This document shows positions 1 through 64,000 of a DNA stretch of 64,000 nt, piece by piece. The stretch is taken from assembly GCA_030594815.1 (NCBI GenBank), contig JAUVEN010000001.1, forward strand, positions 1 through 64,000, written 5' to 3'. The first letter of the stretch is position 1, and every line of letters starts with the position of its first letter. Position numbers and translations under genes: made by a program. Under the pieces are notes generated by a model, which saw only the letters and a list, made by a program, of their open reading frames with translations, was not told the origin of the DNA and did no database searches. Source of the DNA: Gammaproteobacteria bacterium. GTDB lineage: Bacteria; Pseudomonadota; Gammaproteobacteria; UBA6429; Thiohalophilaceae.

Positions 1-485
1 TTATATTTTCAGAATAAGTAGTATGCATAATATTACTTATATAATGCACCAAATGCCTTTATGCATGGCTAAACTATTTTTAAATATATAGGTAAATTAA
101 AAAACCTCATAACTTATTGATTCTGATCACTTTTTTGTGGGGATCCCTCAGTGTCAGAGCCCTTTAAATTCACGTATATTATCAAACAAAGAAATGAAGA
201 TGGCATCGGGTAGAAGTAAAGATTTCACTACAGATCGAGTGACAACTATTCTGTTGTGGGGAATACCTCACATTGTTTAGCCAATAATGCTTGGGGGTAT
301 TGTGTTCTCCTTCCGCCCCCATTTATTTCTGAAATAGCGATTTAATAACTTCTTAATATCTTTCTAATAACTTTTATAAATATCACTGCTAGTATGAATT
401 TACTGTTTAGAAACAATAAAGGTAATAAGGGGGGCATGTTTAAAGCATGTCTCGTTTGATAACAAACAAGAATAAGGAGTATCTG
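1..485. other. gene-free AT-rich leader with repeat remnants
   Basis: No convincing reading frame is seen. Two related strings, TTGTGGGGATCCCTCA at 135-150 and TTGTGGGGAATACCTCA at 254-270, resemble the end of the inverted-repeat element at 3281-3605 (TTGTGGGGATTCATCA). They look like relics of the same mobile sequence family. A ribosome binding site (AAGGAG) at about 474-479 serves the gene starting at 486. Confidence 0.4.
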
Positions 486-1481
486 ATGAACAATATAAGT
501 AAATTATTTTTTATTATTACTCTTGCAGCGGTACTAGGTGCATGCAAAGGAAGTAATGTCACGTCGACACCTGATGTGGTGAAATTTAATAGTTCGACCC
601 TTTATCCGGAGGGGGTGGGCTGGGATGCGACCAATAAGCGCTTTCTGGTGACCTCTATTCGCAAAGGTGAAATAGGCTCAGTTAAGGATGATGGAAGTTA
701 TTGGGTATTTGCAAAAGATTCACGAATGATCTCATCCGTAGGAATTCGCATTGATGAGATGCGTGATCGAGTCCTAGTGTGTAATGCAGATCCTGGTGCA
801 GCTGAAAAATCAAGCCCTGCTACCACCGGCAAACTTGCAGGTCTGGCGGTATTTCAGCTTTCCACAGGTAAATTGATTAAATATATTGACCTGGCTAAAG
901 GTATTAATGGGAGACATTTTTGTAATGATCTTACTATCGACAAAGACGGTACAGCATATATTACAGATAGTTTCTCACCTGTCATTTACAAAGTTGATGT
1001 TAACTACAACTCTTCAGTGTTAATTAATAACAAAGCATTTAGCGGTAAAAGTTTTAATCTGAACGGTATTGTTGTGAAGGATAATTATCTTCTAGTGGCG
1101 AAAATGAATTCAGGCCAATTGTTCAAGATCCCTTTGGATAATCCTAATGAGTTTAATGAAGTTAGATTAAGAGAAAAAATCTACGCTGCGGATGGTCTTC
1201 TATGGGGGGCAGATGGATCCTTGATCGTCATCGCCAATAATAATGCCGTTGTTGGTGCAACTCCTCCAACTGCAACCAATAAAGTGTTTAAGTTGATAAG
1301 TTCTGACAACTGGATAACAGCTACTTTAATTGGGCAAGCAAGTACGGGGGAAGTTTTTGCTACTACGGGCACTATACGAGATGGCAAGATTTATGTTGTT
1401 CATGCAATGCTACAAGTTTTGTTTAATCCAAAAACTAAAAAACATCTCGAACAATTTGAGATAGTTAAATATAATCCATAA
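486..1481 (+). CDS. SMP-30/gluconolactonase-like beta-propeller lipoprotein
   Basis: This is a 331-residue exported protein. The ATG at 486 is preferred over an in-frame start at 447 because AAGGAG lies just upstream and the product then begins directly with a lipoprotein signal peptide ending in the lipobox LGAC. The remainder has the spaced hydrophobic and Gly/Asp pattern of six-bladed SMP-30/gluconolactonase propellers, such as YPEGVGWD, NDLTIDKDGTAYITDS and LNGIVV. Members hydrolyse lactones or simply bind small ligands, and the substrate cannot be read here. It stands alone, followed by its own terminator, next to a divergently placed regulator gene. The fold assignment is fairly safe; the function is not. 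Confidence 0.7.
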   Translation: MNNISKLFFIITLAAVLGACKGSNVTSTPDVVKFNSSTLYPEGVGWDATNKRFLVTSIRKGEIGSVKDDGSYWVFAKDSRMISSVGIRIDEMRDRVLVCNADPGAAEKSSPATTGKLAGLAVFQLSTGKLIKYIDLAKGINGRHFCNDLTIDKDGTAYITDSFSPVIYKVDVNYNSSVLINNKAFSGKSFNLNGIVVKDNYLLVAKMNSGQLFKIPLDNPNEFNEVRLREKIYAADGLLWGADGSLIVIANNNAVVGATPPTATNKVFKLISSDNWITATLIGQASTGEVFATTGTIRDGKIYVVHAMLQVLFNPKTKKHLEQFEIVKYNP

Positions 1482-1489
1482 AAATATTT

Positions 1490-1515
1490 AATCCGCTTCG
1501 GCGGGTTATTTTTTT
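1490..1515 (+). terminator. intrinsic terminator
   Basis: The stem AATCCGC / GCGGGTT is closed by a TTCG tetraloop and followed by an A and seven T. It lies nine bases behind the lipoprotein gene. Confidence 0.8.
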
Positions 1516-1533
1516 AAAGTTTGATACTTAGTC

Positions 1534-3180
1534 TTATTCTGGTAAACCTGCTTTACGCAAATCAGCCACCATACGAGCAAGACGTGTTTCTGATTTATAA
1601 GGTTGTGTTTCAGCCCAGTATTTAAGGGAGAATTCTGGATCCAGTATCAGGATTTTTTCCATTTCCCAATTAGCATCTTCTATCTTATTTTGGCTGGCAT
1701 AGGTTGCTGCGAGATATATGTGAGCATTTAGATAATTCTCATTACGGAAGATAGCATCTTGCAAGCTTTCTATCGCTTTATTCTGATGTTTTAAAAAATA
1801 ATAATCGCGCCCAAGATTGGATAGGTAAATATAACTGGAAGTAGGGTTAAGACGGATGGCGTGTTTATTAATGCGAATCGCATCAACTGAACGACCCACA
1901 AAGGAATAGGCAGAACCAATAATGGCATAGGCATCTGCATAGTTAGGATAGAGTTTAATTGCTTGCCGAGCAGAAATAATAGATTTTTCTGGTTGTTTTC
2001 TGCCATATAGCTGAGCATATGAAAGTACCACATGAGCTACTGCGTTAGATTGATCCTTAATAATTGCTTTATTGGCGTATTCAAATGCATGTTCAACAGC
2101 ACCCGTGGGATCTTTTCCCCACTTTCGTCGATAGTCATCGATATAGGTTAAGGCAATTGCACTGTAGGCACTGGCAAAGAGAGAATCAATTTCTATCGCC
2201 TTCAAAAACATTTCTCTCGCTAAACTATTTCCTTCTTTAGATATCGAAGTATATAAGGAATTGCCTCGAATATAGTAATCATGGGCTTCATGACTGGCCG
2301 TGTGATTTCGACTTCTGAATTCCTGGTGAGTTAGTCCAACTTGTTTGACTAGCTCAGTTACAATCTTATTTATAATTTCATCTTGTATAGCAAACAGATC
2401 ATCCATTTTTCGATCAAACCTATCTGCCCAGAGTTGTACACCATTTGAGACATCTGTGAGTTGTACGGCTATACGTATTCGGTTTTTATCTTTCAGTACA
2501 CTTCCAGTAAGAATATATTTTGTGTTCAATACTTTCCCAACATTGTTAAGATCAATGGTTTTACTATTAAATCCAAGTACTGAGTTTCGTGAAGTTACCA
2601 GCAAATTAGATAAGCGTGATAAATCTGTAATCAAATACTCTGTTATACCTGCAGCAAAGTAATCCTGTACAGGATCATTGTTATTGTTGGAAAAAGGTAT
2701 TACTGCAATTGAAGGAATATTTTGTGGCAGTTCAAGTTGTTTGTTATTTATGTTTTGATAAATAATAAATGCCGAGAAAAAAAGAATAATAACAACCGCA
2801 ATTGTGAAAGCGGGTTTTATTATATTTTTTTGTTTTTCAATTGGTGTATTTTTAGTTGATGTTTTGTCCGTATTAACCGAAGCAATTAACCGATATCCAC
2901 GCTTTGCAAGTGTTTCAATATAACGAGGTTTTCGTGAATCGTCTTCAAGTGCAGCACGGATTTTGTTAATGGTGACGGTTAGAGCTTCGTAACTGACAAT
3001 ACTACCTTGCCAGACGGATTTCTCAAGTTCAGAGCGAGTGACTATTTCGCCAGCATTTCCTGCCAAATAAACAAGTACCGCCATGGCTTTAGGTTCAAGT
3101 CGATGCTTTTTATCATCCTTAAAAACTTGACCAGAAGCGGGTTCGATAATCCAATCACCGACCTTTAAAGTGACTTGCAT
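1534..3180 (-). CDS. ToxR/CadC-type membrane transcription regulator with TPR domain
   Basis: This 548-residue protein starts with an OmpR/PhoB-type winged helix (about residues 5-100; typical strings LEPKAMAVLVYLA, KPRYIETLAKRGYRL). One membrane segment follows at about 123-141, then a periplasmic TolB/FlgO-like domain (IAVIPFSNN, FAAGITEYL, ILTGSVLK, LWADRFDR) and C-terminal TPR repeats (about 300-520). This is the one-component design of CadC relatives, in which a periplasmic signal is relayed to a cytoplasmic DNA-binding domain. The start at 3180 is chosen because TTGGAG precedes it and the winged helix then begins at once. The longer in-frame start at 3294 lies inside a repeat element. 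Target genes are unknown; the convergent lipoprotein gene at 486-1481 is only a neighbour. Confidence 0.85.
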   Translation of the reverse strand: MQVTLKVGDWIIEPASGQVFKDDKKHRLEPKAMAVLVYLAGNAGEIVTRSELEKSVWQGSIVSYEALTVTINKIRAALEDDSRKPRYIETLAKRGYRLIASVNTDKTSTKNTPIEKQKNIIKPAFTIAVVIILFFSAFIIYQNINNKQLELPQNIPSIAVIPFSNNNNDPVQDYFAAGITEYLITDLSRLSNLLVTSRNSVLGFNSKTIDLNNVGKVLNTKYILTGSVLKDKNRIRIAVQLTDVSNGVQLWADRFDRKMDDLFAIQDEIINKIVTELVKQVGLTHQEFRSRNHTASHEAHDYYIRGNSLYTSISKEGNSLAREMFLKAIEIDSLFASAYSAIALTYIDDYRRKWGKDPTGAVEHAFEYANKAIIKDQSNAVAHVVLSYAQLYGRKQPEKSIISARQAIKLYPNYADAYAIIGSAYSFVGRSVDAIRINKHAIRLNPTSSYIYLSNLGRDYYFLKHQNKAIESLQDAIFRNENYLNAHIYLAATYASQNKIEDANWEMEKILILDPEFSLKYWAETQPYKSETRLARMVADLRKAGLPE

Positions 3181-3280
3181 ACTGGCTCCAATATAATAGA
3201 ATTGCTCTGTTATTTTTTCTTTAAGTATAGGCAAAAAAATTGAATAATTGGGTGCAGAGAACATTGAAGGGTGCAGAGCC

Positions 3281-3605
3281 TGATGGATCCCCACGAAATT
3301 TAGAGTTACCGGTCATTGCGCGCCCGAACAAAGTGACAAGTACCCTTGGGGTGAGGAAACACTTAAAAACAAGTGTTTTTAAGTGTTGACGCGGCAATCT
3401 CATGGTTATACTTCATTATCATGAGATTGCTCCGGTCATTTTATTCCCTCAATGCCAGAACGTGTAGAACACGTTAGGGTAATGCTGACGAAATGCGCAG
3501 CGGTTCATTAAGTGCAATGACGTGCTTTTTTCCAAGCAGCAGCCTATTTTTTGCTAAGCTGTTGGTTTTGATCGGATTTATTTATAATTTTGTGGGGATT
3601 CATCA
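3281..3605. repeat. MITE-like inverted-repeat element
   Basis: The ends 3281-3300 and 3586-3605 are inverted repeats matching at 18 of 20 positions (TGATGgATCCCCACgAAATT against TGATGaATCCCCACaAAATT). Between them are further palindromes: a perfect 14-bp arm pair at 3358-3371/3374-3387, an 11-bp pair GCAATCTCATG/CATGAGATTGC at 3394-3404/3420-3430, and AACGTGT/ACACGTT near 3459-3475. No reading frame of note lies inside, so it would need a transposase supplied elsewhere. It fills most of the 600-base gap between the regulator and the next gene. The rest (3606-3781) holds only AT-rich upstream sequence. Confidence 0.75.
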
Positions 3606-3781
3606 GGACCTGACCCTCCTGCTTCATTAACTTTTTATCACCGGCCCCCTTTATTTATAGAAATGGGTGTTTATATTTCCTATAATGTATTCATATGAAG
3701 AATGGATATTCATCATATAGATAGTCTCACAATTCTTATTTAACCAATAAGGTTTATAATAATTTATTCGGAGGAAAAACA

Positions 3782-4303
3782 ATGAAAAAATTAATAACGT
3801 TGTTATTTTCAGTAGTATTGGCTTCTAATATCTTTGGAAATGCGGCAATGGCAGAGAGCTATTTTGGTGTCGGCTTTGGCTCGGCGGATATTGAAGGTAC
3901 GGACGACGGTTCAATCAAGATTTTTGGTGGGGCTCGTAATGCCAGTTATGGATTTGAGGCGGCATACCATGATCTTGGGAAACAAGAAGAAACATCAGTC
4001 TTTGGTACTGCTTCCATTGAGATTACCGGTTTGGAGTTGTCTGCTGTTGGCTACTTACCTGTTAGCCCGACAATCGATGTTTTTGGAAAATTGGGTTTCC
4101 TGCTGTGGGATATGGATTTAAATTTGACCGGTTTTCCAACCGTATCTGAAGATGGTAGCGATTTCATTTATGGGCTAGGGGTACAGTATAACTCGCCAAA
4201 TAATTTCGCCCTTCGGTTAGAATTCCAGGTAGCTACGCTGGATGTTGTTGGTGTTGATCTCGATACTGAAATAATCTCAGTTGGAGCAACTTATAACTTC
4301 TAA
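3782..4303 (+). CDS. small outer-membrane beta-barrel protein
   Basis: The 173-residue product has a signal peptide (residues 1-24, ending AAMA) and alternating hydrophobic/polar strands rich in Gly and Tyr. It ends in an aromatic residue (ATYNF), as expected for recognition by the Bam machinery. Length and pattern fit the eight-stranded OmpA/OmpW/Opa-like barrel group. The ribosome binding site is strong (CGGAGG, seven bases before the ATG) and a terminator follows directly, so it is a single-gene unit. The second barrel gene at 7887-8444 is similar in size and layout. Ligand or role is not evident. Confidence 0.75.
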   Translation: MKKLITLLFSVVLASNIFGNAAMAESYFGVGFGSADIEGTDDGSIKIFGGARNASYGFEAAYHDLGKQEETSVFGTASIEITGLELSAVGYLPVSPTIDVFGKLGFLLWDMDLNLTGFPTVSEDGSDFIYGLGVQYNSPNNFALRLEFQVATLDVVGVDLDTEIISVGATYNF

Positions 4304-4328
4304 AGTGTTGAAGCTAGTCGAAAATTAA

Positions 4329-4371
4329 AAGGTTGGAGTGATTTAAATTTAATCACTCCGACCTTTTTTTA
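4329..4371 (+). terminator. intrinsic terminator
   Basis: The arms AAGGTTGGAGTGATT and AATCACTCCGACCTT pair over 15 positions with one G-T pair and are followed by a T run. It ends the beta-barrel gene transcript. Confidence 0.9.
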
Positions 4372-4559
4372 TGTTAAAAATTATTCGCGAGTTGCAATTT
4401 TGGGCACCAGTTGGTGCACGCATTGTTGCTGAAGTTATTATTGGGTTAATGGAGCTTGATCCTAATTCATTTATGGCGATGAATCGTTTCTGGAGTCCGG
4501 TGGATGGATTGGGTGAAGGTGTTAAGGGTGGAGGTGATATGCTGACATATAGCGCTTAA
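4371..4559 (+). pseudogene. C-terminal remnant of an animal-type haem peroxidase
   Basis: A 62-codon frame encodes a string (APVGARIVAEVIIGLMELD, then PNSF) that resembles the C-terminal signature of bacterial animal-type haem peroxidases, GPVGGRIVAEVLIGLxxxD. Nothing upstream continues the protein: the frame starts in the terminator of the previous gene and no ribosome binding site is seen. I read it as the tail of a gene whose main body has been deleted. The family link rests on memory of the motif and needs an alignment. Confidence 0.45.
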
Positions 4560-4715
4560 TAAAAAATAGGGTTCAGAAAACAGTAATTTTTATATTAGAG
4601 AAGACACTATTAGTATTTTCTTGTATGTATTGTTCTCTGACTCTGATTAATCTGCAATAATGGGGCAGAGCTCTTTAATGTTTTAATGTTATCCACTAGA
4701 TATTAATTATAAAAC

Positions 4716-5195
4716 TTATTCCTTTTCAGCCTATTCACGGATTTTTCGTTTAAGTTTTTTCTCAACTTTTTCACCAATATCTTCCCACTCTGCATCACTT
4801 CCTGTCGTATCTTCATCCTCTGACTATTCTTTTAATTTTTGCATGACTTTTTTCTCGACCTTATCACCGATCTCATCCCGCTCTTTATCAGTTTTTTTAT
4901 CTTTTGCTGATTTACATTTCATGTGGCAACCACCACCTCAAATACTTGTAACCCCAACTAGAAACCCAAAATCATACCACCCGCCGGTATTCGATGTTTC
5001 ATAGATCATAACGCCATTATTAAAGAGATGAATTATCAAAGTGATAAAAGAAATCACGCCATGCCAGAGGCCATAAAAGAAACCTGCCTGATTTTGTTCT
5101 GTAAACTGGGCATCACCAGCGGTGCACGCCGTGAATAGAAGAGCAAAAGTAAATAAAAAGAATAACTTGGTACTTAATGTGTATTGTGAGTTCAT
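4716..5195 (-). pseudogene. small lipoprotein gene interrupted by three in-frame stops
   Basis: Reading from the ATG at 5195, the product has a lipoprotein signal (FTAC), then GFFYGLWHGVISFITLIIHL and GGWYDFGFLVGV. An in-frame TGA stops it at about 4938-4940. The same frame continues without a shift as GGGCHMKCKSAKDKK and two similar charged units, EIGDKVEKKVMQKLKE and DIGEKVEKKLKRKIRE. Each unit is followed by TAG and then an acidic tail, and the frame ends at TAA 4716-4718. From memory, intact relatives have Trp at these positions (a VWGGG motif and E-W-A-E). All three stops would then be TGG changed to TGA or TAG by one G-to-A transition. Intact family function is unknown. Confidence 0.6.
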
Positions 5196-5287
5196 TCTCG
5201 CCACCATACGCTACAATATTGCTGAGTATAGTATATAAAGCGTTATATACATTCTTTAAAGCTCTGGGTCTTATAGTAAAGAATTAT

Positions 5288-6187
5288 CTACTTGTCTGAG
5301 AACAACCATTCCCGTGCTGTTTCTGTTATCGCAGCTACCGCAGGATGAGAAATTTTTCGCTCTACTGAGATTGCATAGAACTGTTCACGTATTTCATTTG
5401 TTTCACCAATACTAACGACACCGTATTGTTTTTTTACTTCTTCTGCTATTGGGGTTGGTGCAATGAACACACCGGTTCCTGTTTGGCCAAACGCTTTCAT
5501 TAAGGCGCTATCGTCAAACTCGCCAACAATGCGAGGATAAATATGTTGACTATCAAGCCACTCGATAAGACGACTGCGTACTACTGTCATTTCACCGGGC
5601 AATAATATTGGCATCTTATCGAGGTTTTGCGGAAAGTCTTTTTTGAGTTTTCGCGCAAGCTTCATTGTTGCAAAAAAAGTGATACCGCAGTCACCAAGAG
5701 GATGGTTGAAGCCGCGTACATTTATGCCTGATGGAATCGGTCCATCGGCTATAACGAGATCAACTTTATGCAGAGCAAGTTCTGCCAGTAATGAATCGAT
5801 AGAACCTTCGCGGCATATTATGCGCACGGCTTCGGGTAGTTGTAATGCGGGTGCCAATAATCGATAGGCAATTGATTTTGGCACGGCATCTGTTATGCCT
5901 ACTTTAAAAACGCGTGGCCTTCCTTCTGGAAGGTTTCGCAACATTTCTTCGAGTTCACCGCCGAGTGAAAAAATCTCTTCGGCATAACTTAATACATGCC
6001 GCCCGGTTTCTGTTAACTCAAGGTTACGTCCGACTCTTGAAAATAAGGCTTCACCCAAATGTTCTTCCAGGAGACTGAGTTGTCCACTAATGGTTTGTGG
6101 GGTGAGATGAAGTTTTTCACTGGCGCGCGCAATGCTGCCTGTTTTGGCAACCTCCCAGAAATAATGAAGGTGTTTGTAATTAATCAT
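5288..6187 (-). CDS. nhaR: LysR-family activator NhaR
   Basis: The product of about 299 residues has an N-terminal LysR helix-turn-helix (INYKHLHYFWEVAKTGSIA, then LTPQTISGQLSLLEE), close to the NhaR consensus, and a C-terminal periplasmic-binding-like effector domain. NhaR responds to sodium and alkaline pH and activates nhaA in enterobacteria. No nhaA lies in this window, so the target is not shown. An in-frame ATG 15 bases upstream (6202) is possible; 6187 matches the usual family start. It is divergent from htpX with a 119-base shared promoter region. Confidence 0.8.
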   Translation of the reverse strand: MINYKHLHYFWEVAKTGSIARASEKLHLTPQTISGQLSLLEEHLGEALFSRVGRNLELTETGRHVLSYAEEIFSLGGELEEMLRNLPEGRPRVFKVGITDAVPKSIAYRLLAPALQLPEAVRIICREGSIDSLLAELALHKVDLVIADGPIPSGINVRGFNHPLGDCGITFFATMKLARKLKKDFPQNLDKMPILLPGEMTVVRSRLIEWLDSQHIYPRIVGEFDDSALMKAFGQTGTGVFIAPTPIAEEVKKQYGVVSIGETNEIREQFYAISVERKISHPAVAAITETAREWLFSDK

Positions 6188-6306
6188 GAAATCATGATAC
6201 ATCGTTAAATACGAAGTTTATAGCTATAATAATCGACTTTTCCGTGGTCTAAAAATAAACTATCCTATCGGGTTACTACAGATAAAAATCGGAAACAGGT
6301 AAAACA

Positions 6307-7194
6307 ATGAAACGAATTATGTTATTTATTATGACCAATATTGCCATTATGGTTGTGTTGAGTGTTACTTTAAGACTGTTAGGTGTTGATAGTATATTAG
6401 CGGAGAATGGCTCGGATCTTAATATTCAGGCATTGGTCATTCTGTCTGGAGTCATTGGTTTTGGTGGTTCATTCATTTCTTTGCTGATATCCAAGTGGAT
6501 GGCGAAACGCATGACGGGTGCGGTGGTGATCACCAATCCAAGCTCGAACATTGAAAGATGGCTAATTGATACGGTTGAAAAGCAGGCAAAGATTGTTGGC
6601 ATAAAAATGCCCGAAGTCGCGATTTTTCCATCACCTGCGATGAATGCTTTTGCTACCGGTGCCAGTAAAAATAATGCCTTAATGGCAGTGTCTCAAGGCT
6701 TGTTAGATAATATGGCGCAAGGTGAAATTGAAGCCGTCGTCGGTCATGAAATGAGTCATATCGCTAATGGCGACATGGTTACCCTGGCGTTAATTCAGGG
6801 CGTGGTTAATACTTTCGTGATATTTTTATCACGCATTATCGGTCACATTGTCGACCGAGTTATCTTAAAAAATAATCAAGGTCATGGCATAGGTTACTTT
6901 GTAACGGTGATGGTATCGCAAGTTGTTTTATCCATACTTGCATCAACTATCGTGATGTATTTTTCAAGAAAACGTGAATTTATTGCCGACACTGGTGGTG
7001 CTGATTTAGCCGGGCATCAAAATATGATTAATGCACTTAAACGTCTTGGTCAGGTAGAACCCGAAGCCTTACCGGAACAAATGGCGGCGTTTGGTATTAA
7101 CGATAAAGGCGGGATTATGGCATTGTTTTCATCGCATCCACCTATCGAAGATAGAGTAATGGCGTTGGAAAAAAGGGCTATGACTCGTTCATAA
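6307..7194 (+). CDS. htpX: membrane zinc metalloprotease HtpX
   Basis: This 295-residue M48-family protease has two N-terminal membrane helices, the zinc motif HEMSH with the downstream glutamate in KREFIADTGGA, and two further hydrophobic segments between them. HtpX works with FtsH in quality control of inner-membrane proteins and cleaves damaged membrane proteins on the cytoplasmic face. Length and order match the E. coli protein. It stands alone, divergent from nhaR. Confidence 0.95.
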   Translation: MKRIMLFIMTNIAIMVVLSVTLRLLGVDSILAENGSDLNIQALVILSGVIGFGGSFISLLISKWMAKRMTGAVVITNPSSNIERWLIDTVEKQAKIVGIKMPEVAIFPSPAMNAFATGASKNNALMAVSQGLLDNMAQGEIEAVVGHEMSHIANGDMVTLALIQGVVNTFVIFLSRIIGHIVDRVILKNNQGHGIGYFVTVMVSQVVLSILASTIVMYFSRKREFIADTGGADLAGHQNMINALKRLGQVEPEALPEQMAAFGINDKGGIMALFSSHPPIEDRVMALEKRAMTRS

Positions 7195-7246
7195 TTATTA
7201 GAGGCAGAGTGATTTATTGCTGAAGCTTGATGAGATTATACTTAAC

Positions 7247-7741
7247 TTAATAAGTGATTTTGTTTTTCATTAATTTACTTTGGCAATAAACACTGTGTTG
7301 AAAGTTTTTCTCGGTAAGTACTATCCCCGTTATAACGACATGGTTTGCTAAGTCTTTCCAGTTGATTTTGTTTTTGTAACTTGTACCTTCATGCTGGAAA
7401 TAGTGGTGGATGTTCGAGGTTTTCTTTTTCTTCGATGTTTGTATAAATATTTTCTTTGCTAGTTGAATTGTTTTTTTACATTGTTTACGACTGGCTTTTC
7501 TTACTGGGTTACTTACTTTAATATCTATCGTGCCACGTTGCGCGTTGTAGTTCGCACCTATCGTTGCAAGAGGTAAACCGGGAAAGGTTCTGCTACCTAA
7601 TATTGAATTTAGTCTTAATAAACCAAGGTCCATCATGGTGACGGGTTCTTTTGCAATGATGCTTGCGGTGGTTCTTTTTCCTGCGATAGATAGGCCTGGT
7701 GATAGTGATAAAGCAATAATACAGTAGAGGGTAATTTTCAT
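7247..7741 (-). CDS. hypothetical secreted protein
   Basis: The 164-residue product begins with a signal peptide (about residues 1-20, ending SIAG). The mature part is very basic, with a run KKKK near residue 107 and only two cysteines (in KQCKK and VYCQS) that could pair. A ribosome binding site (AAGG) precedes the ATG. I recognise no family. It lies between htpX, which converges on it, and the terminator of the barrel gene behind it, so it is its own unit. It could be a periplasmic binding protein or a lineage-specific orphan. Confidence 0.55.
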   Translation of the reverse strand: MKITLYCIIALSLSPGLSIAGKRTTASIIAKEPVTMMDLGLLRLNSILGSRTFPGLPLATIGANYNAQRGTIDIKVSNPVRKASRKQCKKTIQLAKKIFIQTSKKKKTSNIHHYFQHEGTSYKNKINWKDLANHVVITGIVLTEKNFQHSVYCQSKLMKNKITY

Positions 7742-7839
7742 TATTATACCTTGTATAATTAATCGGGTTATCAGTATGAGTTACTCATGGGCACCTTTAA
7801 TTACTCAGTCTCTGGCTCCATTTATTTTTTTTCTGCAAT

Positions 7840-7867
7840 AAAAAAGGGAGCATTAGCTCCCTTTTTT
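7840..7867 (-). terminator. intrinsic terminator, probably bidirectional
   Basis: A perfect stem AAAAAAGGGAGC / GCTCCCTTTTTT with a four-base loop lies 19 bases behind the barrel gene at 7887-8444. Both strands carry a T run. Confidence 0.85.
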
Positions 7868-7886
7868 ATGAGTAATTTACGTTGAT

Positions 7887-8444
7887 TTAGAAACCCATTC
7901 TGAAATTAATACCGAATCCATCGACAAAATCACTACTTACATAGCTCAGACCGGCTGACATTGTATTATTGATGTTGTAGCGGGCTTCACCTTGAATACC
8001 CGTGTCGCCATCAAAAGTAGTGACGTGATATAGGCCACCGGCCAATTCTATTTGTGGATTTACCTGAAAGCGTACGCCTGCTGTTAATAACAAGCCTGTG
8101 TCATCAACCGATACAGGGGTACCAGGTATATCAACTTCTGCACTATCAAAGGAAACAGTGAAAACAGCATCAGTTTTGTTATTGATTGGCATATGATAAC
8201 CAGCACCGACATTAAAGTCTGTGTAATCTATATCAACCCCTAATGTATCTTCAGTTAAAGAAGCATAACGAGCAAGGACAAATATGTTTTGATTGATTTC
8301 AAATGAACCGGTTAATGTTAAGCCTTCGAAGTCATCAAATTCATACCCGATTTGACCGTAGTTATAATCAAAGTTTGCTGCCTGAGCACCCCAAGACAAT
8401 GATGCGAGTAATGCAACAAGTCCAATTTTTTTTGTAGTAGTCAT
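7887..8444 (-). CDS. outer-membrane beta-barrel protein
   Basis: The 185-residue product has a signal peptide ending QAA and then alternating strands, with a terminal phenylalanine (FRMGF) typical of Bam substrates. Paired strand strings such as DYNYGQIGYEF and LSYVSSDFVDGFGINFRMGF fit an OmpA-like eight-stranded barrel. GGAG precedes the ATG at good spacing and a terminator follows. It is comparable in length to the barrel at 3782-4303, but the two are not near-identical copies. Confidence 0.75.
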   Translation of the reverse strand: MTTTKKIGLVALLASLSWGAQAANFDYNYGQIGYEFDDFEGLTLTGSFEINQNIFVLARYASLTEDTLGVDIDYTDFNVGAGYHMPINNKTDAVFTVSFDSAEVDIPGTPVSVDDTGLLLTAGVRFQVNPQIELAGGLYHVTTFDGDTGIQGEARYNINNTMSAGLSYVSSDFVDGFGINFRMGF

Positions 8445-8621
8445 AACTATCTCCAGTATGAAAAAATATATAGGGAAATTCTAACGCGTTTGGCATATTG
8501 TTAACAGTAATAGGTCACAAAACATACGTAAATAAACATGGGGAAATGGGAAAATGGGGAGAGAATACAAGAATTTTCAATATTATTTTAAGAGCCTGGA
8601 TTATTAAACGATTCCAATAAT

Positions 8622-9200
8622 TTATCTGTAAAATATATGACCACCAATTCGTGCTATAGGCTTCTTTTTCCTTGCCCAGCTGGGTTTGATATAATTTGCA
8701 TGATAAAACAGAGCGCCATTTAATTGTTGTTTATCTTTTTCTTTATAGGCTGCTTCTGCAATGTTCCATGCTCGATACCATGCTTTAGATTTTAATTTTG
8801 GTGGGCGATCAAATTCTGTCCAGGAAAATTGCCCAACATATCTTTTTCTTATTCTATCCCATCGTTTTTCATACACAACATCACAAATGTTATCTGGGTA
8901 TCGTTTAGAGGCAACTCTGTTTAATGTGACGCTTGCTACGGCATGCTGTCCTGCTGTACTTTCGCTTCTTGCTTCGTGAAATATATTTAAAGCAAGACAC
9001 TTAATGTCATGCTGAACATTTTTATATTGAACTAACTGATACGTGAAGAGAGGTATTAAGGCAACAACAAAAATAAATGCACCGAGCAGGAGATATCCTG
9101 TTTTATCTTTTAATTGCCAGTGAAAATAAAAGTTATGCCAGATAGAAGTGGATAGCCTGATTACATAAGAGAGCATTTTACGTATAACATCTTTAAACAT
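8622..9200 (-). CDS. cell wall hydrolase, SleB/CwlJ family
   Basis: The 192-residue protein has an N-terminal membrane anchor (about residues 36-56) and a Hydrolase_2 domain starting at the signature ALNIFHEARSE, whose glutamate is the presumed catalytic residue. The family motifs GQHAVASVTLNRV, FSWT and GALFYHA follow. Such enzymes cleave peptidoglycan glycan strands as lytic transglycosylases. In non-sporing proteobacteria they act in wall turnover. It is transcribed alone. Confidence 0.85.
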   Translation of the reverse strand: MFKDVIRKMLSYVIRLSTSIWHNFYFHWQLKDKTGYLLLGAFIFVVALIPLFTYQLVQYKNVQHDIKCLALNIFHEARSESTAGQHAVASVTLNRVASKRYPDNICDVVYEKRWDRIRKRYVGQFSWTEFDRPPKLKSKAWYRAWNIAEAAYKEKDKQQLNGALFYHANYIKPSWARKKKPIARIGGHIFYR

Positions 9201-9354
9201 GGTTCTAATATATCCTATTTCAAATTAGATATATTTGTTTTTGTTCTCGAAATGCATATCTTATTTACCGCAAGGCTCTAAACTTTTTTACCTCGCAGAC
9301 GCTAAGTTCATATGGACTTTAATTAGAGCATACCGAGTAAGTAGGTACTAACTT

Positions 9355-10227
9355 ATGATGATTAAAATGAGTGTTTTAACGGCTATTTCAGCATGTTTTA
9401 TTATGCTGTTGTCACCTGCGTGGGCAGGATCTCAATTTTATGGTGCCAGTATTGATAATGCTAAATGGCGTACTAGTGGCAACAGACTGGAATGTCGATT
9501 AAGTCAGGATATACCTGGTTATGGCAAAGCAATGTTTAAGCACCGGGCTCTAAATTCAATGGAATTTCGGGTGTCATCTGACTATAAACCGAGGGAGCCT
9601 AGTCAGGCGATGCTATTTGTCATTCCTCCTGCCTGGAAGCAATATGCTAATAGCACAATGCTTGGTCGCATACCGCTCAGTGTGAATAAAGATATCATAG
9701 TTGTGCCTGAAGACTGGGCACACCGTATGGCGCTGGAGTTACGTGAGGGTATGGAAGCGGTATGGACTCATGCAGATTTTGCTGATGGAAAAGATATCGT
9801 TACAGCGAAAGTTTTGCCTATCCGGTTTGAGTCGGCTTGGCGCGATTTTCAGCAATGTGGCACTCATTTAATTGATTATAGTTATGAAGATGTTCGATCT
9901 TCAGTGTTTTATTTTTCGAAGAAAGGCATGCGTCTGGGGGCTGAAGATAAGGCTTACCTTACTAAACTCGCTGAATATATCTCTTTGGATAGTAATTACC
10001 AACACATAAGAATCAACTCTCATACCGATAGCCGTGGTGTTAGACGTTTAAACCTCGCAACCTCCAAAAAACGGGCAAATATGGTAAAAGATTACCTTGT
10101 TAAAAAAGGGGTTAATGCGAAAAACTTTGTCATTGTTGCCCGAGGTGAGAAAAAACCGAAATATAATAATCGTACAGCATCCGGACGGGCGAAAAATCGT
10201 CGGGTAGAAATAAGGCTGGTGAAATAA
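9355..10227 (+). CDS. motY: MotY-like OmpA-family protein
   Basis: The 290-residue exported protein has a signal peptide ending AWA, an N-terminal domain with the MotY-type opening (QFYGASIDNAKWR, ECRLSQDIPGYGKA), and a C-terminal OmpA peptidoglycan-binding domain (INSHTDSRGVRRLNLATSKK, GRAKNRRVEIRL). MotY forms the T ring around the sodium-driven flagellar motor and anchors the stator PomAB to the wall. No other motility gene is present in this window, which is common since motY is often unlinked. An uncharacterised OmpA-family paralogue is the alternative. Confidence 0.75.
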   Translation: MMIKMSVLTAISACFIMLLSPAWAGSQFYGASIDNAKWRTSGNRLECRLSQDIPGYGKAMFKHRALNSMEFRVSSDYKPREPSQAMLFVIPPAWKQYANSTMLGRIPLSVNKDIIVVPEDWAHRMALELREGMEAVWTHADFADGKDIVTAKVLPIRFESAWRDFQQCGTHLIDYSYEDVRSSVFYFSKKGMRLGAEDKAYLTKLAEYISLDSNYQHIRINSHTDSRGVRRLNLATSKKRANMVKDYLVKKGVNAKNFVIVARGEKKPKYNNRTASGRAKNRRVEIRLVK

Positions 10228-10230
10228 AAG

Positions 10231-10421
10231 TTTAGCCACGAAGTACACAAAGGTCTCGAAGCTAAATAGAAAATAAAACATTACCAGCGGGAAGAAGGTG
10301 AAACCGGAGGTTGAGAGACTAGACTGGGCTACTCGGTGAGACAAACAAAATTTAGTCATTTTTTTTCGTGGTTTTAGCTTCATGACTTTTCTTGGTGTTC
10401 TTTGAGTCCTTGGTGGCTAAA
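10231..10421. repeat. inverted-repeat element, CCACGAAG family
   Basis: Arms 10231-10261 (TTTAGCCACGAAGTACAC...) and 10391-10421 (...TTGGTGGCTAAA) are inverted and agree at about 24 of 31 positions. An inner pair GAAGCTAAA/TTTAGCTTC extends the structure. The arms resemble those of the element at 21114-21294, so both belong to one dispersed family. It fills the gap between motY and argG and contains no gene. Confidence 0.65.
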
Positions 10422-10529
10422 TTTCTCTGAAACTGCACACTTTCTGACATCTCGGGTATAATCACGCCCCTAATTTCTTATCTATTAATTTAAAACTTGT
10501 TGGGCGAGTCCCATAAGTGGAGTTTGGTA

Positions 10530-11744
10530 ATGAGTGACATCAAAAAAGTAGTTTTAGCCTATTCAGGCGGCCTGGATACATCAATTATTCTAAAATGGCT
10601 GGAAGATACCTATGGCTGTGAAGTTGTAACATTTACTGCTGACATTGGTCAGGGTGAAGAAGTTGAACCGGCTCGAGCCAAAGCCAAAGCGATGGGCGTG
10701 AAAGAAATCTATATTGAAGATTTACGTGAGGACTTTGCTCGTGATTACGTTTTCCCGATGTTCCGCGCTAACACTATTTATGAAGGCGAGTATTTACTCG
10801 GTACTTCAATTGCCCGTCCATTAATTGCCAAGCGTTTGGTTGAAATTGCTCAAGAAGTCGGCGCCGATGCGATTTCTCATGGTGCAACGGGCAAAGGTAA
10901 TGACCAGGTACGTTTTGAATTGGGTGCGTATGCATTGATGCCGGATGTACAAGTGATTGCTCCCTGGCGTGAATGGGATTTGAGTTCACGCGAATCGTTG
11001 ATGGCCTATGCTGAAGAGCATGGCATTGAAGTGGATTATGCCAAGCAGGGTAAAAAGTCACCGTATTCAATGGATGCAAATTTACTGCACATTTCATATG
11101 AAGGTGACATTCTGGAAGATCCTTGGAATGAGCCAGAAGATGATATGTGGCGTTGGAGTGTTTCACCAGAAGCCGCCCCCGATAAGGCAACCTATTTAGA
11201 ACTCGAATATATAGAGGGCGATATTGTTGTTATCAATGGTGAGAAAATGTCTCCCGCTACCGTAATGGAATATCTTAATAAAGTGGGTGGAGAAAATGGT
11301 ATCGGTCGTGATGATATCGTTGAAAACCGTTTTGTTGGTATGAAATCACGTGGTTGTTATGAAACACCAGCGGGTACCATTATGCTAAAAGCACATCGTG
11401 GTATTGAGTCATTAACATTAGATCGTGAAGCGATGCATTTGAAAGATGACTTGATGCCGCGTTATGCCAAAATGATTTATAACGGTTTTTGGTGGTCACC
11501 GGAGCGTGAAGCATTACAAGCCTTAATTGATAATACCCAGAAAACAGTTAACGGTACTGTACGTATCAAATTGTACAAAGGTAATGTGAGTATTGTTGGG
11601 CGTAAGTCAGAAAAAGATTCTTTGTTTGATGAAAATATTGCAAGCTTTGAAGATGATGGTGGGGCGTATAACCAGAAAGATGCAGATGGCTTTATTAAAC
11701 TCAATGCACTTCGTTTACGCATCGCAGCAAAGAAACATAAATAA
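10530..11744 (+). CDS. argG: argininosuccinate synthase
   Basis: The 404-residue enzyme joins citrulline and aspartate with ATP in arginine synthesis. The N-terminal P-loop-type motif AYSGGLDTS and the later strings [15 protein letters not shown] and [11 protein letters not shown] are diagnostic. The start at 10530 has GTGGAG just upstream and places the ATP motif at the usual distance. An in-frame ATG at 10497 would add an unconserved leader. It is a single gene, followed by a repeat and a strong bidirectional terminator. Confidence 0.97.
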
Positions 11745-11753
11745 AAGGTTTAT

Positions 11754-11871
11754 TCCCTCCCCTTAAAAGGGAGGGTTAGGGTGAGGTGGTTTATTTAATG
11801 CTTCTCCCTCCCCCTAGCCCCCTCCCTCGGCAACTGCTCCTGCGTCCATGCAGTCGTAAGGGAGGAGGGAT
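11754..11871. repeat. CCCTCCC-rich intergenic repeat, copy 1
   Basis: Two pyrimidine-rich blocks (CCCTCCCCTTAAAAGGGAGGG and CTCCCTCCCCCTAGCCCCC) flank TTAGGGTGAGGTGG. The same layout recurs at 23418-23500. This copy has an extra insert between CCCTCCCT and GGGAGGAGGG, beginning CGGCAACTGCTCCTGCGT at 11828. That string occurs again at 49703-49720 with one change. Confidence 0.6.
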
Positions 11872-11900
11872 AGAACAACTATTCTTAAGAAAATAAAAAA

Positions 11901-11935
11901 AACCGGTGACTATTTAAATAGTCACCGGTTTTTTA
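11901..11935. terminator. bidirectional intrinsic terminator
   Basis: A perfect 13-bp stem AACCGGTGACTAT / ATAGTCACCGGTT with loop TTAA is flanked by A and T runs. It separates the convergent argG and DoxX-family genes. Confidence 0.93.
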
Positions 11936-11953
11936 TTGTTGATTTTTTATTGA

Positions 11954-12562
11954 CTATTCGGGGTAATATTTTCTACGAATATAATAATCCAGACTGACGT
12001 ATCGTCCGCTGCCGATAAAGAATAAAGCTAACAACATAATGAAATACGTTGCGGCAAACTCAATACCATTTTTCAATATAGTGACGTAACCTGCTTCAGT
12101 TAACCACTTGTAGTTGCCATGTTCTTTTAATAATGATTTGACAGCAGCTTTACGTTCATTTGCCTGTTCAATTAAATCAACACGCCATTCCCATGGAACC
12201 GTTAACTTTGATTCTGGTAAAGCATGCCAGCCATTGTCCCAGTGTGCTGTTGCAGCTGCAACAACCATAGTCATCATTAGGGGTATAGCAAACCAGCGTG
12301 TTGCTAAACCTAATACAAGGGCAATACCACCTAACAATTCAGTTGCTCCGGCCATCACTGCCATCAACATGGGAGCAGGCATACCTAACATTTCTCCAAA
12401 GTAATATGCGGTGCTATCTAAAGCGGCTAGTTTTCCATAACCCGCAATAATAAAAATAGGTGCAAGGAAAATACGTAAAAGTAAAGGGGCGAGAAAATCT
12501 AATTGACGGGTTTTGTCAAGCAAACCTTGTAAGTCGACGAGTTTATTTATTATTTTATGCAT
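11954..12562 (-). CDS. DoxX-family membrane protein of the bufferin operon
   Basis: The 202-residue protein has about four membrane helices (around 24-44, 62-84, 89-106 and 169-188), with the DoxX strings LLLRIFLAPIFIIAGYGKL and ELLGGIALVLGLATRW. It is the last gene of a four-gene operon with a bufferin-type precursor, an MNIO enzyme and its partner. In related operons a DoxX protein (BufD/HvfD) often sits here with an unknown, possibly redox-linked role. It follows the partner gene by 34 bases. Confidence 0.85.
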   Translation of the reverse strand: MHKIINKLVDLQGLLDKTRQLDFLAPLLLRIFLAPIFIIAGYGKLAALDSTAYYFGEMLGMPAPMLMAVMAGATELLGGIALVLGLATRWFAIPLMMTMVVAAATAHWDNGWHALPESKLTVPWEWRVDLIEQANERKAAVKSLLKEHGNYKWLTEAGYVTILKNGIEFAATYFIMLLALFFIGSGRYVSLDYYIRRKYYPE

Positions 12563-12596
12563 AAGTAACTCCGTTTATTTATATTTTTATATACGC

Positions 12597-13367
12597 TCAG
12601 GTTTTATTTACACCCAGAATTACATTTCTGTTTTTTAAGTCCTGGATAATTTTATAACCACCTTCGATAACTACATTAGGTTCAGGATGATTCATTTGTT
12701 CCGCAATATTTTCTAAAATTTGTTTTGTTGTTAATTTGTTGTCTTCTGCAATCTTTTGAATAAGCAAAGCGGTGATAGGATTGAGTTCCATAAAACGAAC
12801 ATCATCTTCTTCATCTCGATAAACTAATAGGTAGACAGGTTGTTCCGAAGGTTCTTTCGGAAGAAAGTCACTACTAATTTGTTGAACGGGATATTGATAG
12901 GTTAATGGCCAGGCAAGAGGAGACATAACGGGTTGATTGTTCAATAAATCTCCGTCGACATCTATTTGCTCCCAATTAATATCGTTATCCAGATCGGATG
13001 TCATTAAAGCGAGTTCTATCCATTCATAATGAGCAAGTTCTTTTATGAAGGGCGGGTCATTTGGATTATTGCGTTCAGTTTCAAGATAATTTAAAAATTC
13101 TCGAGGCATTTCAGGAAATAAGGGCGTATGCGATAAATGATGACTAAAATAATCATGTAACATTTTTAGCCATTCACCTTCTTCTGTAATTTCTTTTAAG
13201 ACGGGATAAGTATTTGAGATAAAATCTTCAACGTTATTAAAAAATAACTCACTGTATATTTTCATACGTCGAGGTTCTATACCGTCAGGTATCGGATTCG
13301 ATTCTGGATCGCGAATATGAGCCGCAAACTCATATTGCGCTTGTTTAAAAACAGGTAAGTTAGCCAT
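12597..13367 (-). CDS. bufC: DUF2063 partner protein of MNIO enzyme (BufC/HvfC-like)
   Basis: The 256-residue protein has an N-terminal DUF2063 domain (QAQYEFAAHIRD, RRMKIYSELFFNNVEDFIS, YPVLKEI) and a C-terminal winged-helix-like part. In characterised systems such proteins resemble the RiPP recognition element partners that hold the precursor for the MNIO oxygenase. The ATG at 13367 overlaps the end of the MNIO gene by eight bases, which supports this start and translational coupling. A longer in-frame start at 13427 lies deep in the upstream gene. Confidence 0.88.
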   Translation of the reverse strand: MANLPVFKQAQYEFAAHIRDPESNPIPDGIEPRRMKIYSELFFNNVEDFISNTYPVLKEITEEGEWLKMLHDYFSHHLSHTPLFPEMPREFLNYLETERNNPNDPPFIKELAHYEWIELALMTSDLDNDINWEQIDVDGDLLNNQPVMSPLAWPLTYQYPVQQISSDFLPKEPSEQPVYLLVYRDEEDDVRFMELNPITALLIQKIAEDNKLTTKQILENIAEQMNHPEPNVVIEGGYKIIQDLKNRNVILGVNKT

Positions 13368-14217
13368 GTTGACTGGTATTTGAGTCTTGTTTAGACCATT
13401 TATCCTGAATTTCGATAATGGTATCAACTTCAGTTAAAAGTTCTGTAATAGAGGGAATGTTAAAATCGCGCTCTAATAATGTGGGCATGACACCAAACAC
13501 ATCATATGTTTTGTGTAGTAGATCCCAGACAGGATCGACTACATCAGCGCCATGAGTATCGACAATTAAATCATCGGCTTCGTTATAGTGCCCGGCAATG
13601 TGTAAGTAGGTGACACGTTCAGCAGGTAATTTTTTTAGAAAGTTAACAGCATCATATTTATGATTAATACTGTTCACATAAATATTATTAACGTCTAGTA
13701 AAAAATCACAGTCCGCTTCACTGATCACGGCATTAATAAAATCTATTTCTTCCATTTTTTTAGAAGGTGCTGCGTAGTAAGAGACATTCTCCATCGCAAT
13801 ACGTTGCTCTAAAATATCCTGGGTGCGACGTATACGTTCCGCAACGTAATGAACGGCTTCTTCAGTAAAGGGAATAGGCATAAGATCATAAAGATGACCG
13901 TCATCACTACAGTAACTTAAGTGGTCACTGTAAGTAGAAATATTGTGTTGCTTTATAAATTTTTTAACTTTATACAAGAATGCCTCATCAAGAGGAGCGG
14001 GACTACCTATTGATAGTGACAAGCCATGAAGGGCAATTGGATATTGTTCGGAAAATGCACTGAACTGCTTGCTGAGTGCGCCGCCAACACCGATCCAATT
14101 TTCGGGTGCGACTTCCATAAAGTTAACTTGAGAAGGTGGTTGGTCTGCGAGCGAGTCCATCATAGATCGTCGCAGACCCAAACCTGCACCATGAACGGGA
14201 TATTGATTATTGTTCAT
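13360..14217 (-). CDS. bufB: DUF692 multinuclear non-haem iron oxygenase (MNIO; BufB/HvfB-like)
   Basis: The 285-residue TIM-barrel enzyme shows the MNIO metal-site strings VAPENW, LHGLSLSIGS, DHLSYC, MENVSYY, DVNNIYVNS and LHIAGHY. MNIOs use two or three iron ions and oxygen to rewrite Cys or Asp residues in RiPP precursors. Enzymes paired with EGKCG-type precursors convert core cysteines to thiooxazole-type copper ligands in studied cases. The gene starts 18 bases behind the precursor gene and overlaps the partner gene. The substrate assignment is inferred from this context. Confidence 0.92.
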   Translation of the reverse strand: MNNNQYPVHGAGLGLRRSMMDSLADQPPSQVNFMEVAPENWIGVGGALSKQFSAFSEQYPIALHGLSLSIGSPAPLDEAFLYKVKKFIKQHNISTYSDHLSYCSDDGHLYDLMPIPFTEEAVHYVAERIRRTQDILEQRIAMENVSYYAAPSKKMEEIDFINAVISEADCDFLLDVNNIYVNSINHKYDAVNFLKKLPAERVTYLHIAGHYNEADDLIVDTHGADVVDPVWDLLHKTYDVFGVMPTLLERDFNIPSITELLTEVDTIIEIQDKWSKQDSNTSQHG

Positions 14218-14235
14218 GATTTTAAAGGTATTGGC

Positions 14236-14592
14236 TTAGCCGTTACCGCCACATTTTCCTTCACCACATTTACCTTCTTTTTTACCTTTACCGTCTTTCA
14301 TATCTTTGTTGCCACCACATTTACCTTCTTTCATATCTTTGTTATCACCACACTTACCTTCTTTTTCGCCTTTCATGCTTCCGCCACATTTACCTTCTTT
14401 CATGTCGCTTTTGCTGTTCATGCTGCCACCACATTTGCCTTCAGCAAGTTGCATGTAGCCACCTGACATTTCATTCATAGCAAAAGGATTAGCACCTTCA
14501 GCAGCGTTTGCTACGTTACCCATAGCTAAAGAAGCAACAAAAGCTGTACCAGCAGCAATTGAAAGTGTAGTGATTGATTTTTTCTTAGACAT
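14236..14592 (-). CDS. bufA: bufferin-type (HvfA-like) RiPP precursor
   Basis: The 118-residue protein has an exceptionally long signal-type leader (residues 1-30, ending VANA), then a low-complexity core with six EGKCG motifs (cysteines at 54, 69, 81, 92, 109 and 114) separated by KDM/SMK spacers. These six are the only cysteines, and each would be a target for the MNIO encoded next. A degenerate unit DGKGK (residues 100-104) has lost its cysteine. Family knowledge: mature bufferins reside in the periplasm and buffer copper. GGAG precedes the ATG. The core probably expands and shrinks by slippage between near-identical repeats. Confidence 0.9.
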   Translation of the reverse strand: MSKKKSITTLSIAAGTAFVASLAMGNVANAAEGANPFAMNEMSGGYMQLAEGKCGGSMNSKSDMKEGKCGGSMKGEKEGKCGDNKDMKEGKCGGNKDMKDGKGKKEGKCGEGKCGGNG

Positions 14593-14708
14593 CAGCGTAT
14601 CTCCAGTTTTAAATTATATGTAACATTATTGTTTTTTATAAAAATATTGAGCCTCTGAATTAAACTTCTTATACATCCATAGCTTGTTAAATACGACATA
14701 CATCTATA

Positions 14709-14743
14709 ACAAAAGTTTCGTGGTTGTACGAGACTTTTTTTAT
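14709..14743 (-). terminator. possible terminator of the DUF1841 gene
   Basis: The arms AAAAGTTTCGT and ACGAGACTTTT pair with one wobble. The minus-strand T run is short and broken, so function is uncertain. The remaining bases between 14593 and 14869 are AT-rich and must contain the bufferin operon promoter, which I could not pinpoint. Confidence 0.4.
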
Positions 14744-14869
14744 AAACGATGTGAATAAATTTCATGTAGACTTTCTATAAGTATGGAATATGCTTTTTTA
14801 GGTGAAAAATATTATGTAAAACAATAAGATATGTCGGGTTTTGTAATGTTGGAATTTTCAGGAATGGAC

Positions 14870-15295
14870 TTAAGTAAACTGTTTTAGACAAGTTAAATAA
14901 TCAGCTTCATCGGGAGCGCGATTTTGAGATTGTGCTTCCCAGAGCATTTTTCCTAAGCATTCCATCATTACATGTTCGGTTTCATGAGGATCCTTATTTT
15001 TTTTCAATATTGACTGGTGAAGTTGTTCAATTCCAGTCGGACGTTTAGTGGAGAGTTGTTCCTGAATGGATATGTGCATGGCCATATGAAGAAAGGGATT
15101 GGTTTGTCCCATTTCCGGTGTGTAGTCTTTATCGAGTTCAGCAGACTCATTTTCAAATAAAACATGATATTCAGGATGCAGCTCAATGATCCTGGCTACT
15201 ACCGCTTCAAGAGGTTCCATTAACTGCTTATTTTGATGTTTTTTCCATGCGGTAAAAAACATTTGTCGTAGTTCTGTGCGGTCTTGTCCAAACAT
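14870..15295 (-). CDS. DUF1841 family protein
   Basis: The 141-residue cytoplasmic protein matches DUF1841 by the central string NPFLHMAMHISIQEQL and the opening MFGQDRTELRQMFFTAWKK. The family is widespread in beta- and gammaproteobacteria, often next to nth or rnf genes, and has no known function. It lies 36 bases behind nth on the same strand and probably belongs to the end of the rnf-nth transcript. Confidence 0.85.
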   Translation of the reverse strand: MFGQDRTELRQMFFTAWKKHQNKQLMEPLEAVVARIIELHPEYHVLFENESAELDKDYTPEMGQTNPFLHMAMHISIQEQLSTKRPTGIEQLHQSILKKNKDPHETEHVMMECLGKMLWEAQSQNRAPDEADYLTCLKQFT

Positions 15296-15331
15296 AATGA
15301 TAGGGTAATGAGTGCTCTGAGAAGTTACAAG

Positions 15332-15967
15332 TTATTCGATTACTTTATCTTTAAATTCACATAGGTCTTCAATGACGCAAGCTCCGCAACGTGGTTTGCG
15401 TGCGATACAGGTGTATCGGCCATGTAGAATGAGCCAGTGGTGTGCGTCTACCATAAATTCTTCAGGAATAAATTTGAGTAGTTTTTTTTCAACCTCGAGT
15501 ACATTTTTACCGGGAGCAATTTTTGTTCGGTTAGAGACGCGAAAGATATGTGTATCAACGGCCATGGTAGGGTGGCCAAATGCAGTATTTAATACAACAT
15601 TCGCCGTTTTACGGCCTACACCAGGCAACGCTTCAAGTGCTTCGCGATCATCGGGGATCTGAGAGTTATGTTCCTCAACCAACATTTTACAGGTTTTAAT
15701 AATATTCCTGGCTTTGGTATTGTAGAGGCCGATTGTTTTAATGTATTTCTTTAAACCGCTTTCTTTTAAAGCTGCCATCTTTTCAGGTGTCGGCGCCTTT
15801 TTAAATAAATCTTTAGTCGCTTTATTGACGCCTTTATCTGTTGATTGAGCAGAAAGAATAACGGCAATTAACAACTCAAATGGCGAAGAGAAATTGAGTT
15901 CGGTGGTTGGATTGGGAGTATGTTTTTTCAGGCGAGTGAAAATTTCAGTACGAATAGCTTTATTCAT
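15332..15967 (-). CDS. nth: endonuclease III
   Basis: This 211-residue bifunctional DNA glycosylase/AP lyase removes oxidised pyrimidines. It has the helix-hairpin-helix LPGVGRKTANVVL with the catalytic lysine, the catalytic aspartate in VDTHIFRV, and the C-terminal iron-sulfur cysteines in a C-x6-C-x2-C-x5-C pattern (CIARKPRCGACVIEDLC). The usual arrangement behind rnfE is kept, with two bases between them. Confidence 0.97.
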   Translation of the reverse strand: MNKAIRTEIFTRLKKHTPNPTTELNFSSPFELLIAVILSAQSTDKGVNKATKDLFKKAPTPEKMAALKESGLKKYIKTIGLYNTKARNIIKTCKMLVEEHNSQIPDDREALEALPGVGRKTANVVLNTAFGHPTMAVDTHIFRVSNRTKIAPGKNVLEVEKKLLKFIPEEFMVDAHHWLILHGRYTCIARKPRCGACVIEDLCEFKDKVIE

Positions 15968-15969
15968 AT

Positions 15970-16668
15970 TTAAGATGCTGCTGGTGCCGGCACTTCAACT
16001 TGTTCATTTGATAGTAACTTTTCACGCGCTAAACGTTTTTTATCAATAATGTTTTTTCCCGCAATTAAAAACCCAAGTCCAATAAAGGCACCAGGTGGCA
16101 GTATTGCAAGTAAATAGCCTCGATAGTCATCAAATAATGTAATCGTAAATCCACGCGCAGCTTCGCCGAACATAAGATGAGCTTGTTGAAATAAAGTACC
16201 AAAACCAATCGCTTCACGCATTGCGCCGAGCAAAACTAACACGGCAGTAAAACCTAAACCCATAAACAAGCCATCAAGGAAAGAACTTGATACGGTATTT
16301 TTGGATGCAAAGGCTTCTGCACGAGCGATGATGGCACAATTCGTTACGATAAGCGGGATGAATATACCCAAAATATTATAGAGCTCATGGAACCAGGCAT
16401 TCATTGATAGTTCAATGATGGTTACCGTAGAGGCAATAATTAAAACAAAAACTGGTATACGAATTTCAGGTCGAACCCAGTGTCGGATTATGGACACCAT
16501 TACATTTGATGCAACCAGGGTGAGAGTTGTCGCCAAGCCAAGTCCGAGCCCATTTATAACCGTATTTGATACTGCTAATAAAGGACAGAGGCCAAGTAGC
16601 TGAACAAAAGCAGGGTTATTTACCCACAGGCCGTTGTAGATGATCTTACTGTAGCTGGTATCACTCAT
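15970..16668 (-). CDS. rnfE: Rnf complex subunit RnfE
   Basis: The 232-residue inner-membrane protein has about six helices and the RnfE/RnfA strings [17 protein letters not shown] and [19 protein letters not shown]. It is a paralogue of RnfA, and the pair forms an inverted membrane dimer thought to hold an iron-sulfur centre from the cysteines in LGLCP and TNCA. Its start overlaps rnfG by eight bases. Confidence 0.96.
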
Positions 16669-17275
16669 ATAGGGTATCTCGATGTTCTTTATAATAGCGT
16701 AATGTATTATAGACTGCTTTTACTATGGCGCGGGGCGTTATTGTTGCACCGGTAAACTGGTCAAACTCCCCACCGTCACGTTTAACTGCCCAGCCTTTAG
16801 TCTCCGGATTAACCAATGATTTTTGTGCAAAAGTTTTAATCCAGTCAGAACGATTATCTTCAATGGCATCACCTAAGCCGGGTGTTTCTTTATGGTGTGT
16901 AACGCGTACACCTGCCAGCGTTCCGTCGTATTGAATTGCAACAAGAAGCTCAATGTTACCGTTATATCCATCTGGAGCAATGCTATTAACAATAACAGCA
17001 ATGGGTTTATTGTCTTTACGTGCACGATAAATGGTTACTGGTTTTTTACTTCCTAGTAATTTTTTATTAGTAACCTGAATAATGTCTGCAAAGATATCGT
17101 TATCATGCGCAGTTGGAGAAATAAGAACATGAATAGATCTTAATAATGCGAGACGTTTATTCTCATTGATGCGATCAATTGTATTATCAAAAGTATATGA
17201 AACAAAAAATGTTCCTGCCACTGCAAATAAAGCCAGTACAACAGCGCTAATGATCATATTTCGAATAATATTCAT
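16661..17275 (-). CDS. rnfG: Rnf complex subunit RnfG
   Basis: The 204-residue subunit has one N-terminal membrane helix (about 7-27) and a periplasmic FMN-binding domain. The threonine in [15 protein letters not shown] is the site of covalent FMN attachment by ApbE in studied homologues. The GYNG and GLGDAIED strings are also typical. It sits between rnfD and rnfE in the standard order. Confidence 0.95.
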
Positions 17276-17282
17276 TTACTCT

Positions 17283-18305
17283 TTAGCCCTTACTCGGTGC
17301 ACCAAACACAGGTGGTTTACTGTAATAATCAATCATTGGTACGGCCATGTTCATGAGTAATACTGCAAATGCGATGGCATCAGGATAACCACCCCAGGTA
17401 CGGATTATATAAATTAAAATTCCGATCCCTGCGCCATAAATTAAACGACCTCTGTTTGATGCCGCTGCGGTAACGGGATCTGTTGCAATAAAAAATGCAC
17501 CTAACATTGCGGCACCACCAAACAAATGGAAACTGATGGGCGAGTAACTACCGGCATCTGAAAAATTAAAAATCATGGCCATGAATGCAAGCGCACCTAA
17601 CATGGAAACAGGGATATGCCAGCTGATTACTTTAATTGAAATTAGAACGATGCCACCAATTAAAAACATGATGTTAATCCACTCCCAGCCATAACCTGCT
17701 ATGTTGCCAAACAAAGAGGCGTTAGTGGTATGAATTTCATCTAGGGTATAACCGAGGCTGAGTTGTGTTTTTATACTATCCAGCGGTGTTGCCATGGTGA
17801 GCGCATCGTAGTTCATACCCGCAGGTAACGTTTCAAAGAAACTGTAATTTAATGTATCGAAGAAATTTAAGCCGTGTATTTCTGCTGGAATCCAGGCGGT
17901 CATTTCCTTGGGGAAGGCAATCAATAACATGGCATAACCAACCATTGCAGGGTTAAACGGGTTATAACCCATACCGCCATATAAATGTTTTGCAATAATA
18001 ATAGCGAATCCGGCACCTAAAGCAGCTAACCACCAAGGTGTTAGTGAGGGTAGAGCGAGTGCAAGAAGTATTGCTGTTAAGACAGCGGTACCATCATATA
18101 TAAAAGGTTTAACAGGGCGGTTACGAATTTTTAATATCACAACTTCACAAATTAAAGCTGTTATTACCGCAATGAAAATATTAATGATAACGCCGAAGCC
18201 AAAAAAATGGATATAAACCAATGTGCCAGGGATAAGCGCGTAAATAACCGCTAACATCATGCGAGAGACATTTTCATTATTTTGAATGTAGGGCGAACTA
18301 TGCAT
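17283..18305 (-). CDS. rnfD: Rnf complex subunit RnfD
   Basis: The 340-residue polytopic protein resembles NqrB. The motif ATDPVTAAASNRGR carries the threonine that binds FMN in the family, and GGMGYNPFNPAMVGYA is a conserved signature. It would help couple electron flow between ferredoxin and NAD to ion movement. Spacing to rnfG is seven bases and to rnfC two bases. Confidence 0.96.
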   Translation of the reverse strand: MHSSPYIQNNENVSRMMLAVIYALIPGTLVYIHFFGFGVIINIFIAVITALICEVVILKIRNRPVKPFIYDGTAVLTAILLALALPSLTPWWLAALGAGFAIIIAKHLYGGMGYNPFNPAMVGYAMLLIAFPKEMTAWIPAEIHGLNFFDTLNYSFFETLPAGMNYDALTMATPLDSIKTQLSLGYTLDEIHTTNASLFGNIAGYGWEWINIMFLIGGIVLISIKVISWHIPVSMLGALAFMAMIFNFSDAGSYSPISFHLFGGAAMLGAFFIATDPVTAAASNRGRLIYGAGIGILIYIIRTWGGYPDAIAFAVLLMNMAVPMIDYYSKPPVFGAPSKG

Positions 18306-18307
18306 GA

Positions 18308-19942
18308 TTAATTTTCATCCTTTGCTTTTTTACGCCGCGAATCAATTTCAGCGATGGTTTTTTTCTGCGCTTCAGTCAGGTTTCCGGTATTTTCCGGCGT
18401 AACCGATTGTTTTTCACGTTTAGCTTTAACACGAGCCATTGCTGCATCAATTGCAGCTTTTTTAGAATCTTCGGCACTATCTTTTTCGCCACTTACTTTT
18501 TTAAGTAGTTCACGTTTTTGTCGTTTGCGTTCTTCGTTTTCTGCTTTTTTGCGTTCCATTCTAAACTGACGGAATTCGTGACGTTGACGAGCAATGTCTG
18601 ATGTTTTCTTTTCCTGTTCTTGCGTCCATATTTCTGTTTTTGCAAAACGAAAATATTGCACTAAGGGAATATGGCTTGGGCAAACATAAGAGCAACAACC
18701 ACATTCAATACAATCAAAAAGATTATAGTCTTGTGTCTTGTCAAAGTTTTTTGCTCGAGCATACCAGTAAAGTTGTTGAGGTAATAATTGTGCGGGACAA
18801 ACTTCGGCACACTGTCCACAACGGATACAAGGCATAACAAACTCAGGTTTGGTATTTTTACTTTGAATGAGAATACAGTTACTGGTTTTTATAACGGGGA
18901 GATTATCATCACTCACTTCAAAGCCCATCATTGGGCCACCCATAATAAATTGTTCAGCTTTAGAATTTCGATCGCATAAATCAATTAACTCAGAAAAAGG
19001 TGTTCCAAATAAAACATCAAAGTTACGCGGATGACTAACGCCTTCACCTGTTACCGTAACGTAGCGGCTAATTAAAGGTTTTCCTTCAAGCACGGCTGTT
19101 GCAGTAGCGGCTGCCGTGGCAACATTATGACAAACAACACCGATATTAATAGGTAAGCCTGTGCTGGGAACTTCTTTTCCGGTAAGCGTTTTTATAAGTT
19201 GTTTTTCTCCGCCGGCAGGATATAACGTAGGAACCTGAATAATATCTATATATCCTACTTCATGTTCTTGCAGAGCATTAACAAGCATAGTGTGTGCAGT
19301 ACGTTTATTATCTTCTACTGCAATAATACAGTGCTCAACTTGTAGTGCATGGCGCATAATATTAAGGCCATCAATGATCTTACGGCTTTGCTCCTGCATT
19401 AACATGGCATCACAGGTGATGTAGGGCTCGCACTCTGCACCATTTAAAATGAGAGTGTTGACCATGTTGTTCGAGCCTGGATTTAATTTTATAAATGAAG
19501 GAAAGCCTGCACCACCTAATCCTACAATACCTGCATCACGGATAATGTCGCGTAACACACCTGCATCGAGTTGACGGTAGTTCGCGTTTATCGCATCTTC
19601 ATTTTCTATCCAGCGTTCTTCTCCATCTGTTTCTATAATAATACAGTCTGTTGTTATTCCTGATGGATGAGGTACCATTCGTTTTTCTATTGCAATTATT
19701 TTCCCTGATGAGGGGGCATGAATAGGGCTGCTAACATAATCTTTTGCCGCTGCAATCATTTGTCCTTTTAAAACAATATCGCCCACTTCTACTATCGCTT
19801 CAGCGGCATGACCAATATGTTGCTTTAACGGCAGTACTAATGTTTTAGGTAGAGGGGCTGCTTCAGTCCCTTGTGACATAGACATGGTTTTAAAAGCAGG
19901 TAACTTGAGTCCACCAAATATTTTCCATAAACGTGTCGTCAT
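18308..19942 (-). CDS. rnfC: Rnf complex subunit RnfC
   Basis: The 544-residue peripheral subunit binds NADH, FMN and two 4Fe-4S clusters. The NADH/FMN part includes [13 protein letters not shown] and [12 protein letters not shown], and the clusters are bound by [12 protein letters not shown] and [12 protein letters not shown]. The tail is a charged Lys/Glu/Ala-rich region. It is far shorter than the expanded repeat tail of E. coli RsxC (740 residues). The ATG overlaps the end of rnfB by four bases. Confidence 0.96.
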
Positions 19943-20493
19943 TTTGAAGCTACCTGCTTAGCATCAGGCATGGGCCATTTCCATGTGCTGATAGTTTCAG
20001 TAACTGGTTTAATATAAATACAATCAACGGGGCAAACCGGTATACATAAATCACAACCGGTACATTCATTTTCAATAACGGTATGCATTAATTTTGCTGC
20101 ACCGACTATGGCATCAACCGGGCAAGCCTGAATACAGAGTGTACATCCAATACAAATTTCTTCATCGATATAAACAACGGTTTTACTTTCAGAATGTTCG
20201 CCGTGCTCTTCATTCAATGGTTTTGGATCAACGCCTAACAAATCAGCGAGTTCGCTAATCACTGCTTCGCCACCGGGAGGACATTGATTAATATCGGCTT
20301 CACCTTTTGCAATTGCTTCGGCATATGGACGGCAACCGGGATAGGTACATTGACCGCATTGCGTTTGTGGCAAGATAGCATCTATCTTGTCAACAATAGG
20401 ATCGCCTTCAACTTTAAAGCGTATGGCAGAAAATCCCAGGATAAGACCAAAGACGATCGCAAGTGCGGCTATAGCAAGAATCGTTTCCAGCAT
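19939..20493 (-). CDS. rnfB: Rnf complex subunit RnfB
   Basis: The 184-residue ferredoxin-like subunit has a membrane helix at residues 1-22, a 4Fe-4S domain ([19 protein letters not shown] plus a later NQCPPGG) and two bacterial ferredoxin clusters ([24 protein letters not shown]). It passes electrons between ferredoxin and the membrane subunits. One base separates it from rnfA. Confidence 0.97.
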
Positions 20494-20494
20494 A

Positions 20495-21076
20495 TTAGAC
20501 CTTAACTAATCCGGCAAAACCCATAAAGGCCATCGACATTAAACCTGCAGTCACTAAAGCAATAGAAGCGCCACGGAAAGGTTCAGGTACATCTGCAACA
20601 TCAATGCGTTCACGCATTGCGGCAAATAAAACAAGAACTAAAGAAAAACCAACTGAAGCACCGAAGCCATATAGAGCTGACTCAATAAAACCATGCTCAG
20701 TTTGAACGTTGAGTAAGGCAACACCAAGCACCGCGCAATTGGTTGTGATTAAAGGTAAGAAAATTCCTAACACCTGGTAAAGAAGCGGACTTGTTTTATG
20801 TACAACCATTTCAGTGAATTGCACAACAACAGCGATAACAAGAATAAATGTTATTGTTCGAAGATATTCAATGCCTAGAGGAGCAAGAAGATATTCATTA
20901 ACCAGGTAACTACTGATGGATGAGAGTGTTAATACAAATGCAGTGGCGAGTCCCATACCGATAGCTGTTTCAAGTTTACGAGAAACGCCCATGAAAGGGC
21001 ACAAGCCTAAAAACTTCACTAAAACGAAGTTATTTACCAGAATGGTGCTTATGAGTATAAGTGCGTATTCAGCCAT
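20495..21076 (-). CDS. rnfA: Rnf complex subunit RnfA
   Basis: The 193-residue protein has about six membrane helices and the RnfA strings [18 protein letters not shown] and [16 protein letters not shown]. It is first in the operon rnfABCDGE-nth. In E. coli the same complex (Rsx) resets SoxR; in others it drives ferredoxin-dependent reactions. Which role applies here cannot be read from the operon alone. Confidence 0.97.
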
Positions 21077-21113
21077 AATATCACCGAGTATAACGTAATA
21101 TTAAAAAGTGCAT

Positions 21114-21294
21114 AACCACGAAGGACACCAAGAACACGAAGAAAACATTCAATAAAAAATAAAACCACGGGGGACACAGGGAGCACTGGGGAAATTCTTT
21201 ATTTTTAACCCCGTGCTCCCTGTGTCCCCCGTGGTTTATATCTTTTTAAAGATTTTCCTTGGTGTTCTTGGTGTTCTTGGTGTCCTTCGTGGTT
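21114..21294. repeat. nested double inverted-repeat element, CCACGAAG family
   Basis: Outer arms 21114-21145 (AACCACGAAGGACACCAAGA...) and 21253-21294 are inverted; the right arm carries extra 9-base units of TTCTTGGTG. Inside lies a second, nearly perfect inverted pair at 21162-21191 and 21209-21237 (AAACCACGGGGGACACAGGG...). Inner and outer arms resemble each other, as though one hairpin had been inserted in another. It fills the space between rnfA and metG, both on the minus strand, and could end or pause metG transcription. Confidence 0.8.
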
Positions 21295-21314
21295 CAAATA
21301 TTTTGATATTGATC

Positions 21315-23366
21315 TTATTTAACCCGCATTCCCGGTTTGGCACCATCATGAGGTTCCAATATCCAAAGATCTTCACCACCTGGACCTGCGGCTAATACCA
21401 TTCCTTCAGAAACACCAAAACGCATTTTACGTGGTGCAAGGTTAGCCACCATAACGGTATGTTTACCTTCCAGATCTTCTGGCTGGTATGCTGATTTAAT
21501 GCCAGCGAAAACATTACGTGTTTCATTGCCAATATCTAACGTGAGTCGTAATAATTTATCAGCCCCTTCAACATGTTCAGCTTTAATGATTTTTGCAATA
21601 CGTAAATCAATTTTTGCAAAGTCATCAAAAGCTATTTCATCAGCTATTGGCTCTATTTTTTTATCCACTTTCTTAATCGTCGCTTTTCGTTCTGTTTTAT
21701 GGTGTTCTTGTTTTAAATCTTCTTTTGATGCCTCAACCAGTGCATCCACTTTTTCTTGTTCAACCCGTGTCATTAATGGTTTGAACTTATTAATTTCGTG
21801 GCCAGTGAGTGGCTCAGAAATATCTGACCAGTTCATTGCATCAATATTAAGGAATGATTCAGTGGCTTCTGCCATTGCAGGTAGAACAGGTTTTAAATAC
21901 GTCATTAATACGCGGAACAAGTTAACACCTGTACTGTAAATATCTTGTACTTGTTGTTCCTTACCTTCTTCTTTAGCGAGTGCCCATGGCTTTTGTTCAT
22001 CAATATATTGATTTGCTTTATCAGCTAAAGCCATAATTTCACGGACAGCATGGCTGAATTCACGCTGTTCAAATAACTCCGCTATTTTATCTCCCGCATG
22101 TACGAATGATTGGTATAACTCGGGTTCTGAACAGGTTGCACTTAATTGGCCGTCACATTTTTTCTTAATGTAACCTGCGCAACGGCTAGCAATATTGACA
22201 ACTTTGCCGACTAAATCTGAATTTACACGTAAGATAAAATCGTCCAGATTAAGATCGAGATCATCAATGCCATTACCCAGTTTTGCAGCGAAGTAATAAC
22301 GTAAATATTCAGGATTTAAGTTATCTAAATAGGTGCGGGCTTTAATAAATGTACCTCGCGACTTCGACATTTTTTGTCCATTGACCGTAAGGAAACCATG
22401 ACAGAAAACGGCTGTAGGTGTGCGGTAATTACTGCCACTTAAAACGGCAGGCCAGAACAGGGTGTGGAAGTAGGCGATATCTTTACCTATGAAGTGATAC
22501 ACCTCATGTTTACTGTCCACTTTCCAGTAATCATCGAAATTAAGATCATCACGTTTGTCACAGAGGTTTTTGAAACTCGCCATGTAACCCATTGGGGCAT
22601 CGAGCCAAACATAAAAGAATTTACCCTGTGCATCTGGAATCTCAAAGCCAAAATAAGGTGCATCTCGTGAAATATCCCAGGACTGTAAGCCAGATTCAAA
22701 CCATTCGCTCACTTTGTTACCGATGGCATCTTGAGTGTGACCACCCTTAATCCACTCACGTAACATTGGTTCAAAATCTGCGAGCTTAAAGAAATAATGC
22801 TCGGATTCTTTTTCAATTGGTGTTGCGCCTGAAATGGCCGATACAGGATTTTTTAAGTCGGTTGGCGCATAAGTTGCGCCACAAACCTCACAGTTATCGC
22901 CATATTGATCTTCAGCTCCACATTTTGGACAAGTGCCTTTAATGAAGCGATCAGGTAAAAACATCTCTTTTTCAGGATCGTAAGCTTGTTTGATGCTGCG
23001 TTGTTCAATATGACCCGCATCTCGCAGACGTTTATAAATCGTCTCGACTATTTCTCGATTCTCCTCAGAATGCGTGGAGTGGAAATTATCAAAATCGACG
23101 TTAAATTCTGCAAAATCAGCACGATGTTCTTTATCTGTCGCGGCAATCAATACTTCGGGTGTAATGCCCTCACTCTGAGCGCGTAGCATGATAGGGGTGC
23201 CATGCGCATCATCTGCACAAACATATGTGCACTGGTGGCCTTGCATTTTCTGAAAACGAACCCATATATCGGTCTGAATGTACTCAACCAGGTGTCCGAT
23301 ATGGATACTGCCATTGGCATACGGCAGGGCACTAGTAACGAGAATTTGGCGTGTTTTAGTGGTCAT
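21315..23366 (-). CDS. metG: methionyl-tRNA synthetase
   Basis: The 683-residue class I synthetase charges tRNA-Met. It has the HIGH-type motif [17 protein letters not shown], a knuckle with two CxxC pairs ([19 protein letters not shown]), the KMSKS loop ([11 protein letters not shown]) and a C-terminal tRNA-binding EMAP-II-like domain (about 575-683; [16 protein letters not shown]). Length matches the dimeric E. coli type. It is divergent from apbC, the usual neighbour. Confidence 0.98.
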
Positions 23367-23417
23367 AATTTATTTACTACTTTGTAAAAGGCTATATTAA
23401 ATTGTTTTTTGATTTGT

Positions 23418-23500
23418 TCCCTCCCTTTTAAGAGGAGGGCGAGGGTGGGGTGGTACTTTTATCCCCTCCCCCTAACCCCCTCCCTGAAGGAGGGGGGATA
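23418..23500. repeat. CCCTCCC-rich intergenic repeat, copy 2
   Basis: It has the same layout as 11754-11871 (pyrimidine block, GAGGGTGGGGTGGT, second block CCCCTCCCCCTAACCCCC, closing GGAGGGGGG) but without the insert seen there. It lies in the 381-base gap between divergent metG and apbC. The rest of the gap (23501-23747) shows only presumptive promoter sequence and a ribosome binding site (TAGGAGATAG) for apbC. Confidence 0.6.
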
Positions 23501-23747
23501 AATTCATAGTTTTAATTAGGCGTTATTGAAAATGGGAATATCACTTTAAATTGCCTAATAGTTACGACTTTTGAAAGGCGCTAAGGTATCAGTTATCGGT
23601 CGCAACTGCCACTTTGAACAGGTAGAATGTGCCGTTTTATAGGATCTAGCTATCGCACAAATAAACATTATTGTGTATATTGCGAACCCTGAATTACCAG
23701 ATTAAATTACTGGGTTATTTAACCCTATCACTAGTAGGAGATAGAGC

Positions 23748-24839
23748 ATGGCTAATGTCGCTCAATCACAAATCGAAGAAGCATTAAAAACGTATATTGA
23801 TCCATATCTTGAAGCTGATCTTGTTTCAACAAAAACAGTTAAAGATATTAAAGTTGATGGCGATAATGTCACAATTGATATTCTTTATGGATTTCCAATT
23901 AAGGGTTACATAAAAGACCTCACAGAAAAATTAACTGAGAAAGTAAAAGCAGTTGATGGTGTGGCTAACGTAACAATTAATGTTGCACATAAAGTTGCTT
24001 CTCACGCCGTACAAAAAGGCGTGAATATGATTCCTGGTGTAAAGAACATTATTGCCGTGGCTTCAGGTAAAGGTGGTGTTGGTAAATCAACAACTTCCGT
24101 TAATATAGCATTAGCATTAGCAGCAGAAGGCGCAACAGTCGGTATTTTAGATGCGGATATTTATGGCCCAAGCCAACCACGTATGTTGGGTATAAGCGGT
24201 CAACCAGAATCTGCAGATGGTAAAAGTTTAGAACCAATGATTAACTATGGCATTCAATCTATGTCGATTGGTTATTTGATTGATGAAGACACCCCGATGA
24301 TTTGGCGTGGCCCAATGGTAACGCAAGCATTGGAGCAGTTACTAAAAGATACAAAGTGGCATGACGTTGATTATTTGATCATTGATTTACCTCCGGGCAC
24401 AGGTGATATCCAATTAACACTTGCGCAAAAAGTACCTGTAACAGGTGCTGTAATCGTAACAACTCCTCAAGACATCGCATTGTTAGACGCACGTAAAGGT
24501 CTTAAGATGTTTGAAAAAGTTGAAGTGCCTGTATTAGGTATCGTAGAAAATATGTCTATCCATATTTGTTCAGAGTGTGGTCACGCAGAGCATATCTTTG
24601 GTTCAGGTGGTGGTGAAAGCATGGCATCAGACAGTGATGTTGATCTATTAGGTGCCTTGCCATTAGATATATCAATTCGTGTTGGTACAGATGAAGGTAA
24701 GCCAACGGTTGTTGCAGATCCTGATGGTAAGGTTGCTGAGATTTATCGTGATATTGCTCGTCGTGTTGCGGCGAAACTTTCACAAAAGACGAAAGATCAT
24801 TCAGCAGCGTTCCCCAACATAGTAATCCAAAACAACTAA
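23748..24839 (+). CDS. apbC: iron-sulfur cluster carrier protein ApbC/Mrp
   Basis: The 363-residue P-loop ATPase delivers 4Fe-4S clusters to apoproteins. It has an N-terminal MIP18/DUF59-like domain (about 1-85), the deviant Walker A GKGGVGKSTTSVNIAL, DADIYGPSQPRMLG, and the cluster-binding pair in HICSECGH. The TAGGAG site before the ATG is good. The position opposite metG is conserved in gammaproteobacteria. Confidence 0.96.
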   Translation: MANVAQSQIEEALKTYIDPYLEADLVSTKTVKDIKVDGDNVTIDILYGFPIKGYIKDLTEKLTEKVKAVDGVANVTINVAHKVASHAVQKGVNMIPGVKNIIAVASGKGGVGKSTTSVNIALALAAEGATVGILDADIYGPSQPRMLGISGQPESADGKSLEPMINYGIQSMSIGYLIDEDTPMIWRGPMVTQALEQLLKDTKWHDVDYLIIDLPPGTGDIQLTLAQKVPVTGAVIVTTPQDIALLDARKGLKMFEKVEVPVLGIVENMSIHICSECGHAEHIFGSGGGESMASDSDVDLLGALPLDISIRVGTDEGKPTVVADPDGKVAEIYRDIARRVAAKLSQKTKDHSAAFPNIVIQNN

Positions 24840-24855
24840 GAGCGTCTTATTTTCC

Positions 24856-24993
24856 CTCTCGCGGCGTTGTAAACGTAATTTAAAATCCTCATAGTGCAGA
24901 ACAAGGATGTTCAAATGCCGTGAAGCACAAGGAAGTGCGAGAACGGCCTTAATGCAAACTCCGGTTTTAAATTTCGTTTACGCCTTGCGAGAG
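24856..24993. repeat. inverted-repeat element behind apbC
   Basis: The imperfect arms 24856-24888 and 24963-24993 share CTCTCGC, GTAAACG and AATTTAAAA in the same order when one is reversed and complemented. The centre holds no reading frame. It opens a 627-base gene-free region (24840-25466) made up almost entirely of repeats and a terminator. A partial echo of the right arm (GCAAACTCGGCTTTTAAAAT) lies at 25201-25220. Confidence 0.6.
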
Positions 24994-25016
24994 AAAAAAT
25001 AATCCACTCTTGTTAT

Positions 25017-25040
25017 ACGCTGTTCTACAGCGTTTTTTTT
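25017..25040 (+). terminator. intrinsic terminator, likely for apbC
   Basis: The stem ACGCTGT / ACAGCGT with loop TCT is followed by eight T. If this is the apbC terminator, the repeat at 24856-24993 lies within the transcript. Confidence 0.75.
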
Positions 25041-25051
25041 CGTCTTGAGTT

Positions 25052-25132
25052 TGTAGGTGGGTTCAAGGAACAACGTGACGGAACCAACGTGGAATGATGG
25101 ATCCGTCACGTTGTTCCTTGATCCATCCTACC
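25052..25132. repeat. GTAGG-type palindrome, long copy
   Basis: The arms GTTCAAGGAACAACGTGACG and CGTCACGTTGTTCCTTGATC are inverted and flanked by GTAGGTGG and CCATCCTAC. A shorter degenerate copy lies at 25252-25297. This is typical of a dispersed REP-like sequence. Confidence 0.65.
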
Positions 25133-25251
25133 AGTTTGAGAACTTATGAATGGTCGTTGCGAGTGAAACGAAGCAATTTTTTGCGGGTTTAAATCTAATT
25201 GCAAACTCGGCTTTTAAAATTATAATTTACAGCGTATTTTTTCTCCTTAAA

Positions 25252-25297
25252 TTTGTAGGTTGGATCAAGTCACAAGGTGACGGATCCATCCTACAAA
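25252..25297. repeat. GTAGG-type palindrome, short copy
   Basis: TTTGTAGGTTGGATCAAGTC and its inverted partner GGATCCATCCTACAAA enclose GTCACAAGGTGAC. It has the same ends as the element at 25052-25132 with most of the middle missing. Confidence 0.6.
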
Positions 25298-25466
25298 AAA
25301 CCACTTGTGAGTCTGACCTACTTAGCTATTATCACATAAGAAGAGGAGACTCCTCTTTTTAGCTGGCTCAATAAATAATATCTCTAACGTATGACAAATA
25401 AACCAGCCAATATGATATATTCCTTTTTCTTTTTGGTGTAGTACAAGTACAAACAGGCAGAATTAA

Positions 25467-26033
25467 ATGAGCATTAAATCAGATAAGTGGATTCGTCGAA
25501 TGGCGGAAAATGAAGGCATGATTGAGCCTTTTGAGCCGGGCCAGGTTCGGGACGTAAATGGTGAGCGTATTGTCTCTTACGGAACTTCAAGTTATGGCTA
25601 TGACGTTCGCTGTGCAGATGAATTTAAAATTTTCACAAATATTAATTCTGCCATTGTGGATCCAAAAGATTTTGATCATCAAAGTTTTGTTGATGTTAAA
25701 AGTGATGTTTGTATTATTCCTCCAAACTCTTTTGCTCTTGCACGTACTGTTGAGTACTTTCGTATTCCGCGCAGTGTGTTAACGGTATGCCTTGGTAAAT
25801 CGACATATGCGCGTTGTGGCATTATTGTGAACGTGACACCACTTGAACCTGAGTGGGAAGGGCATGTAACGCTTGAGTTTTCAAATACAACTCCACTGCC
25901 TGCAAAAATATATGCGAATGAGGGTATAGCGCAAATGTTATTTTTTGAGTCTGATGAAGTTTGTGAAACCTCTTATAAAGATCGTGGCGGAAAATATCAG
26001 GGACAGCAAGGTGTAACTTTGCCAAAGGCTTAA
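25467..26033 (+). CDS. dcd: dCTP deaminase
   Basis: The 188-residue enzyme deaminates dCTP to dUTP for thymidylate synthesis. Family strings include [41 protein letters not shown] (active-site region with the catalytic glutamate) and the C-terminal [15 protein letters not shown]. Length is typical. Its stop lies one base from the stop of the convergent sensor gene, with no room for a terminator between. Confidence 0.97.
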
Positions 26034-26034
26034 A

Positions 26035-29000
26035 TTATATTGTTTCTAATAGTTTAATTTTTTCAATAGGTACGGGTTTAGCAATCCCGTAGCCTTGCAC
26101 ATAATCAATTTTCAAATCTCGTAATATATTCAATATTGCGTCGTTCTCAACATATTCAGCAATTGTTTCCAGCTTCATACTGTGACCAATATGGATAATG
26201 GATTTTACCATTGTGACATTGACTGAATCAGTTTCGAGATCTTTTATCAGACTGCCATCAATTTTAAGATAATCGACAGGTAAGTTTTTAAGATAAGCAA
26301 ACGAGCTTAAGCCGCTACCAAAATCATCGAGTGCAATTTTACACCCTAATCCCTGTAATATTGAAACTGAACGTATAGCGGTTGACAGGTTTGCAATCAT
26401 TGCTGTTTCTGTTATTTCAAAACATACTCGTTCTGGGTTTACCTCACTTTTTTCCAGTTGAGAAGTACAGTTTTCCATAAAGGTAAGATCGCCTAATGAT
26501 TGACCGGAAAGATTTATTGAGAAATTTATATTTTTATATTTTTCTTGCTGCATAATTGAGAGAGTACTTTTAATTACCCAGCTATCGACAGAAGACATAA
26601 TATCAAACCGTTCTGCAGCAGGTATAAATGAACCTGGTGGAATGGTATTGCCTTCTTTATCAATCATTCTGATAAGCACTTCATAATGCTCATGCTCTGA
26701 ATCATTCAAGGATGCGATTTTTTGGAAATATAAAACAAAATCATTATCATCAAGAGCAGTATTAATGCGGTTTAACCAGTTTGTTTCATTGGTATGTTTT
26801 GCTATTGCATTTGAATCTATTTCATAGACATGTATTCGGTTTCGCCCTTGTTCTTTTGCCATATAGCAAGCGGTATCTGCTGCGGACTGTATTTCTTTTG
26901 TTGAACCACTTGTTTTTGTAATGCTCATAATACCAATACTGATTCCAATCTTAAAAGTTTTGTTATCCCAATGAAAACGAAATGCCTCAACTTTTTTTCT
27001 TACTTCTTCGGCTAACATGGTTGCTTTTTCAATAGGGCAGCTTTCTAATAATAAACCAAATTCATCACCACCCAGTCGAGCAAAGGTATCTGTTTCCCGG
27101 ATTATAGATTTTAGCTCTATTGCAAGTTGTTTTAATAATTCATCACCTGCGGCATGGCCACATGAATCATTAACCGTTTTAAACTGATCAAGATCCATGT
27201 AACATAGTGAATGTGTTTTATTGTTATGCTGTGAGTCTTCAATGGCTTTATTCAAGCGTCTTTCAAATTCACGGCGGTTGATTAAATTTGTTAAGGCATC
27301 ATGAGTAGCCTGGTACGTCATTTTTTGCGTTAAATTTCTTAACTTTGTAATATCCCATATGTACATGCGAAAAACTTTTGTTTCTGGATCATAAACAACC
27401 TTCTGTTCAAAAGTTGAGTCATCTATTTCTATATTTCGAACGAGCTCATGATTCTTTTCGATTTCAGCATACTCGTTATCAATATCATAAAAAATTTCGT
27501 GTTCAGAATTCATATCCATAATAGAGGGAAATAATTTGATTGATGCGGAATTTGCGTATGTAACCATTCCATTTTTTTTAAATTCTATTATAGGGTTTGG
27601 ATTTAGCTCCGGGAATGATGCTAATCGCTTTAGTTCTTTTTCTTTCTTAAGACGATCAGTTATATTATGAATTGTTGAGATAATGAGCATTTCACCATCA
27701 ATGTTAAAGGGGTTTAAACTAATATCGATAGGAATGATATGCCCATCTTTATGCAACCCTTCTATTTTTAAATCTCTCCCCATTGGACGTTCTGTTGGAT
27801 GAAATGAATAATCAGTACGTACATTTACATGTTTAGAACGATGTTTTGCTGGAATAAGTTTTTCAATTTTATGGCCTATGATTTCTTCGCGGCTGTAACC
27901 AAATTCTTTTTCAAACTGAGTATTTACTAATACTATTGTTCCATCTGAATTTGCCACGACAAGTGGCTCAGGTGTGGCATTGAGTAGCTCTTTAAAAAGT
28001 AATTCACTTCTGCGTATTGCTTTTTCTGCTTCGCGTGATTTTGTTAAGTCACGCATTCTCTGAATAATACCGATGGCTTTATTTTTTTCATCCCGTATTA
28101 CTTTTACACTTATTTCCATCGGTATGCCGGATTTGTTAACTGGATCATCCGCTTCTAATATTAATATGGAGTCAACGAGGTCTTTCCTGGCCTGACAAAC
28201 TTCACAAGGACTTTCTTCCCCTTCGGGATGGGTGTAATTAGTGACAATTTTACCAACAGCTTCTTCTGCCGAAGCATTTATTTTTTTATAAAAAGCTTTA
28301 TTTGCCCGAACAATATGATCTTCAAGATCAACCATATACATTGGTTCATCAAGGAAATCGAGTGCGTTAGACCATTCGATTTCTGATTGCGCGAGTTTTT
28401 CTGAATCAACTTGCAAATCTATTTTTAATTTACGTATATAAAGAAAAAGGGGTTGTAAAAACAACATTAAGAATAAAAGTAATGGTCCCCAGTAACGTTT
28501 AAAAAAACCGGGTGATGTAACTGTGAAAGGAGGGAGGTTTAGTTCTTTATATAAATGGCGCACTGGAGAATAGTCCAATGGCACGGTCCAGCCTGCGCTG
28601 TGAGATTGTTTTGCCGCTGTACTATTTTCTGCTAACTGGAGCAGAGAAAGACTGACTGCCTTGGCGAGTTCAGTAGATGTAGTTTGTGTTTTAGCCAAAG
28701 GCCATTCTGGATAAAGAGGAGTTGAGTGAAGAAAAGGAAATTTATCGTTTAATTTACGATTAATAATTTTAAAGTCTTTTAGTTCAATTAATCCCCTAGC
28801 TGCCATATTCTCTAAAATTGAAGTGCGTACGGTTCCTGCATCGACTTTTCCATTAAGAACGGCATAAACAATTTTGTCTTGTGGGTGTCCGCTGAATTGC
28901 AAAGATTTAAAATCATCAAATGGATTTATATCGTGATTTTTTAATTCTAACCAGGCCATTTGAAAACCAGCAAGAACGTTTTTCTTTACTGCCATAAATG

Positions 29001-29430
29001 ATTTATTGCGTAAATCTTCTAATGACTGAATATCATCACGATTAATTTTTGTGAATATAACAGCTGAAAATCGGCTAGTCGTTTTATTGTTTATTTTGGT
29101 TTTTAGCGTGATAAGCCGACTAATACCATAGCGAGCTTCTAATTCAATATAGTTTCCCGAATTAGTAAGAATAAAATCAACATTATTTTGTTTAATAGCA
29201 TCGTCAATCTGGTGAAGTTTGAGAGGGTTGAGTGTGAAGTTATAGTTTGGAATCGTATTATTTAGGTGGTTTATGGTGGGCTGCCACATTTGTTGGGTGA
29301 CTTTCTCTCCCCACATGGCAAGCACTCCGATATGAAGATCTTTTTCCCGCGCAAAGCTGGTTTGCGTGAAGCAAAGTGTTATCGAAAACAACGTGGAAGT
29401 TAATACAATTTTTAGTCTGCTGACAGACAC
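26035..29430 (-). CDS. PhnD-type periplasmic sensor with PAS, GGDEF and EAL domains
   Basis: This 1131-residue cyclic-di-GMP enzyme has a signal peptide (1-27), a PhnD-like phosphonate/phosphite-type binding domain (about 30-295; HIGVLAMWG, NVDFILTNSGNY), a membrane helix (about 315-333), three PAS-like domains (about 350-465, 475-595 and 600-695), a GGDEF cyclase domain with intact GGDEF at 787-791, and an EAL phosphodiesterase domain (about 885-1131) with EVL in place of EAL and an intact DDFG loop. PAS1 carries a CEVC pair that could bind metal or act as a redox switch. Both output sites look competent. The ligand is unknown. Confidence 0.92.
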   Translation of the reverse strand: MSVSRLKIVLTSTLFSITLCFTQTSFAREKDLHIGVLAMWGEKVTQQMWQPTINHLNNTIPNYNFTLNPLKLHQIDDAIKQNNVDFILTNSGNYIELEARYGISRLITLKTKINNKTTSRFSAVIFTKINRDDIQSLEDLRNKSFMAVKKNVLAGFQMAWLELKNHDINPFDDFKSLQFSGHPQDKIVYAVLNGKVDAGTVRTSILENMAARGLIELKDFKIINRKLNDKFPFLHSTPLYPEWPLAKTQTTSTELAKAVSLSLLQLAENSTAAKQSHSAGWTVPLDYSPVRHLYKELNLPPFTVTSPGFFKRYWGPLLLFLMLFLQPLFLYIRKLKIDLQVDSEKLAQSEIEWSNALDFLDEPMYMVDLEDHIVRANKAFYKKINASAEEAVGKIVTNYTHPEGEESPCEVCQARKDLVDSILILEADDPVNKSGIPMEISVKVIRDEKNKAIGIIQRMRDLTKSREAEKAIRRSELLFKELLNATPEPLVVANSDGTIVLVNTQFEKEFGYSREEIIGHKIEKLIPAKHRSKHVNVRTDYSFHPTERPMGRDLKIEGLHKDGHIIPIDISLNPFNIDGEMLIISTIHNITDRLKKEKELKRLASFPELNPNPIIEFKKNGMVTYANSASIKLFPSIMDMNSEHEIFYDIDNEYAEIEKNHELVRNIEIDDSTFEQKVVYDPETKVFRMYIWDITKLRNLTQKMTYQATHDALTNLINRREFERRLNKAIEDSQHNNKTHSLCYMDLDQFKTVNDSCGHAAGDELLKQLAIELKSIIRETDTFARLGGDEFGLLLESCPIEKATMLAEEVRKKVEAFRFHWDNKTFKIGISIGIMSITKTSGSTKEIQSAADTACYMAKEQGRNRIHVYEIDSNAIAKHTNETNWLNRINTALDDNDFVLYFQKIASLNDSEHEHYEVLIRMIDKEGNTIPPGSFIPAAERFDIMSSVDSWVIKSTLSIMQQEKYKNINFSINLSGQSLGDLTFMENCTSQLEKSEVNPERVCFEITETAMIANLSTAIRSVSILQGLGCKIALDDFGSGLSSFAYLKNLPVDYLKIDGSLIKDLETDSVNVTMVKSIIHIGHSMKLETIAEYVENDAILNILRDLKIDYVQGYGIAKPVPIEKIKLLETI

Positions 29431-29551
29431 GCGTTTACCTTCATTATAAAGAATATTCCTTATATATCGGGTTTGCGGGACTGAACTTGAGGTAATTTAA
29501 GGAAAAAACAACGCTAAATTTGCGTTTGTTTTCAGGAATATAGCGCTATAT

Positions 29552-30283
29552 TTATTCTTCTTCTTCTTCGGGATAAACACTTAAAGCAATAGGCTGTTGA
29601 TTAAAGTGCGTTAAATTGAGCAAGTCTTCATTACCTTTATAATTAATTTTACGTATTCTTACGGGTAAGAAATTCATTTTATCAGCACACCAGAAGGTAA
29701 AACGGCGTTTTGTTTTTGGATTATAGTGCTCCATTTTAAGAGTGCTTATTTCGCCTTTGTCTGTCGCAAGGTTTTCTTTTTTTATAAATTTTAAGGTATA
29801 TTTTTTGAGCTTGCTTTTTTCAGCAATTGTGTAGGTAATATTTCTTTTACCTGCCTGTAAATCTTGCATAATCGCAACGGTAAACCCCAGGGTGTCATGT
29901 AAGTTTTTTGCAGCTGGGTAAAGTTGTTTTGTATGTGTGTTATAAAAGTTATGCGTTTTATCAAGGTATAGCTGGTAGCCTTTATTTTTATCACTGTTTT
30001 TTTCGTTATAAGAATAGGAAACAAAATTTAAACGTTTATTCTTAAACCGTAACTTACTTATTTCAGTAATGGTTATGTCAAAAAACCACGCAGCAACACC
30101 GGCTGTTTTTGCAATAGATGAGAAGGTGAGGTTTTTGTTTTCAGTATTTAAACTTCTTTTCGACTTACCAACAAAAAATTCATTATGATAGAGATCATAA
30201 CTTGCTGTGAAATCTTTAACAGTGGCAGCATAGGAGATACTTTGAAAAACCAGAGTTAATATTATTGTAATTAAATACTTCAT
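29552..30283 (-). CDS. DUF3108 exported protein
   Basis: The 243-residue protein has a signal peptide (1-19, ending SYA) and a DUF3108 pattern (FTASYDLYHNEFFVGKSKR, then TLKFIKKENLATDKGEISTLKM, ending in PVRIRK). Such proteins are predicted periplasmic beta-rich carriers, frequently next to purN and purM as here. The C-terminus is a run of glutamates. Function is unproven. It lies 25 bases behind purN and is likely cotranscribed. Confidence 0.82.
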   Translation of the reverse strand: MKYLITIILTLVFQSISYAATVKDFTASYDLYHNEFFVGKSKRSLNTENKNLTFSSIAKTAGVAAWFFDITITEISKLRFKNKRLNFVSYSYNEKNSDKNKGYQLYLDKTHNFYNTHTKQLYPAAKNLHDTLGFTVAIMQDLQAGKRNITYTIAEKSKLKKYTLKFIKKENLATDKGEISTLKMEHYNPKTKRRFTFWCADKMNFLPVRIRKINYKGNEDLLNLTHFNQQPIALSVYPEEEEE

Positions 30284-30308
30284 AATTTCAGCTATACATC
30301 TCTTTTAG

Positions 30309-30902
30309 TTATATTTTTTTCTCGGCAAACATGCGTATGGCTTGCGGGTATATACGGTGTTCCTGTTCATGCACTCGTGATGCTAATGATTCTGCGGTAT
30401 CGTTTTCTTTTATATCAACCGTAGCTTGTAAAATTACCGGGCCATCGTCAAGTTCGGGAGTAACAAAGTGCACACTACAGCCATGTTCTTTATCGCCGGC
30501 ATCCAAAACACGCTGATGGGTGTTAAGTCCCTTGTATTTGGGCAACAAAGAGGGGTGAATGTTCATCATTTTATGCAAATAGTGTTCAACAAATTCATTA
30601 CTGAGAATTCGCATGAAACCTGCGAGGATAATTAAATCAGGTTGATAACCATCAATGAGTTCCTTTAGCGCAAGATCATATTGATTGCGATCTCTGAAAT
30701 CTTTATGTGATAAGACACATTGTTCAATTTCAGCTTTTTTGGCTCGTTCCAATCCGTAAGCATCAGCTTTGTTGCTGATAACTGCAACAATCTGAGCCGG
30801 TAAGCCTTTATCTGTAATGTTGTCGATAATGGCCTGCAGATTGCTGCCATTACCGGATATTAATACGACTAAACGTATTGGTGAGACCAGATCGTGACTC
30901 AT
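30309..30902 (-). CDS. purN: phosphoribosylglycinamide formyltransferase 1
   Basis: The 197-residue enzyme transfers formyl from 10-formyltetrahydrofolate to GAR in purine synthesis. The phosphate-binding SGNGSNLQAIID and the catalytic Asn/His/Asp set in MMNIHPSLLPKYKG and TPELDDGPVI are present. Its ATG overlaps the stop codon of purM by one base, the common purM-purN coupling. Confidence 0.96.
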   Translation of the reverse strand: MSHDLVSPIRLVVLISGNGSNLQAIIDNITDKGLPAQIVAVISNKADAYGLERAKKAEIEQCVLSHKDFRDRNQYDLALKELIDGYQPDLIILAGFMRILSNEFVEHYLHKMMNIHPSLLPKYKGLNTHQRVLDAGDKEHGCSVHFVTPELDDGPVILQATVDIKENDTAESLASRVHEQEHRIYPQAIRMFAEKKI

Positions 30903-31954
30903 TACTGAATGCGAACCGCAACATCATTTTCTTTAGATTCAATGTGACCGATACGAACGGCCTGAACCTGATTTTGTTTTAGAATTTCAACTGCTTTGTC
31001 GGCAACGCTTTCATCTAATATTAATACCATACCGAGTCCATTATTGAAGGTGCGGTACATTTCACTGTCTTCGATATTGCCATTTTCCTGTAACCAATCG
31101 AACACAGCAGGGCGCTTCCAGCTACTCTTGTCGATTACTGCACAAGCATCATCCGGCATAACACGGGGAATGTTTTCTAATAAACCACCACCAGTAATGT
31201 GGGACATAGCATGGACATCAATGGTTTCTAATAACGTTAAAAGAGGTTTGATATAAATCGTCGTTGGTGCAAGTAAACGTTCACCCAGTGTGGCTCCGTC
31301 AAAGCTTTCGTTTAAATCTGCATTAGCCACGTCGATGACCTTACGAATGAGCGAGTAGCCATTTGAGTGCGGGCCGCTGGAAGGCAAACCAAGTAGTACG
31401 TCCCCCGTTTTTACTTTTGAGCCATCAATAATTTTACTTTTCTCGACTACTCCGACACAAAAACCGGCTAAATCGTAGTCGCCACCTTGATACATGCCTG
31501 GCATTTCAGCCGTTTCACCACCAACGAGAGCAGCATTCGACTGCTTACAGCCTTCAGCGATGCCAGCAACGACATCTGTAGCGGCTGCGACGTCGAGTTT
31601 ACCTGTGGCATAATAATCGAGGAAAAACAGGGGCTCAGCACCCTGAACAATGAGGTCATTGACGCACATTGCGACAAGATCGATGCCTATCGTGTCGTGC
31701 TTATTGAGATCCATGGCAAGTTTCAGCTTGGTACCAACACCATCAGTGCCTGAAACGAGAACCGGTTCCTTGTAACGATCGAGGGGTAGCTCAAACAATG
31801 CACCAAAGCCACCTAAACCTGCCATGACACCTGGGCGTTTTGTTGCAGCGGCAAGTGGTTTGATATGCTCTATGAGCTCATTGCCCGCGTCGATATCGAC
31901 GCCTGCGTCGCGATAGCTGAGAGTTTGGTTCTTAGATGGTTCTTTTGTAGCCAT
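30902..31954 (-). CDS. purM: phosphoribosylformylglycinamidine cyclo-ligase
   Basis: The 350-residue AIR synthetase carries out the ATP-dependent ring closure in purine synthesis. Typical strings are [39 protein letters not shown] and [14 protein letters not shown]. It is divergent from the DUF2066 gene with 92 bases between, the normal gammaproteobacterial arrangement. Confidence 0.97.
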
Positions 31955-32046
31955 ATTTTGTTATACCCTCGAGGGTAACTCCTGAATTAAGGATCAATAC
32001 TGTTTATAATGGAGCGGTAGTTTAACAATTCACACAAAGGCATGGA

Positions 32047-33198
32047 ATGAAAATAAGAATAAACGGCATAAAGAATTTTGTATTTACGGCACTTTTTTTG
32101 TCAATAACGACTATTTTACCGATTACGGATGCTAATGCGGATATCGTACGTCATTTGTACGAGGTAGAAGTGCCTGTTGAAAGCCAGGGTCGTAAAGAAC
32201 GAGCTTATGTCGTTCGTGAAGCCTTGAAAGAAGTTCTGGTCAGAATTTCCGGGCGAAATGAGGCAGCTACGTTGGCAGAAGATGAGTTTCTTGTTCCTCG
32301 CCCAACTCGATTTATGCAACAGTTTCGCTATCGAAAATTTAAGTCGAATGAAGTTATTCCTGTAAATCCTATTGACGGTGCCAAACCCTACACCCAGAAA
32401 CTGTGGCTTCGTTTTACCGAAAAAGCAGTAGCAAAATTGCTGCGGGATCAAGGTTACCCTGTTTGGGGTAAGACGCGTCCAGCTACATTGGTTTGGTTAG
32501 TTGTTGATGACCAAAAACAACGAGTATTAATTGGTAACAGCACGCAACACGCTAGTCGCACCTATATAGAGCAAGAAGCTACAAAGAAAGGCCTGCCTTT
32601 TCGTTTGCCTCTTCTTGATTTAGCCGATCAATCAAAAGTTCAGCTTACCGATGTATGGGGAAATTTTGAAGATACGATATTAGAAGCCTCTTTACGTTAT
32701 CAGACTGAAGCCGTGCTGGTTGGACGAATTTATTTAAGTTTTGCAAAAACATGGAATACACGTTGGAGTTTATATTCCAACGGACAACGTCATGACTGGG
32801 AATTGAGCAACAGTGAGACTTTACGTGCAGCCGTGAAAGAAGGCTTATCAAAAACCAGTGAGGTCTTATCCGCTCGTTTTACTCAAGTGAACACTACTCA
32901 GGACAATGAAGTGGTTTTACTTCAGATTAAAAATGTCTCAGATTTAAAAACATACAATAAAGTTATAAAATATTTAAAAGCATTAAGTATTGTGACAAAA
33001 ATTCAGGCACATCAAGTGAATACGGATGATGTTATTTTTAGTATTAATAGTCGCAGTGGACGAGTTGGTATAGCTCAGGCTATCTCGCTTGGTCGAGTGT
33101 TAGTGAATGATATGAGTGAGCCTGTTATTCGAGAAGGTGCTTCTGAAAACAACTCAAATAAAAAGAAAGCAGATCTTATATATAAAATGGTACCGTGA
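32047..33198 (+). CDS. DUF2066 exported protein
   Basis: The 383-residue protein has a signal peptide (about 1-31, ending NANA) and the DUF2066 opening LYEVEVPVESQGRKERA, followed by EVLVRISGR. It is found opposite purM in many gammaproteobacteria and has no settled role. Its stop overlaps the GTG start of the next gene by four bases, so the four genes from here to hda may be coupled. Confidence 0.85.
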   Translation: MKIRINGIKNFVFTALFLSITTILPITDANADIVRHLYEVEVPVESQGRKERAYVVREALKEVLVRISGRNEAATLAEDEFLVPRPTRFMQQFRYRKFKSNEVIPVNPIDGAKPYTQKLWLRFTEKAVAKLLRDQGYPVWGKTRPATLVWLVVDDQKQRVLIGNSTQHASRTYIEQEATKKGLPFRLPLLDLADQSKVQLTDVWGNFEDTILEASLRYQTEAVLVGRIYLSFAKTWNTRWSLYSNGQRHDWELSNSETLRAAVKEGLSKTSEVLSARFTQVNTTQDNEVVLLQIKNVSDLKTYNKVIKYLKALSIVTKIQAHQVNTDDVIFSINSRSGRVGIAQAISLGRVLVNDMSEPVIREGASENNSNKKKADLIYKMVP

Positions 33199-33761
33199 AA
33201 AAAAGAGATATCCCAAATTTAATCAGTATCCTGCGCATCGTCCTTGTTGTGCCGATAGCGTATTACTTGTGGGATCAAAATTATTCAATTGCGTTACTTC
33301 TTTTCCTTGTTGGTGGTCTTTCGGATGGTTTAGATGGTTTTCTTGCGCGACGCTACCAGTGGGAAACAGAGTTAGGTGTGATTCTTGATCCTATGGGTGA
33401 CAAGCTGATGATGTTGACAGCTTACCTGTTATTGGGCTGGCATAATTTATTAGCCTGGTGGTTGGTGGGGCTGGTTATTTTCCGTGATCTTATTATTGTT
33501 ATCGGTACATTGCTATATCGAAAATTTATCGGTGAAGCAAAAATTAAGCCGTTATTTATTAGCAAGCTGAATACTGTTTTTCAAATAGTACTTGTGCTTT
33601 TTATTATGGTATCTCAAGTGATAACGTTAAAACCCATCATTGTAGAGAGTCTTTTATGGATGGTCGTTATTACTACGTTAATGAGTGGCTATGCCTATAT
33701 AGATGAATGGGGCAGCCGAGCCTGGAATATTCTAAAAAGGGAAGAGAGTAAGAATGATTGA
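33195..33761 (+). CDS. CDP-alcohol phosphatidyltransferase family protein
   Basis: The 188-residue membrane enzyme contains the full CDP-alcohol motif DG-x2-AR-x8-G-x3-D-x3-D (from DGFLARRYQ to DPMGDK). It resembles PgsA, which makes phosphatidylglycerophosphate, though this DUF2066-linked version is a separate subgroup whose acceptor alcohol is not certain. The start is GTG overlapping the previous stop. It overlaps the permease gene by eight bases. Confidence 0.85.
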   Translation: MKKRDIPNLISILRIVLVVPIAYYLWDQNYSIALLLFLVGGLSDGLDGFLARRYQWETELGVILDPMGDKLMMLTAYLLLGWHNLLAWWLVGLVIFRDLIIVIGTLLYRKFIGEAKIKPLFISKLNTVFQIVLVLFIMVSQVITLKPIIVESLLWMVVITTLMSGYAYIDEWGSRAWNILKREESKND

Positions 33762-34803
33762 GTCAGGTAAAGGCATTTGGTTAGCTATATTTGTTGTTGT
33801 TTCAATTTTAATTTATTTACTGGCCCCGATACTTATGCCTTTTATATCCGCTGCGGTGTTGGCATACATTGCTGATCCATTGGTAGATAAGCTTGAGAAA
33901 AAAATGTCACGCTCAATAGCTGTGAGTGTTGTGTTTTTTGTATTGTCGCTAAGTGCAATATTAGTTTTACTTATTATTTTACCTTTAGTCGAAAAACAGA
34001 TCGTGGTATTAGCAGAGAAACTTCCGCTTTATATTGATCGAGCTCAAAATTATATTTTTCCGTTATTAAAAGATAAATTTGATTTTGATGTCGCTCGCTT
34101 TGATTTAAACATGTTAAAGCAATCATTTTCAGAATATTGGAAGGCCGCAGGTGGTATAGCAGCGAATGTAGTCAGCTCAATATCTCATTCAGGTATAGTT
34201 TTAGTCGGTTGGATTGCAAATTTTTTATTAATGTTAGTTGTTACTTTCTATTTACTCCGTGACTGGGATATTTTAGTTGAAAAAATTCATGCACTGATTC
34301 CTCGCAATAAGGAGAAAATGATTGTTGTTATTGCAAAAGAGTCTGATGAAGTTATAGGAGCTTTTTTTCGTGGTCAAATGCTGGTGATGCTCGCTTTATC
34401 AGTGGTCTATACCGTTGGTTTAATGATTGTAGGACTTGATACGGCATTGTTAATTGGTGTCTTATCAGGCGTTGTGAGTTTTGTCCCGTACTTAGGTTTT
34501 ATTGTTGGAATAGCTATCGCGAGCATTGCTGCACTTATGCAATTTCAGGAGGCCATGCCCCTGTTGTACGTTGCTATCGTCTTTTTGACAGGGCAAATGT
34601 TAGAGGGCATGTTGTTAACACCCTTGTTAGTTGGCGATAAAATTGGTTTGCATCCTGTTGCTGTTATTTTTGCTGTGCTTGCAGGAGGGCAGTTATTTGG
34701 TTTCGTCGGTATATTACTGGCTTTACCTGTTGCCGCTGTTATCGCTGTTGTGCTGCGCCATGTGCATGAGTCTTATACATCAAGCGAACTTTACGCAAAA
34801 TAA
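33754..34803 (+). CDS. AI-2E family transporter (PerM-like)
   Basis: The 349-residue protein has about seven to eight membrane helices in the AI-2E/PerM pattern: two near the N-terminus, a soluble loop, then a cluster after residue 150. Signature strings are PLLVGDKIGLHPVAVIFAVLAGG and FVPYLGFIVGI. Members export small molecules or ions; the substrate is unknown for PerM. It is cotranscribed with the CDP-alcohol enzyme and precedes hda. Confidence 0.88.
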   Translation: MIESGKGIWLAIFVVVSILIYLLAPILMPFISAAVLAYIADPLVDKLEKKMSRSIAVSVVFFVLSLSAILVLLIILPLVEKQIVVLAEKLPLYIDRAQNYIFPLLKDKFDFDVARFDLNMLKQSFSEYWKAAGGIAANVVSSISHSGIVLVGWIANFLLMLVVTFYLLRDWDILVEKIHALIPRNKEKMIVVIAKESDEVIGAFFRGQMLVMLALSVVYTVGLMIVGLDTALLIGVLSGVVSFVPYLGFIVGIAIASIAALMQFQEAMPLLYVAIVFLTGQMLEGMLLTPLLVGDKIGLHPVAVIFAVLAGGQLFGFVGILLALPVAAVIAVVLRHVHESYTSSELYAK

Positions 34804-34806
34804 TAA

Positions 34807-35025
34807 GAGACCTTTGCACGAATGCTACGAAGCCAGATGACTGCGTTCACCCTCCATTATAAATTCTGTGTGGGGTACTACGAAAACTTCCTCAAAAGTG
34901 CCCTGAGTGTTGTTGAAAACAACATGAGGAAATACTCTTGGGGTACTCATGTACTGATCGTACATTCCGCTTTTTCGTCAGTTTTGCCTTGTTCTCTGGC
35001 TTCTCGCTATCCGTGCAAAGGCCTC
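34807..35025. repeat. MITE-like element with 31-base terminal inverted repeats
   Basis: The ends 34807-34837 (GAGACCTTTGCACGAATGCT...) and 34995-35025 (...CCGTGCAAAGGCCTC) are inverted, matching at about 24 of 31 positions. The interior has only short chance frames. It lies between perM and hda, 12 bases before the hda start, and so may carry or alter the hda ribosome-binding region. GAGACCTTTGCACG resembles ends of known IS families, so it may be a deletion derivative. Confidence 0.75.
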
Positions 35026-35036
35026 ATTATATTATT

Positions 35037-35708
35037 ATGAACCAACAACTGACACTAGGCATCCACTTACGTGATGACGCAACGTTTGATAATTATTTTG
35101 CTGGTCAAAATGAACAAGTTATCCATAACCTGAAAATACAAAACGAACCTTATGTTTTTTTATTCGGTGAGAATGGAACCGGCAAGAGTCATTTATTACA
35201 AGCCGCATGTCACCAGGCAGGGAAAGACGGTTTACCGGTTGCTTACCTACCCTTGGCAGAAGAAGGTCTCATGCCTGCTATGCTCGAAGGGTTAGAAAAT
35301 ATGTCACTGGTTGCCCTGGATGATATTCAGAATGTAATGGGAGATGAAGCCTGGGAACAGGCAATGTTTAATTTATACAATCGCGTCAGAGAAACCGGTG
35401 CGAATATGATTGTCTCTTCGACAGAACCTCTTGCTTCGTTAAATATAAAGTTGGCAGATTTACAGTCGAGATTATCATGGGGGCCAACATATCAATTAAC
35501 GGCATTAAGCGACAAAGAAAAGCAACAGGCATTACAGCAACGGGCAAAAAACCGCGGTTTGGATTTAGCGAATGATGTAGTGGCATATTTATTAAAACGC
35601 AGTCCGCGAGATATGAACAGTCTTTTTGTTTTATTTGAAAAACTGGATAAAGCCTCGATGGTTGAGAAAAGAAAACTTACCATTCCATTTATTAAAGATT
35701 ATCTTTAA
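35037..35708 (+). CDS. hda: DnaA regulatory inactivator Hda
   Basis: The 223-residue AAA+ protein stimulates ATP hydrolysis by DnaA once bound to the DNA clamp. The N-terminal clamp-binding string QLTLGI, the Walker A GENGTGKSHLL and the Walker B LVALDDIQNV are seen. The ATG at 35037 places the clamp motif at residues 4-9, as in the family. The in-frame ATG at 34938 lies inside the upstream repeat and is rejected. Confidence 0.94.
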   Translation: MNQQLTLGIHLRDDATFDNYFAGQNEQVIHNLKIQNEPYVFLFGENGTGKSHLLQAACHQAGKDGLPVAYLPLAEEGLMPAMLEGLENMSLVALDDIQNVMGDEAWEQAMFNLYNRVRETGANMIVSSTEPLASLNIKLADLQSRLSWGPTYQLTALSDKEKQQALQQRAKNRGLDLANDVVAYLLKRSPRDMNSLFVLFEKLDKASMVEKRKLTIPFIKDYL

Positions 35709-35720
35709 TAAATTTTTTAA

Positions 35721-36617
35721 CTAAATATCAACCCAGAATCCAAAGCCGATATATTTTTCTTTATATTGAAAAAACTCACCTAATGATGAGCGACCTTCAT
35801 AGAACTCAAAACCTAAACGATAATTTCTTTTATTTACTGTTGAGATAATTCCTAATTGCAAAGAAGTATTGATATCCCAGTCATTTTCTTCATAACTTGA
35901 GAAGTCTGCACCCATGTACCAGCCGAGTTTCGGCATCCAGTATTTTTTATTCTCATACTGAAAACCTAGCTCGCGGCGCCATTGCTTTTGTACAATTTTG
36001 TTACCTATATGATAGGCCTTGCCTATTTCGATATAACTTTTCCAGTGAGGTGACATAAACCACATCAAACCATAACGTATTTCCTCTCGTGTATAGTTAA
36101 TACGAGTAATACCTGTGCGTTCAATTAATTCATCGCCAATATGACTTGAAATATGGTGTATTCCAAAACGGTGAGCAAATGCTTCACTATTTCGCATTTC
36201 CAGTGATAAAGCGAGGCTGCCATCCCAGCCCACATTGTCTTGAGCTGATGCAAGATCAAAATGCCCCAGGAAGCCTGCGCCGAAGGTTACTTGCCAGCCT
36301 CGGTTTGTTTTCTCAGGTTGGTTACGATATATCCCTAAATGTCCACCCACTTTCAGGTTATATCGACGCAGACTGGCATCAGTAATTTCCGTTTTAGAGA
36401 AATTCATGTTTTGCAGACTAAAGGTTGGCCTTAAAGGATTTGCAGTATAGTGAGGATAAAGTTGTGTTTGTGGAAAAATCACATCACTGTCTTTATCTTC
36501 AGCAGAGATTGTCGATTCATTTGCCATTGCGGGCTGTTTCCAGAATAAACTAAACACCAACATGTATATCAGCATGTTAATATTAATAAATGATCTTTTT
36601 TTTCTGTTACATGACAT
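35721..36617 (-). CDS. DUF1207-like outer-membrane protein
   Basis: The product of about 298 residues has a hydrophobic leader (ending AMA) and a later beta-barrel pattern with FGIHHISSHIGDELIERTG, resembling DUF1207 proteins, and ends YIGFGFWVDI like a Bam substrate. Function is unknown. The start is uncertain: 36617 is an ATG, a TTG at 36632 is in frame, and an ATG at 36575 would put the signal peptide nearer the N-terminus. It converges with hda over 12 bases. Confidence 0.65.
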   Translation of the reverse strand: MSCNRKKRSFININMLIYMLVFSLFWKQPAMANESTISAEDKDSDVIFPQTQLYPHYTANPLRPTFSLQNMNFSKTEITDASLRRYNLKVGGHLGIYRNQPEKTNRGWQVTFGAGFLGHFDLASAQDNVGWDGSLALSLEMRNSEAFAHRFGIHHISSHIGDELIERTGITRINYTREEIRYGLMWFMSPHWKSYIEIGKAYHIGNKIVQKQWRRELGFQYENKKYWMPKLGWYMGADFSSYEENDWDINTSLQLGIISTVNKRNYRLGFEFYEGRSSLGEFFQYKEKYIGFGFWVDI

Positions 36618-36689
36618 AACTAAAAATACCAAAATAGATTGTTGCAGAAAAAAAGGTAAAGACTTTTAAGTGCATTCCCTCCATGCTCT

Positions 36690-37076
36690 TTATTGTTTTC
36701 TTTCTTTTAATGCCCGTCCTTGCAGCCGAGCATAATAAATAGCACCAATATAAACTTGTACGCTGAGATAAATTTCAATGACGGCGTAGACGCGTTCATT
36801 AGCATTTGCCCAAGCTTCGACGGTGCCATGCATAAAGTAAAGTAATATTACAAAACTTGTCCAGGCATAGGTATATGGGTTTTCTTTTAATAAACCCCTT
36901 AAAGGAAATAATAGCGGGGCAATAATAAACCCAAGTAATATCCATGGTTTATTCTCAGCAGGAAAAATAAATCCATGCCAGATAATCAACAATAATAAGA
37001 GGGCAAAGTAACCGCTTAAGGTTAAATAAAGTGAAATTCTGGGAGTCATAAACTTAGGTGAAAAATTGAGTAACAT
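36690..37076 (-). CDS. DUF2069 membrane protein
   Basis: The 128-residue protein has four predicted membrane helices and the family end region AWANANERVYAVIEIYLS. DUF2069 proteins usually sit behind wrbA and arsC, as here, and have no known function. The gap to wrbA is 17 bases. Confidence 0.82.
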   Translation of the reverse strand: MLLNFSPKFMTPRISLYLTLSGYFALLLLLIIWHGFIFPAENKPWILLGFIIAPLLFPLRGLLKENPYTYAWTSFVILLYFMHGTVEAWANANERVYAVIEIYLSVQVYIGAIYYARLQGRALKERKQ

Positions 37077-37093
37077 ATTTTAAATTTATCTCG

Positions 37094-38058
<965 letters not shown>

Positions 38059-38206
38059 AATTTTAGTTAGTCTCATCTAATATGGAGTGGCGTTCATTTT
38101 ACCCTAGTATGGATTAAATAAGTTTAAACATGGCTTTCTTGACAGCATTTAACTATTCTTTCATGATTAAGCATACATTTCAGCAGGGAAATTTTAACTG
38201 GTTTTT

Positions 38207-38521
38207 ATGTTATTTAAACGCATACAAAAACGACTCTTTTCAACTGTAAGTCTAGTCATACTAGCTTCGGTTATCAGTGCATGTGCTGTCACTGCACCAG
38301 TACAAGAAATGAGCAATGCTCGGCAATCGATTAAAGCTGCAAAGGATGCAAATGCAGAGAAACTCGCGACAAATGTACTCTCTGAAGCGCAGCAACGGTT
38401 ACGTTCCGCAATGCGTGAGCTTGATGCGGGTGAGTACGAAAGAGCAAGAATACTGGCCCTAGAGGCAAAATATTTGGCATTGAAAGCACGCCAGCTATCG
38501 GAGAACAATCGGCAGCAATAA
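38207..38521 (+). CDS. DUF4398 lipoprotein
   Basis: The 104-residue protein has a lipoprotein signal with lipobox SAC near residue 26 and a helical mature part (MSNARQSIKAAKDA, AQQRLRSAMREL) that fits DUF4398. Such proteins are small helical envelope lipoproteins, often paired with OmpA- or LysM-type proteins. The next gene downstream is a LysM lipoprotein. Role unknown. Confidence 0.8.
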   Translation: MLFKRIQKRLFSTVSLVILASVISACAVTAPVQEMSNARQSIKAAKDANAEKLATNVLSEAQQRLRSAMRELDAGEYERARILALEAKYLALKARQLSENNRQQ

Positions 38522-38604
38522 AACTGATTAAAATAGTCGAGAATGGACTTAATTTTTGGGGGTTACATAAAGCGTAACTAAATCACAAACTTGCAGGTAC
38601 TTCC

Positions 38605-38633
38605 TTGACGTAGGCTTAAGCCGGTGCTAATTT
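38605..38633 (+). promoter_or_regulatory. candidate sigma-70 promoter of the LysM lipoprotein gene
   Basis: TTGACG and TAATTT are separated by 17 bases, 86 bases upstream of the ATG at 38719. It was judged by eye only. Confidence 0.35.
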
Positions 38634-38718
38634 GTGCTTATAAATTACAAAGATACTTTAAGTATGATGTAAAGTGTTGAATTTTAAAGAATAATTAATT
38701 TTTCTGGAGCTTAAAATA

Positions 38719-39141
38719 ATGAAATTTAATAAAATGCTAAAATTAACGGGTTTATTGGGAGCATTTACTCTTGCTGTAGGCTGTGCTGGACCTGCAGAAA
38801 AAGCTGAGGAACCAGCTGCTGTTGAGCCAACTCCTGCTGCTGCTGTAGAGGAGCCTGCTGCTCCAACTAGCACATCAACTTCTTATGAAGTTAACCAGGG
38901 TGATCATCTTTGGGGTATTTCTGGCCAATCGTACGGAAATCCATATAAATGGCCTTTAATTTATAAAGCGAACAGCGACAAAATTAAAGATGCTGATTTA
39001 ATCTATCCTGGTCAGGTTTTAGATATCGATTCTGATGCAAGTGATGCTGATAGTGCTGCTGCTATCAACCACGCAAAAACACGTGGTAGCTGGTCAATTG
39101 GTGTTACTGAAGATTCAGATCAAGCTTATTTAGCACAATAA
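38719..39141 (+). CDS. LysM-domain lipoprotein
   Basis: The 140-residue protein has a lipobox (AVGC), an Ala/Pro/Glu-rich linker (about 24-52) and one LysM domain (about 53-100; YEVNQGDHLWGISGQ, IYPGQVLDI) for peptidoglycan binding. The tail has a short acidic Ala/Asp stretch. It has the look of a small wall-tethering lipoprotein. A terminator directly follows. Confidence 0.88.
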   Translation: MKFNKMLKLTGLLGAFTLAVGCAGPAEKAEEPAAVEPTPAAAVEEPAAPTSTSTSYEVNQGDHLWGISGQSYGNPYKWPLIYKANSDKIKDADLIYPGQVLDIDSDASDADSAAAINHAKTRGSWSIGVTEDSDQAYLAQ

Positions 39142-39166
39142 TAATTATAAATAAGTTGTATTTTGC

Positions 39167-39190
39167 GGGCTCCTTTTAGGGGCCCTTTTT
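39167..39190 (+). terminator. intrinsic terminator
   Basis: The stem GGGCTCC / GGGGCCC with loop TTTTA is followed by five T, behind the LysM lipoprotein gene. Confidence 0.82.
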
Positions 39191-39245
39191 ATGTCTAGTG
39201 ATTTTATTACCTCTTATTGTTAGTCGAAAAATAAAGGGGGCTGCA

Positions 39246-40043
39246 ATGATTTCAAGCAAGGTATTTAAAAGTATATTTAAGCAATGTATCGAGGATCGTT
39301 GCCCACAAATTGCTGCTTCATTGGCATATGCAACTTTGCTAGCCCTTATCCCTTTAACCGTTTTAATTTATACAATATATACAACCGCATTTATTGATCC
39401 TGCCTTGCAACTCAAGGCTCAAGCCTTTGTATTCGATAGTCTTTCGCCAGCAGCAGCAGAGCAAGTTCGGCAGTATTTATTTGAGAGTGCAATACAGGCA
39501 AGTAGTATTAATATTCTTGGTCTTTTTATGTTGTTGATATCAGTGATTGTCATGATGTATACCATTGATACAGCTTTAAATAGCATCTGGAAAATTAATA
39601 CTCCACGATATTTAATCCGACGGATTTTTGTTTATTTAGCATTGCTTATTTTTGGGCCTCTTGCCATTTCATTCAGTATGTTTGCTAGTACCTATATTGC
39701 ATCACTACCTTTAATTGCAAGTATATTAGGTGAGTCCGTTGAGAATGGATTATTTAGCTGGCTGCCTTTTGTCGTTTTATGGGCTGCGTTTACAATGTTG
39801 TATAAGTGGATTCCAGATTGTAAAGTGAGGTGGCTACATGCTTTTTCTGGTGCGACTTTTGCCGTTTGTTTATTTGAGATTGCAAAAAATATTTTTACTT
39901 TATATGTAAGTTATTTTCCCAGCTATGAGCTTTTATATGGCGCACTCGCAGCTATCCCGTTGCTACTGATATGGATATATTTAACCTGGTTGATAGTCTT
40001 GATTGGCGCTGAAATTGCTCACTTCATGCAAATAGCTGATTAA
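39246..40043 (+). CDS. yihY: YihY/BrkB-family inner-membrane protein
   Basis: The 265-residue protein has about six membrane helices with the family strings CPQIAASLAYATLLALIPL, MYTIDTALNSIW and YKWIPDCKVRW. YihY was once confused with RNase BN but is not a nuclease; its role is unsettled. The ATG at 39246 has AAGGGGG upstream and matches the conserved start, better than the in-frame ATG at 39198. Confidence 0.9.
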   Translation: MISSKVFKSIFKQCIEDRCPQIAASLAYATLLALIPLTVLIYTIYTTAFIDPALQLKAQAFVFDSLSPAAAEQVRQYLFESAIQASSINILGLFMLLISVIVMMYTIDTALNSIWKINTPRYLIRRIFVYLALLIFGPLAISFSMFASTYIASLPLIASILGESVENGLFSWLPFVVLWAAFTMLYKWIPDCKVRWLHAFSGATFAVCLFEIAKNIFTLYVSYFPSYELLYGALAAIPLLLIWIYLTWLIVLIGAEIAHFMQIAD

Positions 40044-40153
40044 AGAGTTCCCTGTATTTTAAGTTTTTTATCGTTTAATCGAAAATCGTAACTGTGAATA
40101 AGTCCAAATTTTGGTATATTCATACTACATTAATCATGATATTTACTTTGAAT

Positions 40154-40708
40154 ATGAAAAATAAGTTACAACTGACAGTAATCTTCCTTTTATTGAGCTC
40201 CTTTATTTCTCTAAGCTGGGGGGCTAGCTCGAATGTAAAAGATCCTTATAAACATTTTTTTAATGAAACCTGGGGTGATTTACCTGAAGAACTCAAAAAA
40301 GCGAAAGACAGCGGGAAAAAAGGCATCTTAATATTTTTTGAAATGGATGAATGCCCCTTTTGTCATTACATGAAAAAAAATGTTTTAAATCAGCCAAAAG
40401 TCCAGAACTTTTATCGTAAACATTTTTTAAATTTTGTTATAGATATTGAAGGCGATGTTGAAATGGTTAACCTGAAGGGGCAAACCGTAAAACAAAAAGA
40501 TTTCGCTAAAAAAATGAGAGTCAGAGCCACTCCAGTTATTGCCTATTATGATTTAAGCGGCAAACTTATATATCGTCATACCGGGAAAACATCAGGCGTA
40601 GACGAGTTTATGTGGTTGGGAGAATACATTGCAAATGAAGTTTATAAGAAAAAAATTCGTTTCAGTAAGTACAAAAGACAAAAGCGTGCAGAAAAGAAAA
40701 ATAAATAA
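40154..40708 (+). CDS. secreted thioredoxin-fold protein (SoxW-like)
   Basis: The product of about 184 residues has a signal peptide ending SWGA, then a thioredoxin fold with the active-site motif CPFC in EMDECPFCHYM and a cis-proline string RATPVIAYYD. It fits periplasmic thioredoxins of the SoxW/DsbD-gamma sort that reduce or recycle disulfides. The C-terminus is very basic (KYKRQKRAEKK). The start is uncertain: GTG 40094 and ATG 40136 are in frame, but 40154 gives a clean signal peptide. Its stop overlaps the start of the TolC gene by one base. Confidence 0.78.
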   Translation: MKNKLQLTVIFLLLSSFISLSWGASSNVKDPYKHFFNETWGDLPEELKKAKDSGKKGILIFFEMDECPFCHYMKKNVLNQPKVQNFYRKHFLNFVIDIEGDVEMVNLKGQTVKQKDFAKKMRVRATPVIAYYDLSGKLIYRHTGKTSGVDEFMWLGEYIANEVYKKKIRFSKYKRQKRAEKKNK

Positions 40709-42018
40709 TGCCGTTAAATTTATTTTCAACTTCTTCGGTTTTTACATTACTGATGTTTTTCTTAACATCAACATATGCCGCTGAGACGATAGTAAAATCA
40801 GAATCATTACCGGAACCTCTTACTCTTGAACTGGCTTTAAATTTAATTGATCAGCAACACCCTGATTTACGTTATGTTGGTGCGGGTGTGCAAAGTGCAA
40901 ATGCAAATTTACAACAAGCATTATCCAATAATGATTTAACGGTTAACTTAAAAGCTGATATTCGCTGGATTGAACCATCCGAAATTGCAGACAATCAGTC
41001 TACTGCAGATCATCGTTTGGGGTTTTTTGTTAATAAAACGTTATATGATTTTGGACGTAGCTCTGCTCTGGTTGATGCGGCCTCGCAGCAGGTTCTAAGT
41101 CAAAGCTTACAATACCTTAATGCACAACAACGTCAGTACCTTAATGTTATGAAAACTTATTTTGAAGTTGTTCTTGCTGATTTACAATATTATCGTTACA
41201 ACGAAGAAATGGCAGTTGCTTATATTCAGTTAGATAAAATACGGACCAGGGCAAAATTAGGTCAGCACACTGAAGTAGATGTCGCAGAAAAAGAAGTTGA
41301 ATATCAACATGTTCGTCGTTTACGTACACATAGTCAGAACCAACAAAGAGTGACTCGCTCACTATTAGCACAGGCATTAAATAAACCCAAGAGTTTACCT
41401 GAAACGGTTGTAAGACCAGAGATTGATGTTATTTCACGTAAATTACCTGAAATAGAAGTGTTACAAAAAACTGTTAAGGACAATAATCCGGTATTAGGGG
41501 CATTGCGAGCAAAAGTTATTGCAGCAAAAAAGAACATACAATTTGCAAGCGCAAGCAACAGTCCAACGTTAACAGCAGGATTTGACGCTTTTAATTATGA
41601 ACGAGAAACGAGCGCATCTAATAAATGGCAAGCAAATATAACCCTGGATTTTCCATTATGGGATGGTGGAAGGACAGATGCTGCGGTCGCAAAAGAAAAA
41701 GCAAAGTTGTATAAATTTGAAGCGCAACTGGAACAACAGGAATTAGCAGCTCAACAGCAAGTACTTGAATTATGGCTGGGGATTGAAACATTACACATAA
41801 AATATGAAGAAGTGCTTGTGGGTATGGATTTCACAGAGTTGTCATTAGATAAAAATCGTGCTCTTTATGAGCTGGAAGTGAAATCTGATCTGGGTGATTC
41901 TATGGTTAAGTTTTCAGAGGCAGAACGAAAGGTTGTGCAAACAAGTTTTGATATTGCACTTGCCTGGGCTCAGCTGGATGCCTTAGGTGGAACTCTGTTG
42001 AATAAATCAAATGAATAA
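40708..42018 (+). CDS. TolC-family outer-membrane channel protein
   Basis: The 436-residue protein has a signal peptide (ending TYA), then two halves of long helices and short strands as in TolC: LTLELALNLIDQQHPDLRY, FFVNKTLYDFGRSSALVDAA, NITLDFPLWDGGRTDAAV. Such trimers form the outer-membrane duct of type I secretion or drug efflux. It is coupled to the thioredoxin gene upstream and the adaptor gene downstream, but no pump gene follows. Confidence 0.88.
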   Translation: MPLNLFSTSSVFTLLMFFLTSTYAAETIVKSESLPEPLTLELALNLIDQQHPDLRYVGAGVQSANANLQQALSNNDLTVNLKADIRWIEPSEIADNQSTADHRLGFFVNKTLYDFGRSSALVDAASQQVLSQSLQYLNAQQRQYLNVMKTYFEVVLADLQYYRYNEEMAVAYIQLDKIRTRAKLGQHTEVDVAEKEVEYQHVRRLRTHSQNQQRVTRSLLAQALNKPKSLPETVVRPEIDVISRKLPEIEVLQKTVKDNNPVLGALRAKVIAAKKNIQFASASNSPTLTAGFDAFNYERETSASNKWQANITLDFPLWDGGRTDAAVAKEKAKLYKFEAQLEQQELAAQQQVLELWLGIETLHIKYEEVLVGMDFTELSLDKNRALYELEVKSDLGDSMVKFSEAERKVVQTSFDIALAWAQLDALGGTLLNKSNE

Positions 42019-42031
42019 ATGAGATGAAATT

Positions 42032-42808
42032 ATGACCTCAAGATATAATATTAAAAATATTTTTATTTCTGCTTTTTTATTAACATTATTTATTAATACA
42101 CATGTTAAGGCAGAAGAACTTGAAGCAATATTAGCCTGGTCTAAACGTGTTGAATTATCTACGCCAGTAAGTGGCATAGTGCATAAAGTATTTGCTGAGC
42201 CCGGTAAAATAGTCGCTAAGGGTAAAGTGTTAGTACAACTTGATTCGCGGATTTTTAAAGCAGACTTAAAATATGCAAAAGCAAAACTTAAAAATACTAA
42301 TGAACAAAGTCTGGAAGCAAAACGTGAACTTGTTCGACAACTGGATATGTATGATAGATCAATGTTATCCGAACATGATTTACAAATTGCTAAAAATAAC
42401 TTTAGTTCTGCCCAGGCACAATATCATCAGGCACAAGCTTCTTTAACAAAAGCAAAGTTGAATCTGGAGTACAGTGCCATTCGGGCACCTTTTAATGCCG
42501 TTGTTATTAGTTCAGTTGCTATAAAAGGTCAAATAGTTGCGGCTGAGGTAACACCACCTACACTGGTTATTATCGCAGAATCTCAGCGTATGCTAGCGCG
42601 GTTTCATGCAACAACAGATAAAGTTAATAGTCTTGTTATTCATCAAGGTGTGGAAGTTGAAGTCGCTGGACAGAGCTATCAGGGAAAGGTGTTTAATATC
42701 GCATTAGAACCTGACAAATTGAAGGCGGATCATTATGCGGTTGATATTATTTTTGATACTAAAGAAAAAATATTACGCGCAGGTCAAAGAGCAACGGTTG
42801 ATTTATAA
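42032..42808 (+). CDS. HlyD/RND-type periplasmic adaptor protein
   Basis: The 258-residue protein has a signal peptide (ending VKAEE), a lipoyl-like half (VELSTPVSGIVHKVFAEPG, KVLVQLDSRIF), a helical hairpin (about 75-140) and the second lipoyl half (YSAIRAPFNAVVISSVAIKG). It is short for the family and lacks much of the membrane-proximal domain seen in AcrA. It follows the TolC gene by 13 bases. The partner pump must be elsewhere or absent. Confidence 0.87.
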   Translation: MTSRYNIKNIFISAFLLTLFINTHVKAEELEAILAWSKRVELSTPVSGIVHKVFAEPGKIVAKGKVLVQLDSRIFKADLKYAKAKLKNTNEQSLEAKRELVRQLDMYDRSMLSEHDLQIAKNNFSSAQAQYHQAQASLTKAKLNLEYSAIRAPFNAVVISSVAIKGQIVAAEVTPPTLVIIAESQRMLARFHATTDKVNSLVIHQGVEVEVAGQSYQGKVFNIALEPDKLKADHYAVDIIFDTKEKILRAGQRATVDL

Positions 42809-42839
42809 TATACAGATTTTTATTTTATAAAGCTGGAAT

Positions 42840-43436
42840 CTACTGCTTGTACCAGCGCTTATTTAAAAGTTTAAACACCTTATTCGGATATTTATAGCGT
42901 CCCAGACTACCGTTATATCGAGCAAGAGCCCGGGTTAGATCACCTTTTTCTTTTTCTAAATAATATTTAAGAATAGTACAACCCATACGCAAGTTGGTGC
43001 GTATGTTAAATAAACTATCGCGTGGCTGACCAATTTCTTTTAGCCAGAAGGGCATAACCTGCATTAACCCTTGTGCACCTGCTTTTGATATAGCAAAGCG
43101 ATCAAAATTACTTTCCACATCTATTACTGCCAAAACCAGTTCAGGATGTAAGTCAGCCTTATTTGCTTCCTGGTGAATCTGACGTAATAATGTTAAACGT
43201 TTTTCAGGATGTTTGATTTTCTTCTTTAATCGGTTGGACATGTCAACCAACCATACTTCCGCATCAAATCGGTCATTAAAACTATCACTGTCTTTTATCG
43301 CTTGTTGCAATAATAGACGAAGCTCATCATTCTGTGATGATATTGTTTCGGTAGCAAATGAGAATGTCATTCCAAGTAATAGAATGGTTATTATGATAAT
43401 TAACCTAAACTGGATTGATATTATATTCATATTCAA
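42840..43436 (-). CDS. lytic transglycosylase, SLT family
   Basis: The 198-residue exported protein has a signal peptide ending SFA and an SLT domain (about 80-190) with the catalytic glutamate in LAVIDVESNFDRFA, the AGAQGLMQVMP motif and LARYNGS. It cleaves peptidoglycan with formation of anhydro-muramyl ends. The gene abuts the end of proS without a gap. Confidence 0.93.
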   Translation of the reverse strand: MNMNIISIQFRLIIIITILLLGMTFSFATETISSQNDELRLLLQQAIKDSDSFNDRFDAEVWLVDMSNRLKKKIKHPEKRLTLLRQIHQEANKADLHPELVLAVIDVESNFDRFAISKAGAQGLMQVMPFWLKEIGQPRDSLFNIRTNLRMGCTILKYYLEKEKGDLTRALARYNGSLGRYKYPNKVFKLLNKRWYKQ

Positions 43437-45152
43437 TTAGCTTAATTTATCTTTTATAAACTGGACGATGTCATCAAGAGCGATTTCTGTATTATCTGCA
43501 TCACGACGACCTTTATATTCAACTAACCCTTTTTCCAAACTTCGATCGCCTAAAACAATTCGATGCGGTATACCGATTAACTCCATATCTGCAAACATGA
43601 TACCTGCGCGTTCTTTTCGATCATCAAATAACACGTCAATGTCTGAATCTTTAAGATCGTTATACAGTTTTTCTGCAATAGGTTTTAATGTGTCTGATTT
43701 ATGCATGTTCATTGGAGTGATAACAACCTGGAAGGGAGCGATAGACTCTGGCCATATAATACCTTTGTCATCATGGTTTTGTTCGATTGCTGAAGCAACT
43801 ACACGTGATACACCTATACCATAACAGCCCATCGTCATGACAGTTGCTTTTCCTTTATCGTCTAACACGGTGGCTTTCAGCGCTTCACTGTATTTTTTAC
43901 CAAGTTGGAAAATATGTCCGACTTCGATACCGCGTTTAATAGAAAGGGTACCTTTGCCATCAGGGCTTGGATCACCTTCAACGACATTTCGGATATCGGC
44001 AACTTCAGGTAATGTAAGATCTCTTTCCCAGTTGATACCAAAATAATGTTTACCATCGATATTCGCACCTGCAGAGAAGTCACTCATAATAGCAACACTG
44101 CGATCAACAACACATGGGATTGATAATTTTACAGGGCCTAGTGATCCTGGACCAGCTCCAATGGCATCACGAATTTCTTCATCTGTCGCAAAGCAAAGGG
44201 GTGATGCAACACCCGTTAATTTTTCTGCTTTAATTTCATTAAGTTCATGATCGCCTCGCACTAATAAAGCCACCAAAGTATTTTCAGTTTCTTCATTGGC
44301 ATGAACGATTAATGTTTTAACGGTGTCTTCAATGTTTAATTTAAATTGTTCGACTAAGTCATTAATGGTTTTTGCATTAGGTGTATCAATGAGTTCCATT
44401 TCTTTTTTCGCTGCTGGACGTTCTATTGCTGGAGCAACTGCTTCAGCAAACTCTATATTGGCGGCGTAATCGCTATTACTGCTAAAGGCTATATCATCTT
44501 CACCTGAGTCCGCTAAAACATGAAATTCATGTGAGGCATTACCACCAATTGAGCCAGTGTCTGCTTGAACTGGACGATAATCCAAACCAATGCGATCAAA
44601 AATTTTACAGTAGGTTGAGTGCATTTCTTCGTAGGTTTCGTTGAGTGACACTTCATCAATATGAAAAGAGTAGGCGTCTTTCATTAAAAATTCACGTGAA
44701 CGCATAATGCCAAAGCGAGGACGAATTTCATCACGAAATTTTGTTTGAATTTGATAGAAACTAGCGGGTAATTGTTTATAACTACGTAACTCATTGCGCA
44801 CCATATCGGTAATTACTTCTTCATGTGTTGGGCCAAAGCAAAACTCTCTGCCATGACGATCTTTCATGCGTAATAATTCGGGACCATATTGTTCCCAACG
44901 TCCGGATTCTTTCCACAATTCTGAGGGTTGTGTGGCTGGCATAAGGACTTCTTGAGAACCCACTCGATTAAGTTCTTCGCGAATGATATTTTCTACTTTA
45001 CGTAATACACGCAGACCGAGAGGTAACCAGGTATAAAGTCCAGATGCGAGTTTACGAACCATACCTGCGCGTAGCATGAGTTTGTGGCTGATAACTTCTG
45101 CATCAGAAGGGGATTCTTTTAAGGTGGCAAGTAACAGTTTGGAAACACGCAT
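43437..45152 (-). CDS. proS: prolyl-tRNA synthetase
   Basis: The 571-residue class II synthetase of bacterial type has motif 1/2 strings [21 protein letters not shown] and [19 protein letters not shown], the YbaK-like editing insertion (about 225-385) and motif 3 in [19 protein letters not shown]. The anticodon domain ends the protein. Length is normal. Confidence 0.97.
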
Positions 45153-45256
45153 GATGGTATAAATCTCGTTATCAGAAAAATTATTATTAATTTTATCTGG
45201 ATGCCAGGTGTGGGTACAGTGATTATATGATGAATTACATCATTCAGAATAAATGT

Positions 45257-45526
45257 TTATCTTTTATTCTTTTTTGGAGGGCTGGGCATTACGTTAATCT
45301 GATCTTGACTGGTAATAGTGGTGAAAGCGACGCCTTTACTAGGTGGTTTGTCCGTAATTTGCCATTCACCTTTGGTATTTTGCCATTTATAGAGGGTGGA
45401 TTTGTTTAATTCGGGTGCAACCTGGTGAACTTTACCTAAAAGTTTTTTTTGAAAGGGCTCATCTAGATAAATATATAATGCAGCCGTAGCAATAATGCTG
45501 AGAAAAATGAAATATTTCAGTTTCAT
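45257..45526 (-). CDS. DUF4124-like small membrane protein
   Basis: The 89-residue protein begins with a membrane segment (about 3-20) and has a DUF4124-type core (LYKWQNTKGEWQITDKPP). An in-frame ATG at 45625 would add a basic leader that overlaps the gene behind it, so 45526 is preferred, though no clear ribosome binding site is visible. It is one of two adjacent DUF4124 genes; the function is unknown. Confidence 0.65.
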   Translation of the reverse strand: MKLKYFIFLSIIATAALYIYLDEPFQKKLLGKVHQVAPELNKSTLYKWQNTKGEWQITDKPPSKGVAFTTITSQDQINVMPSPPKKNKR

Positions 45527-45554
45527 ATTATTGTATTTGGAGAATCTATTTCGC

Positions 45555-45956
45555 TTAGTTACAAAATTGACTGATAGCTTTTTTAGCTTTTTCAATTTGT
45601 TGAGCACGCTCTTTATCGTCAACAATAGTCACTTTTCCATCTTTATCACGCACTCTACGAGAGAGCTGGTAGCTCTTTAAATTATTTTTGGCGTTTAAGC
45701 AGTTTGTAGCACGTATTTTTTTATTTTTAGCCGTTTCCGTGGCAACAGTGTCGTTAGATTTCTTCAATGTTGTTGAAGGATAGAGAGGCTTACTATCTTC
45801 AGGTGCCGCTGCGGCAGGTTTTAAACGTTCGAATTGCTGGTCACGAGGAGGTTTTTGTGAATAATGCACATTACCGCCACTATCGACCCATTTATAAAGT
45901 CCCGCAGAAGCTGAACTAGCAAATATCATCATGGTTGTTAAAAGTAGCAATCTCAT
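45555..45956 (-). CDS. DUF4124 exported protein
   Basis: The 133-residue protein has a signal peptide (ending ASA), then the DUF4124 unit GLYKWVDSGGNVHYSQKPP and a charged helical tail with two cysteines (TNCLN, SQFCN). The start at 45956 gives the clean signal and has GGGA upstream. The ATG at 45989 is rejected. It is followed within 28 bases by the shorter DUF4124 gene. Confidence 0.78.
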   Translation of the reverse strand: MRLLLLTTMMIFASSASAGLYKWVDSGGNVHYSQKPPRDQQFERLKPAAAAPEDSKPLYPSTTLKKSNDTVATETAKNKKIRATNCLNAKNNLKSYQLSRRVRDKDGKVTIVDDKERAQQIEKAKKAISQFCN

Positions 45957-46202
45957 AATACAGTCCCGTATTAGCTTGTTTATAATCAATATGTTACCTC
46001 AAGTATCGCAGGGAGTTGCTGACTTGTAAATTGGCTAGTGCAGCTTAATTTCCCACTTATTTTAGAGATGTGATGGATTTTTCTATAATTTAGGATATTT
46101 CAGATATTTCAGATATTTAGCTTGAGCTATAACCGTGTGAAATTTAAGGAAAACCTGAATAAAAATAAGGCCCATATGGTGCAAATCTGTCTCTAGGCTG
46201 CG

Positions 46203-46208
46203 TATAAT
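46203..46208 (+). promoter_or_regulatory. candidate -10 box of the ilv operon
   Basis: A perfect TATAAT lies about 97 bases before the ilvI start, without a good -35 box. It is the best promoter candidate in the 348-base gap 45957-46304. The rest of that gap shows no gene. Confidence 0.4.
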
Positions 46209-46247
46209 ACGGCGTTTTGCGTTTCCTCTATTTACTATAGGGACGCA

Positions 46248-46268
46248 GCCCGTTCTTACGGGCGTTTT
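46248..46268 (+). terminator. terminator-like hairpin in the ilvI leader
   Basis: The stem GCCCGT / ACGGGC with loop TCTT is followed by GTTTTT, 37 bases before the GTG of ilvI. It could be an attenuator of the ilv operon. No leader peptide rich in Ile, Leu or Val codons is seen between it and the -10 box. Confidence 0.6.
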
Positions 46269-46304
46269 TGTCAGTGATATTGAAAGAATTGGAGCTCAAA
46301 GATC

Positions 46305-48014
46305 GTGGAACTCAGCGGTGACGATATTTTTACTCAATTCCTTAAAGATGAAGGCGTAGAATATATATTCGGTTACCCGGGTGGTGCTGTTTTACATATT
46401 TACGATGCTTTATTTAGACAGGATGCGGTAAAACACATTTTGGTTCGGCATGAGCAAGGGGCAACCCATGCAGCCGATGGTTATGCACGTTCAACGGGTA
46501 AGCCCGGTGTTGTGCTTGTTACATCTGGCCCAGGTGCAACTAATGCCGTCACAGGTATTGCAACAGCATATCTGGATTCTATTCCTCTCGTTGTTATTAC
46601 GGGACAAGTGACCAGCGCATTTATTGGTAGTGATGCTTTTCAGGAAGTTGATTCTGTGGGAATCACGCGTCCCTGCGTAAAACATAATTTTTTAGTTAAA
46701 GATGTTAAAGATTTAGCGATTACATTAAAGAAAGCATTTTATGTTGCAACAACGGGCCGACCAGGTCCTGTTGTGGTTGATATTCCGAAAGATATTACGG
46801 ATCCCCATATTAAGATTCCGTATGAATATCCTGAATCGCTTGAATTGCGTTCATATAAACCAGTAGTGGAAGTGCAAGCGCCGCAGATAGAAACAGCAGT
46901 TGATGCTTTGTTGTCTGCAAAACGCCCAATGATTTATTCAGGTGGTGGTTCAGTGTTGAGTAATGCTTCAAATGAATTGCGTACCTTTACCAGGCAACTT
47001 GGTTATCCAATTACACAAACATTAATGGGGTTAGGCGCCTATCCTGATCCTGATCCATTGAATGTAGGTATGTTGGGTATGCATGGTACTTATGAAGCTA
47101 ATATGGCGATGCATGATTGTGATGTATTGTTTGCCGTAGGTGCACGTTTTGATGATCGTGTAACGGGTGATTTAGAACAGTTTTGTCCAAATGCTAAAGT
47201 AATTCATATTGATATTGATCCCGCTTCAATTTCAAAAAATGTTCATGTCGATATCCCAATTATTGGCGATGTTAAACAAGTGTTAGTTGAATTGAGTAAT
47301 GCAATTATCGCAAGTAAACGTGAGCCAGATGCTAAAGCACTGAAAAACTGGTGGAAACAGATAAAAGAATGGAGCTCTAAAGATTGTTTGCGCTACGATC
47401 GTAATAGCGCTTTGATCAAACCTCAGTTTGTTGTTGAAAAGCTTTATGAGGTAACCGGTGGTGATGCGTTTATTACTTCTGATGTTGGCCAGCACCAAAT
47501 GTTTGCCGCACAATTTTATAAGTTTGATGAACCTCGCCGTTGGATTAATTCTGGTGGCCTTGGCACCATGGGCTTTGGTTTGCCTGCGGCAATCGGTACC
47601 CAATTGGGAAATCCCGATGCGACAGTTGCTTGTGTGACCGGTGAAGCCAGTATTCAGATGTGTATTCAGGAATTAGCTACGGCTTTTCAATATTCAACAC
47701 CTATTAAGGTAATAAATCTGAATAACCGCTATATGGGTATGGTTCGTCAGTGGCAAGAGTTCTTTTATGAGAGCCGCTATTCACAATCTTACGTAGAAGC
47801 ATTACCTGATTTTGTAAAATTAGCTGAAGCCTATGGTCATGTAGGAATTCGAATTGAGAAACCAGAAGATGTTGAAGGTGCATTAAAAGAGGCCTTTGCT
47901 ATGAAAGATCGTCTGGTTTTTATGGATTTCATAACAGATCAAAAAGAAAATGTTTATCCTATGATTGCCGCAGGAAAAGGCCATCATGAAATGCACGAAA
48001 GAGAGTTAGCTTAA
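46305..48014 (+). CDS. ilvI: acetolactate synthase large subunit
   Basis: This 569-residue ThDP enzyme makes acetolactate and acetohydroxybutyrate, the first step of valine, leucine and isoleucine synthesis. The catalytic glutamate in VRHEQGATHAADGYAR is present. The metal-binding motif reads TGEASIQM in place of GDGS, a change I recall in other gammaproteobacteria. The GTG start has GGAG upstream. ilvN follows after one base. Confidence 0.96.
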   Translation: MELSGDDIFTQFLKDEGVEYIFGYPGGAVLHIYDALFRQDAVKHILVRHEQGATHAADGYARSTGKPGVVLVTSGPGATNAVTGIATAYLDSIPLVVITGQVTSAFIGSDAFQEVDSVGITRPCVKHNFLVKDVKDLAITLKKAFYVATTGRPGPVVVDIPKDITDPHIKIPYEYPESLELRSYKPVVEVQAPQIETAVDALLSAKRPMIYSGGGSVLSNASNELRTFTRQLGYPITQTLMGLGAYPDPDPLNVGMLGMHGTYEANMAMHDCDVLFAVGARFDDRVTGDLEQFCPNAKVIHIDIDPASISKNVHVDIPIIGDVKQVLVELSNAIIASKREPDAKALKNWWKQIKEWSSKDCLRYDRNSALIKPQFVVEKLYEVTGGDAFITSDVGQHQMFAAQFYKFDEPRRWINSGGLGTMGFGLPAAIGTQLGNPDATVACVTGEASIQMCIQELATAFQYSTPIKVINLNNRYMGMVRQWQEFFYESRYSQSYVEALPDFVKLAEAYGHVGIRIEKPEDVEGALKEAFAMKDRLVFMDFITDQKENVYPMIAAGKGHHEMHERELA

Positions 48015-48015
48015 G

Positions 48016-48513
48016 ATGCAACATATAATTTCATTGTTAATGGAAAATGAATCAGGTGCCCTATCACGTGTGGCTGGATTATTTTCTGCGCGAGGTTATA
48101 ACATTGAGTCGCTCACTGTTGCACCAACGGAAGATGAGACATTGTCACGTATGACGATTGTTACTTCAGGTTCAAACGAAATTATTGAGCAAATTAATAA
48201 ACAACTCGATAAACTAATTGATGTGGTTAAGCTCATCGATATCACTGCAAATGGAGATCATATTGAACGTGAATTAATGTTGATTAAAGTCCAGGCTGAT
48301 AGCAGTGAGAAACGTGAAGAAGTAAAGCGTCAGGCAGATATTTTTAAAGGCCGCATTCTTGATGTCACTGATACCACGTACATCATTGAGTTAACGGGTG
48401 AAGGCAGTAAGTTAGACGGTTTCATTAAAGCTATGGATAAAAAAGATATTTTAGAAACAGTACGTTCGGGTGCGACTGGTATTACGCGCGGTGAAACATG
48501 TTTAAAGCTATAA
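48016..48513 (+). CDS. ilvN: acetolactate synthase regulatory subunit
   Basis: The 165-residue ACT-domain protein has the opening HIISLLMENESGALSRVAGLF and FSARGYNIESLTV. It binds valine and controls the large subunit. Some databases name this type ilvH. It lies one base behind ilvI and 61 bases before ilvC. Confidence 0.96.
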   Translation: MQHIISLLMENESGALSRVAGLFSARGYNIESLTVAPTEDETLSRMTIVTSGSNEIIEQINKQLDKLIDVVKLIDITANGDHIERELMLIKVQADSSEKREEVKRQADIFKGRILDVTDTTYIIELTGEGSKLDGFIKAMDKKDILETVRSGATGITRGETCLKL

Positions 48514-48559
48514 GCTGGAAACATCAAATTTAAAACTAATTTTAAGATTTAAAATTTAA

Positions 48560-49591
<1,032 letters not shown>

Positions 49592-49592
49592 T

Positions 49593-49799
49593 CGAACACT
49601 GAGAAGCATGATGGCGGCGTTAAATACTTACTCGGAAAAGATCATAAGTGCCAGTAATATAAAAACTGGCACTAAAAAATGCTCATGCACTACGTGTGCA
49701 TTCGGCAACTGCTCTTGCGTTGCTCTAGCTACGCCCGTCTATGGGCTAGTCCGCTTTTTCGCAAGTATTTGCCTTGCCCTCAAGCTTCTCAGCGTCCGA
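49593..49799. repeat. MITE-like inverted-repeat element behind ilvC
   Basis: The arms 49593-49640 and about 49754-49799 are inverted (shared CTGAGAAGC, AAATACTT and AAAAG in order; about 33 of 46 positions agree). Inside are a 9-bp hairpin AGTGCCAGT/ACTGGCACT (49647-49655/49665-49673) and ATGCAC/GTGCAT. CGGCAACTGCTCTTGCGT at 49703-49720 recurs at 11828-11845. No gene is contained. Confidence 0.65.
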
Positions 49800-49818
49800 G
49801 AGGTTAGCTAAATTAAAG

Positions 49819-49840
49819 CCGAGCTTTGCTCGGTTTTTTT
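49819..49840 (+). terminator. intrinsic terminator
   Basis: The stem CCGAGC / GCTCGG with loop TTT and seven T lies between ilvC and the psd-like gene, so the ilv genes and the lipid genes may be separate transcripts. Confidence 0.88.
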
Positions 49841-49872
49841 GACTTTTAAATTTATAAAAACGATAAATTAAC

Positions 49873-50502
49873 ATGGCAGTTTCAAGACACCCGATTATTG
49901 CGAAAGAAGGCTGGCGTTTAATTTTCATCATCAGCCTTATTGTTGCTGCGCTACAGCATTATGTAAGTCACTATGCTGCTATTTTATGGTGTTTACCTTT
50001 AGCGATAGCATGGTTTTATCGTGATCCTCATCGAGCTTTGCCATCCGATCCTTTAGGTTTGGTAAGTCCGGTTGATGGTACGATTATTCTGGCAGAGCCA
50101 CATCCTGATCCTTTTTTGGGACGAGATGCATTTTTGTTTCGTATCTCTATTTCACTCACGGATGTATATTCAATTCGTAGTGTGGTGGAAGGTAAAATTA
50201 TTCAGCAATGGTTGGATCCTGAAGATGATGACGATGATCGTTCGTTAGCGCATGCTATTCAGATAAAAACCGATGAAAATGATGATGTCATGATTGTTTT
50301 AAGACCAGGGCGTTTTTTCAAGCAGCTTAGCTGCGATGCCGTAATCGGACAACGAATTGGTCAGGGAAATCGCTGTGGAATCATTCCCTTTGGTGCTTGT
50401 GTTGATGTTTATGTTCCTGCAAATAGTCGTATAAAAGCAAATATTGGTGATCGTGTTAAGGCGGGAACAACTCGCCTGGCTTCTTTAAAGCACCATTCAT
50501 AA
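49873..50502 (+). CDS. phosphatidylserine decarboxylase-like protein, probably inactive
   Basis: The 209-residue protein follows the short (archaetidylserine-type) Psd layout: IAKEGW start, a membrane segment (about 15-46), FYRDPHRALP, SPVDG with the conserved Asp, and a C-terminal lipoyl-like end. Two hallmark residues differ from the family consensus as I know it. DVHVNR is DVYSIR (Tyr at 99), and the self-cleavage FGS is FGA followed by Cys (175-176). Without that serine the pyruvoyl group cannot form in the usual way. The conserved order ilvC-psd-pssA-leuA argues for a kept but altered role. Confidence 0.75.
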   Translation: MAVSRHPIIAKEGWRLIFIISLIVAALQHYVSHYAAILWCLPLAIAWFYRDPHRALPSDPLGLVSPVDGTIILAEPHPDPFLGRDAFLFRISISLTDVYSIRSVVEGKIIQQWLDPEDDDDDRSLAHAIQIKTDENDDVMIVLRPGRFFKQLSCDAVIGQRIGQGNRCGIIPFGACVDVYVPANSRIKANIGDRVKAGTTRLASLKHHS

Positions 50503-50589
50503 TTAATTGCAAAATCAGTTTTCTTAAACAGGTATTATTGTTGTATGCTTTGCTACAAGATTATACTTTAATAGCTATCAAATATTGCC

Positions 50590-51360
50590 ATGACAAATAA
50601 GACAAACAAAAAGCCGCATCGCGGTATCTATTTATTACCGAATCTTTTTACTACAGCTGCTTTATTCTGTGGTTTCTACGCGATTATTTCCTCGATTAAT
50701 GGCAAATTTGAAACGGCAGCAATCGCCATTTTTGTTGCAATGGTGCTTGATGGCATAGATGGCCGGGTTGCCCGTTTGACCAACACCGAAAGTGATTTTG
50801 GAGCTGAGTTTGATAGTTTGGCTGATATGGTCTCTTTTGGATTAGCTCCAGCATTGATTATCTATTTATGGTCATTATCAACTTTGGGAAAAATAGGCTG
50901 GTTAGTCTCTTTTATTTATGTGGCTTGTGCCGCTTTACGACTCGCTCGTTTTAATACTCAGGCGAGTCATAGTGACAAACGTTATTTTCAAGGTTTAGCC
51001 AGTCCAGCTGCCGCTGCTGTTGTGGCAGGACTCATTTGGAATGGTGAATTGATAAAAGAATTCATTTCTGTGCCGACATTGCAGTACCTTGCCCTTGCTA
51101 CGACGCTACTTGCGGGTTTGTTAATGGTGAGTAATGTTCGCTACCACAGTTTTAAAGGCGTGAATTGGCGTAGTAAAGTGCCATTTTTCACCATTTTGAT
51201 GTTTGTTTTTGCTTTGGTTTTTGTTTCGGCAGAGCCCGCACTCGTCTTATTTGCTGGATTTTTAGTATATGCGTTGTCAGGCCCTATTTTGACGGTAATC
51301 ATGTTACGCCGTCGTCGTGCTGAGCGTGCATTACTTAAACAACAAGATAAGGTCGATTAA
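50590..51360 (+). CDS. pssA: CDP-diacylglycerol--serine O-phosphatidyltransferase
   Basis: The 256-residue membrane enzyme makes phosphatidylserine. The CDP-alcohol motif DG-x2-AR-x8-G-x3-D-x3-D is complete (from DGRVARLTN to EFDSLAD), with about seven helices around it, and the opening GIYLLPNLFTTAALFCGFYA is typical of the short PssA group. It follows the psd-like gene by 87 bases. Confidence 0.94.
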   Translation: MTNKTNKKPHRGIYLLPNLFTTAALFCGFYAIISSINGKFETAAIAIFVAMVLDGIDGRVARLTNTESDFGAEFDSLADMVSFGLAPALIIYLWSLSTLGKIGWLVSFIYVACAALRLARFNTQASHSDKRYFQGLASPAAAAVVAGLIWNGELIKEFISVPTLQYLALATTLLAGLLMVSNVRYHSFKGVNWRSKVPFFTILMFVFALVFVSAEPALVLFAGFLVYALSGPILTVIMLRRRRAERALLKQQDKVD

Positions 51361-51436
51361 GTCACGCTTAGACTTAAAGAACTTGGCAAAATTTGAAACT
51401 CAGGCTATATTACGCGTATGAACACCTCAACTAACA

Positions 51437-51482
51437 GCAAAACCGTAAAAAAGAGCTATGCCCAGCATAGTTTGGGTTTTGC
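51437..51482. repeat. long imperfect hairpin between pssA and leuA
   Basis: GCAAAACC pairs with GGTTTTGC and, inside, CTATGC with GCATAG around CCA. It could be a terminator remnant or part of a repeat element. The rest of the 297-base gap 51361-51657 shows nothing further except the GGAG site before leuA. Confidence 0.5.
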
Positions 51483-51657
51483 CGTGTCCGAAAACTTCAC
51501 CAGCTTCTTACTGCTCCGCCTCCTGCCTTAGGGCATATATAACATAGCGCGTTTTGCTAGGGCGCCTACCTCTTTACTAGCTGAATAATTTGAATGAAAA
51601 CCCTGTTAGATTAATCTGCAGTCCATGGCATAATTGGGCTCAGAATGGAGAAGTAAG

Positions 51658-53220
51658 ATGTCTGATGATAGTAAGAAAGAAAAATTAATTATATTCGATA
51701 CCACGTTGCGTGATGGTGAGCAAAGCCCAGGCGCATCGATGACCAAAGAAGAAAAAGTCCGTATCGCAAAAACGCTTGAGAAAATGCACGTTGATATTAT
51801 TGAAGCAGGCTTTCCAATTGCCAGCCAAGGTGATTTTGAAGGTGTGCAAGCGGTGGCTCAGAGCATTAAAGACAGCACCATTTGTGGATTGGCTCGTGCC
51901 TTGGATAAAGATATTGATCGTGTTGGTGAAGCATTAAAAGGTGCAAACAGCGGTCGTATTCATACCTTCATTGCAACATCACCTATCCACATGCAAATGA
52001 AATTGCGTATGGAGCCTGAGCAGGTCATTGAGCAGGCTGTGCGAGCGGTAAAACGTGCACGTCAATTCACCGATGATGTTGAGTTTTCACCTGAAGATGC
52101 AGGGCGTTCTGAGTCTGAATTCTTGTGTCGTATTTTAGAAGCCGTGATCGATGCCGGTGCTACCACGTTAAATATTCCAGATACTGTTGGTTATAATGTG
52201 CCAGAACAATTTGGTGCTTTAATTAAAACCTTAAGAGAAAACATTCCAAATTCAGATAAAGCCATTTTCTCTGTGCATTGTCATAATGATTTGGGTTTAG
52301 CCGTGGCTAACTCGTTGTCAGCTGTCATGAATGGTGCACGACAAGTTGAATGTACCATCAATGGATTGGGTGAACGCGCTGGTAATGCATCGTTGGAAGA
52401 GATCGTGATGGCCGTACGTACGCGACAGGATATTTTCCCTTGTTCAATTGAGCATATTGATACTACACAGATCGTTCCTGCTTCGCGTTTGGTTTCAAGT
52501 ATTACGGGATTTGCTGTGCAACCCAATAAAGCCATTGTTGGTGCGAATGCTTTTGCTCATGAATCAGGTATTCATCAGGATGGTGTCTTAAAGAATCGTG
52601 AGACTTACGAAATCATGCGTGCAGAAGATGTGGGTTGGTCAGCAAACCGTATGGTTTTGGGCAAACATTCCGGGAGAAATGCTTTTCGAACTCGTTTGCA
52701 GGAATTGGGTGTCGAGTTTAAATCAGAAGATGAATTGAATGATGCTTTTTCTCGCTTTAAAGACTTAGCAGATAAAAAACATGAAATCTTTGATGAGGAT
52801 TTACAGGCTTTAGTTACTGAAACAAGTATAGCAGCAGAAAATGAACGCTGTCGTTTGGTGGCCTTAAAAGTTTGTACTGAAACAGGAGAAACACCTCATG
52901 CCAATATCACATTGAATATTGATGGTGAGGAAAAACTTGCTGAAGCTGAAGGTGGTGGACCGGTAGATGCGACCTTTAAAGCAATAGAGAAAATTGTTAA
53001 TAGCGGTACAGAGTTGCAATTATACTCGGTAAATAATATTACAAGTGGAACGGATGCGCAGGGAGAGGTAACAGTACGTCTTGAAAGAGGGGGGCGTATT
53101 GTTAACGGGCAGGGCGCTGATACTGATATTGTTATTGCTTCAGCTAAATCATATATCAATGCTTTAAACAAGATCATGTTCTCAGCAGAAAGCGAACATC
53201 CACAAGCGGGTGATGTTTAA
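51658..53220 (+). CDS. leuA: 2-isopropylmalate synthase
   Basis: The 520-residue enzyme joins acetyl-CoA with ketoisovalerate, the first step of leucine synthesis. The catalytic domain shows [15 protein letters not shown] and the metal-binding [14 protein letters not shown], and the C-terminal allosteric domain (about 390-510) binds leucine. The ATG at 51658 has GGAG eight bases ahead. A longer frame starting at TTG 51634 is rejected. Confidence 0.97.
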
Positions 53221-53303
53221 ACCTGCTCAACTAGCTGTAAGACCTGACCTGTTGTTAATCATAGTAACTACAGGTTGGGCTTTAATTCTAATTGGAAATC
53301 ATA

Positions 53304-54083
53304 ATGTCTAATCAACAAAATGCTTACCTGAAAGCAATGGGCATTGATGTTTGGATTGAAAGAAGTCCATCGAATATTTCATCGCCAGAAACCTCACAGA
53401 CTGAAATATCTCATCATGTTGAATCTAATGCCAAGCAAGGCAAACCTATACCTACCCAGGTTCATACAACAGAGCCTCTCATTGTACCGGATGCTAGTGT
53501 AAATATTGATCAGCTTGATTGGCCTGCACTACGTTCAACTGTTGCCGAATGCCTTGACTGTGATTTATCAAAGAGTCGTACAAAAACCATTTTTGGTGCA
53601 GGTAATCAAACTGCTGCATTAATGATTATTGGTGATGCACCGATTGCCGAAGATGAAATTCAAGGTGAACCATTTTCAGGCCAGGCTGGAAAATTACTCA
53701 CCGCAATGTTGAAAGCGATGGGATATCAACGGAATGATGTTTATATTTCAAATTTAGTAAAGTGCCGAACATCTGAAAACCAAGATCCCACAATTGAAGA
53801 AGTCGCAGCATGTGAACCCTATTTAGTAAGGCAAATTAAATTAGTGCAACCAGATTTAATATTGGTGTTAGGCAGTGTTGCTGCACAGTTATTATTAAAA
53901 AGTAAATCTACTTTAAGCAGGTTACGCGGACAGTTACATTATATTGAAGATATTAATATTCCTGTTATTGTATCTTTTGATCCCGCTTACCTTTTACGCT
54001 CACCTAACGAAAAACGTAAAGCATGGGATGATTTACAAACTGCAATGAAAGAGCTCTCTAATATTGCGGCATCAAAAAAATAA
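53304..54083 (+). CDS. uracil-DNA glycosylase, family 4 type
   Basis: The 259-residue protein has a variable N-terminus (1-75), then the iron-sulfur UDG fold: ECLDCDLSKSRTKTIFGAG, GDAPIAEDEIQGEPFSGQAGKLL, YISNLVKCR and EVAACEPYLVRQI. The cysteines in CLDC, KCR and AACE are the expected cluster ligands. The active-site loop reads GDAPI where the family usually has GEAPG. It precedes rimI, as in many gammaproteobacteria. Confidence 0.9.
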   Translation: MSNQQNAYLKAMGIDVWIERSPSNISSPETSQTEISHHVESNAKQGKPIPTQVHTTEPLIVPDASVNIDQLDWPALRSTVAECLDCDLSKSRTKTIFGAGNQTAALMIIGDAPIAEDEIQGEPFSGQAGKLLTAMLKAMGYQRNDVYISNLVKCRTSENQDPTIEEVAACEPYLVRQIKLVQPDLILVLGSVAAQLLLKSKSTLSRLRGQLHYIEDINIPVIVSFDPAYLLRSPNEKRKAWDDLQTAMKELSNIAASKK

Positions 54084-54108
54084 GCAGGTTAGGATAAGAT
54101 AAAAACGA

Positions 54109-54588
54109 ATGAGTGCTATTCTTCAAACATCAAATTCAGATTATAGCTTTCGTGTGATGATGGAAGATGATCTTGATGATGTGATTGCCATTGAAGAGTC
54201 TGTTTATCCCTTTCCCTGGACGCGTGGAATTTTCCATGACTGCTTAAATATTGGCTATGTTTGCAGAGTCTTACTGCATAAAGAAAAAATTATTGCTTAT
54301 AGCATTATATCTGTCGCTGCAGATGAGTCTCATCTCTTAACTATTGTTGTTGCTAAAGATGAACAAAGAAAAGGTCACGGCAAAAAAATGTTAGATGAAA
54401 TGATTCGTGTCGCAAAAATACATGCTGCTAACATCATGTATCTTGAGGTTCGTGCATCTAATAAAGCCGCCACTCAACTTTATCACGACAATGGCTTTAA
54501 CGAGTTGGGGATAAGAAATGACTACTATCCGGCTGAAAATGGACGTGAAGATGCGCTCGTATTCGCTCTCGAACTAAACTTTAGCTAG
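54109..54588 (+). CDS. rimI: ribosomal protein S18 alanine N-acetyltransferase
   Basis: The 159-residue GNAT acetyltransferase has an acetyl-CoA loop EQRKGHGKKMLDEM, the string MYLEVRASNKAATQLYHDNGF and the substrate loop YYPAENGREDALVF that marks RimI. It lies 25 bases behind the UDG gene. Confidence 0.94.
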   Translation: MSAILQTSNSDYSFRVMMEDDLDDVIAIEESVYPFPWTRGIFHDCLNIGYVCRVLLHKEKIIAYSIISVAADESHLLTIVVAKDEQRKGHGKKMLDEMIRVAKIHAANIMYLEVRASNKAATQLYHDNGFNELGIRNDYYPAENGREDALVFALELNFS

Positions 54589-54606
54589 TCACATAATTAG
54601 TGTTTG

Positions 54607-54828
54607 CTAGGCTGAGACAATATCCGGGTGTAGCCCTTTATGATGTAATTTATCCATGACTAACATTGGTATATTGAAATGCTCTTCATACTCAACGAGC
54701 ATGTCATGTGGGCTTGCGGTATTTAATTCAACATTGGTCACATGTGGTAGAGCAGACATTAATGCTTTTAATTCACCAAGTGTTTTTTTGTCGAGTTCTT
54801 CATCAATATAAACTTGAATAGTATGCAT
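54607..54828 (-). CDS. small conserved-looking hypothetical protein
   Basis: The 73-residue product alternates beta and alpha segments (MHTIQVYIDEELD, LKALMSALPHVTNVELN, HDMLVEYEEHFNIPMLVM) and could adopt a ferredoxin-like HMA-type fold, but it lacks a CxxC metal site. A strong ribosome binding site AAGGGG precedes the ATG at 54828, so this start is preferred to the in-frame ATG at 55011. It converges with rimI. I recognise no named family. Confidence 0.7.
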   Translation of the reverse strand: MHTIQVYIDEELDKKTLGELKALMSALPHVTNVELNTASPHDMLVEYEEHFNIPMLVMDKLHHKGLHPDIVSA

Positions 54829-54984
54829 GGCAGACCCCTTATAACTTTCTGCAATTAAAAAATTCCATAAACTAATGACATTCCTTACATTGGTATAGTT
54901 AAGAATATAAAAAAGATCAAGAAAATCTGTACTATTTTTACAAAAGTTATCGTTATTTATTGAATATAAAATTGAGCATATAAA

Positions 54985-55800
54985 ATGAAAACTCGAAGCT
55001 GGAATACACAAGATATTGTTTTAATAGTACGTAACATTGCTAAAGAAGAATTGCTGCCTCGCTTTTCTAAAATGAAAGCGAAAAAAAAGGGTGATGGTTC
55101 ATTAATTACAGAAGCTGATCTTGCAGTACAAAATAGAATTGAGGCAGAGTTAAAACAACTGGATGCTGATATTTTATTTTTAGGTGAAGAAATGCCTGAG
55201 GAAATGCAAAAAGACATATTAAAGCAAAAAAATAATGCAATCTGGATATTGGATCCTCTGGATGGTACAACAAACTTTGCAGCTGGAATTCCCTACTATG
55301 CGATTTCACTGGCATTAATTGAAGAGGGGCAGGTTGCGCTAGGAATTGTTTATGACCCAGAACGTGATGAATGTTTTATTGCTGAAAAAAATCTTGGTGC
55401 AAGTTTGCAACATGCTGAACTCGAATATAAAAAACTAAATGGCAATGCTGATGATATAAAACTAAAAGATGCAGTGGCTTGTATAGATTTAAAACGTTTA
55501 CCTGAACATTTAGCGATCAATTTAATATCTAAACATCCATTTCGATCTCAACGAAGTTTTGGCAGTGTTGCATTAGATTGGTGTTGGTTAGCTGCGGGCC
55601 GATTTGACGTGTATTTACACGGTAAGCAGAACTTATGGGATTATGCTGCCGGGCATTTGGTCTTTTCTGAAGTAGGCGGACAGTCTTGCACACTGGATGG
55701 CGATCCTGTCTTTATCAATCAACTGACTCCAAGAGTTGGTATCGGAGCCTTAAATTCTCCCTTATTCAATGAGTGGACAGATTGGTTGGGGGTTAGCTGA
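54985..55800 (+). CDS. inositol monophosphatase-family phosphatase
   Basis: The 271-residue protein has the metal-binding motifs of the lithium-sensitive phosphatase superfamily: GEEMPEE, the string WILDPLDGTTNFAAGIPYYA, and the C-terminal LWDYAAGHLVFSEVGG. It may be a SuhB/IMPase or a CysQ-type (PAP phosphatase) enzyme; the DPLDGTTNF form favours the inositol phosphatase side. It is a single gene. Confidence 0.88.
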   Translation: MKTRSWNTQDIVLIVRNIAKEELLPRFSKMKAKKKGDGSLITEADLAVQNRIEAELKQLDADILFLGEEMPEEMQKDILKQKNNAIWILDPLDGTTNFAAGIPYYAISLALIEEGQVALGIVYDPERDECFIAEKNLGASLQHAELEYKKLNGNADDIKLKDAVACIDLKRLPEHLAINLISKHPFRSQRSFGSVALDWCWLAAGRFDVYLHGKQNLWDYAAGHLVFSEVGGQSCTLDGDPVFINQLTPRVGIGALNSPLFNEWTDWLGVS

Positions 55801-55896
55801 GGCAAGTGAATGTTTAGATAATCTATTTTCAGTGCCTAAAGATGCTCATTTTCATGTAAAATGGCGCGGTTTTATATACAACTGAGAAATTAATCA

Positions 55897-57480
55897 ATGC
55901 CATCGTTTTTAGAAGAACTCAATCGACGCAGGACCTTTGCGATTATTTCGCATCCTGATGCGGGTAAAACCACGCTAACTGAAAAGCTACTGTTATACGG
56001 ACGGGCTATCCAGGCTTCTGGCACGGTTAAAGGTAAAAAGTCTGATCGTCATGCCACCTCAGATTGGATGGAACTGGAAAAACAACGGGGGATCTCAGTA
56101 ACCTCTGCAGTAATGCAGTTTCCTTATAAAGACTGCATTATTAATTTATTAGATACTCCTGGCCATGAGGATTTTTCAGAAGATACTTATCGAACACTAA
56201 CTGCGGTTGATTCAGCTTTAATGGTGATCGATTGTGCAAAAGGGGTAGAAGATCGCACGATTAAATTAATGGACGTTTGTCGATTACGTGATACTCCGAT
56301 CCTGACTTTTATCAATAAGCTGGATCGAGAAGGTCGTGATCCAATTGAGTTGATGGATGAAGTTGAAGACATCTTAAAAATTAAATGTGCTCCCATTACC
56401 TGGCCTATTGGTATGGGTAAAAGACTTAAAGGTGTCTTTCATTTGTATAATAATTCAGTCCATCTTTTTAGTGCAACTCATGGCGGCAAGATTCAACAAG
56501 GTGAAATTATCCAGGGGCTTGATAATCCTAAGTTGAACGAAGTGTTAGGTGAAGACGTGGTTGCCGAATTACGTGATGAAATTGAGTTGGTGAAAGGCGC
56601 GAGCCATGAATTTAATCAGGAAGAATTTTTAGCGGGAAAACTGACTCCTGTATTTTTCGGTTCTGCGACTAATAATTTTGGTATTGAAGAATTATTAGAT
56701 TATTTTGTTTCTGCCGCCCCCGGCCCACAAGCACGTGCTACACATGAGCGTGAAGTGAAACCGGAAGAAGAAAAATTCAGTGGTTTTATTTTTAAAATCC
56801 AGGCAAATATGGATCCATCGCATCGTGACCGCGTTGCTTTCATGCGCGTATGTTCTGGAACCTATGAGCAGGGCATGAAACTCAAACATGTTCGTATCAA
56901 TAAAGATGTGAAAATTGCCAATGCAATAACTTTTATGGCGAGAGAGCGGGAGAATGTTGAACAAGCCTTTCCTGGCGATATTATTGGGTTGCATAACCAT
57001 GGCACAATTCAAATTGGAGATACCTTTACACAGGGTGAATCCCTTAAATTCAGTGGTATTCCAAATTTTGCACCAGAATTATTCCGCCGTGTACGTTTAA
57101 AAGATCCTCTCAAGATGAAAGCCTTGCAAAAGGGCCTGGATCAGTTGAGTGAAGAGGGTGCAACGCAGGTATTTCGGCCTTTAAATAATAATGATGTAAT
57201 TGTTGGTGCGGTCGGTGTACTGCAGTTTGATGTTGTTGCATTTCGCTTAAAGGAAGAATACAGCGTTGAATGTGGATTTGAGGCTGTTAATGTTAATACC
57301 GCACGTTGGGTCGAATGTGCAGATGAAAAAATGTTAAGCGATTTGACGAAAAAAGCGGCAGATAACCTGGCATTAGATGCAGGGGGAAGCTTGACCTACC
57401 TTGCTCCTACGCGAGTTAATCTGGATTTAACCATTGAGCGTTGGCCAGATGTGGATTTTAGAGCCACAAGAGAACACTAA
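55897..57480 (+). CDS. prfC: peptide chain release factor 3
   Basis: The 527-residue GTPase releases RF1 and RF2 from the ribosome after termination. The G1 motif [16 protein letters not shown]3 [16 protein letters not shown] and G4 NKLDRE are intact, and the C-terminal RF3 domain (about 400-527) is complete. Length matches E. coli. Confidence 0.97.
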
Positions 57481-57561
57481 TCATCTGATAAGGTGAGATT
57501 TGTTTATCTTTTCATTCCAAAACAATTACTTTTAACTCATTGTTTTAATTGGTTTTTAAAT

Positions 57562-57590
57562 AAAAAAGGAGCTTAAAAGCTCCTTTTTTT
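57562..57590 (+). terminator. intrinsic terminator of prfC
   Basis: A perfect stem AAAAAAGGAGCTT / AAGCTCCTTTTTT with loop AA and extra T lies 80 bases behind prfC. Confidence 0.88.
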
Positions 57591-57683
57591 ATTTATGCTG
57601 TGAAATTAGTGTCAACCAATCCTGTAAGTACGCGTTGTTATTAATAACGATGCGAAAATAATTACAATACAGGAGCCAGTCTC

Positions 57684-58343
57684 ATGACCCCCTTCTTTAT
57701 TAAAGTTACCGTTTTAAATTTATTACTAGCAGCCACCATTCCGGCCATAGCTGAAGAAACAAGCCCCGAACCTGTTCCATCTGGTTTCCCATCTAAAGGT
57801 GAACGTATTAATGCACAGCTTGATCGTTTGGGAGATCAAATTGATCAAAAGTTTGACCAACGGGGTGAAAATATTAATAACTGGCTTGATCAACGTGCAG
57901 CAAGAGCAGAAGAAAACGGGTATGAGCGTTTGGCCACTCGTCTGGATAATAAAGGAGATCGAATAGAAAGTCGTTTGGATAACAAGGGCGATCGTGTTGA
58001 GAATCGATTGGATAATAAAAGTGATCGTATTACCAACCGTTTAGACAAAAAAGGTGATCGAATAGAAAAACTATTTGAACATCGAGACGGTTCGATGACC
58101 GCAGGACCGCGTGAACGTAGTGATGAGAGAAAAACTCGTCGTATGGTGCGTTATAGTCAAAATATGAATGAGCTAATGGATCGACGAGAACAATATATAA
58201 ATATTCATATGGATCATCGTGCCGATAGAGCTTCGGAACATGGGCCCGACATGTTAGCTGTACGTTTAAATCGCAATGCTGATCCTATCGAGCGTTATAT
58301 GAATCGCCGAGTTGAACATGTACATCGTATAAGTCAAAGATAA
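57684..58343 (+). CDS. exported hendecad-repeat protein
   Basis: The 219-residue protein has a signal peptide (about 1-23, ending AIAEE) and a highly charged helical body. Residues 86-129 are four tandem 11-residue units of the form RLDNKGDRIES (33-bp DNA repeats at 57939-58070), flanked by looser copies. Hendecads favour right-handed coiled coils, so a rod or membrane-lining helix is possible. No family function is known to me. A terminator separates it from the sigma-factor operon that follows. Confidence 0.75.
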   Translation: MTPFFIKVTVLNLLLAATIPAIAEETSPEPVPSGFPSKGERINAQLDRLGDQIDQKFDQRGENINNWLDQRAARAEENGYERLATRLDNKGDRIESRLDNKGDRVENRLDNKSDRITNRLDKKGDRIEKLFEHRDGSMTAGPRERSDERKTRRMVRYSQNMNELMDRREQYINIHMDHRADRASEHGPDMLAVRLNRNADPIERYMNRRVEHVHRISQR

Positions 58344-58388
58344 GTCGCTAAGATCATGTCGTATCCCCAACTGTGCTATTGTGTGCCA

Positions 58389-58420
58389 CCGGCCGAAGAT
58401 TCGCTCTCGGCCGGATTTTT
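58389..58420 (+). terminator. intrinsic terminator behind the repeat protein gene
   Basis: The stem CCGGCCGA / TCGGCCGG has a 10-base loop and is followed by ATTTTT. It rules out a sigma-factor gene start at 58356 and favours 58452 or 58470. Confidence 0.8.
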
Positions 58421-58451
58421 AAATAAAGTATTCAATTCAAATGAATCTATC

Positions 58452-59015
58452 ATGGTACCAAAAGCACGTATGAGTGTAGATGCACATAATCTGGAACAAT
58501 TTTTAAAGCAGGTTGAAAAGCGCGCGTACCGTATGGCCCACATTGCGACATCAAATGTAGATGATGCCTTGGATATTGTTCAGGATGCGATGTTAGTTTT
58601 AGCGAGTAAGTATGCGACCCGCAGTAAAGAGGAGTGGCCGCCATTATTTCATCGAATATTACAAAATAAAATTCGAGATCACTACCGACGTCAAAAGGTA
58701 CGTAATGTTTTTCAAAATTGGTTCGGTTCGGATGAAGAAGGAGTAGAAGAAGATCCAATTCAGTTCATTGCAGATGATAAGGTTCATGATCCAATAAGAA
58801 AAATTAGTGGCGAACAAGAAATGGCCGATTTGGAATCTGCACTACAGACTTTACCTGCCAGACAGCAACAAACATTCTTATTACGTGCGTGGGAAGGGTT
58901 AGATGTCAAGCAAACAGCTGCGGCCATGGGTATAACGACAGGTAGCGTTAAAACCCATTACTCAAGAGCATTACAGGCATTAAAGAAACAATTAGGTAAA
59001 GCAGAAAATGAATAA
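58452..59015 (+). CDS. RNA polymerase sigma-70 family factor (ECF-like)
   Basis: The product of about 187 residues has sigma region 2 (AYRMAHIATSNVDDALDIVQDAML, PLFHRILQNKIRDHYRR) and region 4 (ALQTLPARQQQTFLLRAWEGL, ITTGSVKTHYSRALQALKK). The start is ATG 58452 or 58470; the longer frame from 58356 crosses a terminator. The following DUF3619 gene overlaps by eight bases and is a candidate membrane partner. The regulon is unknown. Confidence 0.9.
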   Translation: MVPKARMSVDAHNLEQFLKQVEKRAYRMAHIATSNVDDALDIVQDAMLVLASKYATRSKEEWPPLFHRILQNKIRDHYRRQKVRNVFQNWFGSDEEGVEEDPIQFIADDKVHDPIRKISGEQEMADLESALQTLPARQQQTFLLRAWEGLDVKQTAAAMGITTGSVKTHYSRALQALKKQLGKAENE

Positions 59016-59358
59016 GCCAGAAGAGTTTGAGATAAAAGCAAAATCATTACTAAATGAAAGTCTTGATGATTTAGAGCCTGCTATTACTCGACGCTTACAG
59101 CAAGCACGTTATGCGGCTCTGGAAAAAGATAAGCCTCGTCCTATCCGGGCTTTTTATCCCCAGGCAATATCAGCTATGTTTGCGGTGACTATTATTTCAG
59201 CAAGTTTATATTTTTACTATGATAGCAATGCATTAAATAATACAGAACTTGCTATGGAAGCAGATATTGAAATGCTAATGGCAAATGAAAGTCTGGATCT
59301 AATAGAAGATTTTGAATTTATGCAATGGCTGGCGGAGTCTGAAGAACATGCGGGCTAA
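59008..59358 (+). CDS. DUF3619-like single-span membrane protein, possible anti-sigma factor
   Basis: The 116-residue protein has a cytoplasmic helical N-terminus (NESLDDLEPAITRRLQQAR), one membrane helix (about 50-68) and an acidic outer segment. DUF3619 proteins regularly follow such sigma genes and are suspected to hold the sigma factor inactive at the membrane. The overlap with the sigma gene fits stoichiometric expression. The function is inferred from position. Confidence 0.75.
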   Translation: MNKPEEFEIKAKSLLNESLDDLEPAITRRLQQARYAALEKDKPRPIRAFYPQAISAMFAVTIISASLYFYYDSNALNNTELAMEADIEMLMANESLDLIEDFEFMQWLAESEEHAG

Positions 59359-59557
59359 ATGGTTAATCATTTTTATTATGTTTTCACCTGTTGCATTATA
59401 TGCGACGCAGGAAAATGATCTGGAACTGTTTGAGTTTCTCGCCATGTATGATGAGAATGATAATGTTTTTATTGATGCTGAAATTGATGATAACGAAAAT
59501 ATCAGAAAACAGAATTTAACAAGCGAAAAAGTTTCAAAGAGTGATGCTGATGAGTAA
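59348..59557 (+). CDS. small exported acidic protein
   Basis: The 69-residue product has a signal peptide (1-18, ending LYA) and a short very acidic mature part (ELFEFLAMYDENDN, IDAEIDDNE). Its ATG at 59348 overlaps the end of the DUF3619 gene by 11 bases, and it overlaps the next gene in turn. Relatives often sit between DUF3619 and DUF3106 genes. Function unknown. Confidence 0.7.
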   Translation: MRAKWLIIFIMFSPVALYATQENDLELFEFLAMYDENDNVFIDAEIDDNENIRKQNLTSEKVSKSDADE

Positions 59558-60176
59558 TGAAAAAACATTAAAGTTTTTATTTCTAAGTACTTTGCTAGGT
59601 TTATCTTTTAGTGTGTATGCAGTAACTGAGAACTCAGTTAGATGGGATAACCTAAATGGCAATGAACAGAAATTATTAAATCGTTTTAAAGATCAATGGA
59701 GTGATATACCGGAACAGCGTAAAAAGCGTCTACTCAAAGGTGCTCAACGCTGGTCTGGTATGAATCCTGAACAAAAGAAACAGGCAAAAAATCGTCTACA
59801 GCGTTGGAAAAAAATGACACCGGAGCAACGTCAGAACATCAGAAGTCGTTATAAAAAGTTTCGTGCATTACCTCAGGATGAAAAACAAAGAATTCGACAG
59901 CAAAGTCAGAGGTTTAAAAGCTTACCTCAGGAAAAACGTCAGAAATTGCGTAAAGACTGGCAGAATATGACGGATGTACAAAGAGAAGATTTCCGCCACC
60001 GTTTAAATGAAAGACGTGCAGAGTTGGGAAAGATGCCTCCAGAGCAAGGCGAAAAAATTAAAAGCCAAAGTGAGGCGTTCAGAGAAAAGTCACGAAGCAT
60101 GTCACCTACCGAACGTCGTTCTGAAAGCAAAATTTTTAAGCAACGACGAAATACAAATCGAGTACAGCGTCGATAA
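59550..60176 (+). CDS. DUF3106 exported protein
   Basis: The 208-residue protein has a signal peptide (ending VYA), then five to six repeats of a W-x-x-M/L-P-x-E-x-R helix pattern (WSDIPEQRKKRLLKGAQRW, WKKMTPEQRQNIRSRYKKF, LPQDEKQRIRQQSQRFKSL). It is very basic, in contrast to the acidic protein before it. DUF3106 proteins are periplasmic and of unknown role; the pattern recalls CpxP/Spy-like helical chaperones only loosely. ATG 59550 is favoured among three close in-frame starts. Confidence 0.85.
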   Translation: MSNEKTLKFLFLSTLLGLSFSVYAVTENSVRWDNLNGNEQKLLNRFKDQWSDIPEQRKKRLLKGAQRWSGMNPEQKKQAKNRLQRWKKMTPEQRQNIRSRYKKFRALPQDEKQRIRQQSQRFKSLPQEKRQKLRKDWQNMTDVQREDFRHRLNERRAELGKMPPEQGEKIKSQSEAFREKSRSMSPTERRSESKIFKQRRNTNRVQRR

Positions 60177-60236
60177 TAAGTAATAATATTATGGTAACTT
60201 ATTCGCAGTAAACTAGACTGCAGTGTATATTAAGTA

Positions 60237-61517
60237 ATGCCAATAAAAATAAATAAAACAACTTTTTCATGGGCTCTCTATGATTGGGCTAATTCTGCAT
60301 ACGCTACCGTTATTCTAGCTGGTTTTTTTCCTTTATTTTTTAAACAGTATTGGAGTGATGCTGCTGACGTTTCTACAAGCACTTTTCAGTTAGGTTTAAC
60401 TAATGCTGTAGCCAGTACGGTTATCGTGATCCTTGCACCGGTCCTCGGTGCGATTGCTGATGCTGGTAACCTTAAAAAACGTTTATTACTCATATTTGCT
60501 TTACTTGGGATTTTAATGTCGGGTGGATTATATTTTGTTGGACAACATGAAACTTATTTAGCACTAGGTTTATTTGCGTTATCAATAGTTGGGTTTTCGG
60601 GCAGCATTATCTTTTACGATGCCTTACTAGTAGATGTTTGTGAAGAAGAAAGTTATAACCGGGTTTCAAGTTATGGCTACGCACTTGGTTATCTTGGTGG
60701 AGGAGTATTATTTGCATTTGACGTTTACATGACATTAAACCCGGAATTATTTGGATTTAAAGATAGCGCTGAAGCTGTAAAGATTTCTTTTTTAACGGTT
60801 TCTGTCTGGTGGTTTATTTTTTCTTTACCTTTGTTTTTTAATGTCCCTGAATTACAGACTAAGAATATAAAAGTTGGCAGGGCGGTAATTGATGGCTTTA
60901 TACAACTTAAAATAACCTTTCGTGCAATTAAGAAATTACGTATGGTTCTTTTATTTTTATTAGCATATTGGTTATATATAGACGGTGTCGATACGATTGT
61001 TCGTATGGCGGTAGACTATGGTATGTCACTTGGCTTTAATGCTTCCGATTTAATAACTGCTTTATTAATTACACAGTTTGTAGGATTTCCTGCGGCAATT
61101 GGTTTTGGCTATCTTGCAAATTATATTGGTACCAAGCAGGGTATTTTACTGGCTATCTTTGTTTATTTTTTAATGACAATTTGGGCTTCTCAAATAACAT
61201 CAGTTTCTGAATTTTATATATTAGCAAGTATTATTGGTCTGGTTCAGGGAGGGGTACAGGCTTTAAGCCGTTCCTTTTATGCTCGAATTATTCCAAAAAA
61301 TCAGTCAGCTGAATTTTTTGGTTTTTATAATATGTTGGGAAAATTTGCCGCTGTTTTAGGTCCCATCATGATGGGTGTAGTCAGTTTAACAACACAAAGT
61401 CCAAGGTTATCAATGCTTTCAGTAAGTATTTTATTTATAAGTGGTGGAATTCTGTTATATTTCGTGAACGAAAATAAAGCAAAGGAGATGCTTACTGATT
61501 ATGCTATAGAAAAATAA
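60237..61517 (+). CDS. MFS transporter, UMF1/Atg22-like
   Basis: The 426-residue carrier has twelve predicted helices and the family opening WALYDWANSAYATVILAGFFP, then FFGFYNMLGKFAAVLGP near the end. The UMF1/Atg22 group exports amino acids or unknown solutes. It is a single gene 60 bases behind the DUF3106 gene. Confidence 0.9.
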   Translation: MPIKINKTTFSWALYDWANSAYATVILAGFFPLFFKQYWSDAADVSTSTFQLGLTNAVASTVIVILAPVLGAIADAGNLKKRLLLIFALLGILMSGGLYFVGQHETYLALGLFALSIVGFSGSIIFYDALLVDVCEEESYNRVSSYGYALGYLGGGVLFAFDVYMTLNPELFGFKDSAEAVKISFLTVSVWWFIFSLPLFFNVPELQTKNIKVGRAVIDGFIQLKITFRAIKKLRMVLLFLLAYWLYIDGVDTIVRMAVDYGMSLGFNASDLITALLITQFVGFPAAIGFGYLANYIGTKQGILLAIFVYFLMTIWASQITSVSEFYILASIIGLVQGGVQALSRSFYARIIPKNQSAEFFGFYNMLGKFAAVLGPIMMGVVSLTTQSPRLSMLSVSILFISGGILLYFVNENKAKEMLTDYAIEK

Positions 61518-61583
61518 CTTGTTGAGCGTACTTCTATAGTTAAAGTTATATTTAAAATCACGCTAAAAATATCAGGTGACACA

Positions 61584-61799
61584 ATGAATGATGATGAAAG
61601 AAAAGAACCATCTTTATTAGATGTAACAAGAAGTGTTTTGTGGGCATTTCTAGGAGTACAAAAAAGTAAAAACCATGAGCGTGATTTTAAACACGGTAAA
61701 GCATCTCAATATATAATTGTTGGTTTAGTGGGGGTTGCCATTTTTATTGCTATCCTGATCATGGCTGTTAAGTTTGCACTCTCATTGGCGGGGGTGTAA
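61584..61799 (+). CDS. DUF2970 small membrane protein
   Basis: The 71-residue protein matches DUF2970 (LLDVTRSVLWAFLGVQKS) with one C-terminal membrane helix (about 47-69). The family is widespread in beta- and gammaproteobacteria without known function. It lies 66 bases behind the MFS gene. Confidence 0.85.
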   Translation: MNDDERKEPSLLDVTRSVLWAFLGVQKSKNHERDFKHGKASQYIIVGLVGVAIFIAILIMAVKFALSLAGV

Positions 61800-61889
61800 A
61801 TATTTACTGAGGCAATAAAAAACGACAAGCCCCGAGCATATTGTTCACACGAAGGCTTATCGCTGATAGAGTAAATCGGGTAACGGGTA

Positions 61890-62141
61890 TTATTTAGTTT
61901 TATTTGGGAACCAGAATGGTTTTGTCATAACACAAGAAATCCAAACGACCGCCATATAGATAATACTTCCAATTGCCAGGAGATTATAAATAGCATCTGC
62001 AGACTGTCGTTCTTGTAACGACGAATATTCACCTGTAATAATCATAAAAGCGGATACAATTAAAACAACCAGTGCGCCCAGAATATTGAGCCGGAGAAAG
62101 CGGCGACGACGTAAGGCACTGTTTTCATTTAAAATTTTCAT
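61890..62141 (-). CDS. small two-helix membrane protein
   Basis: The 83-residue protein has two membrane helices (about 17-37 and 52-72), a basic start (RRRRFLRLN) and a basic end (PFWFPNKTK). I recognise no family. A near-perfect FNR-type site lies 73-86 bases upstream, so it may be induced at low oxygen. It converges with the DUF2970 gene. Confidence 0.65.
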   Translation of the reverse strand: MKILNENSALRRRRFLRLNILGALVVLIVSAFMIITGEYSSLQERQSADAIYNLLAIGSIIYMAVVWISCVMTKPFWFPNKTK

Positions 62142-62213
62142 TAATTTACTCCAAATAGCTGCATTAGTGGCAACTAATGTACCGTTGAAGCTTGTCGATG
62201 TTGTTGACCCAGA

Positions 62214-62227
62214 TCAATTTACTCTGA
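62214..62227 (-). promoter_or_regulatory. FNR/Anr-type operator
   Basis: On the minus strand the site reads TTGATCTGGGTCAA, which matches the FNR consensus TTGAT-N4-ATCAA at nine of ten defined bases. It lies ahead of the small membrane protein gene at 61890-62141. Confidence 0.6.
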
Positions 62228-62319
62228 CTTTTATTAATATTTTACAAATATGACGTTTCAATATTGATAGTAAAAAATTAAGTCAGCGAATAAATTTGGA
62301 GAAACGATGTGGGGTGAGC

Positions 62320-62361
62320 AAAAAAAGCTTAACCAGAGGTCAAGTCCCTGTCTCAACCTCT
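62320..62361 (-). terminator. probable terminator of valS
   Basis: On the minus strand AGAGGTTGAG pairs with CTTGACCTCT (two wobbles), and a seven-T run follows after a short spacer. It lies 21 bases behind the valS stop. Confidence 0.5.
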
Positions 62362-62381
62362 GCTTTATATTATAAATCTAA

Positions 62382-64000
62382 TTATAACTTTTCAATTTTT
62401 TCTTTTTGCTGCTGTAAATTTTTAAGTGCAGTTTCCAGTTCAGCTAATTTGCCCCGTTCTTTTTGCACCACGGCTTCAGGGGCTTTATCGGTAAAGCCGG
62501 GGTTAGAAAGTTTACCTTCTAATTGTTTACTGAGTTTAGTCAGTTTTTCAATTTCTTTGTCTAATCGTTTTAATTCTACGCCTTTATCAATTAAACCTGC
62601 CATTGGTATAAGTAATTTCATTTCACCGACAAGTGAAGTAGCGGATTCGGGTGCATCATCACCCAAATTCAACCAGGTGATGCTTTCAAGTTTAGCCAAC
62701 TTCATTAAATAGCTTTCATGTGTTTCAAACAATACTTTGTCTTGAGCAGAACCATTTTGTAATAATACAGGCAACAGTTTTCCTGGCTTGATATCCATGC
62801 CACTTCTTATTTGACGAATGCCTACGATAAAGTTTTTAATCCATTCCACTTCATAAATTGCAGACTGATCAAACTTGCTTTCATCATATTCTGGATAGGG
62901 TTGCAACATAACACTTGATGTTACGCTTCCTGCACCTTCTATACCTGCTAATGGTGCAATCCGCTGCCAAATTTCTTCGGTAATATAAGGCATGGTTGGA
63001 TGCGCTAATCTTAAAATTGTTTCAAGCACATGTACCAGGGTATGACGTGTACCACGTTTAATGCTTTCACTTGCATTGTCATCGAATAAGACGGTTTTAG
63101 ACAGTTCTAAATACCAATCGCAATATTCATTCCATGTAAAATCATAAATAGCTTGTGCCATGTGATCTAAGCGGTAATTTTTAATTGAATCTTCTACTGT
63201 TTTATTTGTTTCTTGTAAGCGACTTAAAATCCAACGATCAGCAGCCGTTAATTCTATGTCTCCACCATTTTGACCACAGTCTTGATCTTCGGTATGCATT
63301 AAGACATAGCGTGCTGCATTCCAGATTTTATTACAAAAATTACGGTAGCCTTCAATACGTCCCATATCAAAATTAATATCACGACCATTTGATGCTAATG
63401 ATGCAAATGTGAAACGCAATGCATCGGTACCAAAGGCAGGAATACCATCTGGAAAATCTTTACGTGTTTGCTTTTCAATTTTTGGTGCATCTTTCGGATT
63501 CATTAAACCAGTAGTACGTTTAGCAACTAAAGGTTCTAATTCAATGCCATCAATCAAATCAATGGGATCAAGTACGTTACCTTTTGATTTTGACATTTTC
63601 TGGCCGTGAGAATCTTTCACTAAACCATGAATATAGATTTCCTTAAACGGAACATCACCCATGAATTTAAGTCCCATCATAATCATGCGGGCAACCCAGA
63701 AGAAAATAATATCAAAACCGGTAACAAGCACACTGGTAGGGTAAAAGTTCTTTAATGTTTCTGCATCAATGTTATTTTTTTCAGGCCAACCTAAAGTTGA
63801 GAAAGGCCAGAGTGCGGATGAGAACCATGTATCAAGAACATCTTCATCCTGGCGTAATGCGATATCACCAAGATTATGTTTTTCGCGCACTTCTTCTTCA
63901 CTGCGGCCAACATAAAATTTTCCTTCATTATCAAACCATGCCGGGATGCGATGTCCCCACCAGATTTGTCGACTGATACACCAGTCCTGAATATTGTTCA
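62382..64000 (-). CDS. valS: valyl-tRNA synthetase, 3' part
   Basis: The gene runs off the right edge, and 539 codons are visible. The catalytic end is seen in [18 protein letters not shown], the KMSKS loop in [14 protein letters not shown], the anticodon-binding domain after that, and a C-terminal coiled-coil arm (about the last 65 residues; [14 protein letters not shown]). The N-terminal HIGH motif and editing domain lie outside the window. An ORF-like start at 63890 is internal and not a real start. Confidence 0.97.

Follow-up and report, generated by a model that had tools for sequence, protein, structure and literature searches.

An hvfABCX operon with a six-core EGKCG precursor and a candidate ECF-sigma promoter in a gammaproteobacterium

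By following up a first-pass annotation of a 64,000-nucleotide stretch of gammaproteobacterial DNA (the window), we identified a four-gene operon of precursor, DUF692/MNIO, DUF2063 partner and DoxX protein, running from 14592 to 11954 on the minus strand. With high probability these genes form an intact hvfABCX operon whose product is a secreted copper-binding peptide, made by the six-core scheme proposed below. Directly supported are its gene content, the family membership of its products, selection on the six cores, a leader motif and a promoter element.

Operon layout and family assignment

The first gene, hvfA (14236..14592, minus strand), encodes a precursor of 118 aa with a signal peptide and six EGKCG units (NF050137, 28.7 bits, cut-off 19.5). 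It is followed on the same strand by hvfB (13360..14217), a 285 aa MNIO (DUF692; NF003818 HvfB, 447 bits, cut-off 360; PF05114; closest PDB chain 3BWW), hvfC (12597..13367), a DUF2063/RRE partner of 256 aa from ATG 13367 (NF050145, 309.8 bits, cut-off 142; closest PDB chain 3DEE), and hvfX (11954..12562), a DoxX-family membrane protein of 202 aa (NF050144, 200.3 bits, cut-off 80; PF07681). The order precursor, DUF692, DUF2063, DoxX given in the first-pass annotation is thereby matched by four Hvf models above their cut-offs. Its spacings of 18 bases between hvfA and hvfB and 34 bases between hvfC and hvfX were recomputed with the same result, and its 8-base overlap of hvfB and hvfC is correct with ATG 13367 as the hvfC start; the upstream TTG 13427 of the open reading frame list would give a 68-base overlap with hvfB. 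In relatives, the MNIO gene is followed by DUF2063 in 68 out of 68 cases, and DoxX is present in 41. A bidirectional intrinsic terminator (11897..11934, both strands; 17-pair stem, -23.7 kcal/mol, z = -8.2) closes the hvf operon and the convergent argG alike. Between argG and this terminator, at 11755-11870, lies a purine-rich and then C-rich stretch (ccctcccc...gggagg), which resembles another in the same genome (L127, ~2300-2335).

All four proteins scored above the curated NCBIfam cut-offs for HvfA, HvfB, HvfC and HvfX, while HvfB stayed below the cut-off of the BufB model (275 bits, cut-off 310) and the window precursor gave no match to any Pfam or BufA model, DUF2282 and BufA2 included. 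The closest structures, 3BWW and 3DEE, have been cited as belonging to pathways of this type (PMC13097082). At its substrate positions HvfB carries R16 and R17 (Arg-Arg), D251 (the Asp base) and F252 (Phe), and across the 119 loci compared, Phe was found in 116 and Arg-Arg in 115. Along with the catalytic Asp, Arg-Arg and Phe mark MNIOs specific for EGKCG (PMC13097082). Because of the Hvf model matches, the nearest structures and these three features of HvfB, the operon is, as judged from sequence, of the HvfA/oxazolin type, i.e. an EGKCG "captophorin" of the Lys-Cys kind, and a cousin of the Buf1 and Buf2 bufferins rather than one of them. The earlier description as a bufferin-type HvfA RiPP consequently stands as far as the MNIO-made, copper-binding HvfA-type family is concerned (curated models, PMC13097082, PMC13419390), but "bufferin-type" is loose for a member of the EGKCG branch in a genome whose Buf1 and Buf2 lie elsewhere.

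These are one Buf1 and one Buf2 cluster outside the hvf operon, namely an MNIO cluster with a DUF2282 precursor and an ECF sigma gene, the latter followed by a second gene (L003, G000:C151), and an MNIO cluster with a BufA2 precursor (L001, G000:C153). Both precursors do match the bufferin precursor models (DUF2282, BufA2). The genome's other two MNIOs have Arg-Lys/Asp and Arg-Ser/Asn at the substrate positions, and the L001 and L003 enzymes differ here in the way expected from the published rules. Multiple MNIO classes within one genome are already known, e.g. from Legionella. A search of the genome itself with the 29-position NF050137 model gave no match, but as its controls were equally silent this says nothing on further copies.

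A candidate ECF-sigma promoter and a possible link to stress control

A candidate ECF-sigma promoter, GAAACTTTTGTTATAGATGTATGTCGTA, is situated at 14692..14719 (minus strand), about 100 bp upstream of hvfA, and occurs in 8 out of 8 genomes of the genus; the first-pass annotation did not mention it. Aligning the upstream regions of the eight genus members revealed one conserved block, GAAACTTTT-N13-GTC(A/G)TA, roughly 100 bases ahead of the start codon. Genome-wide, GAAACTT-N15-GTC(A/G)TA occurred 10 times in the eight genomes. Eight of these occurrences are the hvf site; of the two others, one is intragenic on the opposite strand and one has no convincing gene close behind. The strict form GAAACTT-N15-GTC was found in 27 out of 83 upstream regions of relatives, against 0.015 expected from shuffles, a number that reflects shared ancestry and not 27 independent gains; none was found in the reversed and reverse-complement controls. 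Conservation extends to letters beyond the search pattern, i.e. a T after AACT and an A as the third base after GTC (34 out of 40). A loose version of the motif with variable spacing was discarded as too permissive. AAC and GTC at such spacing are the recognition elements of many ECF sigma factors, and here the -35 AAC and the -10 GTC are conserved at fixed spacing, as in an ECF promoter. Transcription of hvf probably starts at this element.

The orthologous cluster of Haemophilus influenzae is under the ECF factor RpoE2, which is responsive to hypochlorite (PMC7907618), and the orthologous operon of Neisseria contains sigma-E itself (PMC3240639, PMC2893595). The Neisseria sigma-E consensus has 12-13 bases between a 9-base -35 element and a CGTC -10 element (PMC2893595), a geometry that the candidate hvf promoter shares. 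These relatives, together with the ECF-like promoter that also precedes hvfA here, lend some weight to a main role in defence against oxidative (hypochlorite-type) envelope stress instead of copper sequestration. We regard this as rather unlikely, since purified products of this type bind copper and their authors favour copper detoxification (PMC13097082); copper sequestration remains our preferred reading of the main role.

The genome has an rpoE-rseA-rseB set (L129), its rpoE scoring above the NCBIfam equivalog cut-off, and several further ECF genes. The site upstream of rpoE, GAAC-N17-GTC, is similar in geometry to the hvf element, but a search with GGAACTT-N15-GTC gave no excess over the control. 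Upstream of the BufA1 and BufA2 operons of this genome the hvf element had no match. In this lineage, the EGKCG operon may conceivably be the near-sole target of one ECF sigma factor, with HvfA, BufA1 and BufA2 as three separately controlled thiooxazole systems for different signals, an idea that we put forward tentatively and hold to be doubtful. Another ECF sigma gene (NF006550 equivalog) is found at 58356-59015, inside L132, and behind it come a small membrane protein and exported proteins rich in Arg and Met; our analysis gave no evidence tying it to the hvf operon.

Cores and leader of the precursor

The core region of the precursor (residues 51-115; 14248..14442, minus strand) consists of four isolated EGKCG units (residues 51-55, 66-70, 78-82 and 89-93) and one tandem pair (106-110 and 111-115), with Lys-rich spacers. 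Our recount agreed with the earlier statement that the precursor has exactly six Cys, each inside an EGKCG unit; shuffled precursor tails had a mean of 0.01 EGKCG and a maximum of 2. The core count had also been thought specific to this organism, which does not hold, as HvfA of H. influenzae has six as well and the 85 distinct precursors from related genomes have 2 to 14 KCG units (median 6). Nor does DGKGK at residues 100-104, previously taken for a unit that lost its Cys, look like one. Because its counterparts in the two closest species, SGEGK and NGKGK, are both without Cys, the stretch behaves as a spacer, and Cys-free EGK or DGK words are frequent in the spacers of relatives.

The codons of the window precursor were compared with those of two sister species (L034 and L036), i.e. 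three sequences counted pairwise, so that the counts are not independent events. The 90 codon comparisons within the cores gave 20 synonymous and 0 amino-acid changes, whereas spacers plus remaining positions together had 13 synonymous changes, 26 that altered the amino acid, and 12 indels. Silent changes were present separately in each of the six cores, and among the sister species conservation is no less strict in the four isolated cores than in the tandem pair. Given this absence of amino-acid changes next to drifting spacers, all six cores are probably used. The alternative, in which modification is confined to the C-terminal tandem pair (106-115) and the isolated units serve as linkers or stay unmodified thiols, draws on the in vitro behaviour of FonBC, which acted on a peptide with two repeats and left one with a single repeat unmodified (PMC13097082), and on some Nitrosomonas precursors that consist of one EGKCGEGKCG pair with no further Cys. 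With four isolated cores here, the inactivity of FonBC on a one-repeat peptide does mean that modification of all six is not guaranteed. The isolated cores are, however, as invariant as the pair among the sister species, and 23 out of the 85 precursors have mostly isolated cores, which together make confinement to the pair quite improbable.

Ahead of the cores, the precursor begins with a basic N-terminus, a hydrophobic core and ANA-A, and it is in its predicted make-up a Sec-type signal peptide joined to repeated EGKCG, as an HvfA should be. The motif NPFAMNEMSGGY at residues 35-46 (14455..14490, minus strand) is a candidate recognition segment for HvfC. The pattern NPF-x(6)-GY was located after the signal peptide in 77 out of 85 precursors, a collection whose filter drew in part on this region; in the fairer set of 74 precursors with at least four KCG units, kept irrespective of the motif, it was found in 68. 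Across the three sister species, the segment had 8 synonymous and 0 nonsynonymous changes. A RiPP recognition element is part of HvfC-type partners, and for Microbulbifer a conserved leader has been modelled as binding such an element (PMC12538549). On account of the near-universal motif, the recognition element in the partners and the Microbulbifer model, NPF...GY is a likely candidate for the docking site of HvfC. When residues of FonA were replaced by Ala one at a time, no position ahead of the core proved essential (PMC13097082), which counts against the docking role that we infer.

Proposed pathway and closest known systems

For the chemistry, export, copper binding and the sigma factor or signal involved, the scheme leans on characterised relatives. 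HvfC would bind the precursor, probably via the conserved NPF...GY segment, and offer Cys to HvfB, an iron enzyme expected to turn the cysteines of the EGKCG units, and probably all six of them, into copper-binding 5-thiooxazole. Sec would export the modified peptide to the periplasm, where it would sequester copper, possibly under oxidative stress too, while HvfX would act as an auxiliary protein in the membrane. Expression would probably be driven from the ECF-sigma promoter ahead of hvfA.

In relatives that have been characterised, the product carries 5-thiooxazole and binds copper (PMC13097082). The product of H. influenzae was first described as oxazolone/thioamide, an assignment that two groups later changed to 5-thiooxazole (PMC13097082, PMC13419390); the "thiooxazole-type" chemistry named in the first-pass annotation agrees with the latter. 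That the peptide bears oxazolone/thioamide groups instead, as in the original oxazolin assignment still retained in the NF050137 name and description, which are out of date, is most improbable in view of a reassignment that spans the H. influenzae, N. gonorrhoeae and fontiphorin products (PMC13097082, PMC13419390).

The oxazolin operon hvfABCX of nontypeable H. influenzae (PMC13419390) shares with ours the same four genes, six EGKCG Cys, the signal peptide and the HvfB/HvfC family matches, but its cores form three tandem pairs (AEGKCGEGKCG), in contrast to the four isolated units, one pair and Lys-rich spacers found here. Fontiphorin, encoded by fonABC in Fontimonas thermophila (PMC13097082), has in common an EGKCG precursor, an Arg-Arg/Phe MNIO and a DUF2063 partner, and differs in having seven cores and no DoxX gene. 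MmrA of Microbulbifer (PMC12538549), from a different genus, likewise has EGKCG units, Lys-rich linkers, a conserved leader and a variable core number (5-8), although its units are two-Cys cassettes. The bufferins BufA1 (DUF2282) and BufA2, both present in this genome, share the enzyme superfamily, the DUF2063 partner and the modification, whereas their precursor families and MNIO substrate residues are others and no match to the hvf promoter element was found upstream of them.

The precursors of Nitrosomonas L063, L064, L068, L069 and L079 have a single EGKCGEGKCG pair, with two Cys in total, and have kept the NPF...GY leader. They represent natural minimal substrates.

The hvf operon is in itself an ordinary and intact one, i.e. 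one more addition to a family of thousands. What is new is the selection on each EGKCG unit, the isolated ones included, and the NPF...GY segment as a likely place for HvfC to dock. Lastly, the conserved ECF-type promoter ties environmental copies of the operon to the stress control known from Haemophilus and Neisseria.
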